Origin: Rhizophagus irregularis
Taxonomy: Eukaryota > Glomeromycota > Glomeromycetes > Glomerales > Glomeraceae
Assembly: GCF_026210795.1 (NCBI RefSeq)
Contig: NC_089432.1
Coordinates: 806,001 to 870,000 of the forward strand
Length of the DNA: 64,000 bases
Direction: 5' to 3'
The notes below the pieces were generated by a model. That model worked only from the letters and a program-made list of their open reading frames with translations. It was not told the DNA's origin and searched no databases. The translations under genes and the position numbers were made by a program. Shown here piece after piece: positions 1 to 64,000 of the stretch; within the stretch, counting starts at the first letter, position 1; each line of letters begins with the position of its first letter.

Positions 1-2
1 CT

Positions 3-164
3 GGAAATATTGTAGCACAATATAATATTGCTTTGATGTATGAATTTGGAAAAGGAATCGAAAAAGATATGAGTCAAGCAATTTATTGGTACAAAAAATC
101 TGCTGAACAAGGAGATAAATATTCAAAAATTAAACTAAAATCTCTTTCAAATGTATTAAATTAA
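3..164 (+). CDS. Sel1-repeat protein, 3' end (partial)
   Basis: Frame 3 is open from the window edge to TAA at 162-164 and encodes the last 53 residues of a Sel1-repeat protein. It contains the closing repeat typical of this family (AQYNIALMYEFGKGIEKD, then QAIYWYKKSAEQGD). The same C-terminal wording ends the Sel1 genes at 14.0, 33.9 and 35.7 kb, so this is very likely another member of the kinase-less or kinase-linked Sel1 family. Sel1 repeats are alpha-helical TPR-like scaffolds for protein contacts. The start and upstream domains lie outside the window. Confidence 0.85.
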   Translation, partial: GNIVAQYNIALMYEFGKGIEKDMSQAIYWYKKSAEQGDKYSKIKLKSLSNVLN

Positions 165-595
165 TTTAGTATTTAAAGTAGTTATATATGTAATTACAAA
201 TTTATAAAATTATACATAATAGGAAAATCTAAATATTCTATATGTGTGATTAAAATTATTATTTGGTACATTAAATTAAAGTGAACTTAGGAAAAGAAAT
301 GCCTTATTTCTAAAGGATAAAAATTAAGATAATTAATTATAAATGGTTTTTGTTGATTTAATAAACATTATGATGTAGTTTTCCATAAATGACTTCTAAT
401 CAACCAATCATTTGTCATTATTTTGATTTTGATTGGTTGGCATAATATCACGTGATATAATTAGGCCAAGTATAATGTAGGCCGGAATTATATAGTGTTG
501 ACCAGCCTTAATCTCAAATCGGTTTTGGCTACGAAAATGATCGATCACGTGAATTTCGCTGCCTCACGTGACTTAAAGCTAACGATCATTTCCAC
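165..595. other. Intergenic, MITE-like remnant
   Basis: No coding potential. From about 390 to 500 the sequence (TCATTTGTCATTA, GATTGG, CACGTGATATAATTA, TAATGTAGGCC) parallels the interior of the MITE at 60531-60815 (AATTTGTCATT, GATTGG, CATGTGACTATAATTA, GTAGTGTAGGC). A decayed relative is likely, but no terminal repeats were found here. Confidence 0.4.
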
Positions 596-935
596 ATTAT
601 TTGCTAGTGCTTCGATCCGTGTACGGATTGATCCGGATTGATCCGGATTAAATCAAAAATCCGGATGTAATCCGCGGTTTGAACCGGATTTCGTCAGATC
701 CATCCGGATTGCCAGTTTTCGGATAACTTAAAATATTTCCGAAACCAATGATCAGAATTTAACAATTTAAGACATATTTGATAGTGCTTGACGGTGCGCA
801 TTTAATGGTAGGACTGGATTTTTTGAAATAATTTTTTTTATCCGGATTTTCGTTTAATAACAGTTTTCATCCGGATTAAATTGTTATTCAATCCGGATGA
901 CGGATTTCATCCGGATCGAAGCACTATTATTTGCT
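596..935. mobile_element. 320-bp MITE with 10-bp target duplication (Mutator-like)
   Basis: The element spans 606-925. It starts AGTGCTTCGATCCG and ends with the exact reverse complement CGGATCGAAGCACT. It is flanked on both sides by the same 10 bp, ATTATTTGCT (596-605 and 926-935). The interior near both ends carries many ATCCGGAT or close variants, so the terminal inverted repeats are internally repetitive and align imperfectly beyond 14 bp. There is no coding sequence. A direct duplication of 9-11 bp is characteristic of Mutator-like transposition, so a MULE-mobilised non-autonomous element is the best call. Confidence 0.8.
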
Positions 936-1394
936 TTTATCGCTTTATAATTATGCACCATTATTCATATAATTTGCTGCGCCAATATCAAAGGTAAATG
1001 TGATAACACTGAAACGAGAAATATTATAAAAATTAATATTTTTATTACACGAATTTTCTCAATTTTAATAAATTGGATATAAAAGAAATAGACGAATAAC
1101 TAAAACTTAATGCAATATATACAAAAAATAGTTTATGATTGGTTAATCTTCATTTAGTATATTTTTTTTTAGATTATCTTATATATATGGTAAGATTTTT
1201 ACAAAAGATCGATCAGTTTCACGATTTTAGTGCTTACCAATATCGAACAGGCATAAAGTAATTTTTAAATATGAAAGAAAATATTTAATGGTTGGATGCA
1301 TACTGTTATATCTCTCTATCTTTAAAATACTATACAGCAGTTATTGATTATAATGTAATAAAATCAGATTTATTTAATATTAGATAAGTCATAA

Positions 1395-1600
1395 AAAAAA
1401 AAGAATTATTTAAATTACAAACTAAGAAACCTGTAAACTTTTACTACTCTAGTCTTAGTGTTTAAATAATCCTAAAAAAAAGAAAGAATACATATTGGAT
1501 AAATCATAAAAAAAAAAGAATTATTTAAATTACAAACTAAGAAAATTGTAAAATATTTTACTACTCTAGTCTTAGTGTTTAAATAATTCTTGAAAAAAAA
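1395..1600. repeat. Tandem hairpin repeats in kinase 3' flank
   Basis: Two copies of a unit of about 70 nt lie in tandem about 115 bp apart. Each begins GAATTATTTAAATTACA, then CTAAG, and ends CTTAGTGTTTAAATAAT. The two ends are inverted complements, so each copy can fold into a hairpin. The same pair occurs at 15885-16080, again downstream of a minus-strand kinase gene. The following 180 bp up to each kinase stop are also similar, so the 3' flanks of the two genes are paralogous. Confidence 0.75.
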
Positions 1601-1804
1601 AAAAATCAAAAATAACTTCTGTTAAATGTATAGTATCACATATAACATAGTAGAATAGTGTTGTAAAGTTTTAAAATTCGTAAATTTAATAAAATAATTT
1701 TTATCTATTTCCGATATCTAAATAATTAAACAAATTACTTTATATAAAAAAATTAACTTTTTTGTACATACAGTATTATATACTTACTCAATGACTACAT
1801 GTCT

Positions 1805-4800
1805 TTAAATCATACAATCTTCAAAACTTTCACTAGCAAAACTAAGTAAGCCACTACAATCCAAGCAATCAGAGTTTTGATCTAAAATTTTGGTAGTTAA
1901 ACGGTTTGTATAATATGCTTGTGGACGAAATTGTATAATAGAAGTTTCAGTTTGTTCTTGCAATAAAGCTTTATTGGCTTTTACAAATTCTTCTATAACA
2001 TTTCTGTTTTGGTCCATATTAATACTAGTTATAGAATATTCACTATTTTCTTCATTCACTTCATAATATTCATTAACACATATAAGCCATTTAGATATAA
2101 TATTTTCAAGATCTCCTATAGTTGGTCTTTTAAAAGGGTCCGAATTCCAACATTTTTTCATTAAATCTATATAACATTTTGGAGTACTTTTTATAATTTC
2201 AGGACGTTCTCCTTCACAAATATCTATAATGAGTTGATGATCATGTACTTTATTATTAAATGGAGGAACACCTGACGTAAATTCCCACATTATCATTGAG
2301 AAGCTATAGATATCACTTGCTTGAACATAAGGTTGGTTTCTTAATGCTTCAGGTGCTATATACGGTATAATTCCATAAATTTTGTCAATTTCATTTTGTA
2401 ATGAGTCTTTTACGAGTTTACACAATCCTAGATCAATAATATATGTTTCAAAATTATCTGATATTAAAACATTACCATCATGAAGGTCACAATGAATAAG
2501 ATTTGATTCATGTATTGTCTTAAGTCCCAAAATAATATTTTTTAGTAATTGTAATTTGTATTGCCATTTAATTTTAGCTATGTCAGATAAACATTTTCTT
2601 AAACTTCCTTTTTTTGCATAACTCATTACTATTATATAATTTAAATTATTTGGGTCTTGAGTAATCCCAAAAATTTGAATAAATTTTGAAAATGATTTTT
2701 TCTGACAATTATAATGATATTTCCACTATATAAGTGATTAAAAAAATCATTAGTTTTAATAAATAAAAGAAAAAATAAAATAAAATTTACCTCACTTAAA
2801 AATCTATCAAAATTTGATGAATTATTAAAACATTTAAGAACAACTTCATAATTTGGTAGCCTATTCCACTGTTGTTTATTAAAATTCCAACTATTAATAG
2901 GACCATCTAGCCAAATAGCTTTATGGATTTCACTAAATCCACCTTTATCATAATAACTAATATTTTTCAATCTATTATAAGATATCCACTCTAAAACTTC
3001 ATAACTATTTTTAGCATTTAGTTGTGCTTCTTGAATAAATTCATCAATAAACTTGTTTTTACTTGTCCAACTTAAAAAATATTGTTGAAATTGTCTAGTA
3101 TTACATTTTTGACACCAATAGTAATCAGTAAATGGTTGTTTACATTCTTTACATAATTTATTACCATAAAAATTTTTAAGAATTATTTTATCATTTTCTG
3201 CTACTTTTTGATACCAATAAAAGGCTTTTTCTAAATTCTTTTCCGTTCCTTTACCATCATAATAACATCTAGCTAAATTAATTTGTGATTCTTTAACACC
3301 ATTTTCTGCTGCTTTTTGATACCAATGAAAGGCATCTTTTAGATTCTTTTTTGTTACTGTACCATAGTAATAACTTAAACCTAAATTAAATTGTGCTTCT
3401 TTAACACCATTTTCTGCTGCTTTATAATCCCAATAAAAGGCCTTCTTTAGATCCTTTTTTACTCCTTCACCATTAGTATAACAACCAGCTAAACTGTTCA
3501 TTGCATATTTATTACCATTTTCTGCTGCTTTTTGATACCAATAAAAGGCTTTTTCTAGATTTTTTTCTGTTTCTTTACTATTTCTATAATAGTTGGCTAA
3601 AGTATATTGTGCATTTTCTTCACCATTTTCTGCTGCTTTTTGACGCCAATAAAAGCCTTTTTCTAAACTCTTTCCTGTTCCTATACCATTATAATAAAAT
3701 ATAGCTAAATTAATTTGTGATTCTTTAACACCATTTTCTGCTGCTTTTTGATACCAATAAAAGGCTTTTTCTAGACTCTTTTCTGTTCCTTCACCATGTT
3801 CATAATGTATGGCTAGATTAAACATTGCTTCTTTAACATCATTTTCTGCTGCTTTGTAATACCAGTAAAAGGCTTTTTCCAATTTTTTTTCTGTTCCTTT
3901 ACCAGTTTTAAAACAATTGGCTAAATCACATTGTGCACTTTTATTACCATTTTCAGCTGCTCTTTGATACCAATAAACAGCTTTTTCTAGATTCTTTTCT
4001 GTTCCTTCACCATTGTAAAAATGTGTAGCTAAACTATTCATTGCACTTTTATGATCATTTTCTGCTGCTTTTTGATACCAATAAAAGGCCTTTTCTAAAT
4101 TATTTTCTATTCCTTTACCATTTTTATAATATAAAGCTAAACTGTTCATTGCATTTTTATCACCATTTTCTGCTGATTTCTGAAACCAATAAAAGGCTTT
4201 TTCATGATTCTTTTCTGTTCCTTCACCATTGTAATAATGTATAGCTAAATTATGCATTGCATTTTTATTACCATTTTTTACTGCTTTTTGAAACCAATAA
4301 AAAGCTTTTTCTAGATTCTCTTCAATTCCTTCACCATTATAATAATGCATAGCTAAATTAGCCATTGCATTTTCATCACCATTATCTGCTGCTTTTTGAA
4401 ACCAATAAAAGGCTTTTTCTAGATTCTTTTCTGTTCCTTCACCATTATGATAACATGCAGCAAAATTAAATATTGCATTATCGTTACCATTTTCAACTGC
4501 TTTTTGACACCAATAAAAGGCTTTTTTTTGATTCATTCCTATTCCTTTACCATTATGATAACATTTGGCCAAACCGTTCATTGCATCTTTAGAACCATTT
4601 TCTGCTGCCTTTTGATACCAATAGAAGGTTTTTTCTAGATTTTTTTCAGTTCCTTTACCAGTTTTAAAACATAAGGCTAAATTATATTGTGCATTTTTAT
4701 TACCATTTTCAGCTGCTCTTTGATACCAATAAACAGCTTTTTCTAGATTTTTTTCTGTTCCTTTACCATTTGCATAATATATGGCTAAAATGTTCATTGC

Positions 4801-6399
4801 ATCTTTATCACCATTTTCTGCTGCTTTTTGATACCAATAAAAAGCTTTTTCTAGATTCTTTTCTGTTCCTTCACCATTTTTATAACATGCAGCCAAATTA
4901 AATATTGCATTATTATTACCATTTTCAACTGCTTTTTGACACCAATAAAAGGCTTTTTCTAGATTTTTTTCTGTTCCTCTACCATTTGCATAATATATGG
5001 CTAAAATGTTCATTGCGTCTTTATCACCATTTTCTGCTGCTTTTTGATACCAATAAAAAGCTTTTTCTAGATTCTTTTCTGTTCCTTCACCATTTTTATA
5101 ACATGCAGCCAAATTAAATATTGCATTATCATTACCATTTTCAACTGCTTTTTGACACCAATAAAAGGCTTTTTCTAGATTTTTTTCTGTTCCTTTACCA
5201 TTTTTATAATGTATAGCTAATTTATTCATTGCATTTTTATCACCATTTTCTGCTGATTTTTGATACCAATTATAAGCTTTTTCTAGATTCTTTTCTGTTC
5301 CTTCACCATTTTTATAACATTTAGCTAAATTAAATTGGGCACTTTTACTACCATTTTTTACTGCTTTTTGAAACCAATAAAATGCTTTTTCTAAATTCTT
5401 TTCTGTTCCCTTACCAATGTAAAAATGTGCAGCTAGGCTATTCATTGCACTATTATGACCATTTTCTGCTGCTTTTTGATACCAATAAAAGGCTTTTTCT
5501 AGATCCTTTTTTATTCCTTCACCATTTTCAAAGCATACAGCTAAATTATTCATTGCAACTTCATTACCATTTTCTGCTGCTTTTTGATACCAATGAAATG
5601 CTTTTTCTAGATTCTTTTCTGTTCCTTTGCCATATTTAAAACACATGGCTAAATTATATTGTGCACTTTTATTACCATTTTCAGCTGCTTTTTGACACCA
5701 ATAAACAGCTTTTTCTAGATTCTTTTCTGTTACTTCACCATCTTTATAACATATAGCTAAACTGTTCATTGCATCTTTATTACCATTTTCTGCTGCTTTT
5801 TGATACCAATAAAAGGATTTTTCTAGATTCTTTTCTATTCCTTTGCCCTTTTCATAATATATTGCTAAATTATATTGTGCATCTATATGACCATTTTCTG
5901 CTGCTTTTTGGAACCAATAAAAGGCTTTTTTCAAATTCTTTTCTGTTTCTTCACTATTGCAATAATATACAGCTAAATTGTATATAGCCTTTGTATTACC
6001 ATTTTCTGCAGCTTTTTGAAACCAATAAAAGGCTTTTTCTAGATTCTTTTCTGTTCCTTTACCATTTGCATAATATATGGCTAAAATGTTCATTGCATCT
6101 TTATCACCATTTTTGGCTGCTTTTTGATACCAATAAAAAGCTTTTTCTAAATTCTTTTCTGTTCCTTTACCATCTTCATAACATAAAGCTAAACTGTTCA
6201 TTGCATTTTTATTATTACCATTTTCTGCTACCTTTTGATACCAATAAAAGGCCTTTTCTAGGTTCTTTTCTATTCCTTTACCATTTTCATAACATGCAGC
6301 TAAGGCAAATTGTGCAATTTCATCGCCATTTTCTGCTGCTTTTTGATAGCAATAAAAGGTTTCTTTTAACAAATCAATATTAACACTTGAATCACTCAT
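1805..6399 (-). CDS. Sel1-repeat/protein kinase fusion, 2 exons, 1509 aa
   Basis: Exon 1 is 6399-2791 and exon 2 is 2725-1805; the 65-nt intron (2790-2726) has GTAAAT and TAG ends. It restores the family wording FLSE|WKYHYNC and IQIFGITQDP. Residues 10-1085 are about 30 Sel1 units of 36 aa (consensus LEKAFYWYQKAAENG, then EKN). Next comes a CxxC...CxxC segment (CKECKQPFTDYYWCQKC), then a kinase. Kinase landmarks are the glycine loop GGFSEIHK (about 1153), VVLK Lys (about 1189), HCDLHDGN (Asp about 1283), DLG instead of DFG (about 1301) and APE. Substrate unknown. The order is reversed relative to the gene at 31.6 kb, where the kinase precedes Sel1 repeats. The C-terminal tail (FRPQAYYTNRL) is shared with the gene at 16.2 kb. 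Confidence is high for domains and intron, moderate for the start. Confidence 0.85.
3145..6372 (-). repeat. 108-bp coding tandem repeat, about 30 copies
   Basis: These are the Sel1 units of the fusion gene seen as DNA: period 108 bp, one unit of 111 bp (unit 2). Units 12-13 and 14-15 are nearly identical over 216 bp, and units 16 and 23 are also close, so unequal exchange has been recent. Open frames on the opposite strand in this interval are only shadows of the repeat. Confidence 0.9.
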
Positions 6400-7640
6400 A
6401 TTAGTGAGACTGAGTTACTATTATTGAGGCAATAAGTTGTCAATTTAATAATTTTTTTTCATTTATTTGAATTTGGATTTCTTTTAATAATTAAGAATAA
6501 AAAACAATGTATAGTCCTTTATGTAATCCGTATATATATGGAAATTATATGTTTACATTTAGAATTAGGTTTGTGTAATGGCGTTTGATGTATCATGTGA
6601 GAATGTCACATTTATTCTTAAACATGAAATCCAGATTATCTGTGTAACAGGCATGCATCAGGAAGTCACGAGAAAAATGTTCATCACATGTATATTTTTG
6701 CATTATTTTAAATGTACATGTAATATTTAACGTTAATGAACATCATCAATGAGATTTTTATCAAATGGCACTGAGTGAATAAATTTATATGTATTTGAAA
6801 ATAAAATTTTAAATTAGCTTATAGGTGCGGTCGGAATTGCCAAATTGAAATTATGGCATTACGAAATATGGATTTTACCATTTAAAATATATAACAAAAC
6901 ATCAAGATTATCAGATTTACGGATTACAAATTATCTATGCCCATAATCAAAAAAAAATTTTACTTTCTTTGTGTAATTTTTGTATATTTGGCATTAAATA
7001 ATTATGACATTACGGCGATTTAATATATTACGGTATAAGCTTCATATGTATGGCAAGCCGAGTTGGACTAAACTATCAGGCATTGGGCGGATGAAAAATA
7101 AAGCATGGATTGACAAATGTTACACTGTGCCTGACATTTTATCTGTTGTAAGACCTAAGCCCGTATAACAATACGTTTGCCACCTTAGGACTTAACAAAA
7201 TAATACTTTATTAATAATATAAACAAATACAATATATGCTTGGTTTAACAATACTAAATATTATCCTAAAATAAATCTCTAAATTCGTATCCTAGAATTT
7301 AATCTTCAAATTAATTCACGAAATTCGTAACTTGAAATTTTATCAGTCAAATTTGGTTCCTTTTTGTATTTTTCTAACTCTTAGCAGCACCCATTCCTTA
7401 ACAATTCAAGTATACTTTCTTCATGTATCAACAATTACACAAATCCGTAGTTACTCCTTAAATTGATCATCAGAATTTTCTAAATTCTTAATTCCTAAAT
7501 TTACTAGTTTAACGTCATCTCGTAACGTTACATTTGTAACGTCATACAATTTTAAAATACTAAAAATTCATACACTAATTTTAAATACGACATTACCCTT
7601 CATAATTAATAAATTTACTAGGTATATTACGGCATTACAG
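6400..7640. other. Intergenic region
   Basis: AT-rich, with no gene that I can support. It includes the upstream region of the Sel1-kinase fusion. That region lacks the GTACTAC/TATA layout seen before the small Sel1 genes. Scattered TTACGG and CATTACG words occur around 6840-7030 without a clear repeat unit. Confidence 0.5.
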
Positions 7641-7785
7641 TGTTCATGCTTGATATTCATCTGTCCGTGCTTGATATTTATCTATCACGTGCTTGATATT
7701 TTTATTTGTACGTGCTTGATGGTTTTATTTGACCATGCTTGACGTCTGTGCTTGATGTTTTTGTCCAACTGTGTTTGATTTAATC
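7641..7785. repeat. Degenerate about 25-bp minisatellite
   Basis: About six imperfect copies of a unit like CGTGCTTGATATTTTTATCT, with several changes per copy (ATGCTTGATATTCAT, CGTGCTTGATATTTAT, CGTGCTTGATGG, CATGCTTGACG). Non-coding. Confidence 0.65.
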
Positions 7786-7869
7786 CAACTATACTCAATA
7801 ATTTTATCTTTGTCAAAAATTAGTTTCTTTGACAGCACAGGCTGTCGATCACATGTTTTTAAGTTTAGG

Positions 7870-8800
7870 TAGTATTAAAATTTTTTTTTTTTATAAATTT
7901 TGTAGAGAATTTTTATTTTTAATATAGGAAAGGCTTTGTTTGATAGAATTTCTTTGGGAATTTTTTTAAATAAAAAGATTTTTTTCGATAAAAAATTTCG
8001 TTAGAAAATTTTTTCATTGGTAGGGACATTTCTGAGTTTTTTTTTGATGGATAATTTCGTTAAAAACTTTTATTTGATAGAAATTTCAATTGGAGAATTT
8101 TTTTTTAATAAGATTTTTTTTTCTTAATTTGTTGGAACAATTTTTTTAACAGGAGGGATATTTTTTTTTGATAGAGAATATATTGAGAATTTTTTTTTTT
8201 TGTAGAAAATTATTTGATAGATAATTTCGTTAGAAAATTTTTTTAACAAGTGAGATTTTTTTTTGATAGAGAATTTCGTTAAAAATTTTTTTTAATAGGA
8301 GGGAGTTTCCTTGATAAAGAATTTCTTTTGAGAATTTTTTTAATAGGTGAAAGTAATTTTTGACGGAGAATTTTATTAGAGAATTTTTTTAATAGGGGGA
8401 TTGTTTTTGATAGAGAATTTCATTAAAGAATTTTTCTTTAATAGGTTTCGCTGAGAATTTTTTTTTTTTTTGATAGAAATTTCATCATAGAATTTTTTTT
8501 TAATAGGTAAGAATTTTTTTTTGATAGATCATTTCGTTAGTGTAAATTTTTTTAACATGGGAGATTTTTTTTTTTGATAGAGAATTTCGGTAAAGAATTT
8601 TTTTTTTAATAGAAGGGAATTTTTTTTTATATAGTAATTCTTTTGAGAATTTTTTTAATAGGGGAAATGTGTTTTTGATGGAAGATTTTGTTAGAAATTT
8701 GATATTTTTTTTGATTGAGAATTTCATTAGAGAATTGCTGATTGAAAATTTTATTTATTTTTTTGATGGAGAATTTTGTTAGAGATCTTTTTTTTTATAA
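7870..8800. repeat. T-rich degenerate repeat field
   Basis: About 15 degenerate copies of a 50-65 bp T-rich unit. The recurring words are GATAGAGAATTTCGTTAG, GAGAATTTTTTTAATAGG and a long T run. Copies vary in length and T-tract size. Short open frames here are by-products of the repeat. Confidence 0.65.
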
Positions 8801-8869
8801 AAAATTGATTGAAAATTTATTGGAAAATTTTTATTAAATTTTACAATTTTAATAAATTTTTACTCCTCT

Positions 8870-9022
8870 TCATCTTCCCATCATTTCTTTTCATCTCCCA
8901 TCGCTCCTTTTCGTCTCCCATCACTCCTTTTCGTCTCCCATCACTTCTTTTCGTCTCCCACCACTCCTCTTCATCTTCCCATTACTTCTTTTTGTCTCTT
9001 ATCACTCCTTTTCATCTCTCCG
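8870..9022. repeat. 20-bp pyrimidine minisatellite
   Basis: Seven to eight copies of a 20-bp unit, TCACTCCTTTTCGTCTCCCA and variants. The strand is almost purely C/T, so triplex or slipped structures are possible. A 94-aa open frame over it is repetitive and not believable as a gene. Confidence 0.75.
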
Positions 9023-9118
9023 GATATGGAATATGCGGTAGGTGTTGTTTAGTGAGTGTGTGTCTGTGTAATGGTGTTATAAAACATCATTAACGCTATT
9101 TCTCTCTCTTTTTTTAGT

Positions 9119-9172
9119 TAAAGCTCAAGTCCAGCTCGAGCCAGCTCGAGTCAGCTCAAGTCCAGCTCAACA
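9119..9172. repeat. CAGCTCGAG short tandem repeat
   Basis: Five tandem copies of a 9-12 bp unit (CCAGCTCGAG, TCAGCTCAAGT and similar) in a small GC-richer patch. Confidence 0.6.
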
Positions 9173-9603
9173 AATTGGCAGTCGCAATGTAGCATATAAA
9201 AGTGAAGATACACTATGACGAAAGCAATAGAAAAATCTATTAAAGAGAATGACTTAGAAAATTTATGGATATATCAAATATAAAAGAAAACTTCAATTTT
9301 TTTCCATCGAACGATAGTCCAATCGTCGAAACATCATGCTGAGACGAACTATCCCACGGGAAATGATATAAAAGGCAAGATTGTGAAGATGAGCCGATGA
9401 GTCATAAGAAGATTATAGACAAAACAGAAGAAAATTATGATGGTACGTTACACAAGATAGGATAAGATGTTTAGAATGAATCTGCAAAAATTAAAGGATG
9501 ATAACAAAGGATATTGAAATAGAGAAACAGAATTTAAGGACTTATTTAGTGAATCATACAAAGGTATAAAAAGAAAGAAATATTGAGGCAATTTATTACA
9601 AAA

Positions 9604-9705
9604 TTATAAATTTGAAAAATTACAAAAACAGTAAGATTTAGATAGATTTGTGACCCTAGATAGCGCCACAACCCTAGTAGGCATACCATGGAGGTGATGC
9701 TTTTT
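9604..9705 (-). pseudogene. Possible PIF1-like helicase C-terminal scrap
   Basis: A short minus-strand stretch encodes TRVVALSRVTNLSKSY before a stop. VALSRVTNL matches helicase motif VI of PIF1-like and Helitron helicases (commonly VALSRV.SL). No other helicase motif was found upstream, so this is at most a fragment. It lies next to a pogo-like MITE. Confidence 0.3.
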
Positions 9706-9835
9706 GATTATAGAAGTTGGTTGTACAACTATGATTATTAAAAAAAAAATTGGATAGTTTTTGTTTGTTGAAAAAATTTTTTTGTGACGGTACATCCGCC
9801 TCTTTTTAAATTTCAAATAAAAGTACAAAAGTAGT

Positions 9836-10274
9836 TACAGTAAGCCCTTTCTATAGCGAATTTTGATATAACGAATTTCACAATATAACGAATCTTTAGC
9901 GTGGTACCCGAATTTCACTAATAAAATGCAGTATAACGTTTAACGAAGAAAAACTTATAAATTCACAGATGTAAGTGACCTCTTTCATAACGAATTTCTT
10001 TTAAACCGAATTTTTTTTTTATTATAACAAAGATTTTTGCAAGATAAATTTTGTTATACAATAAACAATTTTACCACTTTTAATTCATTTTATCAAAAGA
10101 TGGATAATTTATGTTTCGAGAGTTTCCTTTGCCACGTTCTACGAATGTTCTATTTTACTGCATTATGCCAAATTTCCACTATACCGAATAATTCGTTATA
10201 GGCTTATAATATTAACGAATTTTCTCATAACGAAAGCTTGATCGGCCCGGACGCCTACTTCAGGGCCGACTGTA
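9836..10274. mobile_element. 435-bp pogo/Tc1-like MITE, TA target
   Basis: The element covers 9838-10272. The left end is CAGTAAGCCCT and the right end, reverse-complemented, is CAGTCGGCCCT; TA dinucleotides flank both ends (9836-9837 and 10273-10274). The interior repeats TATAACGAAT-like words in both orientations. No coding sequence. CAGT termini with TA duplication are typical of pogo/Tc1-mariner non-autonomous elements. Confidence 0.75.
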
Positions 10275-11540
10275 TTATTGTGTTTTATTTATTTTACCAT
10301 TGGTGGTTTGTTTTTTATATTTTTTTTATGCAAAAGTTTAGAGCATAGTTTTGGTACTTTGGTCAAAGTATACCGTTCTTCTTGATAAAACCTAAAAAAA
10401 ATTTTTTTTTACAAAAAAATCAAATACACAATAAAATGAATTCATTCTCGTCTCAAAAAACTCTTAAAATTTCTATTCTTAATTCAAATTACACAAATTA
10501 CACAAATTACATTTTTTTTTACATAAAAAATCAAAAACTCTAAACAAAAAATAATAAAATCAATCAAAATTCCTTAACCAATTCGCCCAAAAATTGTATG
10601 AGGGCAATATAGATTTGGAAACTTGAAAACTATATGGAGACCAAATAAAGTTATTTAATGGGTACGGATTATGATATATATCATTTTCATTGAATTTAGC
10701 TTATATATTTGTGAAGAAAATTTCGTATCTACGCCTTTATTAATAATCAATTATTAAGAAAATTTCACATATCACGCTTCTCCATTACTCCTTCCTAATA
10801 ATAAAAAATCAAATACCCTGATTTTTACAACTTTCTAGTAATAAAACTTACAACTTCCACACTCTCCAAATAATACTTATTTACTGTATTTACTCTATAA
10901 TGTTTAATAGAAAATTACATAAAATTTTCACTCATATCTTTATTTGTTTTGTTAACTTTTTATATTCTAAAAGTATGAAATATTTTAAAGTTTGAAATTC
11001 TTTTTCGATTATTAAAATAAAGATGCGATAAAATTTTTTCTAAGATATTACGCAAAATAAGTGGTAATAATTACATGTGGGGTAGAAAAAATCAAAAACG
11101 ATACACTTTTGTTTAATTTCAAAAATGCATGTTACCAAACAAAAAAAGTTTATGGACACAAAAATGTAGTGGCATAACAACAAACACCATACTTGTTTCG
11201 GAACTTCTAAAAACCAATCGGATATTGAGGCTTTTTCATAAAGTCAATCTTCATGTGGCAAAGATTTATCGGGTAAATCTAAAATCCACAGCCAACAAAA
11301 AAGGATGATCATAATAAGCCTATCATACTATAAAAAGAGAAGTCTTCAAAGAAATACTTGAACCCGGAAAAAAGTAAAGCCAATATCCGAAGCATCTTGA
11401 TATATGATATCCCGGACGCGCAATACCAAATGATACACACCACAATCGTTCACTGTTCACAGTTGGCTCTCAGGCAAATATAACCTCCCAGAACGAAAAC
11501 AATGTGAAATCAAGAGAACACACACAAATTTCGTTAACCT
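10275..11540. other. Intergenic region
   Basis: AT-rich with no supported gene. A less AT-rich stretch near 11100-11520 has no open frame with recognisable motifs. Confidence 0.4.
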
Positions 11541-11541
11541 T

Positions 11542-11811
11542 CTATACAAAAAGTTTTGAAGTTGTCGAAATGCCGATGAAAGAGGAACATATGTTGATGA
11601 GGCATTTCAATAAATATGAGCTCTCAATACCAGCTTGAACAAGGGAATTACCAACTAAATTAAACCTACGTCTATCTCTGGCAAATTTAAATCTATCAAT
11701 GCTAGAATTTTGCCTTATATCGTCGGATAGACCATCTAATTGATTAGGTTTAGGATTATTAATTGGGTTCTCCCTTCTTGTTCTTCGCGACAGAGCCTTT
11801 TTTGTTATCAT
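11542..11811 (-). CDS. Hypothetical small protein, 89 aa
   Basis: An ATG-initiated open frame rich in Arg, Asn and Lys at its start (KKALSRRTRRENPINNPKPN), followed by a mixed amphipathic segment (DRFKFARDRRRFNLVGN) and a more hydrophobic end. I do not recognise the family. The composition is more protein-like than the surrounding AT-rich frames, and the local GC is higher. No flanking gene gives context. The last 20 residues could be read-through into an intron or spacer. Confidence 0.3.
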   Translation of the reverse strand: MITKKALSRRTRRENPINNPKPNQLDGLSDDIRQNSSIDRFKFARDRRRFNLVGNSLVQAGIESSYLLKCLINICSSFIGISTTSKLFV

Positions 11812-12510
11812 TTTATATCGAAGGTCATTACGAAAAGTCTGGAGTATTTTTATTTTTTTCCTTTTCTTTTTTGGTTGGAACCAATAAATTAACCGATTAA
11901 GACAGTAAAAATTGGTTAATCGATTAAAGTTATAATTTTGTCAAATTATTTAACGCGGCTCGGAGATTTGTAAATTTAGATCACGTGTTCTCTGAGAATT
12001 TTTATTAATTTATTACTGTAATAAGGTAATAAAGCCCTACAACTAAGTATATGAGTCAAAACAAATTATTTGCTGTCAAAAAATTAGATTAATTTAACCG
12101 GTTAAAGCTTTATATCATTAACTGATTTCATGGCTTATTCAAATGATATGCTGTTGATTCGGAGTCAACTGAGGATAAAATAAAATAATAAGATCGTTAC
12201 GAATCTTAATTTATAAACAACAATAAAATAATGTTACATATATACTTTTATTTTTACTTTTAAATTTTTTGTTTTTTATAATAAAAAAAGATAAACCAAT
12301 TAATTATCAATTATTGATCGGTCAATTTATATTTGAATATAAATATTTTGTTTGTTCCAATTGAATAATAATCGTAAAAATCGCAATTTTTCCAATGCAT
12401 GATTAATAAGGATTGAAAAAGTTCGGGTTGAGTGACTTGAGTCGGTCGGTTTGGTACATTGGTAATCGGTTCCCAAATCAGTTTTACAGCTAATTTCAAA
12501 GAGGTTTGGG

Positions 12511-12671
12511 CACTTAGCAAAATTTAAAGAACTCGGAAATATTCGGTAAAGCCTAATATAAAATAAAAATCATAAGCTAATTTTGGAATATTGTCCCGAG
12601 AATGGTGTTATAATTTTATCTTATTTTGAGCTCTACCAAATATTTCCGAGTTCTTTAAAATTTGCTAAGTG
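12511..12671. mobile_element. 161-bp hairpin MITE
   Basis: Two 42-bp arms (12511-12552 and 12630-12671) are inverted complements with about four mismatches, starting CACTTAGCAAAATTTAAAGA and ending with its complement. Complementarity continues weakly inside, so almost the whole element can fold. No convincing target duplication and no coding sequence. Confidence 0.75.
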
Positions 12672-13950
12672 TCCCGTACATTATGAAATCAGCTGTAATA
12701 AATTTTGATATATACTGACTCAAATCTAGATCGAAGTAATTATGGAACCGAACCGGTTTTTTTTGTTTGACTTTGCTCACTCGTTTTTTCGATAGTATCG
12801 GTACTGAATCGAGCGAGTCATCCCATCCCTAATAATTAACCAATTACCAATCGAAACGCTTTATTAATTTTCTAGTTTATAATGTCTATTTTATTATCTG
12901 AGTTTACATTGCAATTTAATTTTGAAATTTTTTTTTTTGTAATAATATTAAAGAAATCATATAAAAAGTATGGCAGATATTCAACTTTTTTGCGAATATT
13001 TGTCATAAATGATCCATGAAACCAAAAATTCTCTGTAAATATTGTATCGATAATTAGAGAAAAATTTATAAAAAATAACATTAGTGATAATTATGATTAT
13101 TCATTATTAATTTTACTTGCGATATCTTTTTTAAAGATTATATATAAGAACATGTACCGGAACATTCATATAAATATTTATTTTTTATGAAAGTATCAAC
13201 AAATTTTGACATTCATCTTTCTCATCAATGCGCGAAAGAATAGATGAAATCATCAAAAAAATTTAAATTAATAACGAAATAAACACTTTTTTGCTGGGCT
13301 CCAAATATTCTTAACATTATTAATACGTGACTATAAACTTTAATGAGCTGTCACAGTTTAGAATCATAACCTGCCGTAATGTTGCAATCATTTACGACCT
13401 AAGTGTCATAAAACGTAATTATGTAACTTGCAATATGTAAGCTTGATTTACGGTTTCGTTAGTATTGCAATCCAAAATGTCGTAATTATTACTTACGGTC
13501 AGAAATCTTAGTTCAAAGGAATGCATAAATCAAAATCAGATTTTTTGATATTTACCAAATTGGAAATCATCTATTAAAAAATTATTGAAGATTGGCAATT
13601 CATACGATTTTCACCAATCATTTATTTTCCGAATTTTCGTTCATGAATATAACTATAGAAAATTAATCCTGCGGTTGGTAAGAATTATGGTTTCAAATAT
13701 TTGATTTATTAATTATTCTTACATACATGTATTTTTAAATTTTCTTTATTAACATTTTAATTTTGTAAGATAAATTCTTGATGTTAAAAGCGATTAAGAC
13801 GAAAAAAAACTCGGAAAATATCTGACGGGTAATCTATTTGATGTACATTGTATCTGTAGGTTTAAATCGATTACACGTGATTTTTCGTTACGTACTCATG
13901 TTACTCTCACTTACTATAAAAGATTGATCGGTGGTTGCGTACAAATGATT
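12672..13950. other. Intergenic region
   Basis: No supported gene. It contains the distal upstream region of the Sel1 gene at 14.0 kb. Short frames here have no motifs. Confidence 0.4.
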
Positions 13951-13968
13951 TGTACTACAAATAAATAA
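13951..13968 (+). promoter_or_regulatory. GTACTAC + TATA core promoter of Sel1 gene
   Basis: TGTACTACAAATAAATAA lies about 75 nt before the ATG at 14044. The GTACTAC word directly followed by an A/T-rich TATA-like run recurs at the same place before most Sel1 genes in this window. Confidence 0.6.
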
Positions 13969-14043
13969 TGAGCCCGTTCAAACAAAGATTTTCCTTTTCT
14001 CCCTTTATTTTCTGTAGGAATATTATTATTCACAAATTATAAA

Positions 14044-14790
14044 ATGCATTCTGTAAATAATTCAGATAATTCATTAACTCAATTTATTCAAAATTCTTAT
14101 AAAATCGATATAAAAGAAATAGAACCTACAATTCAAAATATTAATAAAAGTATATATGAAGATTATAGTACTTTAATTAATGAATTAGTTGATATTTATT
14201 TTAAAGCAGCTAATAAAGGAAAAGAAGAAGATATAAGAAAACAACAAATTCTTGATTATATAAATACTTATGAACTAAATTTACAAGAAATATATAATTG
14301 GCTTTTAAATACTCAAAATGATTCTAATTCAACTTTTTTACTTGGATATTTTTATTTTTATGGTGTTGGAACTAAAATCAATAAACAAAAGGCATTTGAA
14401 TTATATAAAAAAGCGGTAGAATTAGAACATATTGCAGCACAATTAGTTCTTGCTGATATATATGTACATGGTAAGGGACTTGAGAAAAATCATAATAATG
14501 CTTTTTATTTAGCTAATAAACTAGCTGAAGAGGAACATTTAGCTGGAATAAATATGTTAGGATATTGTTATGGTTGTGGAGTTGGAACTGATATTAATAT
14601 GGAAAAAGCATCTGAATTATATAAAAAGGCAGCAAATTTGGGAAATAGTATAGCTCAATATAATATAGCTTTGTTGTATGAATATGGAAAAGGAATTGAA
14701 CAAGATTTGGATCAAGCTATTTATTGGTATAAAAAATCTGCTGAACAAGGATATCAATATTCTCAAAAAAAATTAGAAATATTGAATTGA
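14044..14790 (+). CDS. Kinase-less Sel1-repeat protein, 248 aa
   Basis: A single-exon gene. Residues 1-95 form the family N-terminal module (IDIKEIEPTIQNINKSIYED, then NLQEIYNWLL). In the gene at 31.6 kb this module is the linker between kinase and Sel1 repeats. Residues 95-248 hold four Sel1 repeats (LLGYFYFYGVGT, ADIYVHGKGLEKN, LGYCYGCGVGTD, AIYWYKKSAEQG). It probably acts as a soluble scaffold; partners are unknown. The start is chosen because the promoter core is about 75 nt upstream and the module begins at once. A MITE is inserted 3 nt after the stop codon, so the 3' untranslated region is element sequence. Confidence 0.85.
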   Translation: MHSVNNSDNSLTQFIQNSYKIDIKEIEPTIQNINKSIYEDYSTLINELVDIYFKAANKGKEEDIRKQQILDYINTYELNLQEIYNWLLNTQNDSNSTFLLGYFYFYGVGTKINKQKAFELYKKAVELEHIAAQLVLADIYVHGKGLEKNHNNAFYLANKLAEEEHLAGINMLGYCYGCGVGTDINMEKASELYKKAANLGNSIAQYNIALLYEYGKGIEQDLDQAIYWYKKSAEQGYQYSQKKLEILN

Positions 14791-15160
14791 ATGTTGGGTT
14801 GGATCGGTCTCAGCAAAGACTGGTATTTGGCCAGTCATAAGAACAAATTCATGTTCATATGCATCATTGTTCAATTAATATGTCTATTTTTAGTTTTTTT
14901 TAGTTTTTTTTCCATTTCAAAAATCAAAATTTTCAGTTAATTTTTCACACTTCAAAAAAAACAATTTAAAAAAAATTTAAAATGTTAAATTTTTTGTTTG
15001 AGAATTAAGATCCATTTACAATAAATTTCACAACTACAATAATAAAAATGAATCCTTAACTTTAAGCGGGATCTTTATTACAAATTATGGGTAACTATTT
15101 TATAATGTTAAATATTAGTCCGGTTTCAGTCCAAAAGACCAGTCTAACCCTAATTGAATG
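14785..15160. mobile_element. 358-bp MITE at a stop codon, 9-bp target duplication
   Basis: The element covers 14794-15151. The left end reads TTGGGTTGGATCGGTCT and the reverse complement of the right end reads AGGGTTAGACTGGTCT; the arms are similar over about 30 bp. The 9 bp AATTGAATG flank both sides (14785-14793 and 15152-15160). The left copy contains the TGA of the Sel1 gene, so the target was the stop codon itself. A 9-bp duplication suggests Mutator-type transposition. Confidence 0.75.
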
Positions 15161-15884
15161 TATTTATCCCATATTTATGTCGTTAAAAATTGCTTTAAAA
15201 ATTGTATGAATTTTAGTATATTATAAATATATGGTTAGCGCACTAATTATTAATAGTTTTTGATATCCAATAATATTTGTTTACTAGATATTATTTTATT
15301 TCCTCCTTAGTAAAATTCATCGGATATAGGATATATTGATTAATGGGTGAATTAAATTTGCTACATGAAATTATAATCTTCTGGACATACAAGTTCATAC
15401 TGGAACCTTTTACATTATTTTCAAATTTTGTTTTTATGTAGATAGATATTTGAATATTTGAATATCAGTTAAATAGTTTTTGTTATAATTATTATACTCA
15501 GTTGTATACTACAGTATTTCAGATAAATATTATCATATATAACTCCTTTATAATAAATTACTACTTTTATCGACCGTTCATTCAAGAAATTTGAAATTTT
15601 GCTACACAATATATCATACAAATATACTTTGCAAATTAATTACAATTTTTTTTTCTACGAAAAAAAAAGTCAATATCTTACGATTGATCTAATATCTCAT
15701 TGAATTTATATTTTCTCAAAATAGTATGATACAGATTTTCAATGTGAATTGAATTGTAAATACTGTATATGGAAATCATTTAACTGACCGAATATAAAAT
15801 AAAATATTTAATAATTTGTTGCATGTATATAATGACATGTAGTTATTAATGATATTGTAAATAAAAATCAAATTTATTGATATG

Positions 15885-16080
15885 TTGAATTATTCAAATT
15901 ACAAAACTAAGAAACTTGTAATACATTTTACTACTCTAGCCTTAGTGTTTAAATAATCCTAAAAAAGAGAATACATATTGGATAAATCATAAAAAAAAAG
16001 AATTATTTAAATTACATACTAAGAAATTTGCAAAATATTTTACTACTCTAGTCTTAGTGTTTAAATAATTCTACAAAAAA
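15885..16080. repeat. Hairpin repeat pair, second copy
   Basis: Same two tandem hairpin units as at 1395-1600 (ATTATTTAAATTACATACTAAG ... CTTAGTGTTTAAATAAT, split here by a variable middle), including the spacer word ATACATATTGGATAAATCATAAAA. They lie downstream of a second minus-strand kinase gene, which supports duplication of a gene-plus-3'-flank block. Confidence 0.75.
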
Positions 16081-16207
16081 AAACGAATAATCTCTGTTTA
16101 ATGTATAATACCATAATATCAAATATCACTTAAAAAGTGTTGTAAATTTTTTAAAAATTCAAATTAATTTTCATCTATTTTGATTTCTAAATAATTAAAT
16201 AAACAAA

Positions 16208-16515
16208 TTACATCACATAAAATAATTGTGAATAAATACTTCTTTGTACATACAGTATTATATACATACCAAATGACTCCATATCATTAATTATATAATC
16301 ATCCAAATTTTCACTTTCTAGAATTCCATTCAATTTTCCACTAGTAAAATTAAGTAAGCGACTTGTATAATATGCTTGTGAATGAAATTTACTAGTATTG
16401 AGATTGCTACATCCAATTAAATTTGAAGTCAAAGGGGTACCATTAAGTGCTGAATCTGGTGTAGCTGATGATACTGGGGGTGCATCTATAAATTCCATAA
16501 CATTGCGTTTTAACT
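16208..16515 (-). pseudogene. Out-of-frame C-terminal tail of the micro-exon kinase
   Basis: After the kinase domain the reading frame stops at 16510 (INES*). The next frame continues without a stop through KLKRNVMEFIDAPP to HSQAYYTSRLLNF, which is the C-terminal tail found in frame in the paralogue at 1.8 kb (FRPQAYYTNRL). Changing frame needs one lost base around 16510-16520. Either a recent frameshift removed the tail or there is a base error. The kinase domain is not affected. Near 16270 a GTATGT could be a donor for a further small exon. Confidence 0.6.
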
Positions 16516-19500
16516 TTCATTAATATCTTTAATTTTCTTCCCATTAGGAATCATGATCCATTTTTTAATAATATCTAATACTTCTTCAGATGATGGTCTT
16601 TTTAATGGATCTTCATCCCAACACTTTTTCATCAAATCTACATAACATTGTGGAGTACTTTCAATAATTTCAGGACGTTCACCTTTACAAATACTTAAAC
16701 TAAGTTGAATATCATGTGCTCTATTATTAAATGGTGGAACTCCAGATGTAAATTCCCACATAATCATAGAAAAACTATAAATATCACTTGCTGGAGTATA
16801 AGGTTTTCCTCTCAAAACTTCAGGTGCCATAAATGACATCACACCATATAGCTTATCTTTTAAAAAAGATTCTGCAGGTTGACATAATCCTAGATCACTA
16901 ATATAAACTATATCCACTTTATTTTTTTGATTTTCTTTATTGTTATTATCATTCTTTTCATTTTTTTTATTATTATTATCCTCTTCATTTTCTTTATTAT
17001 CATGATCATCTTCATTTTCTTTCTTATCATCATCCTCTCCCTCATTATTATCATCCACTTCATTTTCTTTATTATTATCATCCACTTCATTTTCTTTATT
17101 ATTATCATCTACTTCATTTTCTTTATTATTATCGACTTTATTATTAACATCCTCTTTATACTCATGAAATAAAATATTACCATCATGAAGGTCGCAATGA
17201 ATAAGCTCTTGTTCATGTATTTCATTTAGCCCAGAAATAATTTGATACAAAATATATAATTTTTGTTTCCAATTATTTTGAATGATTTTTGTTAAATTTC
17301 CTCTTAAATTACCTCTGTTTGCATAATCCATTACTACCATATAATTTGAAGTATCTGGATCTTTTGTAAATCCATATAAATAAATAAAATTATATGAAAT
17401 TGAACAAATTATATGGTATTGCCACTATAAATATAAATTTAATATATTAGTATAAATAAATTATAGCTAAAATAAAAAAATAAATAATATATTATCATAC
17501 TTCTTTTAAAAATTCATTTAAATTTTCATTCAAATTATCAAGACATTTAAGAACTACTGTTTTATCTTTACGCTTATCTGACAAAATAGCTTTATATATA
17601 GTACTAAACCCTCCTTTATCAAGATATTCAACATTTTTAAATTTATTATAAGGAAACCATTTTAATCCCGTATGAAAAATAAATCTATCTAAAACCGTAT
17701 CTCCGCTTTCTCCTAATCTGCAAATTTAAACGAAGGTAGTCAAAATTTATATTAAAATCAAATTAAGAGAAAAAATAATACTAATACTTACTCTTAAATT
17801 TAAATAGAAATTTAAAAATTTAATATGATTTTAATATATATGTTGTGCCTCAGATCGATTCTTGCCTCAGATTGAAGCTCACGCACCTCACATTGAGATT
17901 GTCACCTGACGCACCTCATTTGAATCATTCAATAAAGTCTGTTATAAGTAAACTTTTTTTCTCATTAATTAAACCACTTTTTGTAACATAAACAAACTTG
18001 TGCACCATAACGAGTTACATGTTTCCTGAAATATTTATGTAAATCCAATTTATATTGAAGTTTATATTTGTGTTTTATCTGAAAAATCATTAAATTTTAA
18101 GTCATTTTTCAAATGAAAAGATTTAATAAGTATGATTCCAATTAATCTGAAATTATAGGATTGTATACTTAAAATAATGATAAATAAGTTTACTTAGTAC
18201 TTAAAAATACATTAAAATTGGAAATTTTGATGTTTAATTATAGCACATTTTTATTAGCAATTGAGGTGCGTCAGATGACAATCTCAATCTGAGGTGCGTG
18301 AGCTTCAATCTGAGGCAAGAATCAATCTGAGGCACAACATATATAATATATAATAACCTACAGTATATATAATTTAGTGTAACTTACCAACTAAATTAAT
18401 TGTCCAATATTTTTTTTAAAAAAATAATAAAATCAATTAATAAAAGTCGTAAATAAATATTGCAAAATATGTAATAATAAACTTAAATAGTGAACTTATA
18501 ACTTACAATCAAAAGTAAAAATATTATAATTTTTTTAAAAAAAGTTTTTGTTAAATTACATGTAATTATTATATAAATTAAATATATAACATTAAATTAG
18601 TAAATTTCTCACTCTCTATATCGTCAAATAATTATTTAAATAAAGTTTAGATAGTAAAAATTAGTACATGTAATTATATAGTTGTAAAAAATTAAATTAC
18701 AACTTACTAACTATAATAACTTGCCAAGTAATAAATAATTTTGTTAGTTTAGAGATCACATACATATATAATTAAAATAAAATAATTAACTTACTCCTTA
18801 TAATATTGAATAATTCTATACAAAAGTATATTTAGTAAATTATATAAAAACATCATATAAATTTATTATAATAAATTAAGATTAATAACTTACTCCCTAT
18901 TATTATGAAATAAAAAATTTAGTTAATAATATATAAAATATATACACAATAAATTAAATAACTTACACCCTAATTATTTAAATAAGAATGTGATTAGTTT
19001 AAACTTTAAAAACTTTAAATAATTATTACATAAATATATAAATAATAATAATAGAATTAAATAAATAACTTACGTCCTATAGTATTAAGTAGTTTTTTAA
19101 TTATAAATTTTAGTAAGTTTGAATTTATAATAACATTACTAAATAAATAACTTACTCACTATAATTTTATAAATAAAATTTTAGTTTATATTATATGCAA
19201 ATATTATATAGATATGTAAAGTAAAATTATAATTTAAAATGATAAAATTAAATAAGTAACTTACTTCCTATTATTAGATAATTGTTTAAATAAAGAGTTT
19301 AGTATTTTAATTTTTAAATTTATATAAATATCATAAATGAATAATAACAGAATTAAAAAACAATAGCTTACCCGCTATATTATTAAATAGTAATTATTTA
19401 AATAAAATTGGTTAATTTATACATATTATATAAATATTAAATAATCATTAGTAAATTGTAAAAAATTTGGTTAATTAAATCATATTAATAATATTATAAA

Positions 19501-22500
19501 ATAACTTATAACTTACAAGCTAAAATATAATGAAAAAATTAAAATTTAATTAGCTTAAACTATAAATCAATATTAATTAAATGACTAATTTATAACTTAC
19601 ATTCTATATTATTAGGTAATTTTTAAATAAAAATTTAATTAGTTTAAATTATAAAATATATAATAGTGGAATAAAATAAACAACTTACTTGCTATATTAT
19701 TAAATAATTTTCGAAATATTTAAATTATATAATTATTATATACTATACTGTAGTAAATACAATAACAGATTAAATATATAACTTACTCCCTAATTATTAA
19801 ATGGTAATTTAGATAAAAATTTAGTCAGTTTAATTCATAGTTAAATATTATTATATAAATTCAATATATAATTATAGAATTAATAACTTACTAACTATAA
19901 ACAATTTATTTATAAATAAAAGAATTAGTTATTTTATATAATAGTAAAATTAAATAATAATTTATGACTTACAAGCTAAGATTATAAATCATATTTTAAT
20001 TAGTAGTTTAAATTATAAATAAATGTTACACAAATGTGTAGTAATGTAATTAAACAAACAACTTACATGCTATTATTGAATAATATTTAATAAAATTTAA
20101 TTAGCTTAAACTATAAATAACTATTAATTAAATGACTAATTTATAACTTACATTCTGTATTATTAGGTAATTTTTAAATAAAAATTTATCAGTTTAAATT
20201 ATAGAATATATAATAGTAAAATAAAACCAACTTACTTGCTATAGTATTATTAAATAATTTTCAAAATATCAAATATTTTAAATTATATAATTATTATTAT
20301 TATATATACTGCAGATTAAATATATAACTTACACCCTAATTATTAAATAGTAATTAAATAAAAATTTAGTCAGTTTAATTTATAGTTAAATATAATAATA
20401 TAATGTGTAATAATAAATAACTTACACCCTAATTATTAAATAATTATTTAAATATTAAAATTAATTACACATAAATATCATATAAATATGTATAAATAAT
20501 TAAAAAAATAAATAACTTACACTCTAATTATTAAATATAAAATTTAAATTACATGTAAATGTTATATAAATGTGTAATAATAAAATAATATATAAATAAA
20601 AAACCAACTAGTTAGTTTAAATTATATGTATATATTAATAATTTATAATAATAAAATAAATAAACAATCAACTTACTTCCTATTATTGTATGTATTATCA
20701 GGTAATTATTTAAATAAAGAATTATAAAGAATTTAGTTTGTTTAAATTATATAAGCATATTTCAACTTAATTGTTTGTTTAATATATGGATTTACTGAGA
20801 GTTTTAGGAAAGGGTAGTTTCATTAAATGTATTAAATAAAACGAATGTAATAAAATTTTGGAAATTTTAGAAAATTTTAGAAATTGTAATTTAAAATTAA
20901 AGGGGCATTTTAATCATATAATATTATCAAAATTTGAGGAGTGGTATTTGTTAAACAAGCAATTAAGTTGCCTATATAATGTGTAAATATGCAATGTCAT
21001 AAATTAAATGAATAACTTACTTCCTATGTTTAAAATAATTTTTTAAATAAAATTTGATAAATTTAAATTTTATATAAATATACGTGTATAATAAAAACTT
21101 ATAGTTTACCAGTACCTTTATAAATTATTAAATAATTATAGTAAATTGTATAAATATTATACAAATAAACATAAATTTAATATATAACTTACAAGCTGTA
21201 ATAAATTACCATATAGTTAATTAAATAAAGAATCTAATTAGTTTAAATGATATGTATTATTTAATTATATAATAATAGAATAATATAAATAGTTTATAAC
21301 CTACCATCTATAATGAATTAAGAATTAAATTAATTGAAATTATGTAATAATATTATATAATTATAATATCATGATTAAATAAATAGTTTATAACCTACAA
21401 GCTATAATGAATTAAAAATTTAGTTAGTTAATAAATTATTTATAAATATTGTATAATTACATAATAATAGGATTAAATAAGTAGTTTATAACCTACCAAC
21501 TATAATGAATTAAGAATTTAGTTAATTAAAATAATATATAAATATTACATAATTATATAATAATAGGATAAATAAGTAGTTTATAACTTACCAACTGTAA
21601 TAAATTTAATAAATAAAGAATTTAGTTTGAATTATTTGTAAATATTGTTACATAATAATAGACTAAATAAATGGTTTGTAACTTACAAGCTGTGGTGGAT
21701 AAAGAATTTGGTTAATAAGAATTATATGTAAATATATATAATTAAATAATTTATGACTTACCAACTATAATAAGTTATCAAATAATTATAAAAATAAAGA
21801 ATTTAATTAATTAAAATAATATGTAAATATTGCATAGCTATATGATAATAAGATCAAATAAATAATTTATAACTTACCAGCTATAATAAATAAAGAATTT
21901 ATATTAATTAAGATAATATATAATTACTGTATAATTATATAATTATAAAATTAAATAAATAATTTATAACATACCCACTATAATAAATAAAGAATTTGGT
22001 TAATTAAATTTATTTATAGATTATATAATATTATAATTAAATAATTTATGACTTACTAGCTATAGAAAATTACCAAATAATTATATAAATAAAGAATTTA
22101 GTTAACTAAAATAATTTGTAATATTGTAATAGGATTAGATAAATAATTTATAACTTACCAACTATAACAATAACCAAACAATTATATAAGTAAAGAATTT
22201 AGACAATTGAAATAATACATAATTATTACATAATTAGGCAATACAAACTTAATTTTTCAGTTCTCATATCCCAGCTGGATGGGTCAGTTTCTGTTAAATC
22301 TCAAAAAAAAAATTTTTATATTATTATTATACCAGATAAGGTTTTATAAAAGTTAAAAAAAAATCAAAGCCAGGTTGCCAGGTTATGTCGTGTTATGAGA
22401 ACCAAAAAATTAAGTTTGCATGACTTATAGGATTAAATAAGTAATTTATAACTTACCAGCTATAATAAATAAAGAATTTATGTAAATTAAAAAATATGCA

Positions 22501-25500
22501 ATTTTATAGGATTAAATAAGTAATTTATAACTTACCAGCTATAATAAATAAAGAATTTATGTAAATTAAAAAATATGCAATTATCATATAATAATACAGT
22601 AATTTGTAACTTACGATCTATATTATTAAATAATAAAATTAGTCAGATTTACTTAATTAGATCATATAAATATATAATAATAAATTAAATAAATAATTTA
22701 TATAACTTACAAACTAAATGACAAGGTTAAATGAAAAATTTAGTTAATCAAAATAATTATATAATTATATAATAATAGTATTAAATAATTTATAACTTAC
22801 CAACTATAATAAATAAAGAATTTGGCTAATTAAGATTGTATGTATATATTGCATGATTATATAATAATACAGGATTAAATAAATATGACTTACTCCCTAT
22901 AATAAATAAGGAATTTATGTGGTGTAAAAGGATCGATTAGATCAATAACAGATTTGGCTACCGTTTTTTTGTGGTAAATAAATAGTTTATAACTTACAAA
23001 CTACAATAAATTACCAAAAAAAAAAAAAAATGGTGATTTAAAATACAAATATACAGTATAATAACAGGATTAAATGAATAGTTTATAACTTACAAACTAT
23101 TATAAAATACCAAATAATTATATAAATAAAGAATTTAGTTAAAATTATTTGTAAATATTATAATAATAAGATTAAATAAATAATTCATAACTTACCAACT
23201 ATAATAAATAAAGAATTTAGTTAATTATAAATTATATAAATTATAATTATATGTAAATATTATATAGTACCAGAAGTCTATACTTGCATAAAATTTAAAG
23301 AAATAAACTGGTGCTTTCTTCTACAAGACGAGTACTATTATATTACCAGTCAGATTTCAAAAAATGACTACATAAAAGTTATAAGTATTTAAAATATGTT
23401 GATTTTTATATAATCAGCTTAAAATCATGTGATTTCAATTTTATTTAGCCAATATTTTTTAATGACATTTATTTATTGAATACCATTCTAAGGCTTAAAA
23501 CATTCCAATATTTAAATTCAGCTTATTATCAGTTTGATTTTCTGAAACAGATGCCAAAACTGTTGCAATCTTATGATAATTTTTTTGCCAATTTCCTTTT
23601 TATGCTTGATTGTTATACTTTTCATATAAAATTGTGGATTTTTATTGGCCAATTTTTTACTCACATGATGGATTAGAAATTTGAAACATTGTTAAGTATA
23701 GACTTCCAGCACCATAATGATAAGAATAGAATTAAATAAGTAATTTATTAACTTACTTTCTGTAGTAATTATCAGAAATAAAAATTTAATTAAACTTATT
23801 ATATGTAAATTTATTTATATATAAGTTTAAATAAATAATTTATAACTTACCACCATCTATAATAAATATATAAAGAATTTGGTTAATATAACTATTAAGC
23901 AAATATATGCAAATATATAAATTTAATAATGTAATTAACAGAGGTGCAAACTTTACTGACATAACTGCCATAAAAAAGCTACGACAATATGCTTACATAG
24001 AAATTTATAATAATTTATATAATATTAAGCTACATCACGAGTTCCAACCTTTCATTAGTGATGTAGCTAAAAAAAGAAAAAGTCTGCACCCCTAGTGATT
24101 AAATAAATAACAGGTTTTGTTTTTTATCACACCCGCAATATATCACACCCATATAAAAGTCAAATACAGCATTCTAAACCCTTTGATATACTAAGTAAAA
24201 TTGTAAAGCAGGCAAAAATAAGCATACTATATGGTTTTTTAAGTGTTACAATAGGTACATAGTTTTTGCGCCAAAAATGTGAAAAATTTTTGGCTAAGAT
24301 CGGCAAAGATTGGCATATTCATTATATAAAAATTGCCAAAAGGGAGCGTATCGCATATGCAAAAAAAATTAAATCCATAATAATAAATTAAAATAAATCA
24401 CTTATATAACTTACCAGCTATAATAATAAATCACCAATTTCATAAATAAAGAATTAAAATAATTAACATTATATGTAAATATCAAATAAATAAATATGTC
24501 ATAATAACATTAAAATTAACTTACCATCTGCATTTTTAAATAATTTAAAGAATTAAGTTAGTTAAGATTATTTGTAAATTCTGTATAATAAATTTGTATA
24601 TATTAACTTACAATCTATAATAAATTACATAAATAAAGAATTTAGTTAATTAAATGTTATATCATTACATAGTAATAGAATTAAATAAATAATTTATAAC
24701 TTACAATCTATAATAAATTACATAAATAAAGAATTTAGTTAATTAAATGTTATATCATTACATAGTAATAGAATTAAATAAATAATTTATAACTTACAAT
24801 CTATAATAAATTACATAAATAAAGAATTTAGTTAATTAAATGTTATATCATTACATAGTAATAGAATTAAATAAATAATTTATAACTTACAATCTATAAT
24901 AAATTACATAAATAAAGAATTTAGTTAATTAAATTATATGTAAAGATTACATCATTACATTAAATAAAATTAAATAAATAACTTACTCCCTATGATAAAA
25001 TAATTGTATAAATATAATTAAATTATATGTAAATATTATTTAAATATAATAAAACAATTTATATCTTACATACTATATTATTTATTATTAAATAATTTTT
25101 AAATAAAATTTAGTTAGTTTAACTTAGTATATATAATTATTTTATAAATATATTATAATAGGATTAAATAATAACTTATAACTTACATACTAATATATTA
25201 TAAATGATTATAAATAAATAAATTGTTAGTTTAGTAGATCATATTTAATTATATAATAGATATAACTTACCGACTATAATAAATTACCATATGAATAAAG
25301 AATTTAGTAATTATAAATATCATATAAATAAATATACAATTATAACTTACATGCTATATTATTAAATAATTTTTAAATAAAAAATTTAGTTAGTTTAAAT
25401 TATATATTAATTATATGATGATAAAGTTCAATATAACAATTTTAACTTACCAACTAGTAAATAATAAATTAATGTTTAAATTATATATAATTATACAATA

Positions 25501-28500
25501 ATAAAGTTCAATATAACAATTACAACTTACCCGCTATAATAAATTAACAAATAATTTTTGATTAAGGATTTAGTTAGTTTAATTATATATAGATATATAT
25601 ATATAAATATGAAATGAAGGAATTTTAACTTACTAACTATAATAAAGTAGTTCCAAATAATTTTAATTAAAGAATTTAGCTTGGACCATTAATTATGTAA
25701 ATGTCTAATAATAAATTTGAATAACTTCTACTTACTAACTACAATCAAATAACAAGTAATTTTTAAATAATATAGTTAGCTTATATTATATGTAAATATC
25801 TTACAAATATTAATTATCGAATAATAAATAAATAATTTCTAACTTACTTGCTATATTATTCATATCATTATTAAACAGTTTTAAATAAGGATTTTAGTTA
25901 GTTTAAATTATATGTAAATCTTATACAAATGTTTAATAGTTAAATAAATAATAACTTATATATAACTTACAATCTATAATAAATTAACAAATAAATTATA
26001 AGAGTTAACTTAGTTTAAATTATATAAAAATATTATATAATTATCTAATAATAAATTTGAATAGTAACTTCTACTTACAAATTATAATAAATTAATAAAT
26101 AATATATTAGCTTTATATTATATGTAAATATCACCCCTGTAAAAAATCTGATCCGTGTTTGTTTTTTCCGTGAATGTATCATTTTCACGGAATTTTTACG
26201 GAAGACACGATACATCAATTGGAATTATAGCGATAATTTATTATTGAGAAATAATGGAAATATTCGGATAAAAATTTTTTATAGGGCACACAAATATGAA
26301 TATGAAATTAATAAATAAATAATTTCTAACTTACTTGCTATATTATTTATATATTAACAAATTTTAAAAATAAAGATTATAGTTAGTTTAAATTATATGT
26401 AAATATTATAAGCATATATAAATATTAAATAACTTATATATAACTTACGAACTATAGTATAATTAAATATATTTATAAAAAAAGAAATTAGTTAGTTTAA
26501 ACTGCATTATTAATAATTATAAATATAGATTAAATAAAAATTTATAACTTACCGACTATAATAAATTTTAAATAATATAATTAATTTATATGTAAGTATT
26601 ATGCAAATATGTAATTTATAAAAGTAACAAATAAATAATTTCTAACTTACTAGCTATAATAAACCACCAAATTTAAAGAATTTAGTTAGTTTAATTTAAT
26701 ATATATATATAAGTATAAAAATAAAAATAATGTGAACTTACTAACTGTAATAAATTAATACCATAAATTTAATTGAAGAATTTAGTTTGTTTGATTGTTT
26801 TTATATAAAAGTCTAATAATAAAATTAAATAAGTAATTTATGGTGGCTTACCCCCTACAATAAAAATAATTTTATAAAAAAAGAATTTAGATAGTTTAAA
26901 CTTTAAACTATAATAATTATTATATAAATATATAATAATAAGGTTAAATAAATTTACTTACAACCTAAAATAAATTATCAAGTTTAGTTGCCTTAATTGT
27001 ATATAAATATCATATAAAAGTATAATAATAAAATTAAATAAATAATTTATGGCTTACAACCTATAATAAATTATCAAATAATTTCACAAATAAGAAATTT
27101 TGTTAGTTTAAACTAAGTAATTATTATATAGGTATATAACAATAGGATTAAAGAATAACTTACGATCTAAAATAAATTAACAAATAAAAATTTAGTTCGT
27201 TTATGTACTAATTGTTATAATAATTAATAATAAATATAAACAAATAATTTATAACATACCATCTATAATAAATTACCAAATATATAATATTATAAATAAG
27301 TGAATTTAATTAGATTAAATCATATATTAGCATTATACAAGCTCTAAATATGTCTTATCAGGTTGAGACTAAAATATTGGGTTATAGGTTAAACCAAGTT
27401 TATCACAAATAAATAAATTACTTACTTCCTACATTAATAAATAATTTTAAAGAATTTTGTTAATTTAAATTGTGTATAGATATTATAACAAATGCATAAA
27501 AATAAAAAAAATAAGCAACTTACTCTCTATTTATTAGATAATTAATCAAGTAAATAATTCAGTTAGTTTAAAAGCTTATATTATACTGCTATAATAAAAA
27601 TATGTAGCAATTAGACTAAATAACTTATAACTCACTTGTTAGGCCTATTAAATAATTTTTTTCAATAAAAATTTGGTTAATTAAATTATATGTAAATATC
27701 TTATAATAAAATTAAATGAGTAATTACGTACTATATTATTAAATAAATATTTGATAAAAAATTTGATTGATTAATATTATGTATGTTATATAAATATGCA
27801 ATAATAAAATTAAATAAATAACTTACTTTTTCCTAATTTTTAATAAGAAAATTGTTAATTTTAAATTATTATATACATGGATATAATATAAAGATGTAAT
27901 AATGAAATTAAGTAAGACTTACTTCCTACTATATTATTCGATAATTTTTTAAATAGAGAATTTAGTTCATATATATTGTATAAATATATGATAATGGAAT
28001 TTAAAACTTACTCCCTATATCATTGGATAATTTTTAATTAAGGAATTTGGTAATTTAGATTATGTATATAATTGTATAAAATAATTGAATAAACAATTTA
28101 CTTTCTACATTAAAGAATTTTTAAATAAGACTTACTTCCTATTTTATTAAATAATTTTCAAATGTTAGTTTAAATCATATTGATAAAATTGAATAAATAA
28201 ATTGTGACTTACCAACTATAATAAATTATCAAATAATTTTAAATTATAGAGTTAATATATAAATTATATAAATATGCAATAATAAAATTAAATAAATAAT
28301 TTGTAACTTACAGTCTAAATCAAATTACCAAAATAATTTTATATAAATATTATATAAATATGTAATAATAAAATTAAATAAATAGTAATTTATGACTTAC
28401 AACCTAAAATAATTTACCAAATTAATTTTTTATTAGTTAGTTATATGTGAATATTATAATATTAGAGTAAAATAAATAACTCACTCTCTACATTATTAGA

Positions 28501-29489
28501 TAATTTTTTTTGAATGAAAGAATTCAGTTAGTTTAAGTTATTTACAATATATGTGGTAGAATCAAATAAATAACTTACTCTCTATAATATTTCAATATTT
28601 TTTTTAAAATTTGGTTAATTTAAGTTATTTAAGTATATAATAATAGAATTAAATAAATAACTTATAACTTACTCTCTACATTATTAAATAATTCATTTTT
28701 AAATAAAAAACTTAGTTAGTATACAATATAGACTGAATATTGTATATAATAGAATTATGTAACTTACCAACTAAGTATTTACCAAATAATTTTGATTAAA
28801 AATTTAGTTAAATATATAAATAATAATAAAAGCATAAACAACCTATAACTTACACCCTATAATATTATTGATCGTTAATTAACTAGACGTAAATATTATT
28901 ATAAAAGTATATATAATTAAATTATAACTTACAATCTAATTTTAAATAAAAAATCAAATTAGTTTGAATTAAACGTGGATATTATATAAATAAAATACAC
29001 ATGAGTATAATATATCCTACCTTCTATAATATCATTAATCATTTAATGATTATTTGAACATGAAAGTTAATTATTTCATTTGAATATCATATAAAATGCA
29101 TTAAAAAAATAAATAACTAATAACTTACTAACTATAATTTTAAATTATTTAGTCATAAATATAAAAAATATTGTAAGTAATTCAACTATTATTCAAATTG
29201 TAAGATGACCAATTATTGACTTACGAGCTAAAATATTTAAATAAAAATAAGTTAGTTCCTATTATTTGTGTATATCACATAGAATTAAGAAACTTTTAAT
29301 TCATAAATATATTTGAATTACAGCTTGTATAGCAAATTATATTTACCTTCAGATTCCATAGCGCCGCTTGAATCTAGTTTTATTATAATATTGCAAATTT
29401 ATTACAAAATTTTAAAATAATTATATAATTCTAATTTGTATTATACATTCATGTTATATTCTTTTACCTTCATCATTTCTATGAGCCAT
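16510..29489 (-). CDS. Micro-exon protein kinase gene, about 98 exons, about 490 aa predicted
   Basis: Transcription runs from ATG at 29489 to TAA at 16510. Exons: 29489-29468 (22 nt), 29373-29347 (27 nt), 94 micro-exons of 3-9 nt (29227-18388), 17712-17501, and 17424-16510. All introns up to 17713 are phase 1. Residues 1-116 come from exons 1-2 and the micro-exons. They hold a basic patch (30-43, GKRRRKIRLTKRND) and two hydrophobic stretches (44-61 and 71-90), possibly membrane segments. The kinase follows: GGFSTIYK (149-156), VVLK Lys 171, HCDLHDGN Asp 264, DLG Asp 363, MAPEVL. An 80-residue Asn/Asp/Glu/Lys insert (276-355) separates catalytic and metal loops. The usual CxxC N-terminus of this kinase family is absent. 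Kinase exons are firm; inclusion of the micro-exons is inferred from splice signals and frame. Confidence 0.7.
16930..17160 (-). repeat. Low-complexity coding insert in kinase domain
   Basis: A 27-bp tandem repeat encoding DNNKENEVD about three times, followed by related acidic/Asn-rich units, in all about 80 residues. It lies between HCDLHDGN and the DLG motif, where most kinases have about 15 residues. Period and codon repetition suggest expansion by slippage. A disordered loop on the kinase surface is expected. Confidence 0.85.
17501..17712 (-). other. Exon joining micro-exon array to kinase
   Basis: 212 nt encoding GESGDTVLDRF through GGFSTIYKA, VVLKCL and EFLKE. Two acceptors are possible: TTTGCAG ending at 17718, or GATTAG ending at 17713. 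Only the second gives the kinase frame after a phase-1 micro-exon; the first meets TAG at once in that phase. The 3' donor is GTATGA (17500). The next acceptor is TATAG before TGG (17424), giving EFLKE|WQYH, the family junction. Confidence 0.8.
17842..18338. mobile_element. 497-bp MITE with about 78-bp terminal repeats
   Basis: The arms 17842-17919 and 18261-18338 are inverted complements with only a few mismatches, starting GTTGTGCCTCAGAT and ending ATCTGAGGCACAAC-like. Within each arm CCTCAGATTGA-like words repeat. The flanks are AT-rich (ATATAT on both sides), so the target duplication cannot be fixed. It lies in the last intron of the array, next to a unit whose acceptor is lost (donor GTAAGT at 17791). 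Confidence 0.85.
18388..21115 (-). other. Micro-exon block 4 (24 exons)
   Basis: 21110 GTACTG (acceptor ATAAAG); 21021 GAA; 20677 GAA; 20521 AGT; 20426 GGT; 20333 GGT; 20236 CAA; 20152 AAT; 20067 CAT; 19973 CTT; 19892 TTA; 19787 GGA; 19689 CAA; 19601 AAT; 19517 CTT; 19372 CGG; 19265 GAA; 19156 TGA; 19074 GAC; 18967 GGT; 18894 GGA; (18795 GGA, no AG in frame); 18708 TTA; 18613 AGA; (18507 ATT, no AG); 18388 TTG. Phase-1 product: residues 91-115 (CTGRKWWSKS, SFRTKSSGMR, RWIKI). Dropping 21110 would create TGA with the next exon, so it must be included. Confidence 0.65.
20763..20970. mobile_element. 208-bp MITE inside an array intron
   Basis: Terminal arms CAACTTAATTGTTTGTTTAA (left) and TTAAACAAGCAATTAAGTTG (right) are inverted complements with about one mismatch. 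The interior is less AT-rich and unrelated to the array. It lies between the micro-exons at 20677 and 21021 and leaves both sets of splice signals intact. Confidence 0.75.
22244..22419. mobile_element. About 176-bp MITE inside an array intron
   Basis: The left arm CAAACTTAATTTTTCAGTTC and the right arm GAACCAAAAAATTAAGTTTG form inverted repeats of about 24 bp with a few mismatches. It lies between the micro-exons at 22159 and 22457. The target duplication is not resolved. Confidence 0.7.
23268..23713. mobile_element. About 445-bp MITE inside an array intron
   Basis: The left end CCAGAAGTCTATACTT and the right end AAGTATAGACTTCCAGC are inverted complements over about 16 bp. A 66-aa open frame inside has no motif and is not convincing. 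It lies between the micro-exons at 23196 and 23757. Confidence 0.7.
23938..24370. mobile_element. Two non-array insertions in one intron
   Basis: 23940-24094 has GAGGTGCAAACTTT at the left and AAAGTCTGCACCCC at the right, imperfect inverted ends of a small MITE. From 24110 to 24370 follows a GC-richer stretch (TCACACCC twice, GCGCCAAAAATG) with no match to the array and no clear terminal repeats. Both sit between the micro-exons at 23851 and 24415. Confidence 0.5.
24415..27060 (-). other. Micro-exon block 2 (25 exons)
   Basis: 27058 GTT; 26962 GTT; 26852 GGG; 26742 TTA; 26651 CTA; 26553 TCG; 26449 TTC; 26335 CAA; (26079 TTT has no AG acceptor); 25971 ATT; 25848 CAA; 25736 TTA; 25634 TTA; 25531 CGG; 25451 TTG; 25351 CAT; 25271 TCG; 25187 TAT; 25070 TAT; 24987 GGA; 24891 ATT; 24798 ATT; 24705 ATT; 24612 ATT; 24525 ATG; 24415 CTG. 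Phase-1 product: residues 43-67 (RCWVTIVPNS, IITVAFVLWN, YYYYA), the first hydrophobic stretch. Confidence 0.65.
26131..26287. mobile_element. About 155-bp MITE inside an array intron
   Basis: The left end CCCCTGTAAAAAATCTGATCCG and right end CGGATAAAAATTTTTTATAGGG are imperfect inverted complements (each written to the arm limit). The interior holds a second hairpin, CCGTGAATG...TTTTCACGG. It lies near the unit at 26079 that has no acceptor AG; the insertion may have relaxed selection on that unit. Confidence 0.6.
27164..29227 (-). other. Micro-exon block 1 (23 exons)
   Basis: Left coordinate and minus-strand bases: 29225 CTC; 29129 TTA; 29021 AAG; 28933 ATT; 28854 GGT; 28768 TTG; 28673 AGA; 28579 AGA; 28485 AGA; 28401 GTT; 28312 ACT; 28213 TTG; 28136 GAA; 28102 AAA; 28012 GGA; 27923 GAA (or 6 nt TAGGAA); 27827 GAAAAA; 27728 TAC; 27636 GCCTAACAA; 27524 AGA; 27426 GAA; 27260 ATG; 27164 ATC. 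Phase-1 product: residues 17-42 (ALKDWFEKKS, YFGKRRRKIR, LTKRND). Confidence 0.65.
29347..29373 (-). other. Second coding exon, 27 nt
   Basis: Bounded by AACTAG (acceptor, ending at 29374) and GTAAAT (donor from 29346). In phase 1 it encodes DSSGAMES and E, ending with one base G. Its length is a multiple of three, like all following micro-exons. It is clearly less AT-rich than its surroundings, as expected of a coding exon. Confidence 0.7.
29468..29489 (-). other. First coding exon of micro-exon gene
   Basis: 22 nt: ATG GCT CAT AGA AAT GAT GAA G, then the donor GTAAAAG at 29467. Encodes MAHRNDE plus one base (phase 1). Start chosen as the only ATG giving an open, phase-compatible exon before the array. 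Confidence 0.65.
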
Positions 29490-30370
29490 TATTATATATT
29501 TCTTTCTAAAAGAAAGCGTATATTTATTAAACGAATATGAATATGGGTATTTATATAGTTATTTGGGATAGTTATTTGGGTAGTACCAAGTATTCAGGTT
29601 ACAGGGTTACAGCCAGATTTACTTAATACAGTAAGAATGTATTACAAACAAGTGCAATTATGTTGATCAACAATCAACACAAAAAATTGCATTGCGTGAC
29701 AAAAAAAAAATAACATGAAGCTTTGGTATGCTAAGTTTTATTGAAATCTTCAAAACATAAAACCATCAATACTATTTCTAAATGGGTCACTTCTCATTGG
29801 TTGTAAATTAAATTTCGATTATTAAATTTAAATGATAATTTCATAATTATTTGATATCTATGGTTTTAGAATTAAGTGAACGAAAAATAATTAACTATTT
29901 AAACGGGTTCTTACAGATTATCATAAGGTATGTAGTACTGTATTTTCAGTAGGCAGAAAACAAAAAAAATAGCAATCCAGTTATTTTAATAATACAGAGA
30001 ATCAAAATTTGTGATATAAGAACTGAAGTAAAATTATTAAGTTATTTTGTTTTTTATTTATTTTTTTTTGCAAACAGGAACATACTGTATATATCATGTA
30101 TTTTATTATTTAAATTTATATAGAATTTCATTATTAAAAAATTTTTACCTTTATAAAATAATAATATTAAGAAGGCACATAATTGAAATTAATATATTCC
30201 AGCTACGGATCGTCCTTTGTCGTCGATGATCCATTAAATGACTTTTTCTGTCGATCAAAAATTTTCAAGTTGAAAAAAAAAGAAGAGTTATATGTGTTTG
30301 TTTGTTCTATTTACAAAATTACCCGACGAAAATCTATATAAAGTATAATAAAGGAATGACAACATCTGGA
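29490..30370. other. Upstream region of the micro-exon gene
   Basis: No supported gene on either strand. It is the presumed promoter region of the minus-strand micro-exon kinase. No GTACTAC/TATA layout was recognised near 29500-29600. A 60-aa frame at 30047 has no motif. Confidence 0.4.
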
Positions 30371-30377
30371 TGCAATA

Positions 30378-30853
30378 ATGAGCGAAGAAGAAGTTCGGAA
30401 AAACAAAAGGAACAAAAAGGGATACAAGATCAGCAAGTGTAACAAATATCAGATCTATCTAAAGTTTTTACGAAGTAAGAAGGCGATTTTTGGCTTGTAG
30501 TGTTTAACTTGGTGAGAAAAATTTCGATTTTCGTAGTTTACTGTGGGTGGCGCAGCAAAGAAAGAGAAGTTCAACATGGCGGCAAAACCAAAAAAGAAGG
30601 TTGTATGGATAGAAGAACGAATTAAATTTTAGAAAATGAGGTTCATCGATATTTTTAACAAAGTTATATTAAGTTTATCAAACAGTTTAGAAGCTTAAAA
30701 ATATTCTCTATTTTAGCTATTGAAGAGGTTTTCGAAGTAGACGGAGACAAAAATTTAGCTGACGATCTGCGGCGGACACGAGAATTTCGAAGATCGAATT
30801 TTGTAGATCGGTGTTCGCCTTGCTTATGGAGCCTGTATGGAAACGACGGTTAA
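30378..30853 (+). pseudogene. Unidentified multi-exon fragment
   Basis: Three short coding-like pieces in a GC-richer patch: 30378-30500 (MSEEEVRKNKRNKKGYKISK..., with a GTAAG inside that could be a donor), 30576-30632 (MAAKPKKKVVWIEERIKF), and 30717-30853 after a TTTTAG acceptor (AIEEVFEVDGDKNLADDLRR, then TREFRRSNF and LWSLYGNDG). The last piece is strongly protein-like. I could not join all three in one frame and do not recognise the family. It could be a small multicopy gene or a remnant of one. Confidence 0.35.
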
Positions 30854-31501
30854 AGGTCATGCGACCAAGTCATTTCTGTATATTTGGTAATTACATTGAT
30901 TGTTTTAGCGTTTAGGTTAGTTGAAAAAGGCCGAGTAGTTATTTGGTACGTGGTGTTAGCCTAGTCTGTTTATTTAATTGGAATGTGGTTTAGTTAGTTT
31001 TGTTTGGATAAAGTTTTTAGCCACGAAAGTGGTACTTTATCACATGAATGATTTGTCTTCTTACGTCAAAGTCATTGGGATCAATGTTCCATTTTTCCCC
31101 GGTGAAAGAAATATAAGTTCGCCGTAAATATTAATAATTTTCTATTTTTTAAAAAAAAATTTATAAATAATTCAAAGATAATTTATTATTTTTCCAAAAT
31201 TATTTAAAAAAAAAATTTTAAAAGAACAGACTTTTTGCTGTGCCTCGATATTCTTAAAATTATCTTTACGACATTAAAACCTAAATGGACTGGCACAGAT
31301 AGAATCATAACAATCAGGATTGCCAAAGAATGCACAAGAGCAAGTCGAATTTATTGAAATTAATAAAACATTTTTCTGAAGGTTGACTCACCAACCATTT
31401 ATTTTCCCGTTCGTAAATAAATATTACTGCGGTACTGCAGAATGCTGCCGCAGGAAATTAATGTAAATCATCTAAACTATAATTGGTGATCAACTACTGT
31501 C

Positions 31502-31560
31502 GTACTACATTCGCTCAAATGAAATATGCTGTGGCTGAGAAAATCATTTCATTATATATT
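31502..31560 (+). promoter_or_regulatory. GTACTAC and TATA-like region before kinase-Sel1 gene
   Basis: GTACTAC at 31502-31508, preceded by TGATCAACTACTGTC. An ATTATATATT run at 31551-31560 is a possible TATA box about 65 nt before the ATG at 31622. The same GTACTAC word precedes the kinase-less paralogues. Confidence 0.5.
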
Positions 31561-31621
31561 TACTTTTCCGATACTTCTATAGAAAAATAATAAAACAAAA
31601 ATAAAAATACAATAGAATAGA

Positions 31622-33877
31622 ATGACCGATAACATTGAAATGAATCCAAATGAATGGACTAACTGGATTAAAGAGGCTATTTCTAAAAAACATATTAAAT
31701 ATTATGAATATAAGGATTTTCATAATATTGAAATTAACAGTTATGACTTTGGGAATGTTTATCGTGTAAATTGGAAAAATTCGAAACAGTATTTTTCATT
31801 AAAATCGTTTAATCTTGACAACATAACTGTAAAAGAAATTATACGTGAGGTAATTTACAGTAGCGTAAGTAAAATTTATCTTGGTTTACAATATTAATAT
31901 TTACGTCGTTATATTTTAAAAATTTAGTTTGAACTGCGTCGTAAAGTCAATTTTCACGAAAATATTGTTCAATTTTTTGGAATAACGAATAAAGGTATAA
32001 TAAGATATATATATAAATATTTGTTTTTTTTTATTCATATAAAATGCGTTAATAATTTTAATTATTACTTTTTAATTAGAAAGTCAAAATATTCAATTAA
32101 GACAGTATTTATTAGTAATGGAATATTTTAATGGCGGTTCTCTTCGAAATTATTTGGAAGAAAAGTTTAAGGATCTTACTTGGGAAAATAAATATAAGTT
32201 AGCACATCAGTTATCTAGTGCCGTATCACACTTACATGAAAAAGGAATTGTTCATTGTGATCTGGTAAGTAATTAACCATAAGTTATTCAGAACTTTCAA
32301 TAATCTTAATATTTACTCAAATTTTGTTTAAAATATATAAAAATAGCACACAAATAATATATTTGTTCATCAAGATACTATAAAATTGGCGGATTTTGGT
32401 TTATCGAAAAGAATCAAAGGGGCATCTAAACAACAATCAGACTTATTTGGTGTTGTTCCTTATATTGACCCACAATGGTTAAATTGCCGTAATAATTTAG
32501 TACAAGAAGATTCATTAAATGAAAAGAGCGATGTTTACAGTATTGGAGTGATACTATGGGAAATATCAAGTGGTCAACCACCATTTAAAGATAAATCATA
32601 TGATGCAGATTTAGTAATGAAAATTTTACAAGGTCGTAGAGAAACGATGGTTCCAGATACTCCTACTGATTATTTTAATATTTATACTGGTAAATGAAAT
32701 TTTTAATTTTAATTTTGTAATTTGTGTTTTATAAAGTCTTATTTTTTTTGTTTCTTGTTTAGAATGTTGGGATAGCAAACCAAATAATAGGCCGACTATG
32801 GATCAAGTAGTTTTTAAATTGAATGCAATTATCAACACAAAAAATAGTATAATAATAGATAATAATAAATTAATTCCTCAATCATCAGAGAATTCTGATA
32901 ATATTGGTATTTCAAATATTATTAATTTATCGCATGAAGAATTATCATCTATTATGAGAAGTTTTAATAATATGAATGTAAAAGAAATGGAACCTACAAC
33001 ACTAAATATTCATGAAAATATTTTTGAAGAAGACTTGAGCATTATAATTGATGAATTGGTCGATCTTTATTTTAGAGAATTAAATAAAGGGAAGGAAAAT
33101 AATGTAAGAATGCAATGCGTTTTTGATTATGTTAGTAATCACAAGATAGATTTACATGAAATTTATAATTGGCTTTTAAATAATCAATATCATTCAAATT
33201 CTATTTATTTACTTGGATATTTTAATTATCGTGGAATCGAAACTAATATTAACAAGCAAAAAGCGTTTGAATTATATAAAAAAGCAGCAGAATCAGGAAG
33301 TAGTGTGGCTCAATTTGAACTTGCTTATATGTATATTTATGAAAAAGATATTGATAAAGATTATGATAAAGCATTTGAATTATCTAAAAAATTAGTAACA
33401 AAAGAATATTCAAGTGGAATTAATCTGTTGGGTTATTGTTATGAGTGTGGATTTGGAACTTGCATTAATATGCCAAAGGCATTTGAATTATATCAAAAGG
33501 CTGCAAATTTAGGAAATCTTAGATCTCAATTTAATCTCGCCTTGATGTATATATACGGAAAGGGTATCGAAAAAGATTACTTTAAGGCGTATGAATTATT
33601 TGAGAAATCAGCGGCAGGAGATTATTCACATGGAATATGTATGCTAGGATATTGTTGTGATCTTGGGTTTGGAACTAGTACTAATAAACAAAAAGCATTT
33701 GAATTATATCAGAAAGCAGCAATTTTAGGAAATCGTATAGCTCAATATAATCTTGCTATGATGTATGAAAAAGGAAGTGGAATTAAAAAAAATTTGTATC
33801 AAGCAATTTATTGGTACAAAAAATCCGCTGAACAGGGATATCAAAATGCTCAAATTAGATTATCAAGGTACTTATAA
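31622..33877 (+). CDS. Protein kinase with C-terminal Sel1 repeats, 5 exons, 645 aa
   Basis: Exons 31622-31849, 31928-31994, 32080-32264, 32347-32689 and 32763-33877; the introns are 73-85 nt with GT-AG ends, and the frame is continuous across all junctions. The kinase spans about 35-300: FSLK Lys 61, HCDLHTNN (Asp 159), intact DFG (176-178), then YIDP in place of APE, as is common in this fungal kinase group. About residues 300-400 form the linker (NLSHEELSSI, MEPTTLNIHENIFEED, EIYNWLLNNQ). Six Sel1 repeats follow to the end. The glycine loop is weak (YDFGNVYR). Substrate unknown. This is the only gene here holding kinase, linker and Sel1 repeats in that order. The linker recurs as the N-terminus of every kinase-less paralogue, which suggests those genes lost their kinase exons. 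Confidence 0.88.
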
Positions 33878-33899
33878 AAAAATACATTTATATATTACG

Positions 33900-34850
33900 G
33901 ATTTTATTTATTAGAATTATATGAATTGTATTGTAAGTTTTAAATTTTGTATAAAATATGTATTTACATTAGAAAGTATTATGAATAAAGTTTAACTTTT
34001 TTTTATCACCTTTAACATTTTTTAAAACGTTGTAAATGTATCCGAATATTATAATAAATAAAAACAAGAATACAATTACCGTGACAAAATATTGGCATAA
34101 AAAATTTTGTGAATAAATTATTACTTATTTTATTATATTATAGCATAAAGTAAATACGAATCATGTTTGATGATAAATTTATTATATAATTGAGAAGCGC
34201 TTAAAATAAATCAAATATTAACGGAATAGTCAAAATAAATCATCTAAATTTTTTGATCATAATAATTCATAATAATTCATAATACATAATGGATTTTATA
34301 ATCATGTCTGACGTGAAGGTAAAAAAACTAAAACAGAATCAGCGGTAATGTGATGTGATCAAGACACTTAGCTGAATATCACAATTCTGCTCCACGCTCA
34401 ACAATTAGTAAATTCGTAACGTGAATTGATGAGGTGAACGTAACATTATTAATCTTTTAGATGAGAATAGTTTTCGATACCGGAATGCTAAAATCTTGTA
34501 GGTATATCTGGTAGTCCTTTGTGTTTTACCATATAATTATGCATTATAAGTGAGTTAAAATAAGTTTTTTTTTTAAAAAAAAATAAAATCTATCTCTGAA
34601 AAGCGATAAAGGCACACATTCCTATTGATATTGGCATGTAACGTTAGTATCGAATGTTGTGAAATTTCAAATTTAGATATTAATGTGAACGCCTTATAAA
34701 TACCTTCTAAAATCCATTATCGTTTGCCCAATCTACATAATTCAACTTACAAAATTAATAACTCCTATAATGATAATAAATAAACTACAATAATAAATAG
34801 TTTTGATAGGGGAAAAAAGATATCGATCGAAGACCGATATCTCTCATTCA
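33900..34850. other. Intergenic region
   Basis: AT-rich 3' flank of the kinase-Sel1 gene. No supported gene. Confidence 0.4.
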
Positions 34851-34852
34851 AT

Positions 34853-35054
34853 AGCCCTTTCAATTCCGGTCGGTTACATTTTTCGGTCATGCACAAAATA
34901 AACCATTCTATTAGTGAAACGCGCTCGACCGAAAAAAACGCAAAAATTTTATGGGTCAAAAGTTCGGATATTTCATGTGTTACACAAAAATCAGACAAAT
35001 CAAAATTAAACAAAACCGACCGAAGAATGCAACCGACCGGAATTGAACAGGGCT
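34853..35054. mobile_element. 202-bp MITE
   Basis: Left arm AGCCCTTTCAATTCCGGTCG; the reverse complement of the right end reads AGCCCTGTTCAATTCCGGTC. The arms align over about 35 bp with a few differences, and AAT flanks both ends, possibly a 3-bp target duplication. The interior contains ACCGACCG-type words. A minus-strand 82-aa frame across it is an artefact of the element. Confidence 0.7.
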
Positions 35055-35500
35055 AATAAATGAATTGTTCAACCATTAGGAATACTGTGATGTGATGACC
35101 AATAGGAATTAATGTTACTAATAACGTTTATGTTTCACAAAAATATCGTCATTAAAATCCCGCATATTCCTAATCGACTAAACAACAACATTTTTATTTT
35201 ATTTTTTATTTTATTTTCAAAGCACTTTCCAGCACTATACTTTGAATATATAGTTTAATTTTCCGTTGAGCTCACTTATTATTTGATTATTAAAGTGTCG
35301 TATTAACCTACATCGTAAAATGTAACGAATAATTTGTGCGAACGATTAAAAATTTTATGGAATTTTGAGCAACAGAAAAAACCAAAACAAATTTGAAATC
35401 ACATGATATTTATTTCCTGTTATGACTGTTACGTTGTAACGAATGTAACGATTGTAATATTGTGTAAGGGTGAATAGCAGACTGCGGTGGCTTAGAAATT

Positions 35501-35574
35501 GATCTGCAGTAGTAACTAATTAAATTATAGCGTGGTGATACGTGTCATCACTTACTAGTACTACAAATATATAA
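35501..35574 (+). promoter_or_regulatory. Shared Sel1-gene promoter layout
   Basis: TTGATCTGCA ends at 35508. AGTACTACAAATATATAA runs to 35574, with GTACTAC at 35558-35564 and a TATA-like run, about 80 nt before the ATG at 35653. Both elements recur before several Sel1 genes in the window. Confidence 0.65.
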
Positions 35575-35652
35575 GCGTATTGAGCGAAATGCATGAAAAA
35601 AAAAAATTTTTTCTATTTCCCTTAGAGTAAAATTATTTTATAATTATTCACG

Positions 35653-36570
35653 ATGTTTAATAATAATATTGAAATACGTACAAATGATGTGACAATATCA
35701 AATACTTACAATTTATCACATGAAGAATTAACTCAAATTATTCAAAATTTTGATAAAATTTATATAAAGGAAATAAAACCCACGACTCAAAATATTAATG
35801 AAAGTATATATGAAGAGGATTTAAGTATCGTGGTAGATGAATTAATTAATATTACTTTTAAGGATTTAAATGACGGAAGTGAAAATAATTTAAGAAAATA
35901 TCATATTCTAAATTTTCTTAACAATCACAATATAATATTACAAGAAATTTATAATTGGCTTTTAAATAATCAATATCATTCAAATTCCACTTATCTACTT
36001 GGATATTTTAATTATCATGGAATCGTAACTAGTAAAGATAGGCAAGAGGCATTTAAATTATATCAAACTGCAGCAGAATTAGAAAATATCGTAGCTCAAT
36101 TAGAACTTGCTAATATGTATATATATGGAAAGGGTACCAAAAAAAATTTTGACAAAGCTTTTGAATTGTCTAAAAAGTTGGCAGAAAAAAATAATCCAAA
36201 TGCAATAAATAGATTAGCATATTGTTATGACTTTGGAATTGGGATAGAAATTAATAAACAAAAAGCGTTTGAATTATACCAAAAAGCTGCAGATTTGGGA
36301 AATTCCAATGGAATAAATAACTTGGGAAGTTGTTATGAAGGTGGATTTGGAGCTAATATTAATAAAAAAAAAGCATTTGAATTATATAAAAAGGCAGCAA
36401 ATATGGGAAATGATTATGCTCAATATAACCTTGCTGTGATGTATGAAAAAGGAAATGATATTAAAAAAGATTTGAATCAAGCGATTTATTGGTATGAAAA
36501 ATCTGCTAATCAAGGCCATAAATATGCTAAAAAAAAATTAATTAAACTTTTAGAAAAATGTGTTATTTGA
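35653..36570 (+). CDS. Kinase-less Sel1-repeat protein, 305 aa
   Basis: A single exon. Residues 1-120 are the family module (YNLSHEELTQIIQNFDKI, KEIKPTTQNINESIYEEDL, EIYNWLLNNQYHSN). Five Sel1 repeats follow, among them LGYFNYHGIVT, LANMYIYGKGT, LAYCYDFGIGIE and AIYWYEKSANQG. A likely scaffold protein without catalytic residues; partners unknown. It lies in tandem with the kinase-Sel1 gene 1.8 kb upstream on the same strand, and their linker regions are very similar. A local duplication without the kinase exons is therefore likely. The start is set by the promoter core about 80 nt upstream and by alignment to the paralogues. Confidence 0.87.
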   Translation: MFNNNIEIRTNDVTISNTYNLSHEELTQIIQNFDKIYIKEIKPTTQNINESIYEEDLSIVVDELINITFKDLNDGSENNLRKYHILNFLNNHNIILQEIYNWLLNNQYHSNSTYLLGYFNYHGIVTSKDRQEAFKLYQTAAELENIVAQLELANMYIYGKGTKKNFDKAFELSKKLAEKNNPNAINRLAYCYDFGIGIEINKQKAFELYQKAADLGNSNGINNLGSCYEGGFGANINKKKAFELYKKAANMGNDYAQYNLAVMYEKGNDIKKDLNQAIYWYEKSANQGHKYAKKKLIKLLEKCVI

Positions 36571-37470
36571 TTTCTTAAGTCATTATGAAATTTTAATATC
36601 TTATTTACTATCTTATATACAATTTTTTACATTATCTCGATTATTACAATTTTGAGTACATACATTTACAATAAATCAAATAAATAAAACATTAAAAAAT
36701 ATATGTATACATAAAACCAAAATTTATTAAATAATATTTCCATTATTTTAACATAAAATAACGAGGGATAAGTTGCTAAAAGAATAAATTATCGATTTTG
36801 TTATGTTTCAATACTTTAATGCTTTGAAGTCGTCAATAAAGTTGATATGCCATTCTGATGAAAAAAATTGAATGTTCTTGATGCTTACATTGCTTAAAAA
36901 AATTTAGCCCCGTCTTGAAAGATCCAGTTAATAAAATATGCAATTTATTACCTAGTTTAAAGTCACATTACTTTGGTGATTTGACCCTTGATCTGATCAT
37001 GATGATTTCTGACCATGATTTAAACTTTATGCATCATTTGACATCATATCTTATTAAACTAATCATATTATGAACATAATATAAAAAAAAAAGACAGCTT
37101 TTAAGCATATGCTAAAATCTCATAAATTTATTGAATATAATTATAAATAAAGCTAAGTACTAACAAATTAGTATCCTTGACAGTTTTCCTACATGAAAAT
37201 ATATGTAAAAATTTACTATACTATTATTAAGTGTATAGATAATAGGAGGGAAATTATTTTATATAGTTTTATGCCTATATCTTTTAATGTAAGTTTTAGG
37301 AGAAATTTTTTATTATAGTTGTTTTGGTCTTTAAAGATTTAATGAAATGTTAAAATATAAATAACTTTAATATTGAACTCAGATAATTATTTAATTGTGA
37401 CATTTTATACATCATTGTCATTAATTAATTATTGAACTAAAAATTCTGGACATTCGTTTTTTGCGCCAGA
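36571..37470. other. Intergenic region
   Basis: No supported feature; AT-rich spacer between the Sel1 gene and the hAT-like remnant. Confidence 0.4.
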
Positions 37471-37479
37471 ACATATGAC

Positions 37480-38949
37480 CGGAATAAACAAATTACCAAT
37501 AAAATATTGCCAGATTTTTTTTTAAAAAAATTTAATCAGAATTATTGTCATAGATCTATTTTTTTATCGATATTTGATATTGATTCAAATATTTTTTCAT
37601 TATGTCTTTATTTCTTTAAACGTCAAAGAGTTAATGATAATTTGACTCAAGAAAATGAAAAAAATTCTGAAAATCCACAAGTTACGTTATGATGATAATA
37701 GAAATATGAAAATAAATTCGCTTCGGAAGGTGCAGCAAATATTTCAAAAAAATCTGCAGACAAAGTTTAAAATATTCGAATAAAATCTTTGCAAAATCAA
37801 ATTTTTTCTTCCGATGCAAATGTCGAACATGTTGTTGTAATGCGAGCTGTGTATTTTTTAGCAAAAAGGGATCCGCCTCTCCGACTTTTACCTTCCATTA
37901 TGGAAATAATGAAAGAATTAGGAACGCCACATATTTCTGATGGTTCAATTACATATACGAACGAGATTTCTGGACGCGAATTTTTAGTAGCAATATCTAA
38001 AATTATTGAATATGAAATTTGGGAAGAATTGTCCGATGCTACAGCATTTGGAGTAATGATCGATGAAAGTACAGATATTACAACAACGAAAACATTTGGA
38101 TATATATATTTCATATGTAACAAAACAAGAGACGCGTTTTTTGTGTCTTGTACCTTTAACTGTATGTGATGCAGAAAGTATTACACAAGTTTTAAAGATT
38201 TTATCAAAACTTGCGGCATTTGCCTCAGATGGTGCTTCAGTTATGTTAGGAAAAAATGAGGATGTTGCAGCAGAACTTTCTAGAATATTGAATTTTACAA
38301 AGATTAGTTAAAAAAATTTATGGTTATTTTAAAAATTCATGTTCCCATATTTCAAAAATTAAGAGAAATTCAGGATCTTTTGGATTGTCCTATTTTAAAA
38401 ATAAAGAGATTGTATGAGATACGTTGGCTTGGTATGAAGCTATTAAAAAATATTTGTAATCGATTCCTGCGTTACTTAAAGTTTTTGAAGAAGCAAAGAA
38501 TGATGGAGGTTGAGAATTATATTAAATTAACATCTTGTAAAATGTTAGCATTTTATATTTTCTTTATATTTTAGAACATGTATCACCGACACTTGAGTAA
38601 ATTTTTACAGAAAAGAAATTTACGATTTTCGGATATAGATTCAATGATAAAACTACGATTAATTCTATACCTAACAAATGATCAATTTCACAAATTTGGA
38701 TATAACGTTCGAAAATTTATTGATGAAATTAATCCGTTTGAAAATAATTCAATAGAATATATGGGACATAATCTTTCTTTTACCGAAAAAGATTATGATG
38801 ATTTTTAATGGATATATGTAACTATTCAACAAGTATTAAGTTTACCATAAATTACATCAGAAATTTGTTGTAACCATGAAGCTATCCATTTAAGTCAGCT
38901 TGTATGTGAAGTGGGCTCATTGCTTTATGATGAAAATTTTGGTCTTTGA
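37480..38949 (+). pseudogene. hAT-like (DUF4371-type) transposase remnant
   Basis: Pieces in three frames form one degraded transposase: LPDFFLKKFNQNY near 37510; MRAVYFLAKRDPPLRLLPSI and ELGTPHISDG (37840-37960); GVMIDESTDITTTK (about 38050); ISYVTKQETRFLCLVPL and FASDGASVMLGK (38110-38250); EIRWLGMK (about 38420); LSKFLQKRNLRFSDIDSMIK (38590 on); and HEAIHLSQLVCEVGSLLYDE at the end. DESTD and SDGASVM..K are landmarks of zinc-finger MYM/hAT-type transposases with a DUF4371 region. Frameshifts near 38060-38125 and 38310, and stops further on, mean it is dead. The C-terminal dimerisation region is missing. Terminal repeats were not located. Confidence 0.7.
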
Positions 38950-39850
38950 ACTCTCAGATTTTTAAATTAATTGTTGTCTGAGGTTAATATTAAGTCTGTC
39001 AGAATTTTCATGTAAGGTGAGATATTATCTCAAAAAAGTATACCAATGAGGTATCCTGATTTTTTATTGATAAGATTCGCAAATCCAGATATCCGGAAAA
39101 AAAAATATCCAGATCGATCCAAATCGATCCGGATAGTAGATATGGAGAATGGTAACACAAAATATTCATGTGAGCACGAAATATTTTTACGCTTAATATC
39201 TTTGTGGTCTAATAAATAGGCTGAGTCAATAGTAATAATTTGATCTAAAAACATGATGCCTTTTTGTTTTAAACTTTTTAGATGTGCAAATAAAAATTTT
39301 GGAATTGATAACAAAATGTGCTATTGGATGAAAATCTCCTTTTACTTTAAAATGGAAGTTAGACAAAAGTGATAGATTATAAAAATGAAAAGAAGTAAAT
39401 AAAGATTCTATACAAGAAAACAAATGTAATAGTATAACAAAAAGCAAAAAATATTGAATAGGATTATTAGATAACCAAATCTATATCGTGATAATAAAAT
39501 TAAAAATTTTGATGTATTGGATGTGTATGGGGAGTTGCTTGAGCTACGAAAAGTTAAGCTTGTGCTTTAATTTGATTGTCAAAAATATTAATTATATGCA
39601 GGTAAATGATGCTACGAGTTATGGAGTTGTAAATATTTTTTGGTAATTGTGTTGCTTGTTATTAGAAAGTTGAACATAAGATTGAGTTTATTTTAAGGCA
39701 TTGTGAAGGGTTGAGAAACATATATTGTATTAAGTATTTGATTGTTATGACTTTGATTATGTAGGTTATATGAATTTTTCTTTTTGATGAGAAATGATAT
39801 GTAATTGACCATCTTATTAACTTTTGTAATAGTGGTTTGTTGGAATAATT
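38950..39850. other. Intergenic region with short ATCCGGAT cluster
   Basis: No gene. At 39082-39135 the words ATCCGGA, ATCGATCC and ATCCGGAT cluster, resembling the interior of the MITE at 606-925, but the AGTGCTTCG ends are not present. Confidence 0.4.
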
Positions 39851-42800
39851 AGCGCTAATATAAACTCATAAGATCCTAGTTGCCTTTCCCAAAGGGAGCA
39901 TGTCAATATCAATGGAGTTTATGCTAAATTTGGTCATATTTTGTTGTTCATTAAGAACATGGTTTGGTTTTTTGTTTGTTGATTTTGATGTTTGCTAGTT
40001 GGTAAAAATCATCATTTATGGATAAATTATGCTCTGAGTTATGGGATATTATCTGTGATCCAAGTAGTGTCATCTAAGTATCCTTGTAATTTGTATTCTA
40101 GTTTTAATTGGTAAATGTCAATGGAATCAGCAGATGGTATATAAGTAGGTAATGAGGCTGTATAAGATATACCTGGGTGTGGTGAGTTATTAATGGCTTC
40201 AAACATTGGGTCATAATAAATGACCCAGAGTAAAGGACATATGGATTCTTCTTGGTCAATTCCTGTAATAATGTTCAATGGTCCACCTATACCTTTGATT
40301 TCTGTTCAGATTCACTTATTTTTTCTAATGCTATGCGTACCACATGATTCACTAAATTTCTGACATCATTATATGAAGCTAAAGCATTATTACTTACTGT
40401 ACTGAACCTGTACTAATGTTATTATCTCACCTAAAGTATTCTGTTTATAAGTAGATTTGAAAAATAAAACTAAACTATTTTTCTATAACATCTCTTTGCT
40501 TTAATTACATCAACTTTTTAAGCCCAATCCTCTAATTTCTTCAATGTCTGTCCATTTCAATATAATACGTTTAAATCAGGTAATTAAGGTGTACATTAAT
40601 ACAATTAATATTTCGTAACCAATTTTTTTATATTTTTGTATTGTAATGGTATTTTTCACCAAACAATGAAAAAGCTGATAATAAAGATGACAATGATGAA
40701 AAAATTTACGAAGATAACGAAAGTGATTAAACTACAAATGAGAATTTTGTATTTGTCATGATTGATTTGTAAATTAGCCACTATAAAAGCTCAATATCTC
40801 TTGGTTGTTATCTCCATTTCTTATAAAGTGTTAATTCAATTTAATAAATTTAATTTCAAATAAGAACCACTAGTATGTTTGGGATCATTATCCTGTTGGA
40901 AAATGATCTCATCATTAACTAATTCATCTATTGGATTGTTCTTAATGTATATTAATTTGGATGAAATTTTTAGAGTGGAAGAATGCAACTGATATTGTAC
41001 TTTTAATGTTATAATATATCACTATTTCATGTTTTCTATTCATATAAGTAGTGCATAATATATTAGATGGTAGATTTTTATAGTTACAATAACCCAAATT
41101 GTTTTGGAAAAATGTCATATATTGGGTTCTATCTCCATTTTCTGATGATAAGTTTCACGAAAAGTGTAATGTTTATCTCTCAAGTTTATAAATTGTAATT
41201 GAAGATTTATCATGGTGATGCACATTATGACTTCACTTTGTATCTTCTTCTTTTGCAATGTATATTTATTGAATTATTCATTAAATCATATTTTAAACAA
41301 TTTTTGCTACCATCCGTTATAAATTTTGATTAATCTTAATATTATTTAATATAAATATTTGTCAAATATGTATTTTTTGCAAATTTTGACCATAAATACT
41401 ACTGGTGATTTTATTTGAATTATAATTTTTATGTTTAATTCTGAAAGATATATTCGGAAGGGTATTTATTCTATGTAAAGTGATCCCCTTCACATCTTAA
41501 ACTAGAACATCCTGATGAATCCTTATATAACTTAAAATCATCATCATTCAATTTTCTCGCATTCCCTTACTTAGGTGAATAATGTTTTGATTGATGTTCT
41601 TGAAATTGTAGGCTTTATATTATTAAGAAAAAGAAATAATAAGTTATATTCACTCTGCACTATGTATTAATTTTGTGAATATAGTCTGATTTGAAAGTTG
41701 TTAGGATGGATATAAACTTTTAATAAGATCAATAAAAAATGGATTTGATACAGTCTTAAATGGGATACCACAACATATGAAAATCTAGTAAGAGCATGAT
41801 TACATTATTGTGCTTTAGCATTATCAATTTCCACAGCAGGTTCAAATTTTGACGTTATTTTTGTTCGTACTGATGACATGACATTAGTTTTAGGCCATAT
41901 TTTTTGAGTGTATTGGCTATTGATGGATTTGCTGTAAGACTATTTGAAAAATCCATCAATAATATATAATTTTTAAATAATATTATCTTACTTGAACCCT
42001 TGATTTAGTAAAAACAAGCTATTGCTTGTGTGATCATATATTACTTTCAGAGTTTATTTTTATTTTGAATTTTTTTGTGTTCTCAAACTAAAATAAATAA
42101 AAACTAAGTATATTAAAAATGCAGATATTTTCTTTTAAAGCAAAACAACTTTCCTCTATTATTATTGTTATAACTATATTTACTATATAATTATTAATAA
42201 AGTTGTTTCATCTCTTAGATTTTTATGGTAATTCATTATTGCATATGCTTTATAAATTATTATTATGCATTGTGTTTGCTTCTTTTGACAATTCAATCTA
42301 CTAATTACTTCAAACTCACTATTGGTTGAGTAGTCACTTTTGGTGTCACTATTGTCGCTTAATTGCAGTTTGCATAATTTTCTTTTCCCCTTATTTGATG
42401 ATTTTTTTTGAGCTACTTCAACGTTATCACTATTATTGTCATCTGCATCACCCGTATCACTATTGGTCTGAGGACTGTTAGATTATTCAGGCTATTTGTA
42501 CTATAAGTCTATAAGTTACAATGATTGATAGTAAAAGTGGTAAAAATAATTTTCTATATGCAATTCTAAAATGGTTATAGCAATCAAGCATAGCATTATA
42601 TGACTTGAGATATGTCATTCTTTAAACAAAAAGTAAAATAATGGAAAATTAAATAATTTATTCATCAATAGTACTTCATAATGCTAATACTTTAGCTTTT
42701 ATTTCCATTATTGATATTGCATTTTGAAGTTTAAAATTTGCTGTAACTATGCCTATCTCAATAGAAGGATTAGACCACCTTTCTTATTTTGGAATTATGA

Positions 42801-45650
42801 ACTATTAATAATTGCGTTAATGGTTGTTTTATGAAACTAATCCCTTCTCTGAATTCCCATACAGAGCCTCCAATATTTAATGATTCATTAATTTAAAATT
42901 TGAATTAAAACAATTTACCTAACATAAATATAGTTTCATACACTTAATTGAGTTTTCTATAATTTGCTGGTAAAGTCAACTTATGAATAAAAAATATTAT
43001 ATCTTTTTAATTTCTTTGCAGTTATACCTATTGGCAATTTTCCATATGATTGTCTATCATGTTAAATGACTATATCATAAATTTTTTTCCAAGGATTTGT
43101 TTTTAATGAATAATGAATTAATATTATTGTTGTATCTAACTGATTTAATATTGTTATTGATTGATTGGAACATTGTATTCAACTTGTTTAAGAAAATAAA
43201 AGTAATAATATCTATATTAAAGCTAGGAATATTAATTTTTCATCCATCCTTGAGCATCCATTACCATAGTCGCATTCTCATTGCACATTCTTGCTGTTTC
43301 ACTAAGTTGAGCTTGGGTTTCTTCAAGTTGTACATTTTGAAAAATTTAACCTCTTTGCACAGTTGCATTACCATGACCTTCAAGCCAATGCATTATTCGA
43401 AGCCACAACGATCAAAATATACCTCTCAGACCTTCATTTAATTGATCTTTTATATTGATTTCATTTTCTAATTTTGCAATGTGATTTTGAAGTTCGATTA
43501 TTCTATCAGTAGAATTTCTTTCTTGTATTTCAATAGTGGGATTTTCTATCTGAAGTTGTTTCATATTATCTAACCATTTAAACTCCCCATTCAGTTCCCA
43601 TGGTTGTTTAATTTCTTAAATGACCAATGATCATATCCTTGTCCTGGGAATAAAATTGTTTTTCTGTTTAAACTTAAATATATAAGGAGATGATCATAGT
43701 TATTCTTCTAAAGGTGGTATAGTGTTATCAACCAAATACCCACTTGATGTTTTTTCTCTATATTCAGATATATATAAAATAGTTGAAAATTTGAGTGGGC
43801 ATTTTTTATGAAGAACAAATATTTATAAAAGTTTTTGTTATAAAATTTTTTTAGAAAAAATTTTCATTAAAAAATTATTTTTCAGGAGAATTCAGGAGAA
43901 AAATTTTTTTAGTTTTATCATTTCTATTAAGTTTCTAGTTTGATAATTCAATTTCTAGTAAAGTGAACTCTATCTTAAAAGTTTAATAATATGAGAATTT
44001 ATATCCAAAATAATCCATTTTCATACTTTTTACTGCTATATATCAGCTGAAAAGATTGGTGAAGACCATCGTCACATTCACTAATTCTATATATGTTTTA
44101 ATTTCTTTGTAGTTACCAATGTTTTCATATGATGTTAAATACTTAAATGTATAGCACGTTTTGGTAGACCAGAAATTGAGTTATATGATTGTAAAGTTGA
44201 TTCATTATCCAAACAATTATCTATTGCAACTGAATCCATTTGTAAGTCTTCATGGGGATCATCATTTTCGATATCATCTATTGTGATTACTGAATTATTA
44301 TTAACATCACTTCGTTTTTGTGTTGGTAATACAAAAGGATCTTTGTATTTGGAAGTGGATGATTTTACTGGTGTGTATCATAAATTTTTGTTTCTAATGG
44401 CTAATGAATTGATTTTATTATTATTTCTAACTGATTGGTTGGAGCATTGTACTCTTTATTTCTATATGATCATGGTCATTAGATAGTTATGGTAGATGCA
44501 CTATAACGGAGAGAGAATCTGTCTCTTTTTATCAATGTATGTTAACACTACATATAGGCCTGTAATTCCAATCGTTGTAAATACTTGATTTTTTCTACCT
44601 AAGAATCATTCTAACATTCTCTAAATTATCTGGATTTATGTGATCATTGGTGTATACCGTTGCAGTTCCCAGGACTTATAAGCTGATATTTGTAGGATAA
44701 TAAAATATTTGTTTAAAATAGCCCATTCCCTTGATGGCTAGAATTTTATAAAATTCTTTTATTTTATCAGGTTTATTGTTCAATATTGATTTCATGATTT
44801 GTTAATTTTAGCCTTTTTTGATTGTTAGATTTTGTTCTCATAATCACTTGAAAAGAATATATTTTTCATTTACTATATTTTGACTTATAAGATCATAATA
44901 ATATATGGAACGTTTAGCATATATATATCATTTATATATAGTATTATCTTATGGAAACGCTGAGTATATTTGATCAAAAGATCTTTGATAGCCCAATCTG
45001 CCATCATGGGTGGAATAAGTGGTTAATAATAATCATATATTTTCATATTTAAACTTATTTTATTCATTTATTATATTTCTAAAGAGTGGTTATCAAAATC
45101 CATTCTCCAGATATCCTAAAATTTTTCAGAAAAATGATCACGTGTCTGAGTTTCTTCAGAATAAAAACTAGAAAAATGATTATTTATTAGAGTTTTTTTC
45201 AGAATTTTTTTTATAGGGATAACATTATATGAGATAATTTTGTAAATCAGGAGAATTTGTTGATTTTATATCTGAATAAATTTTGTGGCTTATTGATTTT
45301 GACTGAGAAGTTACATTGTTCATGATGACTTTTAACAAAGCCACATATATACACATATTAGTTTAGGGCTAAGTTAGAAGTGGGCATAGCCACTTGATCT
45401 TTAACTTTTATCAATGACAGATCTAGCATTTGGCAAGTTGTAATTTGTTTACAATTATGATTATATGCTTATTAATATTTGATATGCTTTTTGAGAAAAG
45501 CCACGAAAGCCACATAAACATATCATGTAATTTTTTTAAATTTCTATTCAGAATGTTGTACTACCACATAGCCATATACAAATTTATTTAGTTTTTGTTA
45601 ACAATATTCTATGACACAATTATCACATGCTTATCTAAAATGAAAAATTT
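39850..45650 (-). repeat. Decayed non-LTR retrotransposon region
   Basis: About 5.8 kb without intact genes. Minus-strand coding traces survive: reverse transcriptase at 40039-40278, an upstream NLVNHVVRIALEKISES-like piece near 40320-40400, an acidic stretch near 42330-42480 (DADDNNSDNVEVAQKK, NSDTKSDYSTNSEF), and a coiled-coil-like stretch near 43440-43560 (TIEIQERNSTDRIIELQNHI). The order on the minus strand fits the body of a single old element of the kind abundant in these genomes. Boundaries are approximate and other repeats may be mixed in. Confidence 0.5.
40039..40278 (-). pseudogene. LINE reverse transcriptase fragment
   Basis: The open stretch contains ITGIDQEESICPLLWVIYYD, PMFEAINNSPHPGISYT and LQGYLDDTTWITDN. 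QGE..SPLLW-like and Y/F-x-DD are core motifs of non-LTR reverse transcriptases (here CPLLWVIYYDP and YLDD). The rest of the palm and the endonuclease are not readable, so this is a fragment of a dead copy. Confidence 0.7.
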
Positions 45651-46370
45651 TAATATGCAATGTTTATTCTTTATACCAAAGAATTACCCTAAAAATAGGG
45701 AAGTCTTGAAAGAAAATTGAACTCCGTTGCCTGTCTATTCCAATAAAATGATTATCGGAGAGAGTGGTATAATTGTTGTACACTTAAACGTGAATGAAAG
45801 GAAGTGCATTTTCTATTAACAGAAGAATAACTACCAGTTTCAGCATTAATTCTTATCAACAAAACTTTTAATCAGTTGTTTCTTTATTTCGTCCTGTCAA
45901 TTGTTGTATTTTCAAATATACTTCCGTTTGTTAATAATTTTTTATAGAATAAATTAATTAATAAATTAAAAATAAAAATATTACTTAAAAGTAGTAATTC
46001 ATATTGTCATAAAACTTTTTATAAATTTTATTTTTACATTACTCTATACCAATGAAATAACAATATTATTAGAAGTTTTTATTTTAATTTTGCAATTTGA
46101 CAAACGAATATATGCGACCTTTTTATTCAACCCATAATAAATAATTATTTATTTAAATTCCCAAATTAAAATAATTAAAATACCGAGAAATTAAATGATG
46201 AGATAAATAAAGGCAGAAAATAATTATGAAGTAAATTAGAAATTAATCAAGCGGGAAATAAAAAAAAAACTCCTGTTTAATGGGAAATTTATTTTTTATT
46301 GATATTTACCTAATAATGGCCATATGTATCCTTAAATATACAATATAAACATAAATATAAAATAATCAAT
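45650..46370. other. Intergenic region
   Basis: Nothing supported; AT-rich spacer. Confidence 0.4.
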
Positions 46371-46490
46371 AACATAACTGATACTAATCATAATTTACAC
46401 CAATTATAATTAACACTAATCATAATAACATAACTGATACTAATCATAATACACTAATTATAATTGACACTAATCATAATACATTACAAC
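46370..46490. repeat. ACTAATCATAAT tandem repeat
   Basis: Several copies of ACTAATCATAAT alternating with AACATAACTGAT and CCAATTATAATTAAC, partly as a larger unit of about 55 bp repeated twice. It lies directly downstream of the minus-strand Sel1 gene. Confidence 0.65.
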
Positions 46491-46509
46491 ATTATTGTAA
46501 ATAATTCAC

Positions 46510-47400
46510 TTATCCATTCAATAACTTTTTTAATGCATTTTGAGCATCTTCATCTCCTTGGTTAGAGGATTTCTCATACCAATAAATTGCTTTATTTTTA
46601 TCTTTTTCAGTTCCATATCCGTTTTCATACATCCAGGCAAGATTATATTGAGAAGAGCAATTCCCTAAATTAGCTGCCTTTAGAAATAATTCAAAAATTT
46701 TTTTATAATCTTTTTCAACAACTAATCCGTCGATATACATTTGAGCAAGATTATATTGTGCTATACAATTACCCAAATCTGCTGCTTTTTGATACAAATT
46801 AAAAGCCTGTTGCATATTAACATCAGTTCCAATTCCATTATCATAACAATATCCTAAAAGATTTAATCCACCTGAATATTCTTTTTCTGCCAACTTTTTA
46901 GATAATTTAAAAGCATTTTCATAATCTTTATCACCACCCACTCCATCAATACACATATTAGCAAAGTCAAATAATGCTGCATTATTTTCTAATTCTGCTG
47001 CTTTTCGATATAATTCAAACGCTTTTTGTATATTAATAGCAATTCCAATACCATAATAATTAAAAAATCCAAGTAAATAAATAGAATTTGAAACTTTTTG
47101 ATTATTTAAGAGCCAATTATAAATTTCTTGTAAATTTATCCTGTAATTATTAATACAATCAAGTACATGTTTTTTCCTTATTTTTTTACTTTTCCCTTCA
47201 TTTAATTCCTTAAAATAAAGATCAATCATTTCATCAATTACAATACTTAAATCTTCTTCATATATATTATTATTAATATTTTGAGTCGTAGGTTCTATTT
47301 CTTTCATATTCACTTTATTAAAATTTTGACCATGTGATGGATTACAAATATTTGACACCTCTAAATTGCTAATAATATACATTTTAACGTTGTTAGTCAT
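46510..47400 (-). CDS. Kinase-less Sel1-repeat protein, 296 aa
   Basis: A single exon. The N-terminal module covers about residues 1-105 (FNKVNMKEIEPTTQNINNNI, YEEDLSIVIDEMIDLYFKEL, NLQEIYNWLLNNQK). Five Sel1 repeats follow (LGFFNYYGIGI, FANMCIDGVGGDKD, LGYCYDNGIGTD, LAQMYIDGLVVEKD, LAWMYENGYGTEKD), closing with AIYWYEKSSNQG. No kinase residues. First of a minus-strand tandem with the genes at 48.0 and 51.1 kb. The start ATG (47398-47400) lies about 45 nt after the promoter core. Confidence 0.86.
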   Translation of the reverse strand: MTNNVKMYIISNLEVSNICNPSHGQNFNKVNMKEIEPTTQNINNNIYEEDLSIVIDEMIDLYFKELNEGKSKKIRKKHVLDCINNYRINLQEIYNWLLNNQKVSNSIYLLGFFNYYGIGIAINIQKAFELYRKAAELENNAALFDFANMCIDGVGGDKDYENAFKLSKKLAEKEYSGGLNLLGYCYDNGIGTDVNMQQAFNLYQKAADLGNCIAQYNLAQMYIDGLVVEKDYKKIFELFLKAANLGNCSSQYNLAWMYENGYGTEKDKNKAIYWYEKSSNQGDEDAQNALKKLLNG

Positions 47401-47442
47401 AAAGAAAAACTATAGAAAATTTAAATTTCTATCGACATACGT

Positions 47443-47510
47443 TTATTTATTTTGTATACGGTAGTACAGGTAACAATACAGTTAATTTAGTTTAGTATTG
47501 CAGATCAATT
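47443..47510 (-). promoter_or_regulatory. Shared Sel1-gene promoter layout
   Basis: On the minus strand: TTGATCTGCA (about 47508-47499), then GTACTACCGTATACAAAATA (from 47467) running into AATAAAC. Spacing to the ATG is about 45 nt from the TATA-like part. Confidence 0.65.
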
Positions 47511-47983
47511 TTTAAGCCACAACCTATGAACACAGTCACCTGACCATATGTTATGTGATTTATTTGATTTGACATTAAGTTAAGAGCTAAAGAACACTAG
47601 GAGTCAATCATAGTGCGAAACTAATAACGAGCTAGAATTACAAAATAATTTCAAAATAGAAATAGCTAAATAATATATAATAACTAAACACAAAGAAAAT
47701 TTTTTAAAAAATTTTGTTTGTACGACTTTACCACGTGATTTTAAAGATATAAATTTAGTTAATTTAATTTCTATCGAAGTTTAACTTCCTATCAAAAGAT
47801 TAATACACTGTTAAATAAAAATAAGATAAAATAAAGTTAAGTTTAACTTCCTATCAATGAATTTCAAAAGTATTTGAATTTTTAAAAAACATTTTTGATC
47901 GTTTGATATATTTTAAAAATACATAAATTTTATAAAAATTAATATCGATAAACCAACCCCATACGTTTTTAAAAATAATTGAT

Positions 47984-49009
47984 TCAATTTTCTGAAATAA
48001 ATCCAAAGATTTTTAACTTTTTTTTTGCTCTTTTATGTCCTTGTTTAGCAGATTTCTTATACCAATAAATTGCTTTGGTTATATCTTTTTCAACTTGATA
48101 TCCATTTTCATACATCAAACCAAGATTATATTGAGCAAACCGATTTTCTAAATTTGCTGACTTTTGACATAATTCAAATGTTTTTTGTAAATCAATAACA
48201 GTACCAAATCCTTCTTTATAACACCATCCCAAACTATTCAATGCACTTGTATTCCCTAAATATGCTGCTTCCTCATATAAATCAAATGCTTTTTTTTTAT
48301 TTAAACTAGTTCCAATTCCACAATGGTAACAACACCCTAAGCTATATATTCCATGTGAATTTCCTAAATCCGCTGCATCTTGATATAATTTAAATGCTTT
48401 TTCTTTATTAATATCAGTTCCAATTCCATTATAATAACAAAATCCCAATTTTTCTACCGCACTTGGAATATCACTTGCTGCTAAGTTATTAATTAATTCA
48501 AAGGCTTTATCATAATTTTTTTCAATACCGCTTCCAAATATATACATAGTAGCAATATCTAATTGGGCTACCATATTTTTTAATTCTGCTGCAGTGTAAT
48601 ATAATTCAAATGCTTTTTGTTCATTAGTATTAGTTATAATTCCATGATAATTGAAAAATCCAAGCAAATAAATAGAATTTGAACTATTTTGATTATTTAA
48701 AAGCCAATTATAGATTTCTTGTATGATTATATTATGAATATCAATATAATCAAGAATTTCTTTCTTTCTTACATTATTATCGATTCCTTTATTTAAATTC
48801 TTCATATTAAGGTCAATCAATTTATCAACTACAATACCTAAATCTCCTTCATAAATATTTTCATTAATATTTTGAGTTGTAGGTTTAATTTCCTTCATAT
48901 CTATTTTATTAAAATTTTGAATAATTCGAATCATTTTTTCATGTGATAAATCGTAGGAGTTTGATGTATACATTTTATCTAAATTTTTAGTAACATGGAT
49001 TTCGGACAT
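47984..49009 (-). CDS. Kinase-less Sel1-repeat protein, 341 aa
   Basis: A single exon. The N-terminal module has YDLSHEKMIRIIQNFNKIDM, KEIKPTTQNINENIYEGDL and EIYNWLLNNQNSSN. Six Sel1 repeats follow, including LGFFNYHGIIT, ATMYIFGSGIEKN, LGFCYYNGIGTD, LGCCYHCGIGTS, LGWCYKEGFGT and LGLMYENGYQVEKD, closing with AIYWYKKSAKQG. It is the longest of the kinase-less group because of one extra repeat. The last residues are lysine-rich (RAKKKLK), as in the paralogues. The ATG at 49009 fits both the promoter distance and the alignment. Confidence 0.87.
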   Translation of the reverse strand: MSEIHVTKNLDKMYTSNSYDLSHEKMIRIIQNFNKIDMKEIKPTTQNINENIYEGDLGIVVDKLIDLNMKNLNKGIDNNVRKKEILDYIDIHNIIIQEIYNWLLNNQNSSNSIYLLGFFNYHGIITNTNEQKAFELYYTAAELKNMVAQLDIATMYIFGSGIEKNYDKAFELINNLAASDIPSAVEKLGFCYYNGIGTDINKEKAFKLYQDAADLGNSHGIYSLGCCYHCGIGTSLNKKKAFDLYEEAAYLGNTSALNSLGWCYKEGFGTVIDLQKTFELCQKSANLENRFAQYNLGLMYENGYQVEKDITKAIYWYKKSAKQGHKRAKKKLKIFGFISEN

Positions 49010-49062
49010 TATGAATAATAATAGCGATAGAATGCAGAAAAAAAAAATTGGGAATATTTGTG

Positions 49063-49126
49063 ATTATTTATTTTGTATACAGTAGTACAACTGTACAACC
49101 GACGGTCAATTTTTCGCAGATCAATT
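49063..49126 (-). promoter_or_regulatory. Shared Sel1-gene promoter layout
   Basis: On the minus strand: AATTGATCTGC (49126-49116), then GTTGTACTACTGTATACAAA (from about 49091) continuing into ATAAATAAT. It is about 55 nt upstream of the ATG at 49009. Confidence 0.65.
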
Positions 49127-49259
49127 CCTGCGGTATTTTAATGAATTTTGAGCTGCGTCTAATAAAACTGTTAATCTATTTAAAGTACTTATATTTTCCG
49201 CAATTCATAGTTATAATTAGCTTTACAATTATACATACTGTTAAAAAATAAAAATATAA

Positions 49260-51080
49260 AGAATTTTCAAAAATAAAATAAATAAATAATCAATTTCTAT
49301 TTTTATTTACATTTAAAATATTTTAAATTAATTTTTTTTTACAATAATTTTTACGATTACAAATATTTTTTCTTTTCTGAAAAAGGAAAAAAAAATATTT
49401 AACTAAGAAACATTATTTATTATCAAATCATTATTAATATATTTGAATATGTTTGAAAATTATATATAAATTTTATTATATATCTATTACACTATAACAT
49501 TTTTTTTTTATGTTTATTGAATTGCTTTGTTAATGATATATTAATAAATCAATACCGCCTTGTTCACGTGATAATTCATTATAAATAATTTAATATAAAT
49601 AATTTGTTTTATTAAAAATCAAGCTATTAAAATCATTATTGATTCTATAGTGTGATCATGAGAAGTCTATATAATAAAACACTTATCGTCTTATCATATA
49701 TGTCTTTGGACAATACCCTGCCGTATTCGATTTGGGTTACTTATGTGGACAATCTGAGCCTGTCAAATGGTCCCAATTAAAACCAGTACGTTTTTATTTA
49801 AATAATATACAAGAAGTATATAATATTATTTAAATTATATTAATTATATCATTATTGTTTATTAATGTATTAAAGAAAATTTCTTGGTCTGGATGAACTG
49901 CACTGTTTATTAACATCAGTAAATTCATTACAAAATTAACCTTAAACTGATATTTTTTTCCAAAGTTTCATTACATTTAAATAATATTTAAGCAAATTAC
50001 AGTATATTGTTAATTTATTATTGAGTCAACTTTTATGTATAGATTCAAACTATAAAATGTAGAAAATCATTTTAATTACCCTATTATTTATATTTAACCT
50101 TTTATGATAAGATACTGCAAATGAGATATTAATAAAATTTGGTATTCTGAGAACATTACGCTTTTTTTGGATTATTGCGGATTGAGTAGTTTGCCTCTTT
50201 CTATATCTAAATGGATAAATATAATAATCCTGTATTATTATTAGTGTTCTTTATGGATAAAGTCGAATCAAATTTAATTACATTTGAATTTTGAATTGAT
50301 TGAATTGAATCAAAAAATCTAGATTCAAATTATAATTAAATTTGGATTCAATTTGTATTTGATTTTAATAAATTACATTTTGGAATTAAAGTTAGAAAGA
50401 TGACGTTAACAGGATCTTATTTTCTCAAGTCACGTACAAAAGTTTTCAAGAAACAAAGTGGTAGTGTGACACTGGATTATTAGATAGTACTGACAACAAG
50501 GGTCGTCGGGTCTTTTCTGTTGTTTAACACGCGTAAGCGTATAGAATACAACTATTCTGGGATTAGATTCATAGGTTCGCTACTACCTTTATAGCACTAG
50601 GTTGAGGGTTGAAATATACCCTTCATGTTGTTGTTTTGTTGTTGTATTTAAATAGATGCCTTTATTGATATGATGTATTTTTTTACGTCTATGTTTTTGG
50701 AAATTTCCGCAATACTAGTAAAGGTTAAATTTTTTTTTAAAAAAAAAAATTCAGTCACAACATCATAAACTAGTAAAGAATACAAATAATGTTGATATAT
50801 TATTATTATTTATGAATTGAATGAAAGACTAATAATGAAAACATAATTATTTACAAGTATTCAGGATTAAATAAATTCAAAAATCTTGATGATAATTAAA
50901 ATAATATTTGCTTGATAATAATAAGCACAATATATATATATATATAATAGTATATACAAATGCGATTATATAACAATTTTTAGTTTGACATAACATGATT
51001 ATTTAATTTTATTCGCCAACAATTTCAAATAATACAATACTTTGAATACTTTGGTACTAGAACTAAAAAACTAAAGCTCG
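49260..51080. other. Intergenic region with one coding-like scrap
   Basis: AT-rich. At about 49670-49790 a less AT-rich piece encodes YVFGQYPAVFDLGYLCGQSE and PVKWSQLKP, followed by GTACGT, which could be a donor. It could be an orphan exon, but no partner exon is visible. Around 50500-50620 a GC-richer patch has no identifiable motif. Confidence 0.3.
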
Positions 51081-51081
51081 C

Positions 51082-51984
51082 TCAATTTTTTAAAAGTTGT
51101 TTCAATTTATCTTGAGAATATACAGAATAAACAATTCCTTGTTCAGAAGATTTTTTATACCAATAAATTGCTTGATCTATATTTTTTTCGGTTCCATGTC
51201 CATATTCATACCTCCGAGCAAGAATTATTTGAGCTAATTCATATCCAGAATTTGCTGCCTTTTGAAATAATTCAAATGCTTTTGTATAATCTAAGTCAAT
51301 TACTTCTCCCTTTACGTAACAACGTCCTAAATTATAGATGCCTTTTATATCTCCTAATTCTGCCGCTTTTTGATATAGTTTGAATGCTTTTTGTTTATTA
51401 ACACTAGTTCCAATTCCAGAATTATAACAATCTGCTAACATGTTTATTCCACATGAATATTTTTTTTCTGATAATTCTTCAGATAATTCAAAACCTTTTT
51501 TATTATTTTTATTATAATCTATATTAATTTCTTTCCCATATAAATACATCTGAGCAAGTTCAAATTTAACTAACGTATTTCCCAATTCCGTCGCTTTTTG
51601 ATATAATTTAAATGCCTCCCATTTATTTTCATTGGTTATAATTCCATGATATTTAAAATATCCAAGTAAATAAATAGAATTTGAAGTAGTTTTATCATTT
51701 AGTAATTTATAATAAATATCTTGTAGATTAATCTTGTAACTATTAAAATAATTAAGAACAAACTTTTTTCTTGCGCTTATATTTTTTCCATTATTTATTT
51801 CCTGAAAATGAAGATTAATCAAATCATCAATCATAATATTTAAATCATCATCAATATATTTATTAATATATTGGGTTGTAGGTTCTATTTCCAATATATT
51901 TACTTTAAAAAAATTTTGAATTAATTGTTGTTTATTTGATAATTTAGAAGAATTATTATCTGTATTATCAGGCATTGTAAACAA
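51082..51984 (-). CDS. Kinase-less Sel1-repeat protein, 300 aa
   Basis: A single exon. The N-terminal module is more diverged than in the paralogues (FFKVNILEIEPTTQYINKYI, DDLNIMIDDLINLHFQEI, DIYYKLLND). Five Sel1 repeats follow, the second lengthened by a few residues (LAQMYLYGKEINIDYNKNNK), then LADCYNSGIGTS, LGRCYVKGEVIDL and LARRYEYGHGTEKN, closing with AIYWYKKSSEQG. The first Met (51984) or the Met three codons later could start translation. Third gene of the minus-strand tandem. Confidence 0.84.
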   Translation of the reverse strand: MFTMPDNTDNNSSKLSNKQQLIQNFFKVNILEIEPTTQYINKYIDDDLNIMIDDLINLHFQEINNGKNISARKKFVLNYFNSYKINLQDIYYKLLNDKTTSNSIYLLGYFKYHGIITNENKWEAFKLYQKATELGNTLVKFELAQMYLYGKEINIDYNKNNKKGFELSEELSEKKYSCGINMLADCYNSGIGTSVNKQKAFKLYQKAAELGDIKGIYNLGRCYVKGEVIDLDYTKAFELFQKAANSGYELAQIILARRYEYGHGTEKNIDQAIYWYKKSSEQGIVYSVYSQDKLKQLLKN

Positions 51985-52030
51985 TAATTTTACATGTGAA
52001 CGGATTGAAAGTTTACGAAATACAGCATAT

Positions 52031-52065
52031 TTATATATTTTGATGTAGTACTGCAGTACTATAAG
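52031..52065 (-). promoter_or_regulatory. Variant Sel1-gene promoter
   Basis: On the minus strand: AGTACTGCAGTACTACATCA, then AAATATATAA. GTACTAC is present and doubled into a palindrome, but the GTATAC part and the TTGATCTGCA box are not seen. About 50-80 nt before the ATG. Confidence 0.5.
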
Positions 52066-52084
52066 TGGAAATTAAATTTTTGTC

Positions 52085-52977
52085 ATCATGATATTCGATA
52101 TACAAAAATTGACCACATAATGATTCTATGGATGAGTAATTATATAAACATCACTGTTTTAGTAAGCATTGTTTCAACTAAATACAAAAAAAAAAATAAA
52201 CCGTTTATTCGTTTGCAACTCTCATAAAGAAATCCGGAAACAAATGAATAAATTACTGATCAAACGCACACTTAGTCAATCTGTTTGAAAAAACTAGTTA
52301 CAATTTGAATTCTATTTATAATGTACACTTAATTTTCATCTTTATTTATTTGTGTAATTAGTAATTTAGAAATTTACATAATTTACATTTAATATCTTAA
52401 AACATCCCCATTATTTTTATATGAAAAAAAATAAAAAATAAATAGTGAATAAAATAGATAACTAAAAGTTTCATCACTGCAGTACATTATTTTTTAGGCG
52501 CTTTCAAAATTCGAGTGATAACTGCTCTATCATTTTTGGTTGCGAGCAAAGTAAGAATTATTCAAAAAAGTTCAATATAACTAATTTTTATATTATTGTT
52601 TTAGCTCCTTAATGTGCAAGTCCCATTTTTTTTTAATGTCAACTCCTAAGTCGCAATTTGGAACAGTGTGGACAATTGTCAGAGAAATGATAATCGGATG
52701 CGAGTGTAAGTGTGTAACAAATGAATATCTTACAGTATATTGACCATGTCACCATCACAAAATTCAGCTGCAGCTATTCTAGAATTATGAAAAGATATTT
52801 CGATGTGAACGGAAAATATGAAACCATATTCGAACGGCATTATTGGAGAACTTAATAAACTTAACGTTAATAACAGCACAAAATAATAATCAAAGAAATC
52901 AAGATAAAATTATAAAAATAAAACCGTTCCTTTTCCAGATGTTTAATATGTAATTTATTTCTTTGATTTCTTTGAAA
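52085..52977. other. Intergenic region
   Basis: No supported gene upstream of the LINE insertion. Confidence 0.4.
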
Positions 52978-52993
52978 GTTTTTTAATCCTTCT

Positions 52994-53150
52994 GGAGGAT
53001 TATTTAATACCGAGCTTTACAAAATATGCAATGATAAGGGAACGCGGAATGATGGAAGAAGTGTGGGAGAGGTTTTATTTAAACGTAAGGAAAATAATTT
53101 GGTTAACAAGATGCGATAAAATTAATGAGATAGAAAAAAGCAAAGGATAA
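52994..53150 (+). pseudogene. LINE protein C-terminal end
   Basis: The frame GGLFNTELYKICNDKGTRND is out of register, but a neighbouring frame reads EYLIPSFTKYAMIRERGMME, then EVWERFYLNVRKIIWLTRCD. This resembles the C-terminal tail after the reverse transcriptase of LINEs in this fungal group (recognition from memory of the family, not a search). The copy begins exactly at the target duplication, so everything upstream was lost on insertion. Confidence 0.55.
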
Positions 53151-53707
53151 CAAAATTAGATAAGAAACGCAAACGTCAAATTTTATCATCTGCTAGTGAC
53201 GAAGAGGGACTAAGACACAAAAAATAGAAAATCAAAGAAAAAATATGAAAATAATTAATAAAAGAATAAAAAAAGAAATTATAATGGAAAATATGGTTGG
53301 TAATAGCTTACTCATTAATAGACCTTATCAAGGTACATGGGATTTTGTCCATAGACCGGAATTGTATAATTTATAGTATTCATTAATATTAGATTAACAA
53401 TAGCATATTAGTATAGTTTAGTATAGTTTAAGTATTAATTTTTATTAGTATTTCCATAAATAATATGGAGTTAGTAGATAGTATTTATACGAGTATATAG
53501 TAAATTAGTACTGTACAGTAATACAAATTAGTACGGACGCGTACTCAAACGGACCTTTAAAAATAAATTTATACTAATATTTTACATTGTAACATCATGT
53601 GATCAAATTTTTGAGATAAATATGTTGTACACAATATTTGAGTAATATAATAATTGTGTAATGATCAATCTGATTAATTTATAAATTTGTAATATAATGA
53701 TTTTAAC

Positions 53708-54659
53708 GTTCTGTCATCGTAAAATAATTTTTTCTGACTAGGACATAAAATTATAAGTTTAGCAGAAAAATCAAAAATATTCGAGGAATATACAACCCTA
53801 AACGATAATTTTAAACAAAGATTGGAGAACGAAAATCGCTACCAAGACGAAAAGAAGACCGGAGAGAAGAGACCAATACTAGAATCGCCGAGTAAATGGA
53901 GTGACATAGAAGACGAAGAAGAGAGAAACAAAGCTTTCACAGCAATGTATAAGGAACAAAGGCAACGAGAGCAACTTTTACCCTCTTCGCCTTCAGAAAC
54001 ATATGGATGTAGCGAAGAAATAGAAGGAGATGAAGAAAAAGAAGACGGAATTACCAAAACATCACCATCAAAGAAACAAAGCGGCATAAAGAAGAAGAAA
54101 AAGGGAAACAAGAAGAAATAAACGAAACGAAGGAGAAGTAAGAAGAGGGCGGAACTATACTTCTAATCGAAGTCACGTGATTCACGTAAAAAATTTTTTC
54201 CGATAAAAAAGAAAATCGAATATAGCTCCTTCCATCTTGTAGAATGTAGGATAGAATACTAACTTTTTTTTTGTAGGATAAGGAAGATTTGGTGGAATAA
54301 AACAAGTTGAGTGTGGGTACATTGGGACCCTCCTTGGGAACTGCCATATAGGCAGACTCGACTTTATTACATATTTCATCCTTTTTTCCTACACATTAAA
54401 TTAGATCATAAATAGTTAGGTTTCGATAAATAGATAGTTTGCTATTATTTTGTATACCGGTATAGTATTTATTTTATATTATTTTTTGTAATGTATCTTA
54501 TAGTTATAGTTCGATAAATACTCTGTTATAGGGTTGACACGTGATTGTCACGGCCGGCTCTAGGTATCTTTACTATTAGAGTAGTATATATTTTATGTCA
54601 AATTCTAATAAAGATGCGTTACAGTTTAAAAAAAAAAAAAAAGTTCTGTCATCGTAAAT
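53708..54659 (+). mobile_element. Second LINE, nested, with 16-bp target duplication
   Basis: GTTCTGTCATCGTAAA flanks the element at 53708-53723 and 54644-54659. The element (53724-54643) ends in a 15-16 bp A run preceded by AATAAAGATGCG. It lies wholly inside the 3' part of the outer LINE, so it inserted later. Its 3' untranslated region contains a GC-richer stretch (CACGGCCGGCTC). Confidence 0.88.
53738..54121 (+). pseudogene. Nested LINE protein C-terminal end, about 127 aa
   Basis: Open from just after the 5' junction to TAA at 54119-54121. The sequence is highly charged: LAEKSKIFEEYTTLNDN, SKWSDIEDEEERNKAF, SSPSETYGCSEE, and a basic end SGIKKKKKGNKKK. No reverse transcriptase motif remains because of the 5' truncation. 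The different tail shows that this LINE belongs to another family than the outer one. Confidence 0.6.
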
Positions 54660-55758
54660 ATCTCTTTTAATTTTTTACTTCTTTGAAGAAGAAAAATAAT
54701 TGGAAATATGGATATTTATAATATATCCGATGTTGAAGATTATCCATTTGAGCTAGTAAATCCTGAATTTGAACAGGTTTTTATATTAAAAAATAATTAT
54801 GTATTATGACTTTTTTAAAGTATTTCTTGTACTAATTTTTTTGTAAATGCTAAATATGGTTGTCTAATTTATATAAAAATAAAATATGATAAAGAATTGA
54901 AAAAATCGAATATAAATAAACCAATAAAATTTAGTTTTAATGGTCAGTTTTATTATTATGGATCTGAATATTTTAAAGGAATGAAAATTTATTAGCTTAT
55001 CTTCAAAGAATTTTTTTAATTTTATAATTTAACATTCAATTTTATAATTAGTAAGATATTTTGTTAAAAACAATATTCGAAGTTCAAAAATACAAAAATG
55101 CAAAGTCGTGAAAACTCTAATTAGTACAAAAATTTCAAAACTTTCGTACGTATTAGTATAAAAAAATTGATTAGCTGTAAATGTACGTACGAACAAAAAA
55201 AATACACATACGTACTAATTGGTTTAATTTATAAATTATACAATACAATAAAAGAATGCGTGTCACTAACAAAAAAAAAAAAAAAAAAAAAGTTTTTTAA
55301 TCCTTCTAGAACATGCTCATTTCTTTTTCCATAAATTTTATTCTAATAAACCAAATCTTTAATTTGCCTTATATTCTTTTATAATATATTTAACATAAGC
55401 AATTTGCAAAATTTAATAAGTAAGATATACGATTTAAATTGACATGAAATTATTTTATAATTGTTGATATAATCAAGATTTGTTTTTTTTTCTTTACTTG
55501 TATTATTCTCTTTATTATACATCATTCTATCATAGTGGTGCTTAAATCAACAAATGATCAGCGCACATTTACGTATCTTAATTCTGGTCGGAGACTATAA
55601 TGCCAGTAGATGATTTAAGGTGTCACAAAACTCTAGCAGAGTCTGGCTGGAATTATCCAAAAAAAGTAATGATCTACAATCCATTTTGCGCAAACTCAAC
55701 TTCCTAAGTAAAACTTACAACAACTTTAGAATACTTTATTTATTAGGAATTTGACTTT

Positions 55759-58700
55759 TATGCGGGATGCATAAATTGCATCCCATGCATAGTAATTCTG
55801 ATATACATGGGTATTTAAATTATTTAATAAATACATCATAATTGTCTCATGCGCAGCTTTTTTTGATACGCGTCTAAATTTAGACTTTTTTATTTCACAT
55901 GATCATGTGTTTAAATTATATTTTACTTTTTTTTCCCAACGATTATCATCTTTCCTCTTCCCCTCTCTTCCTCTCTTCCTATCTCCCCTCTTCTTCTCTA
56001 GTCTCTCCTCTCAACCTCTTTCTCCCACTTATAAATTTTATTACAACTAAAATGAGTGACTCCGAATTTATGTCAAGCGATGATGAAATTTTCGATGAGG
56101 CTTTTGATAATGATTTTATTGAAAATATTCCTAACGACAGTGACTCTGATGGTGAAGATAATGGCGGTTCCTCCAATGAAACTCTGAAATTGGAAGTTGG
56201 GATGGCTTTTCTCACCTGGAAGATTGCATTTAACCACATCAAGCAATGGGCTCACCAACAGGGCTTTGGCATACGCAAAGGAAGATCAGAAAAAATAGAA
56301 TCTAAATTAAGAAAACAAACAATTGTATGTTTCTGTGAAGGGGTTTATAATAATCAATCAAAAAAAACTAACAAACCATCAAAAACACATCGCACAAACT
56401 GCAAATGGCATGTTAATCTTTTTCGGCCAACAAAAAATAACCAAAACTCTATGATTTTCATTACTACAATTGTTGATGAACATTCTGGACACAGTTTGGA
56501 TCCTTGTGCACGTCGATTTGAAGCAGATAAAGCTTTTACAAAACCAATGTTAGATGATATTGAATGGATGTATGTGCATGGTCATTTAAAGCCATTAGCA
56601 ATTAAACGAATGTTGAAGGCTAAATATAAACGTAAAGTTTATAACAAGGATCTTTATAAAATAATTTACAAGTACCATCGCAATATTGATCAATTAGGCA
56701 ATGATGTTTCACAACTTTTTGAGTATCTTGAAAAATGTAAGGAAGATGATCCACGTTGGATAATTTATAAAGATTGGGACCGTGAAACCAACACACTGAC
56801 GAAACTTTTTTGGATGAATCCTGATCAATTAGAAACTTGGTATCGCTATAATGATGTAATTCTTAATGATAATACTTCAAAAACAAATCGTTATGAAATG
56901 TCTCTTTCTTTTTTTGTAGCAATAGACAATAGTATGAAATCTCGAATTGTAGCACAAGCATTGATGGATCGTGAAACAAAGGATGCGTACGCTTGGGTTT
57001 TGCAATGTACAATTGATGCAACAGGAATTATTCCAAAAGTATTCATAACAGATGCTGATCCTGGTATGGATCTAGCTATTCGGTTAAAATATTCATCCAC
57101 ATTTCCTATTCATTGTATCTGGCATATTGGACAGAATTTACCTTTACGTCTTAAGTCAAAGCTTGGTGGTTTATTTGACCAATTTAAAAAAGATTTTTAT
57201 GAATGTAGGAATAGTTTGAAACAAGAAATATTTGAACATCGTTGGGCAAATTTACTTATTAACTATCCAAATGCTGCTAATTATCTTGAAAAGTTTCTTT
57301 ATCCTTCTAAATGTTCTTTGGCTCGAGCATTTAGTGTCATGATTTTTACAATAGATATTCAAACAACATCACGTTGTGAATCTGTTAATGCCACATTTAA
57401 AAATCTCTTACAAAATTCAAATAATACACTTGTAGATATATTTTTTACTATTGAAGAGCGGTTAGAAGAAGAGTAAGATAATACTGATTATTTAAATTGG
57501 CAGAACTCTCTTACAACAATTCAATCCAGTACAATAGCTTCTAATGCTTTTACTGATGTAATTAACGAACTCAAGGATTTTACAACTCCTTCAATTCAAA
57601 AAATTCATAATAATGAAATGGAATTGGCATTTAGTTATGACGCTAGACCTTTGGATCAATCTTATATTAATAATGAAGATTCTCATGTATGATGTTAATT
57701 ATTAAGTTCATTTATTTTTCAGATTGATATGTAACAAATTTTAACTCTTTTTTAGGATTTATTATTTGCTAATGATTTTATTGAAAAACAAGAAGTACGG
57801 CAACTTTCCTTTCAGCAACTTTTACTATCATGTGACCAGAAAGAAATTAAAAGTCTTTGGGGCGTTAGCTATTTAACCTCTTCCGATACACACCATTTAG
57901 TCATTTTATTAGATAATGGGATGTATAAATGTTCGTGTATGTCTCTGATTAATCGTGGTACTGTTTGTAGGCATTATTTCTGTGTAATGTTACGAACATC
58001 TCAAGCTCAATTCCATATTGGATTCCTTAATCCGCGGTGGTTTGTTGAAACTTCTCCAGATCTTAGGAGTCGTCCATTCTGTCCTGCTTCGAAGTTTAAA
58101 ATGGATTTGGTTATTCCATATTTAGAATCTAATAATCCTCCTAATTTTCTTCATTCAATAAATGAAAATATTTTGAATAGAAATAATCCGTATGTCACTC
58201 TTAGTAAGCAAAAGTTATATTATATGAATATTAAAGGTTTGTCTAAACAAACAAGTTGTGTTGCTTGCAAAACTTGTGATGAATCTTTTGTTACATTACT
58301 TGAGGATTATATTACCAAGAAAAATCATGAAGCATTGGAGTTGGCGCAACTTGGATCATTAAACAATCGATCTCAAGATTTGATTAATTTAGAACCTGAT
58401 CAGGAAAATGCTGAACAACTTGGAAATCCTATAATTTGGCGGCCTAAGGGAAGACCTCCGGGAGTTGCAAGGTACAAAAATCCTTTAGAGGAATCATCTA
58501 AACCTAACGAAGGTACCTGTAAAAGAAAAAATCAACAAAATAAATGTAGTTTGTGTAATAATGTTGGACATAATCGTACAACTTGTCCTTCAAATCCAAA
58601 TGGAAAGAAAAGGAAAACATCATTGTAATTTAATGGCTCCCTTCGGTCGCCTGTTTGCATTTTAATAGTATTTTAATAGTATGAGCTTATCTTTGATACT

Positions 58701-58891
58701 TTTTCGGCATATAATTTAATTAATAGAAAAAATAATTTTTTTATGTAATAGAAGGGATGCGTACAGAAATACATATGCATTGTTTTATTTTTAGAAAATT
58801 TATTTAAATTTTTTTACCAGTGCGTAAAATATTCAAAAATCGAAAATTTTATATATAATATATGCACCCTACAATTTATGCAGGTGCGTAG
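55759..58891. mobile_element. Mutator-like element (near-complete)
   Basis: Encloses a MULE transposase gene. Matching inverted ends: TGCGGGATGCATAAATTGCA near 55761-55780, and TGCACCCTACAATTTATGCA near 58863-58882 (reverse complement TGCATAAATTGTAGGGTGCA). The common core is GCATAAATTG with flanking GCAT words. A target duplication of 9-11 bp could not be fixed, so the outer limits are approximate. Confidence 0.6.
56052..58628 (+). pseudogene. MULE transposase, 2 exons, one in-frame stop
   Basis: Exon 1 is 56052-57686 and exon 2 is 57756-58628; the 69-nt intron has GTATGA and TTTTAG ends. Together they encode 835 codons with a single stop, TAA at 57474 (codon 475). Domains: acidic N-terminus; FAR1-like zinc region (WAHQQGFGIRKGR ... 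HRTNCKWHV ... DEHSGHSL, about 60-160); MULE catalytic domain with LNDNTSKTN, FITDADPGMD, CIWHIGQN and SRCESVN (about 270-470); SWIM zinc finger YKCSCMSLINRGTVCRHYF; C-terminal zinc knuckle CSLCNNVGHNRTTC. The D-D-E residues are all visible. The start MSDSEF is preferred over an ATG 51 codons upstream, whose extension is a translated pyrimidine tract. Only the one stop separates it from an intact gene, so the inactivation is recent, or a base error. Confidence 0.85.
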
Positions 58892-59280
58892 AAAATAAAA
58901 ACCTTATTTATTAACTCCATGTGATAAATTATAAACATCTGATATATCCATTTTTTTTGAATATTGGACGAATTTTACTATAGGAAAAATTTCATACAGC
59001 TATATTCTATAAAATTTGTAATAACACAATCTACAAAAAGTCATATTGAAAGGCTATAATAATTCATGGAGATTTGTTTCTCTATTCAATCTAATAATGG
59101 GCTAATCAGAAGAATTTTGGTATCCATTAGACCAGCTCAGAACTATAGAGCTATAAATAATTAATTGTTTTTAGTTAAAACCAAATGTGAAAAAAATTCT
59201 TTGTTTCTTATTATCAAATTTATTTAAATATAATGAACTTATTAATAATAGACTACCACATAACATTACATAATTAAAAA
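58892..59280. other. Intergenic region
   Basis: No supported feature. Confidence 0.4.
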
Positions 59281-59283
59281 TAT

Positions 59284-60304
59284 TTAATTCAATTTTTCTA
59301 AAAGTTCTGCTAATTTTGCATGAGCATATCCATGTCCTTGTTCAGCAGATTTTTTATACCAATAAATTGCTTGGTTTATATCTTTTTCAGTATCACTTCC
59401 ATATTCATACATCAGAGCAAGATTATATTGAGAAAAATCATTTCCCGAATTTGCCGCTTTTTGATATAATTCAAATGCTTTATGGTTATCAACGTCAGTT
59501 CCAACTCCATTTTTATAACAACATCCCAGACTATTCATTCCATTTATATTCCCTAAATCTGCTGCTTTTTGATATAACTCAAATGCCATTTTTTCATTAA
59601 TAATAGTTCCATAACCACATTCAAAACACCACCCTAAGTTATTTATTCCATGTGAATTTCCTAAATCAGCTGCTTTATGATATAACTCAAATGCTTTTTG
59701 CTTGTTGACTTCAGTTCCAATTCCAATATCATAACAATACCCTAACCTATTTATTGCATTCGGGTTGTTTTTTTCTGCTAGCTTTTTAGATAATTCAAAA
59801 GCTTTATTTTGGTTATTTTCAATCCATTTTTCATGAATACACATATTAGCAAGATCTAATTGTGCTGCAATATTTTCAAATCTGCTGCCTTTTGATATAG
59901 TTCATATGCTTTATGCTTACTTTTATTGGTTGCAATTCCATAATAATTAAAATATCCAAGCAAAAAAATGGAATTGAATGATATTGGTTATTTAAAAGCC
60001 AGTTATAGATTTCTTGTAAAATAATTTTATGATTATTAATATAAGTAATAATATGATTTTTCCTTTCTTTAGCTGAACACCCTTTATTTAATTCATTTAA
60101 AGTGAGATTATTCAATTCATCAACCACGATGCTTAAATCTTCTTCATATATACTTTCATTAATATTTTGTATCGTAGGTTTTATTTCCTTTATTTCTATT
60201 TTATTAAAATTTTGAATAATTTGAGTTAATAGTCCAAATGATGAATTATATTTGTTTGATACATTCTCATTATTTGAATTATTGGAAACATTTATTTCAG
60301 TCAT
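59284..60304 (-). pseudogene. Frameshifted kinase-less Sel1-repeat gene
   Basis: A Sel1 paralogue split over three frames. The N-terminal module is intact from the likely start MTEINVSNNS (60304) to EIYNWLLNNQYHS. A missing T near 59970 (GGAATTGAATG against GGAATTTGAATG in the gene at 61.9 kb) shifts the frame; the next repeat (LGYFNYYGIATNKS) continues in a second frame. A second lost base near 59880 moves to the third frame (ENIAAQLDLANMCIHEKW), and four further Sel1 repeats run to the stop at 59284. An ATG at 60349 would add 15 residues but lies too close to the promoter core. Otherwise very similar to the 61.9 kb gene. Confidence 0.75.
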
Positions 60305-60380
60305 TGTGAATACAATTTTACTGTTAGGTAAAGCGAAAAAAAATTTCATGCATCAGCTTGCTTTGTATTTATATTGCTTA

Positions 60381-60440
60381 TATTGTATACAGTAGTACTG
60401 TACTGTAGCACTATAATTAATTAGTTTAGTTACTGTGGAT
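60381..60440 (-). promoter_or_regulatory. Shared Sel1-gene promoter layout (pseudogene copy)
   Basis: On the minus strand: GTACTACTGTATACAATATA (60398-60379), preceded by CTGATCCACAG near 60434-60443 in place of TTGATCTGCA. The promoter is retained although the coding region is frameshifted. Confidence 0.55.
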
Positions 60441-60530
60441 CAGCCTTTTGTTACATTTTTGTTATTTTGTGGCACCATAATCTATTAACGGCCATTTTTA
60501 ATGATATAAATAATATTCCATTTGTCATTT

Positions 60531-60815
60531 AAACCAGCGTTCGGAAATGACTGGTCATTTGACCATTTAAAAATCATTTGTTATTATTCATAATAATTTG
60601 TCATTTAGTGATTGGCTAATATTTATCACAAAATAATCATGTGACTATAATTAAAAAAAATAATGAATGTAGTGTAGGCAAAAATTATAATGTTGGCCAA
60701 AATTACATTCAAATGACCAAGATCATTTGTCATTTGAACATTGAAATGACGTGTTATTTGTCATCTGTCATTTGAATCATTTGGTCATTTCAAGTCATTT
60801 GCCGAACACTGGTTT
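60531..60815. mobile_element. About 280-bp MITE
   Basis: The left end AAACCAGCGTTCGG and the right end CCGAACACTGGTTT are inverted complements with one mismatch; similarity continues into AAATGACT. The interior is full of TCATTTG/CAAATGA words in both orientations. No coding sequence; the target duplication is unclear. Confidence 0.75.
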
Positions 60816-60925
60816 GAATCGTTTAATGTTTAACATTGAATTGTTAAAAAAAAAATCTTTATTTATTACCTAAGTACTTAAAATACATTTAAATATTTAA
60901 ATATAAAGAATTTATTAATACCATA

Positions 60926-61909
60926 TTACAAGATTAATAAAAGATCATTTAATTTTTTTTGTGCATAACTATGCCCTTGTTCAAGAGATTTCTTATACCA
61001 ATAAATTGCTTTAGTTATATCTTTTTTAGTCTCAATTCCTTTTTCATATAACGAAGCAAGGTTAAATTGAGCATAATGATTTTCCAAATTTGCTGCCTTT
61101 TGATATAATTCAAATGCTTTTTTAATATCAATATCAGTTCCAACTCCATTTTCATAACAATATCCTAGGCTATTCATTCCGTTCGCATTTCCTAAGTCCG
61201 CTGCTTTTTGGTATAACTCAAATGCTTTTTTAATATCAATATCAGTTCCAACTCCATTTTCATAGCACGTCCCCATATTATCTATTCCATTCGAATTTCC
61301 TAAATATGCTGCTTTTTGATATAATTCAAATGCTTTTTGCTTGTTGACTTCAATTCCAATTCCACGATCATAACAAAATCCTAATCTATTCATTGCATTC
61401 GGATTACCTTTTTCTGTCAACTTTTTAGATAATTCAAAAGCTTTAGTATAATTTTGTTCACCACCTACTCCATTTATATACATAATAGCAAGATCCAATT
61501 GAGCCACAATATTTTCTAACTTTGTTGCAATTTGATATAATTTAGACGCTTTTTGTTTATTATTATCGGTTACAATACCATGATAATTAAAATATCCAAA
61601 TAAATAAATGGAATTTGAATGATATTGATTATTTAAAAGCCAATTATAAATTTCTTGTAAAATTATATTATGTTCATTAATATAATTAAGAATACGTTTT
61701 TTTCTTACAATACTTTCATTTCCTTTATTTAAATCATTAAAAGTAAGATTAATCAATTCATCTACTACAATGCTTAAATCTTCTTCATATATATTTTCAT
61801 TTATATTTTGAATTGTAGGTTTTATTTCATTTATATCTACTTTATCAAAATTTTGAATAATTTTATTTGACTCTTCATGTAAAGAAATATAAGTGTTTGA
61901 TATATTCAT
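60926..61909 (-). CDS. Kinase-less Sel1-repeat protein, 327 aa
   Basis: A single exon. The N-terminal module has IIQNFDKVDINEIKPTIQNI, YEEDLSIVVDELINLTF and EIYNWLLNNQYHSN. Six Sel1 repeats follow. Repeats 4 and 5 (each YENGVGTDIDIKKAFELYQK) are nearly identical in DNA, a fresh repeat duplication. It closes with AIYWYKKSLEQG. Nearest relative in the window is the frameshifted copy 0.6 kb downstream, also on the minus strand, so the pair is a tandem duplication with one copy decaying. Scaffold role inferred from the fold only. Confidence 0.87.
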   Translation of the reverse strand: MNISNTYISLHEESNKIIQNFDKVDINEIKPTIQNINENIYEEDLSIVVDELINLTFNDLNKGNESIVRKKRILNYINEHNIILQEIYNWLLNNQYHSNSIYLFGYFNYHGIVTDNNKQKASKLYQIATKLENIVAQLDLAIMYINGVGGEQNYTKAFELSKKLTEKGNPNAMNRLGFCYDRGIGIEVNKQKAFELYQKAAYLGNSNGIDNMGTCYENGVGTDIDIKKAFELYQKAADLGNANGMNSLGYCYENGVGTDIDIKKAFELYQKAANLENHYAQFNLASLYEKGIETKKDITKAIYWYKKSLEQGHSYAQKKLNDLLLIL

Positions 61910-61965
61910 ATTATTTGAATTTTATGACTTTTTATGAATAACAATAACAATATTTCACTGCGTCT

Positions 61966-62048
61966 TTATTTATTTTAGTATACCGTAGTACAGTAGTACA
62001 GTCATACAGGACGGGTAGTGCAACAATAATTGGATTTGCAGATCAAAT
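61966..62048 (-). promoter_or_regulatory. Shared Sel1-gene promoter layout
   Basis: On the minus strand: TTTGATCTGCA (62048-62038), then GTACTACGGTATACTAAAAT (from about 61992) continuing into AAATAAAG. About 60 nt before the ATG at 61909. GTACTAC occurs twice in tandem. Confidence 0.65.
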
Positions 62049-62394
62049 TTTCTGTCTGCAGTTAATGAAGTTAATGAACCAATAAATTCATTTATCGTTC
62101 AGCCTAATGAGTTCATGCAGATTTACAATAGACTATAACTATATTTTATTAAGCATAACAATAATACAGGGTTACACATAATTGACGTATGTATCCCGTC
62201 ACAGGGCCTTTCATTGGTAATCATGATACTTCTCATCAAATAATATATATATTTTTAAGAGGATATTTAATAGTTTGTATTTTTTACAATAATAACTTAT
62301 TTATTGAACAACGGAGTAATATGGTGACCACTAGAGCTAGCCAAAGTTAAGCATATTACGAAGCTTAGAGTACGGTAGTTCAGTAAAGATATCT

Positions 62395-62592
62395 TACCCA
62401 GTATCACCGACACTTTTTTCACCCCACGTGATTTTGTAATATTCATCACCGGCATCACACCCCATCGCGTTTTCACTGTTTATATTTATCTGAGGGACTT
62501 AGCCTCGCAAAATTATTTTTTCACGTCCCTTTAAATGTCACCGGTCACGTGGGGTGGAATTTTAATTATAAAAGTGTCGGTGATACTGGGTA
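62395..62592. mobile_element. 194-bp MITE, TA target
   Basis: The element covers 62397-62590. The ends CCCAGTATCACCGACACTTT and AAAGTGTCGGTGATACTGGG are perfect inverted complements over 20 bp. TA flanks both ends (62395-62396 and 62591-62592). The interior includes CACGTGATTTTGTAATATTC. Tc1/mariner-type or related non-autonomous element. Confidence 0.8.
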
Positions 62593-62689
62593 AATAGTAA
62601 AGACACTTACCGCAAGTACCGATGTGGTTGATTTTGTGCACTTGTAATTTTTTACACTCTGGTGGATGGTTATCTTCTGTCCGGCACCC

Positions 62690-62980
62690 TAGTAGTTTTG
62701 AGTTAGATATAGATAATTTTTCTTTTTCATGTAATTTTAATTTTAATTTTTTTAGTTCTTCTTTTGCATTTGATAGCCCGTTTTAGACTCCAGGTTATGC
62801 TTGATTGTTCTATAGAATAATGGGCAAGACGACCCCTTCAGGCTCCTCCTGAGAGGTTGGGTAGAACACTAGCTTAGAATTTATTGATCTTTTAGACCAT
62901 GTTTATTCCTATTTAGCGTTCGACCCCAGTCGAGTCTATATCTTAAAAATAAAATAAAAAAATAAAAAATAGTAAAGATG
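62690..62980 (+). repeat. LINE 3' end fragment
   Basis: A GC-richer stretch (GACCCCTTCAGGCTCCTCCT, GAGAGGTTGGGTAGAACACT) ending in an A-rich tail (AAAATAAAATAAAAAAATAA). It resembles the 3' untranslated end of LINEs in these genomes (memory of the family, not a search). No coding part retained. Confidence 0.5.
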
Positions 62981-64000
62981 CGGCAGTCACATGATTGTTT
63001 GGCACAGAAATCAGATGATTATTGGCGCAGCAACGCACAGTGATCGACAAATTAGTACAAACACACAATTGTTTGCACGAAATGTTCAAGTGATGTAAAT
63101 AAAATAATATTTATTAACTTGATTGGAAACAAACGTAGATAATGGAGGAAATGATAGATCAGTTTATAATGTTAATAGTTAAAGAAAAATGAATTATATT
63201 GATAAAATTCTTTAACATTAGGAACATTTATTTTTAGAAAAAAGGATCATTGCAAATTATAAGTCATAAATCAAAATATTTGTAAAATTTTATAAAAATG
63301 ATGTAACTATATTAAAGAATTATAAGTGCCTTAGTTTAAAATGATTTAGTTCAGCCTTGGCCATCATGAAAAATAAAATTATTGTTAAAAGAGCTTTGCT
63401 CAATTATTAAAGAGTAATTATTGTTAATTAAAAATTATAAAGTTTAATAATGGAAAAATTCACTTATCGTCAATTGAAAATTGTAATGGGATAATAAAGT
63501 GGTTGTTTAATGAAAAAGTCCTTAGTAAACTGTGATAAACCAAGTACGATTAATGTCGTATTTGAAATGTACTGAGAGAGGGCAACTGGTCACTGGTTCA
63601 TCAGGCTCTCAGTTACAATGGTATCAATTATAAGCAAACTTTATTTGCTAACATTATATTTTTAATAAACTTGCAATTTTATTCATTAATTATAAGTAAA
63701 TCAATTTTATATTAATCTTTTACTCAATTATAATTAAAGATTGCTGAAGAAACGAACTAGAGGCTTGGCAAGTTGGCATAATGCTGAAAAGGTGAAACTT
63801 GGTGAAACCATGATGAACTCTTATTAAAATATTAGCAAACCTAATCAAATGTTAAAACTGCTGAAACTATATTAAACCTATATTAAAAACTTGATGGAAT
63901 TAATCATAAAATTTCGGAGGGATATAATAATCATTGTAGAAATCAACTAAATTCACAGATGCATAAATTCCACCTTTAACATAATTGCACACATAAAAAG
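62981..64000. other. Intergenic region
   Basis: No supported gene. Loose GGTGAAAC/GCTGAAAC words occur at 63735-63870. Confidence 0.4.

Follow-up and report, generated by a model that had tools for sequence, protein, structure and literature searches.

How can a reading frame be carried through a run of some ninety exons that are nearly all a single codon long? The question is raised by a stretch of 64,000 nucleotides of Rhizophagus irregularis DNA (hereafter the window), in which an earlier note had described one minus-strand gene with about 94 consecutive 3-nt micro-exons, through which the N-terminus of a kinase would be put together nearly one codon at a time. Judged from the sequence, we consider it very probable that the array consists of real single-codon exons, which are all kept, in their genomic order, and read in phase 1 ahead of a TKL-like kinase.

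The window gene and its array

The window gene is a single minus-strand gene that extends from 29489 to 16510 and comprises a 22-nt exon with the ATG, a 27-nt exon, a run of repeated units and a protein kinase; all features given below lie on the minus strand. Exon 1 (29468-29489) encodes MAHRNDE plus one nucleotide and sets phase 1, and exon 2 (29347-29373), which runs from phase 1 to phase 1, encodes DSSGAMESE; both are found exactly as first claimed. The 22-nt ATG exon was found also in loci L002, L004, L007, L009, L010 and L019, by a script that imposes the expected phase. Each unit of the array (18388-29227) has the form of an intron (GTAAGT, a CTAAC-like word and a terminal TAG) followed by 3 nt, and the first array codons, A-L-K-D-W-F, are similar to the first codons of the paralogues. 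A strict parse, which admits exons of 3 or 6 nt only, recognizes 90 units in the window, namely 88 exons of 3 nt and two of 6 nt (GAAAAA at 27827-27832 and ATGGTG at 23851-23856). Two further exons stand outside the strict counts, a 9-nt exon (GCCTAACAA, donor GTGAGT, 27636-27644) and a 3-nt exon with a weak donor (TAC, 27730-27728), and bring the number of window units to 92. A free parser that allows exon lengths from 1 to 12 nt yields 94 units, of which 89 are 3 nt long and two (8 nt and 2 nt) are doubtful; the original figure of about 94 is thus correct within a few units. In the free parse, the window introns have a median length of 93 nt, the shortest being 70 nt and the longest 558 nt.

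The spacing between acceptors and donors is nearly invariant. For the 86 GTAAGY donors on the minus strand of 17700-29500, the nearest upstream YAG lies at 3 nt in 79 cases, at 6 nt in two and at 21 nt in one, and four have no upstream YAG inside 30 nt; the strand, limits and anatomy first proposed for the array are borne out. When YAG-N(k)-GTAAG was counted in the window array for k = 0 to 12, 80 occurrences were obtained at k = 3, three at k = 6 and none at any other k, whereas 200 order-4 Markov shuffles averaged 6.2 occurrences at k = 3 and never exceeded 15. One candidate exon, AAA at 28104-28102, would leave an intron of 31 nt and was dropped.

Some units of the window copy are decayed. 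The unit TTT (26079-26081) retains an intact GTAAGT donor, while its acceptor has become TAA, and no YAG acceptor precedes the units near 26081, 18790 and 18500. The strict window model also contains one in-frame stop, at CTT|GAA over the 169-nt gap 21192-21024, which counts against our main reading. The free parser places no unit in this gap. A candidate 6-nt exon (GTACTG, 21110-21115) was recognized there by eye; it is weak, with an AAG acceptor and a GTAAAC donor, it is absent from the free parse, and it is the only means found to remove the stop. With several of its units decayed, the window copy may be a damaged gene. Three paralogues, L003, L009 and L019, possess exons 1 and 2, a stop-free strict array and the kinase exon, and look intact.

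Downstream of the array, a 1-nt exon (A) lies at 17792, with the acceptor AAG in the window copy and TAG in the paralogues inspected. It is followed by the first kinase exon (LGESGDTVLDRFIFHTGLKWFPYNKFKNVEYLDKGGFSTIYKAI..., 17501-17717), which is entered with one base. This exon had previously been taken to start at 17712 (TTAG|GAG); comparison with the paralogues moves the start to 17717 (CAG|ATTAGG), after the 1-nt exon, and 17712 stays as a frame-compatible alternative in the window copy, where the kinase exon can also be entered in frame through an additional acceptor (TTAG, last base at 17713). The second kinase exon (16510-17424) ends at the stop codon and carries a PK_Tyr_Ser-Thr/Pkinase domain. 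Against Pfam PF07714 the window kinase scores 98.6 bits (cut-off 23.1, E 4.7e-28), a match that, we assume, places it in the TKL group.

Several other elements were observed in the window. Within the kinase, a minisatellite of about 27 bp (16925-17133) forms a long insert rich in D, N, K and E, which separates the catalytic loop (HCDLHDGN) from the DLG motif. The last long intron of the gene (17850-18350) contains a repeat with inverted ends (GCCTCAGATTGAAGCTCACGCACCTCA), and by eye a repeat of that family also lies behind the final unit of L014. At 2641-6399, a 1252-aa ORF has a long run of repeats and then the start of a kinase-like region; the repeats are presumably of the Sel1 type, as are those of more ORFs across the window. 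Two transposase-like ORFs, with a zinc knuckle, lie at 55899-58628, and we take them to resemble a MULE-type transposase.

A genome-wide family of arrays

The assembly that contains the window (146,748,485 bases, 32 contigs) was searched with the pattern TAGNNNGTAAGTTA and its spacing variants. TAG and GTAAGTTA are separated by exactly 3 nt at 4268 sites, compared with 86 sites at a spacing of 4 nt and 163 at 6 nt; the reversed-pattern controls for spacings of 3, 4 and 6 nt gave 175, 214 and 152. The longer pattern TATAGNNNGTAAGTTA occurs 2129 times (reversed control 15), and tandem unit pairs, with 60-90 nt from the first donor to the second acceptor, occur 1077 times (control 0). A chance origin of the spacing is ruled out by the spacing counts, the shuffles and the reversed-pattern controls.

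Twenty-three stretches, picked by pattern hits and hence not at random, were fetched and, together with the window, gave 18 arrays of 17-110 strict units each, with 785 exons of 3 nt and seven of 6 nt (792 in total). The free parse of the first 11 arrays, with exons of 1-12 nt, assigned 3 nt to 544 of 579 exons. The largest array (L019 with L022) has 110 units in about 11.6 kb. Among the 792 strict units, 432 match TAGNNNGTAAGTTA and 237 match TATAGNNNGTAAGTTA; scaled accordingly, the genome would hold about 7700 or 7100 such exons, roughly 7000, if the sample is typical. By the same kind of extrapolation, about 160 arrays would exist genome-wide, given that the arrays of this non-random sample average 44 units (792 in 18). 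What had been described as one gene with a micro-exon array is thus a real array that belongs to a genome-wide family; the family, the 1-nt exon and the codons that vary beyond their introns had all been missed.

The kinase exon was located for 15 of the 18 arrays and exons 1 and 2 for 10 of the 18, by scripts that imposed the expected phase, so these counts are not an independent test of it. L014 and L015 are counted among the 18 arrays although they are broken, and no kinase lies behind either of them (2/18), which counts against the main reading. The L014 array is terminated by an inserted repeat, and in L015 (with L021) 31 units are followed directly by a C-terminal family remnant, the kinase domain being gone; this locus is likely a pseudogene. 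The pattern ATTTAGAGTAAGTNTNA, used as a gene-end marker, pulled in one array-less locus, L018, in which no strict 3-nt unit was found in the 9 kb fetched. The site of the 1-nt exon is still present as AG-A-GTAAGT in a kinase gene of this family at L018:6075, which ends C-terminally in a long coiled-coil-like ORF. A search with one predicted protein, in which 150 of 2858 candidates were scored, revealed no version of the array stretch free of introns; the matches were kinase parts or crossed stops into an intron.

The units carry the signals of spliceosomal introns. The donor is GTAAGT in 706 of the 792 strict units. In the 686 introns of at most 130 nt, to which the branch-point count, the cross-gene intron comparison and the 686-junction test described below are all restricted, the transcript strand has 339 occurrences of CTAAC, most of them 40-50 nt ahead of the acceptor, against three on the opposite strand, and CTAAY or YTRAC is present in 526. 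At the sequence level, the micro-exons are therefore flanked on both sides by the donor, branch point and acceptor of GT-AG, U2-type introns. The lengths of the same 686 introns are distributed 238/235/213 over the three residues modulo 3, that is, intron length is free of three, and none of 774 introns is shorter than 60 nt. The possibility that the array lies on the opposite strand is ruled out by the donor spacing and by the strand bias of CTAAC.

Reading phase and order of joining

Exon 1 leaves one base and exon 2, with its 27 nt, does not change the phase; the 3-nt exons accordingly stand in phase 1, in which each codon is made of the final base of one micro-exon and the first two bases of the next. 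The kinase exon requires phase 2 (A|TAT GAA AAA AGT GGA in L001 and A|TTA GGA GAA AGC GGA in the window, frames read by hand), and the 1-nt exon provides the one base that the kinase frame needs. A site for this exon is found within 900 nt after 16 of the 18 arrays, 15 times as A and once as C.

The order of the micro-exons was examined through the stop codons that their junctions would create in phase 1. Between direct neighbours separated by introns of at most 130 nt, none of 686 junctions makes a stop codon (0/518 when each exon pair is counted once per gene), whereas 33 of 756 junctions to the next-but-one exon do (25/571 with each pair once per gene; Fisher p 4e-10 for 0/686 against 33/756), and junctions further apart do so in 3.95-5.97%. 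When the order of exons was permuted within genes (5000 permutations), stops averaged 32.9, with a minimum of 17. If all neighbouring strict junctions are included, three of 774 make a stop, over gaps of 169 nt (window), 290 nt (L004) and 310 nt (L010), and these count against the main reading; the free parser places units in the gaps of L004 and L010, which it does not do in that of the window. Even with doubtful exons admitted, the free parse of 11 arrays contains four phase-1 stops (L003, L005, L010 and the window), whereas 2000 permutations averaged 28.2 and gave no fewer than 17. Phase 2 yields 111 stops in 686 junctions and phase 0 yields four in 799 codons; the scarcity of stops thus separates phase 1 from phase 2 better than from phase 0, and phase 0 is disfavoured because of exons 1 and 2 and the neighbour test.

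An array of this kind could be thought to serve codon-level alternative splicing, in which the micro-exons are combined in many ways and each gene gives rise to very many N-termini. Any skip would indeed remain in frame, given the near-uniform unit length and the assigned phase, there are 17-110 units per array to choose from, and the smallest alternatively spliced exon cited in one paper on micro-exons is 3 nt long (PMC4674806). However, a single skip creates a stop about as often as in the permuted order (33/756), while joining of neighbours never does (0/686), so that only the full ordered product is kept free of stops; rare skipping is compatible with this pattern, and combinatorial use of the units appears improbable. 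The absence of stops between direct neighbours means that the open frame has been preserved for the product with all micro-exons present and each spliced to the adjacent one, which argues for full ordered inclusion and against a functional role for skipping.

The composition of the micro-exons points the same way. Read in phase 1, their GC content is 48, 35 and 24.5% at codon positions 1, 2 and 3, against 38, 25.5 and 13.8% in 16 kinase-bearing ORFs and 9.7% in the intron interior; the order over the codon positions is that of the kinase ORFs and is unlike the introns, and the micro-exons therefore look translated in phase 1. Together with the stops and the 1-nt exon after 16 of the 18 arrays, this is evolutionary evidence in support of the proposal that the kinase N-terminus is assembled almost codon by codon. 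In a separate observation over all arrays, base 2 of the micro-exons, the wobble position of the codon, is C in 2.5% and G in 22%, the values in the kinase-bearing ORFs being 4% and 10%.

Charged and aromatic residues would be frequent in the encoded stretch (R 10.6%, W 6.1%, Y 6.0%). In the strict translations, 14 of the 18 predicted stretches open with a [DN]-W pair, and 8 of the 18 with the full A-L-x-[DN]-W. No Pfam family scored above its cut-off for three predicted N-termini, one of them a chimera. The strings predicted by splicing evenly spaced units include GRKQLEHYYWKFECYRYER in L009, LEQLEQQQLE in L019 and NRKFDIKKKRID in L001. The 110 units of L019 (with L022) form a Q/L/E-rich, coiled-coil-like repeat and are mainly of a few exon types (AAC, TTG, GGA and GAA); other genes prefer other codons.

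Divergence of codons, growth of arrays and known systems

For each unit, we selected the partner in another gene whose 80 flanking intron bases (40 per side, splice sites excluded) were most similar. Where the flanks of the partner were at least 95% identical, the exon was identical in only 43 of 128 units; mismatches amounted to 30, 41 and 53% at exon bases 1 to 3 and to 3.2% in the flanks. Control 3-base windows at 14 other offsets, chosen by the same rule, were identical in 63-98% of cases (86-116 units each). Without the repetitive L019, the exon was identical in 7 of 84 partners, and five rerun controls gave 54/55, 69/74, 62/69, 53/63 and 46/52. Within genes, by comparison, the exon was identical in 81% of 232 partners (controls 87-99%), and in 98.5% of the 136 pairs whose flanks were identical over 80 nt. 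A blastn comparison between arrays, in which low-complexity stretches fell out of register and some of the gene pairs were done, served as a lead only. The simplest reading is that diversifying selection on the peptide has made the codons change much more quickly than the introns, as the contrast between exon and flank would suggest.

The same contrast might arise if the introns were homogenised, by gene conversion that spares the exons or is purged at them, with no faster change of the codons. Intron types do recur across genes, and conversions that alter the protein would meet negative selection. In 116 within-gene pairs with unlike exons, the five acceptor-side bases mismatch in 6.0%, slightly above most bins. 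In 838 between-gene pairs with unlike exons, on the other hand, the five bases beside TAG and beside GTAAGT mismatch in 2.7 and 2.3%, values to which splice-site constraint possibly contributes; the intron bases that adjoin the splice sites show no excess variation in these pairs, and mismatch has no clear rise toward the exon, contrary to what purged conversion tracts would leave. We therefore regard homogenisation as possible but the less likely source of the contrast.

The alikeness of the introns also bears on the origin of the arrays. In the window, 3.6 exact copies of a 93-bp unit, composed of an intron and the exon ATT, stand in tandem at 24604-24934 and represent a recent duplication of entire units. 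Growth by duplication of units is the most likely course because of these exact copies and because exons are identical in 98.5% of pairs with identical flanks. Alternatively, near-identical introns could have been inserted, in the manner of introners, between the codons of an older continuous coding sequence. Among 310 pairs of full-length introns that share 95-98% identity between genes, most of which lie on different contigs, the preceding exon is identical in 16% and the following exon in 27%, and the best intron matches between L009 and L019 are not collinear. Such insertion, if random, would not yield exons of near-constant 3-nt length in a single phase; moreover, exact tandem copies carry the intron together with its codon, and within a gene identical flanks of 80 nt go with identical exons. 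Within the arrays, then, alike introns do lie beside different codons, yet 1077 tandem pairs are present, and spread by insertion seems unlikely compared with unit duplication.

It is far less credible that the array is a satellite-like repeat with words that resemble splice sites, which is either left unspliced or removed as a single long intron. The exact tandem copies would suit a satellite, exon 2 joined straight to the 1-nt exon is also in frame, some copies are decayed or lack a kinase, and the stop-bearing gap of the window holds no unit in the free parse. But phase-1 stops are absent between neighbours only, the composition is codon-like, exon length stays constant while intron length drifts, and the variability of the exon is limited to its three bases.

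If the arrays are single-codon exons added by unit duplication, the following mechanism may be proposed. The primary transcript would contain about 90 short complete introns, each recognized alone by intron definition. With an acceptor and the next donor 3 nt apart, adjacent introns would have to be removed in succession and not together. Each 3-nt exon would be retained and joined to its direct neighbour, and the closing 1-nt exon would shift the phase and bring the kinase exon into frame. The product would be a TKL-like kinase whose N-terminal stretch, about 20-110 residues long, varies between genes, and tandem duplication of an entire intron and codon would lengthen it by one residue at a time with the frame intact. 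We infer the splicing and translation of the array from anatomy, spacing, branch points, phase, stops and composition; whereas anatomy, phase and family can be read off the genome, transcription, the order of intron removal, selection and function are deduced from them. Perhaps, and this is a guess, the array stretch serves recognition upstream of the kinase. Precedents for the successive step exist in plants, where sequential intron removal was proposed by Guo and Liu for the 1-nt exon of APC11 (PMC4674806) and where, in a micro-exon study, the data suggest that the two flanking introns are removed successively (PMC8831610).

Comparison with known systems places these arrays apart from each of them. 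Repeat arrays with hypervariable codons occur in the zinc fingers of PRDM9 and in the WD40 repeats of fungal HET-E; the exons of schistosome micro-exon genes (MEGs) measure about 6-36 nt and their products are secreted; aphid bicycle-type exons are many times longer than 3 nt; and in recursive splicing, or with zero-length exons, neighbouring introns are removed stepwise at an adjoining acceptor and donor. In the window array and L001-L010, no GTAAGY donor has a YAG at 0 nt, and, unlike recursive splicing, every step here would leave a codon in the mRNA.

As described in the cited text, the coding region of MEGs consists mostly of very small symmetrical exons and evolves fast (PMC4350168). The likeness lies in the small symmetrical exons and the rapid evolution, a run of such exons being found here too (785 of 792 are 3 nt long, with phase 1 supported); unlike in MEGs, nearly all array exons are one codon, up to 110 stand in a row, and a kinase lies at the end of the product. 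Aphid bicycle and megacycle genes, with the miniature-exon cassette effectors, are reported to diverge rapidly and to contain many micro-exons that almost all share a phase, one gene having more than 100 of them (PMC9168663). They resemble the arrays in the many micro-exons of nearly uniform phase and in the pace of divergence, but encode putative insect effectors without a kinase, whereas the arrays here precede one.

That spliceosomes are able to retain exons of 1 and 3 nt is evident from the 1-nt exon of Arabidopsis APC11, the 3-bp micro-exon of Drosophila homothorax and plant micro-exons of 1-15 nt, for which sequential removal has been proposed (PMC4674806, PMC8831610, PMC7392893). In the cited passages these cases are isolated or paired, unlike the thousands found in runs here, with 16 of 18 arrays closed by a 1-nt exon. 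The HYP effectors of cyst nematodes are described as having very variable coding positions (PMC4177990); unlike in HYP, PRDM9 and HET-E, the conserved part of the unit here is the intron and the coding part is one codon. On the evidence of these passages, lone 3-nt or 1-nt exons and genes with many micro-exons in one phase are already known (PMC4674806, PMC7392893, PMC4350168, PMC9168663). No report of runs of single-codon exons appears among the matches listed, which came from open PMC papers.

Taken at its widest, the family may comprise on the order of at least 100 fungal kinase genes with an N-terminal minisatellite of single-codon exons, in which tandem duplication adds or takes away single residues with the frame intact and selection rewrites the codons while the introns stay nearly unchanged; this would be a diversity-generating repertoire of recognition segments on kinases, perhaps for self/non-self or partner recognition, and its decoding would require tens to about 100 successive splicing events per mRNA; on this extended proposal we are evenly divided. 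If RNA confirms the arrays, they would be, to our knowledge, by far the densest use of micro-exons. The handling by the spliceosome of dozens of introns one codon apart would then become testable, and the arrays would provide a natural assay for the order and fidelity of splicing and for protein evolution one residue at a time. In one published annotation of Rhizophagus irregularis, introns were capped at 3000 nt when long RNA reads were mapped (PMC10234402). Since an array can be as long as about 11.6 kb (L019), standard annotation may lack the N-terminal parts of a large family of kinases.
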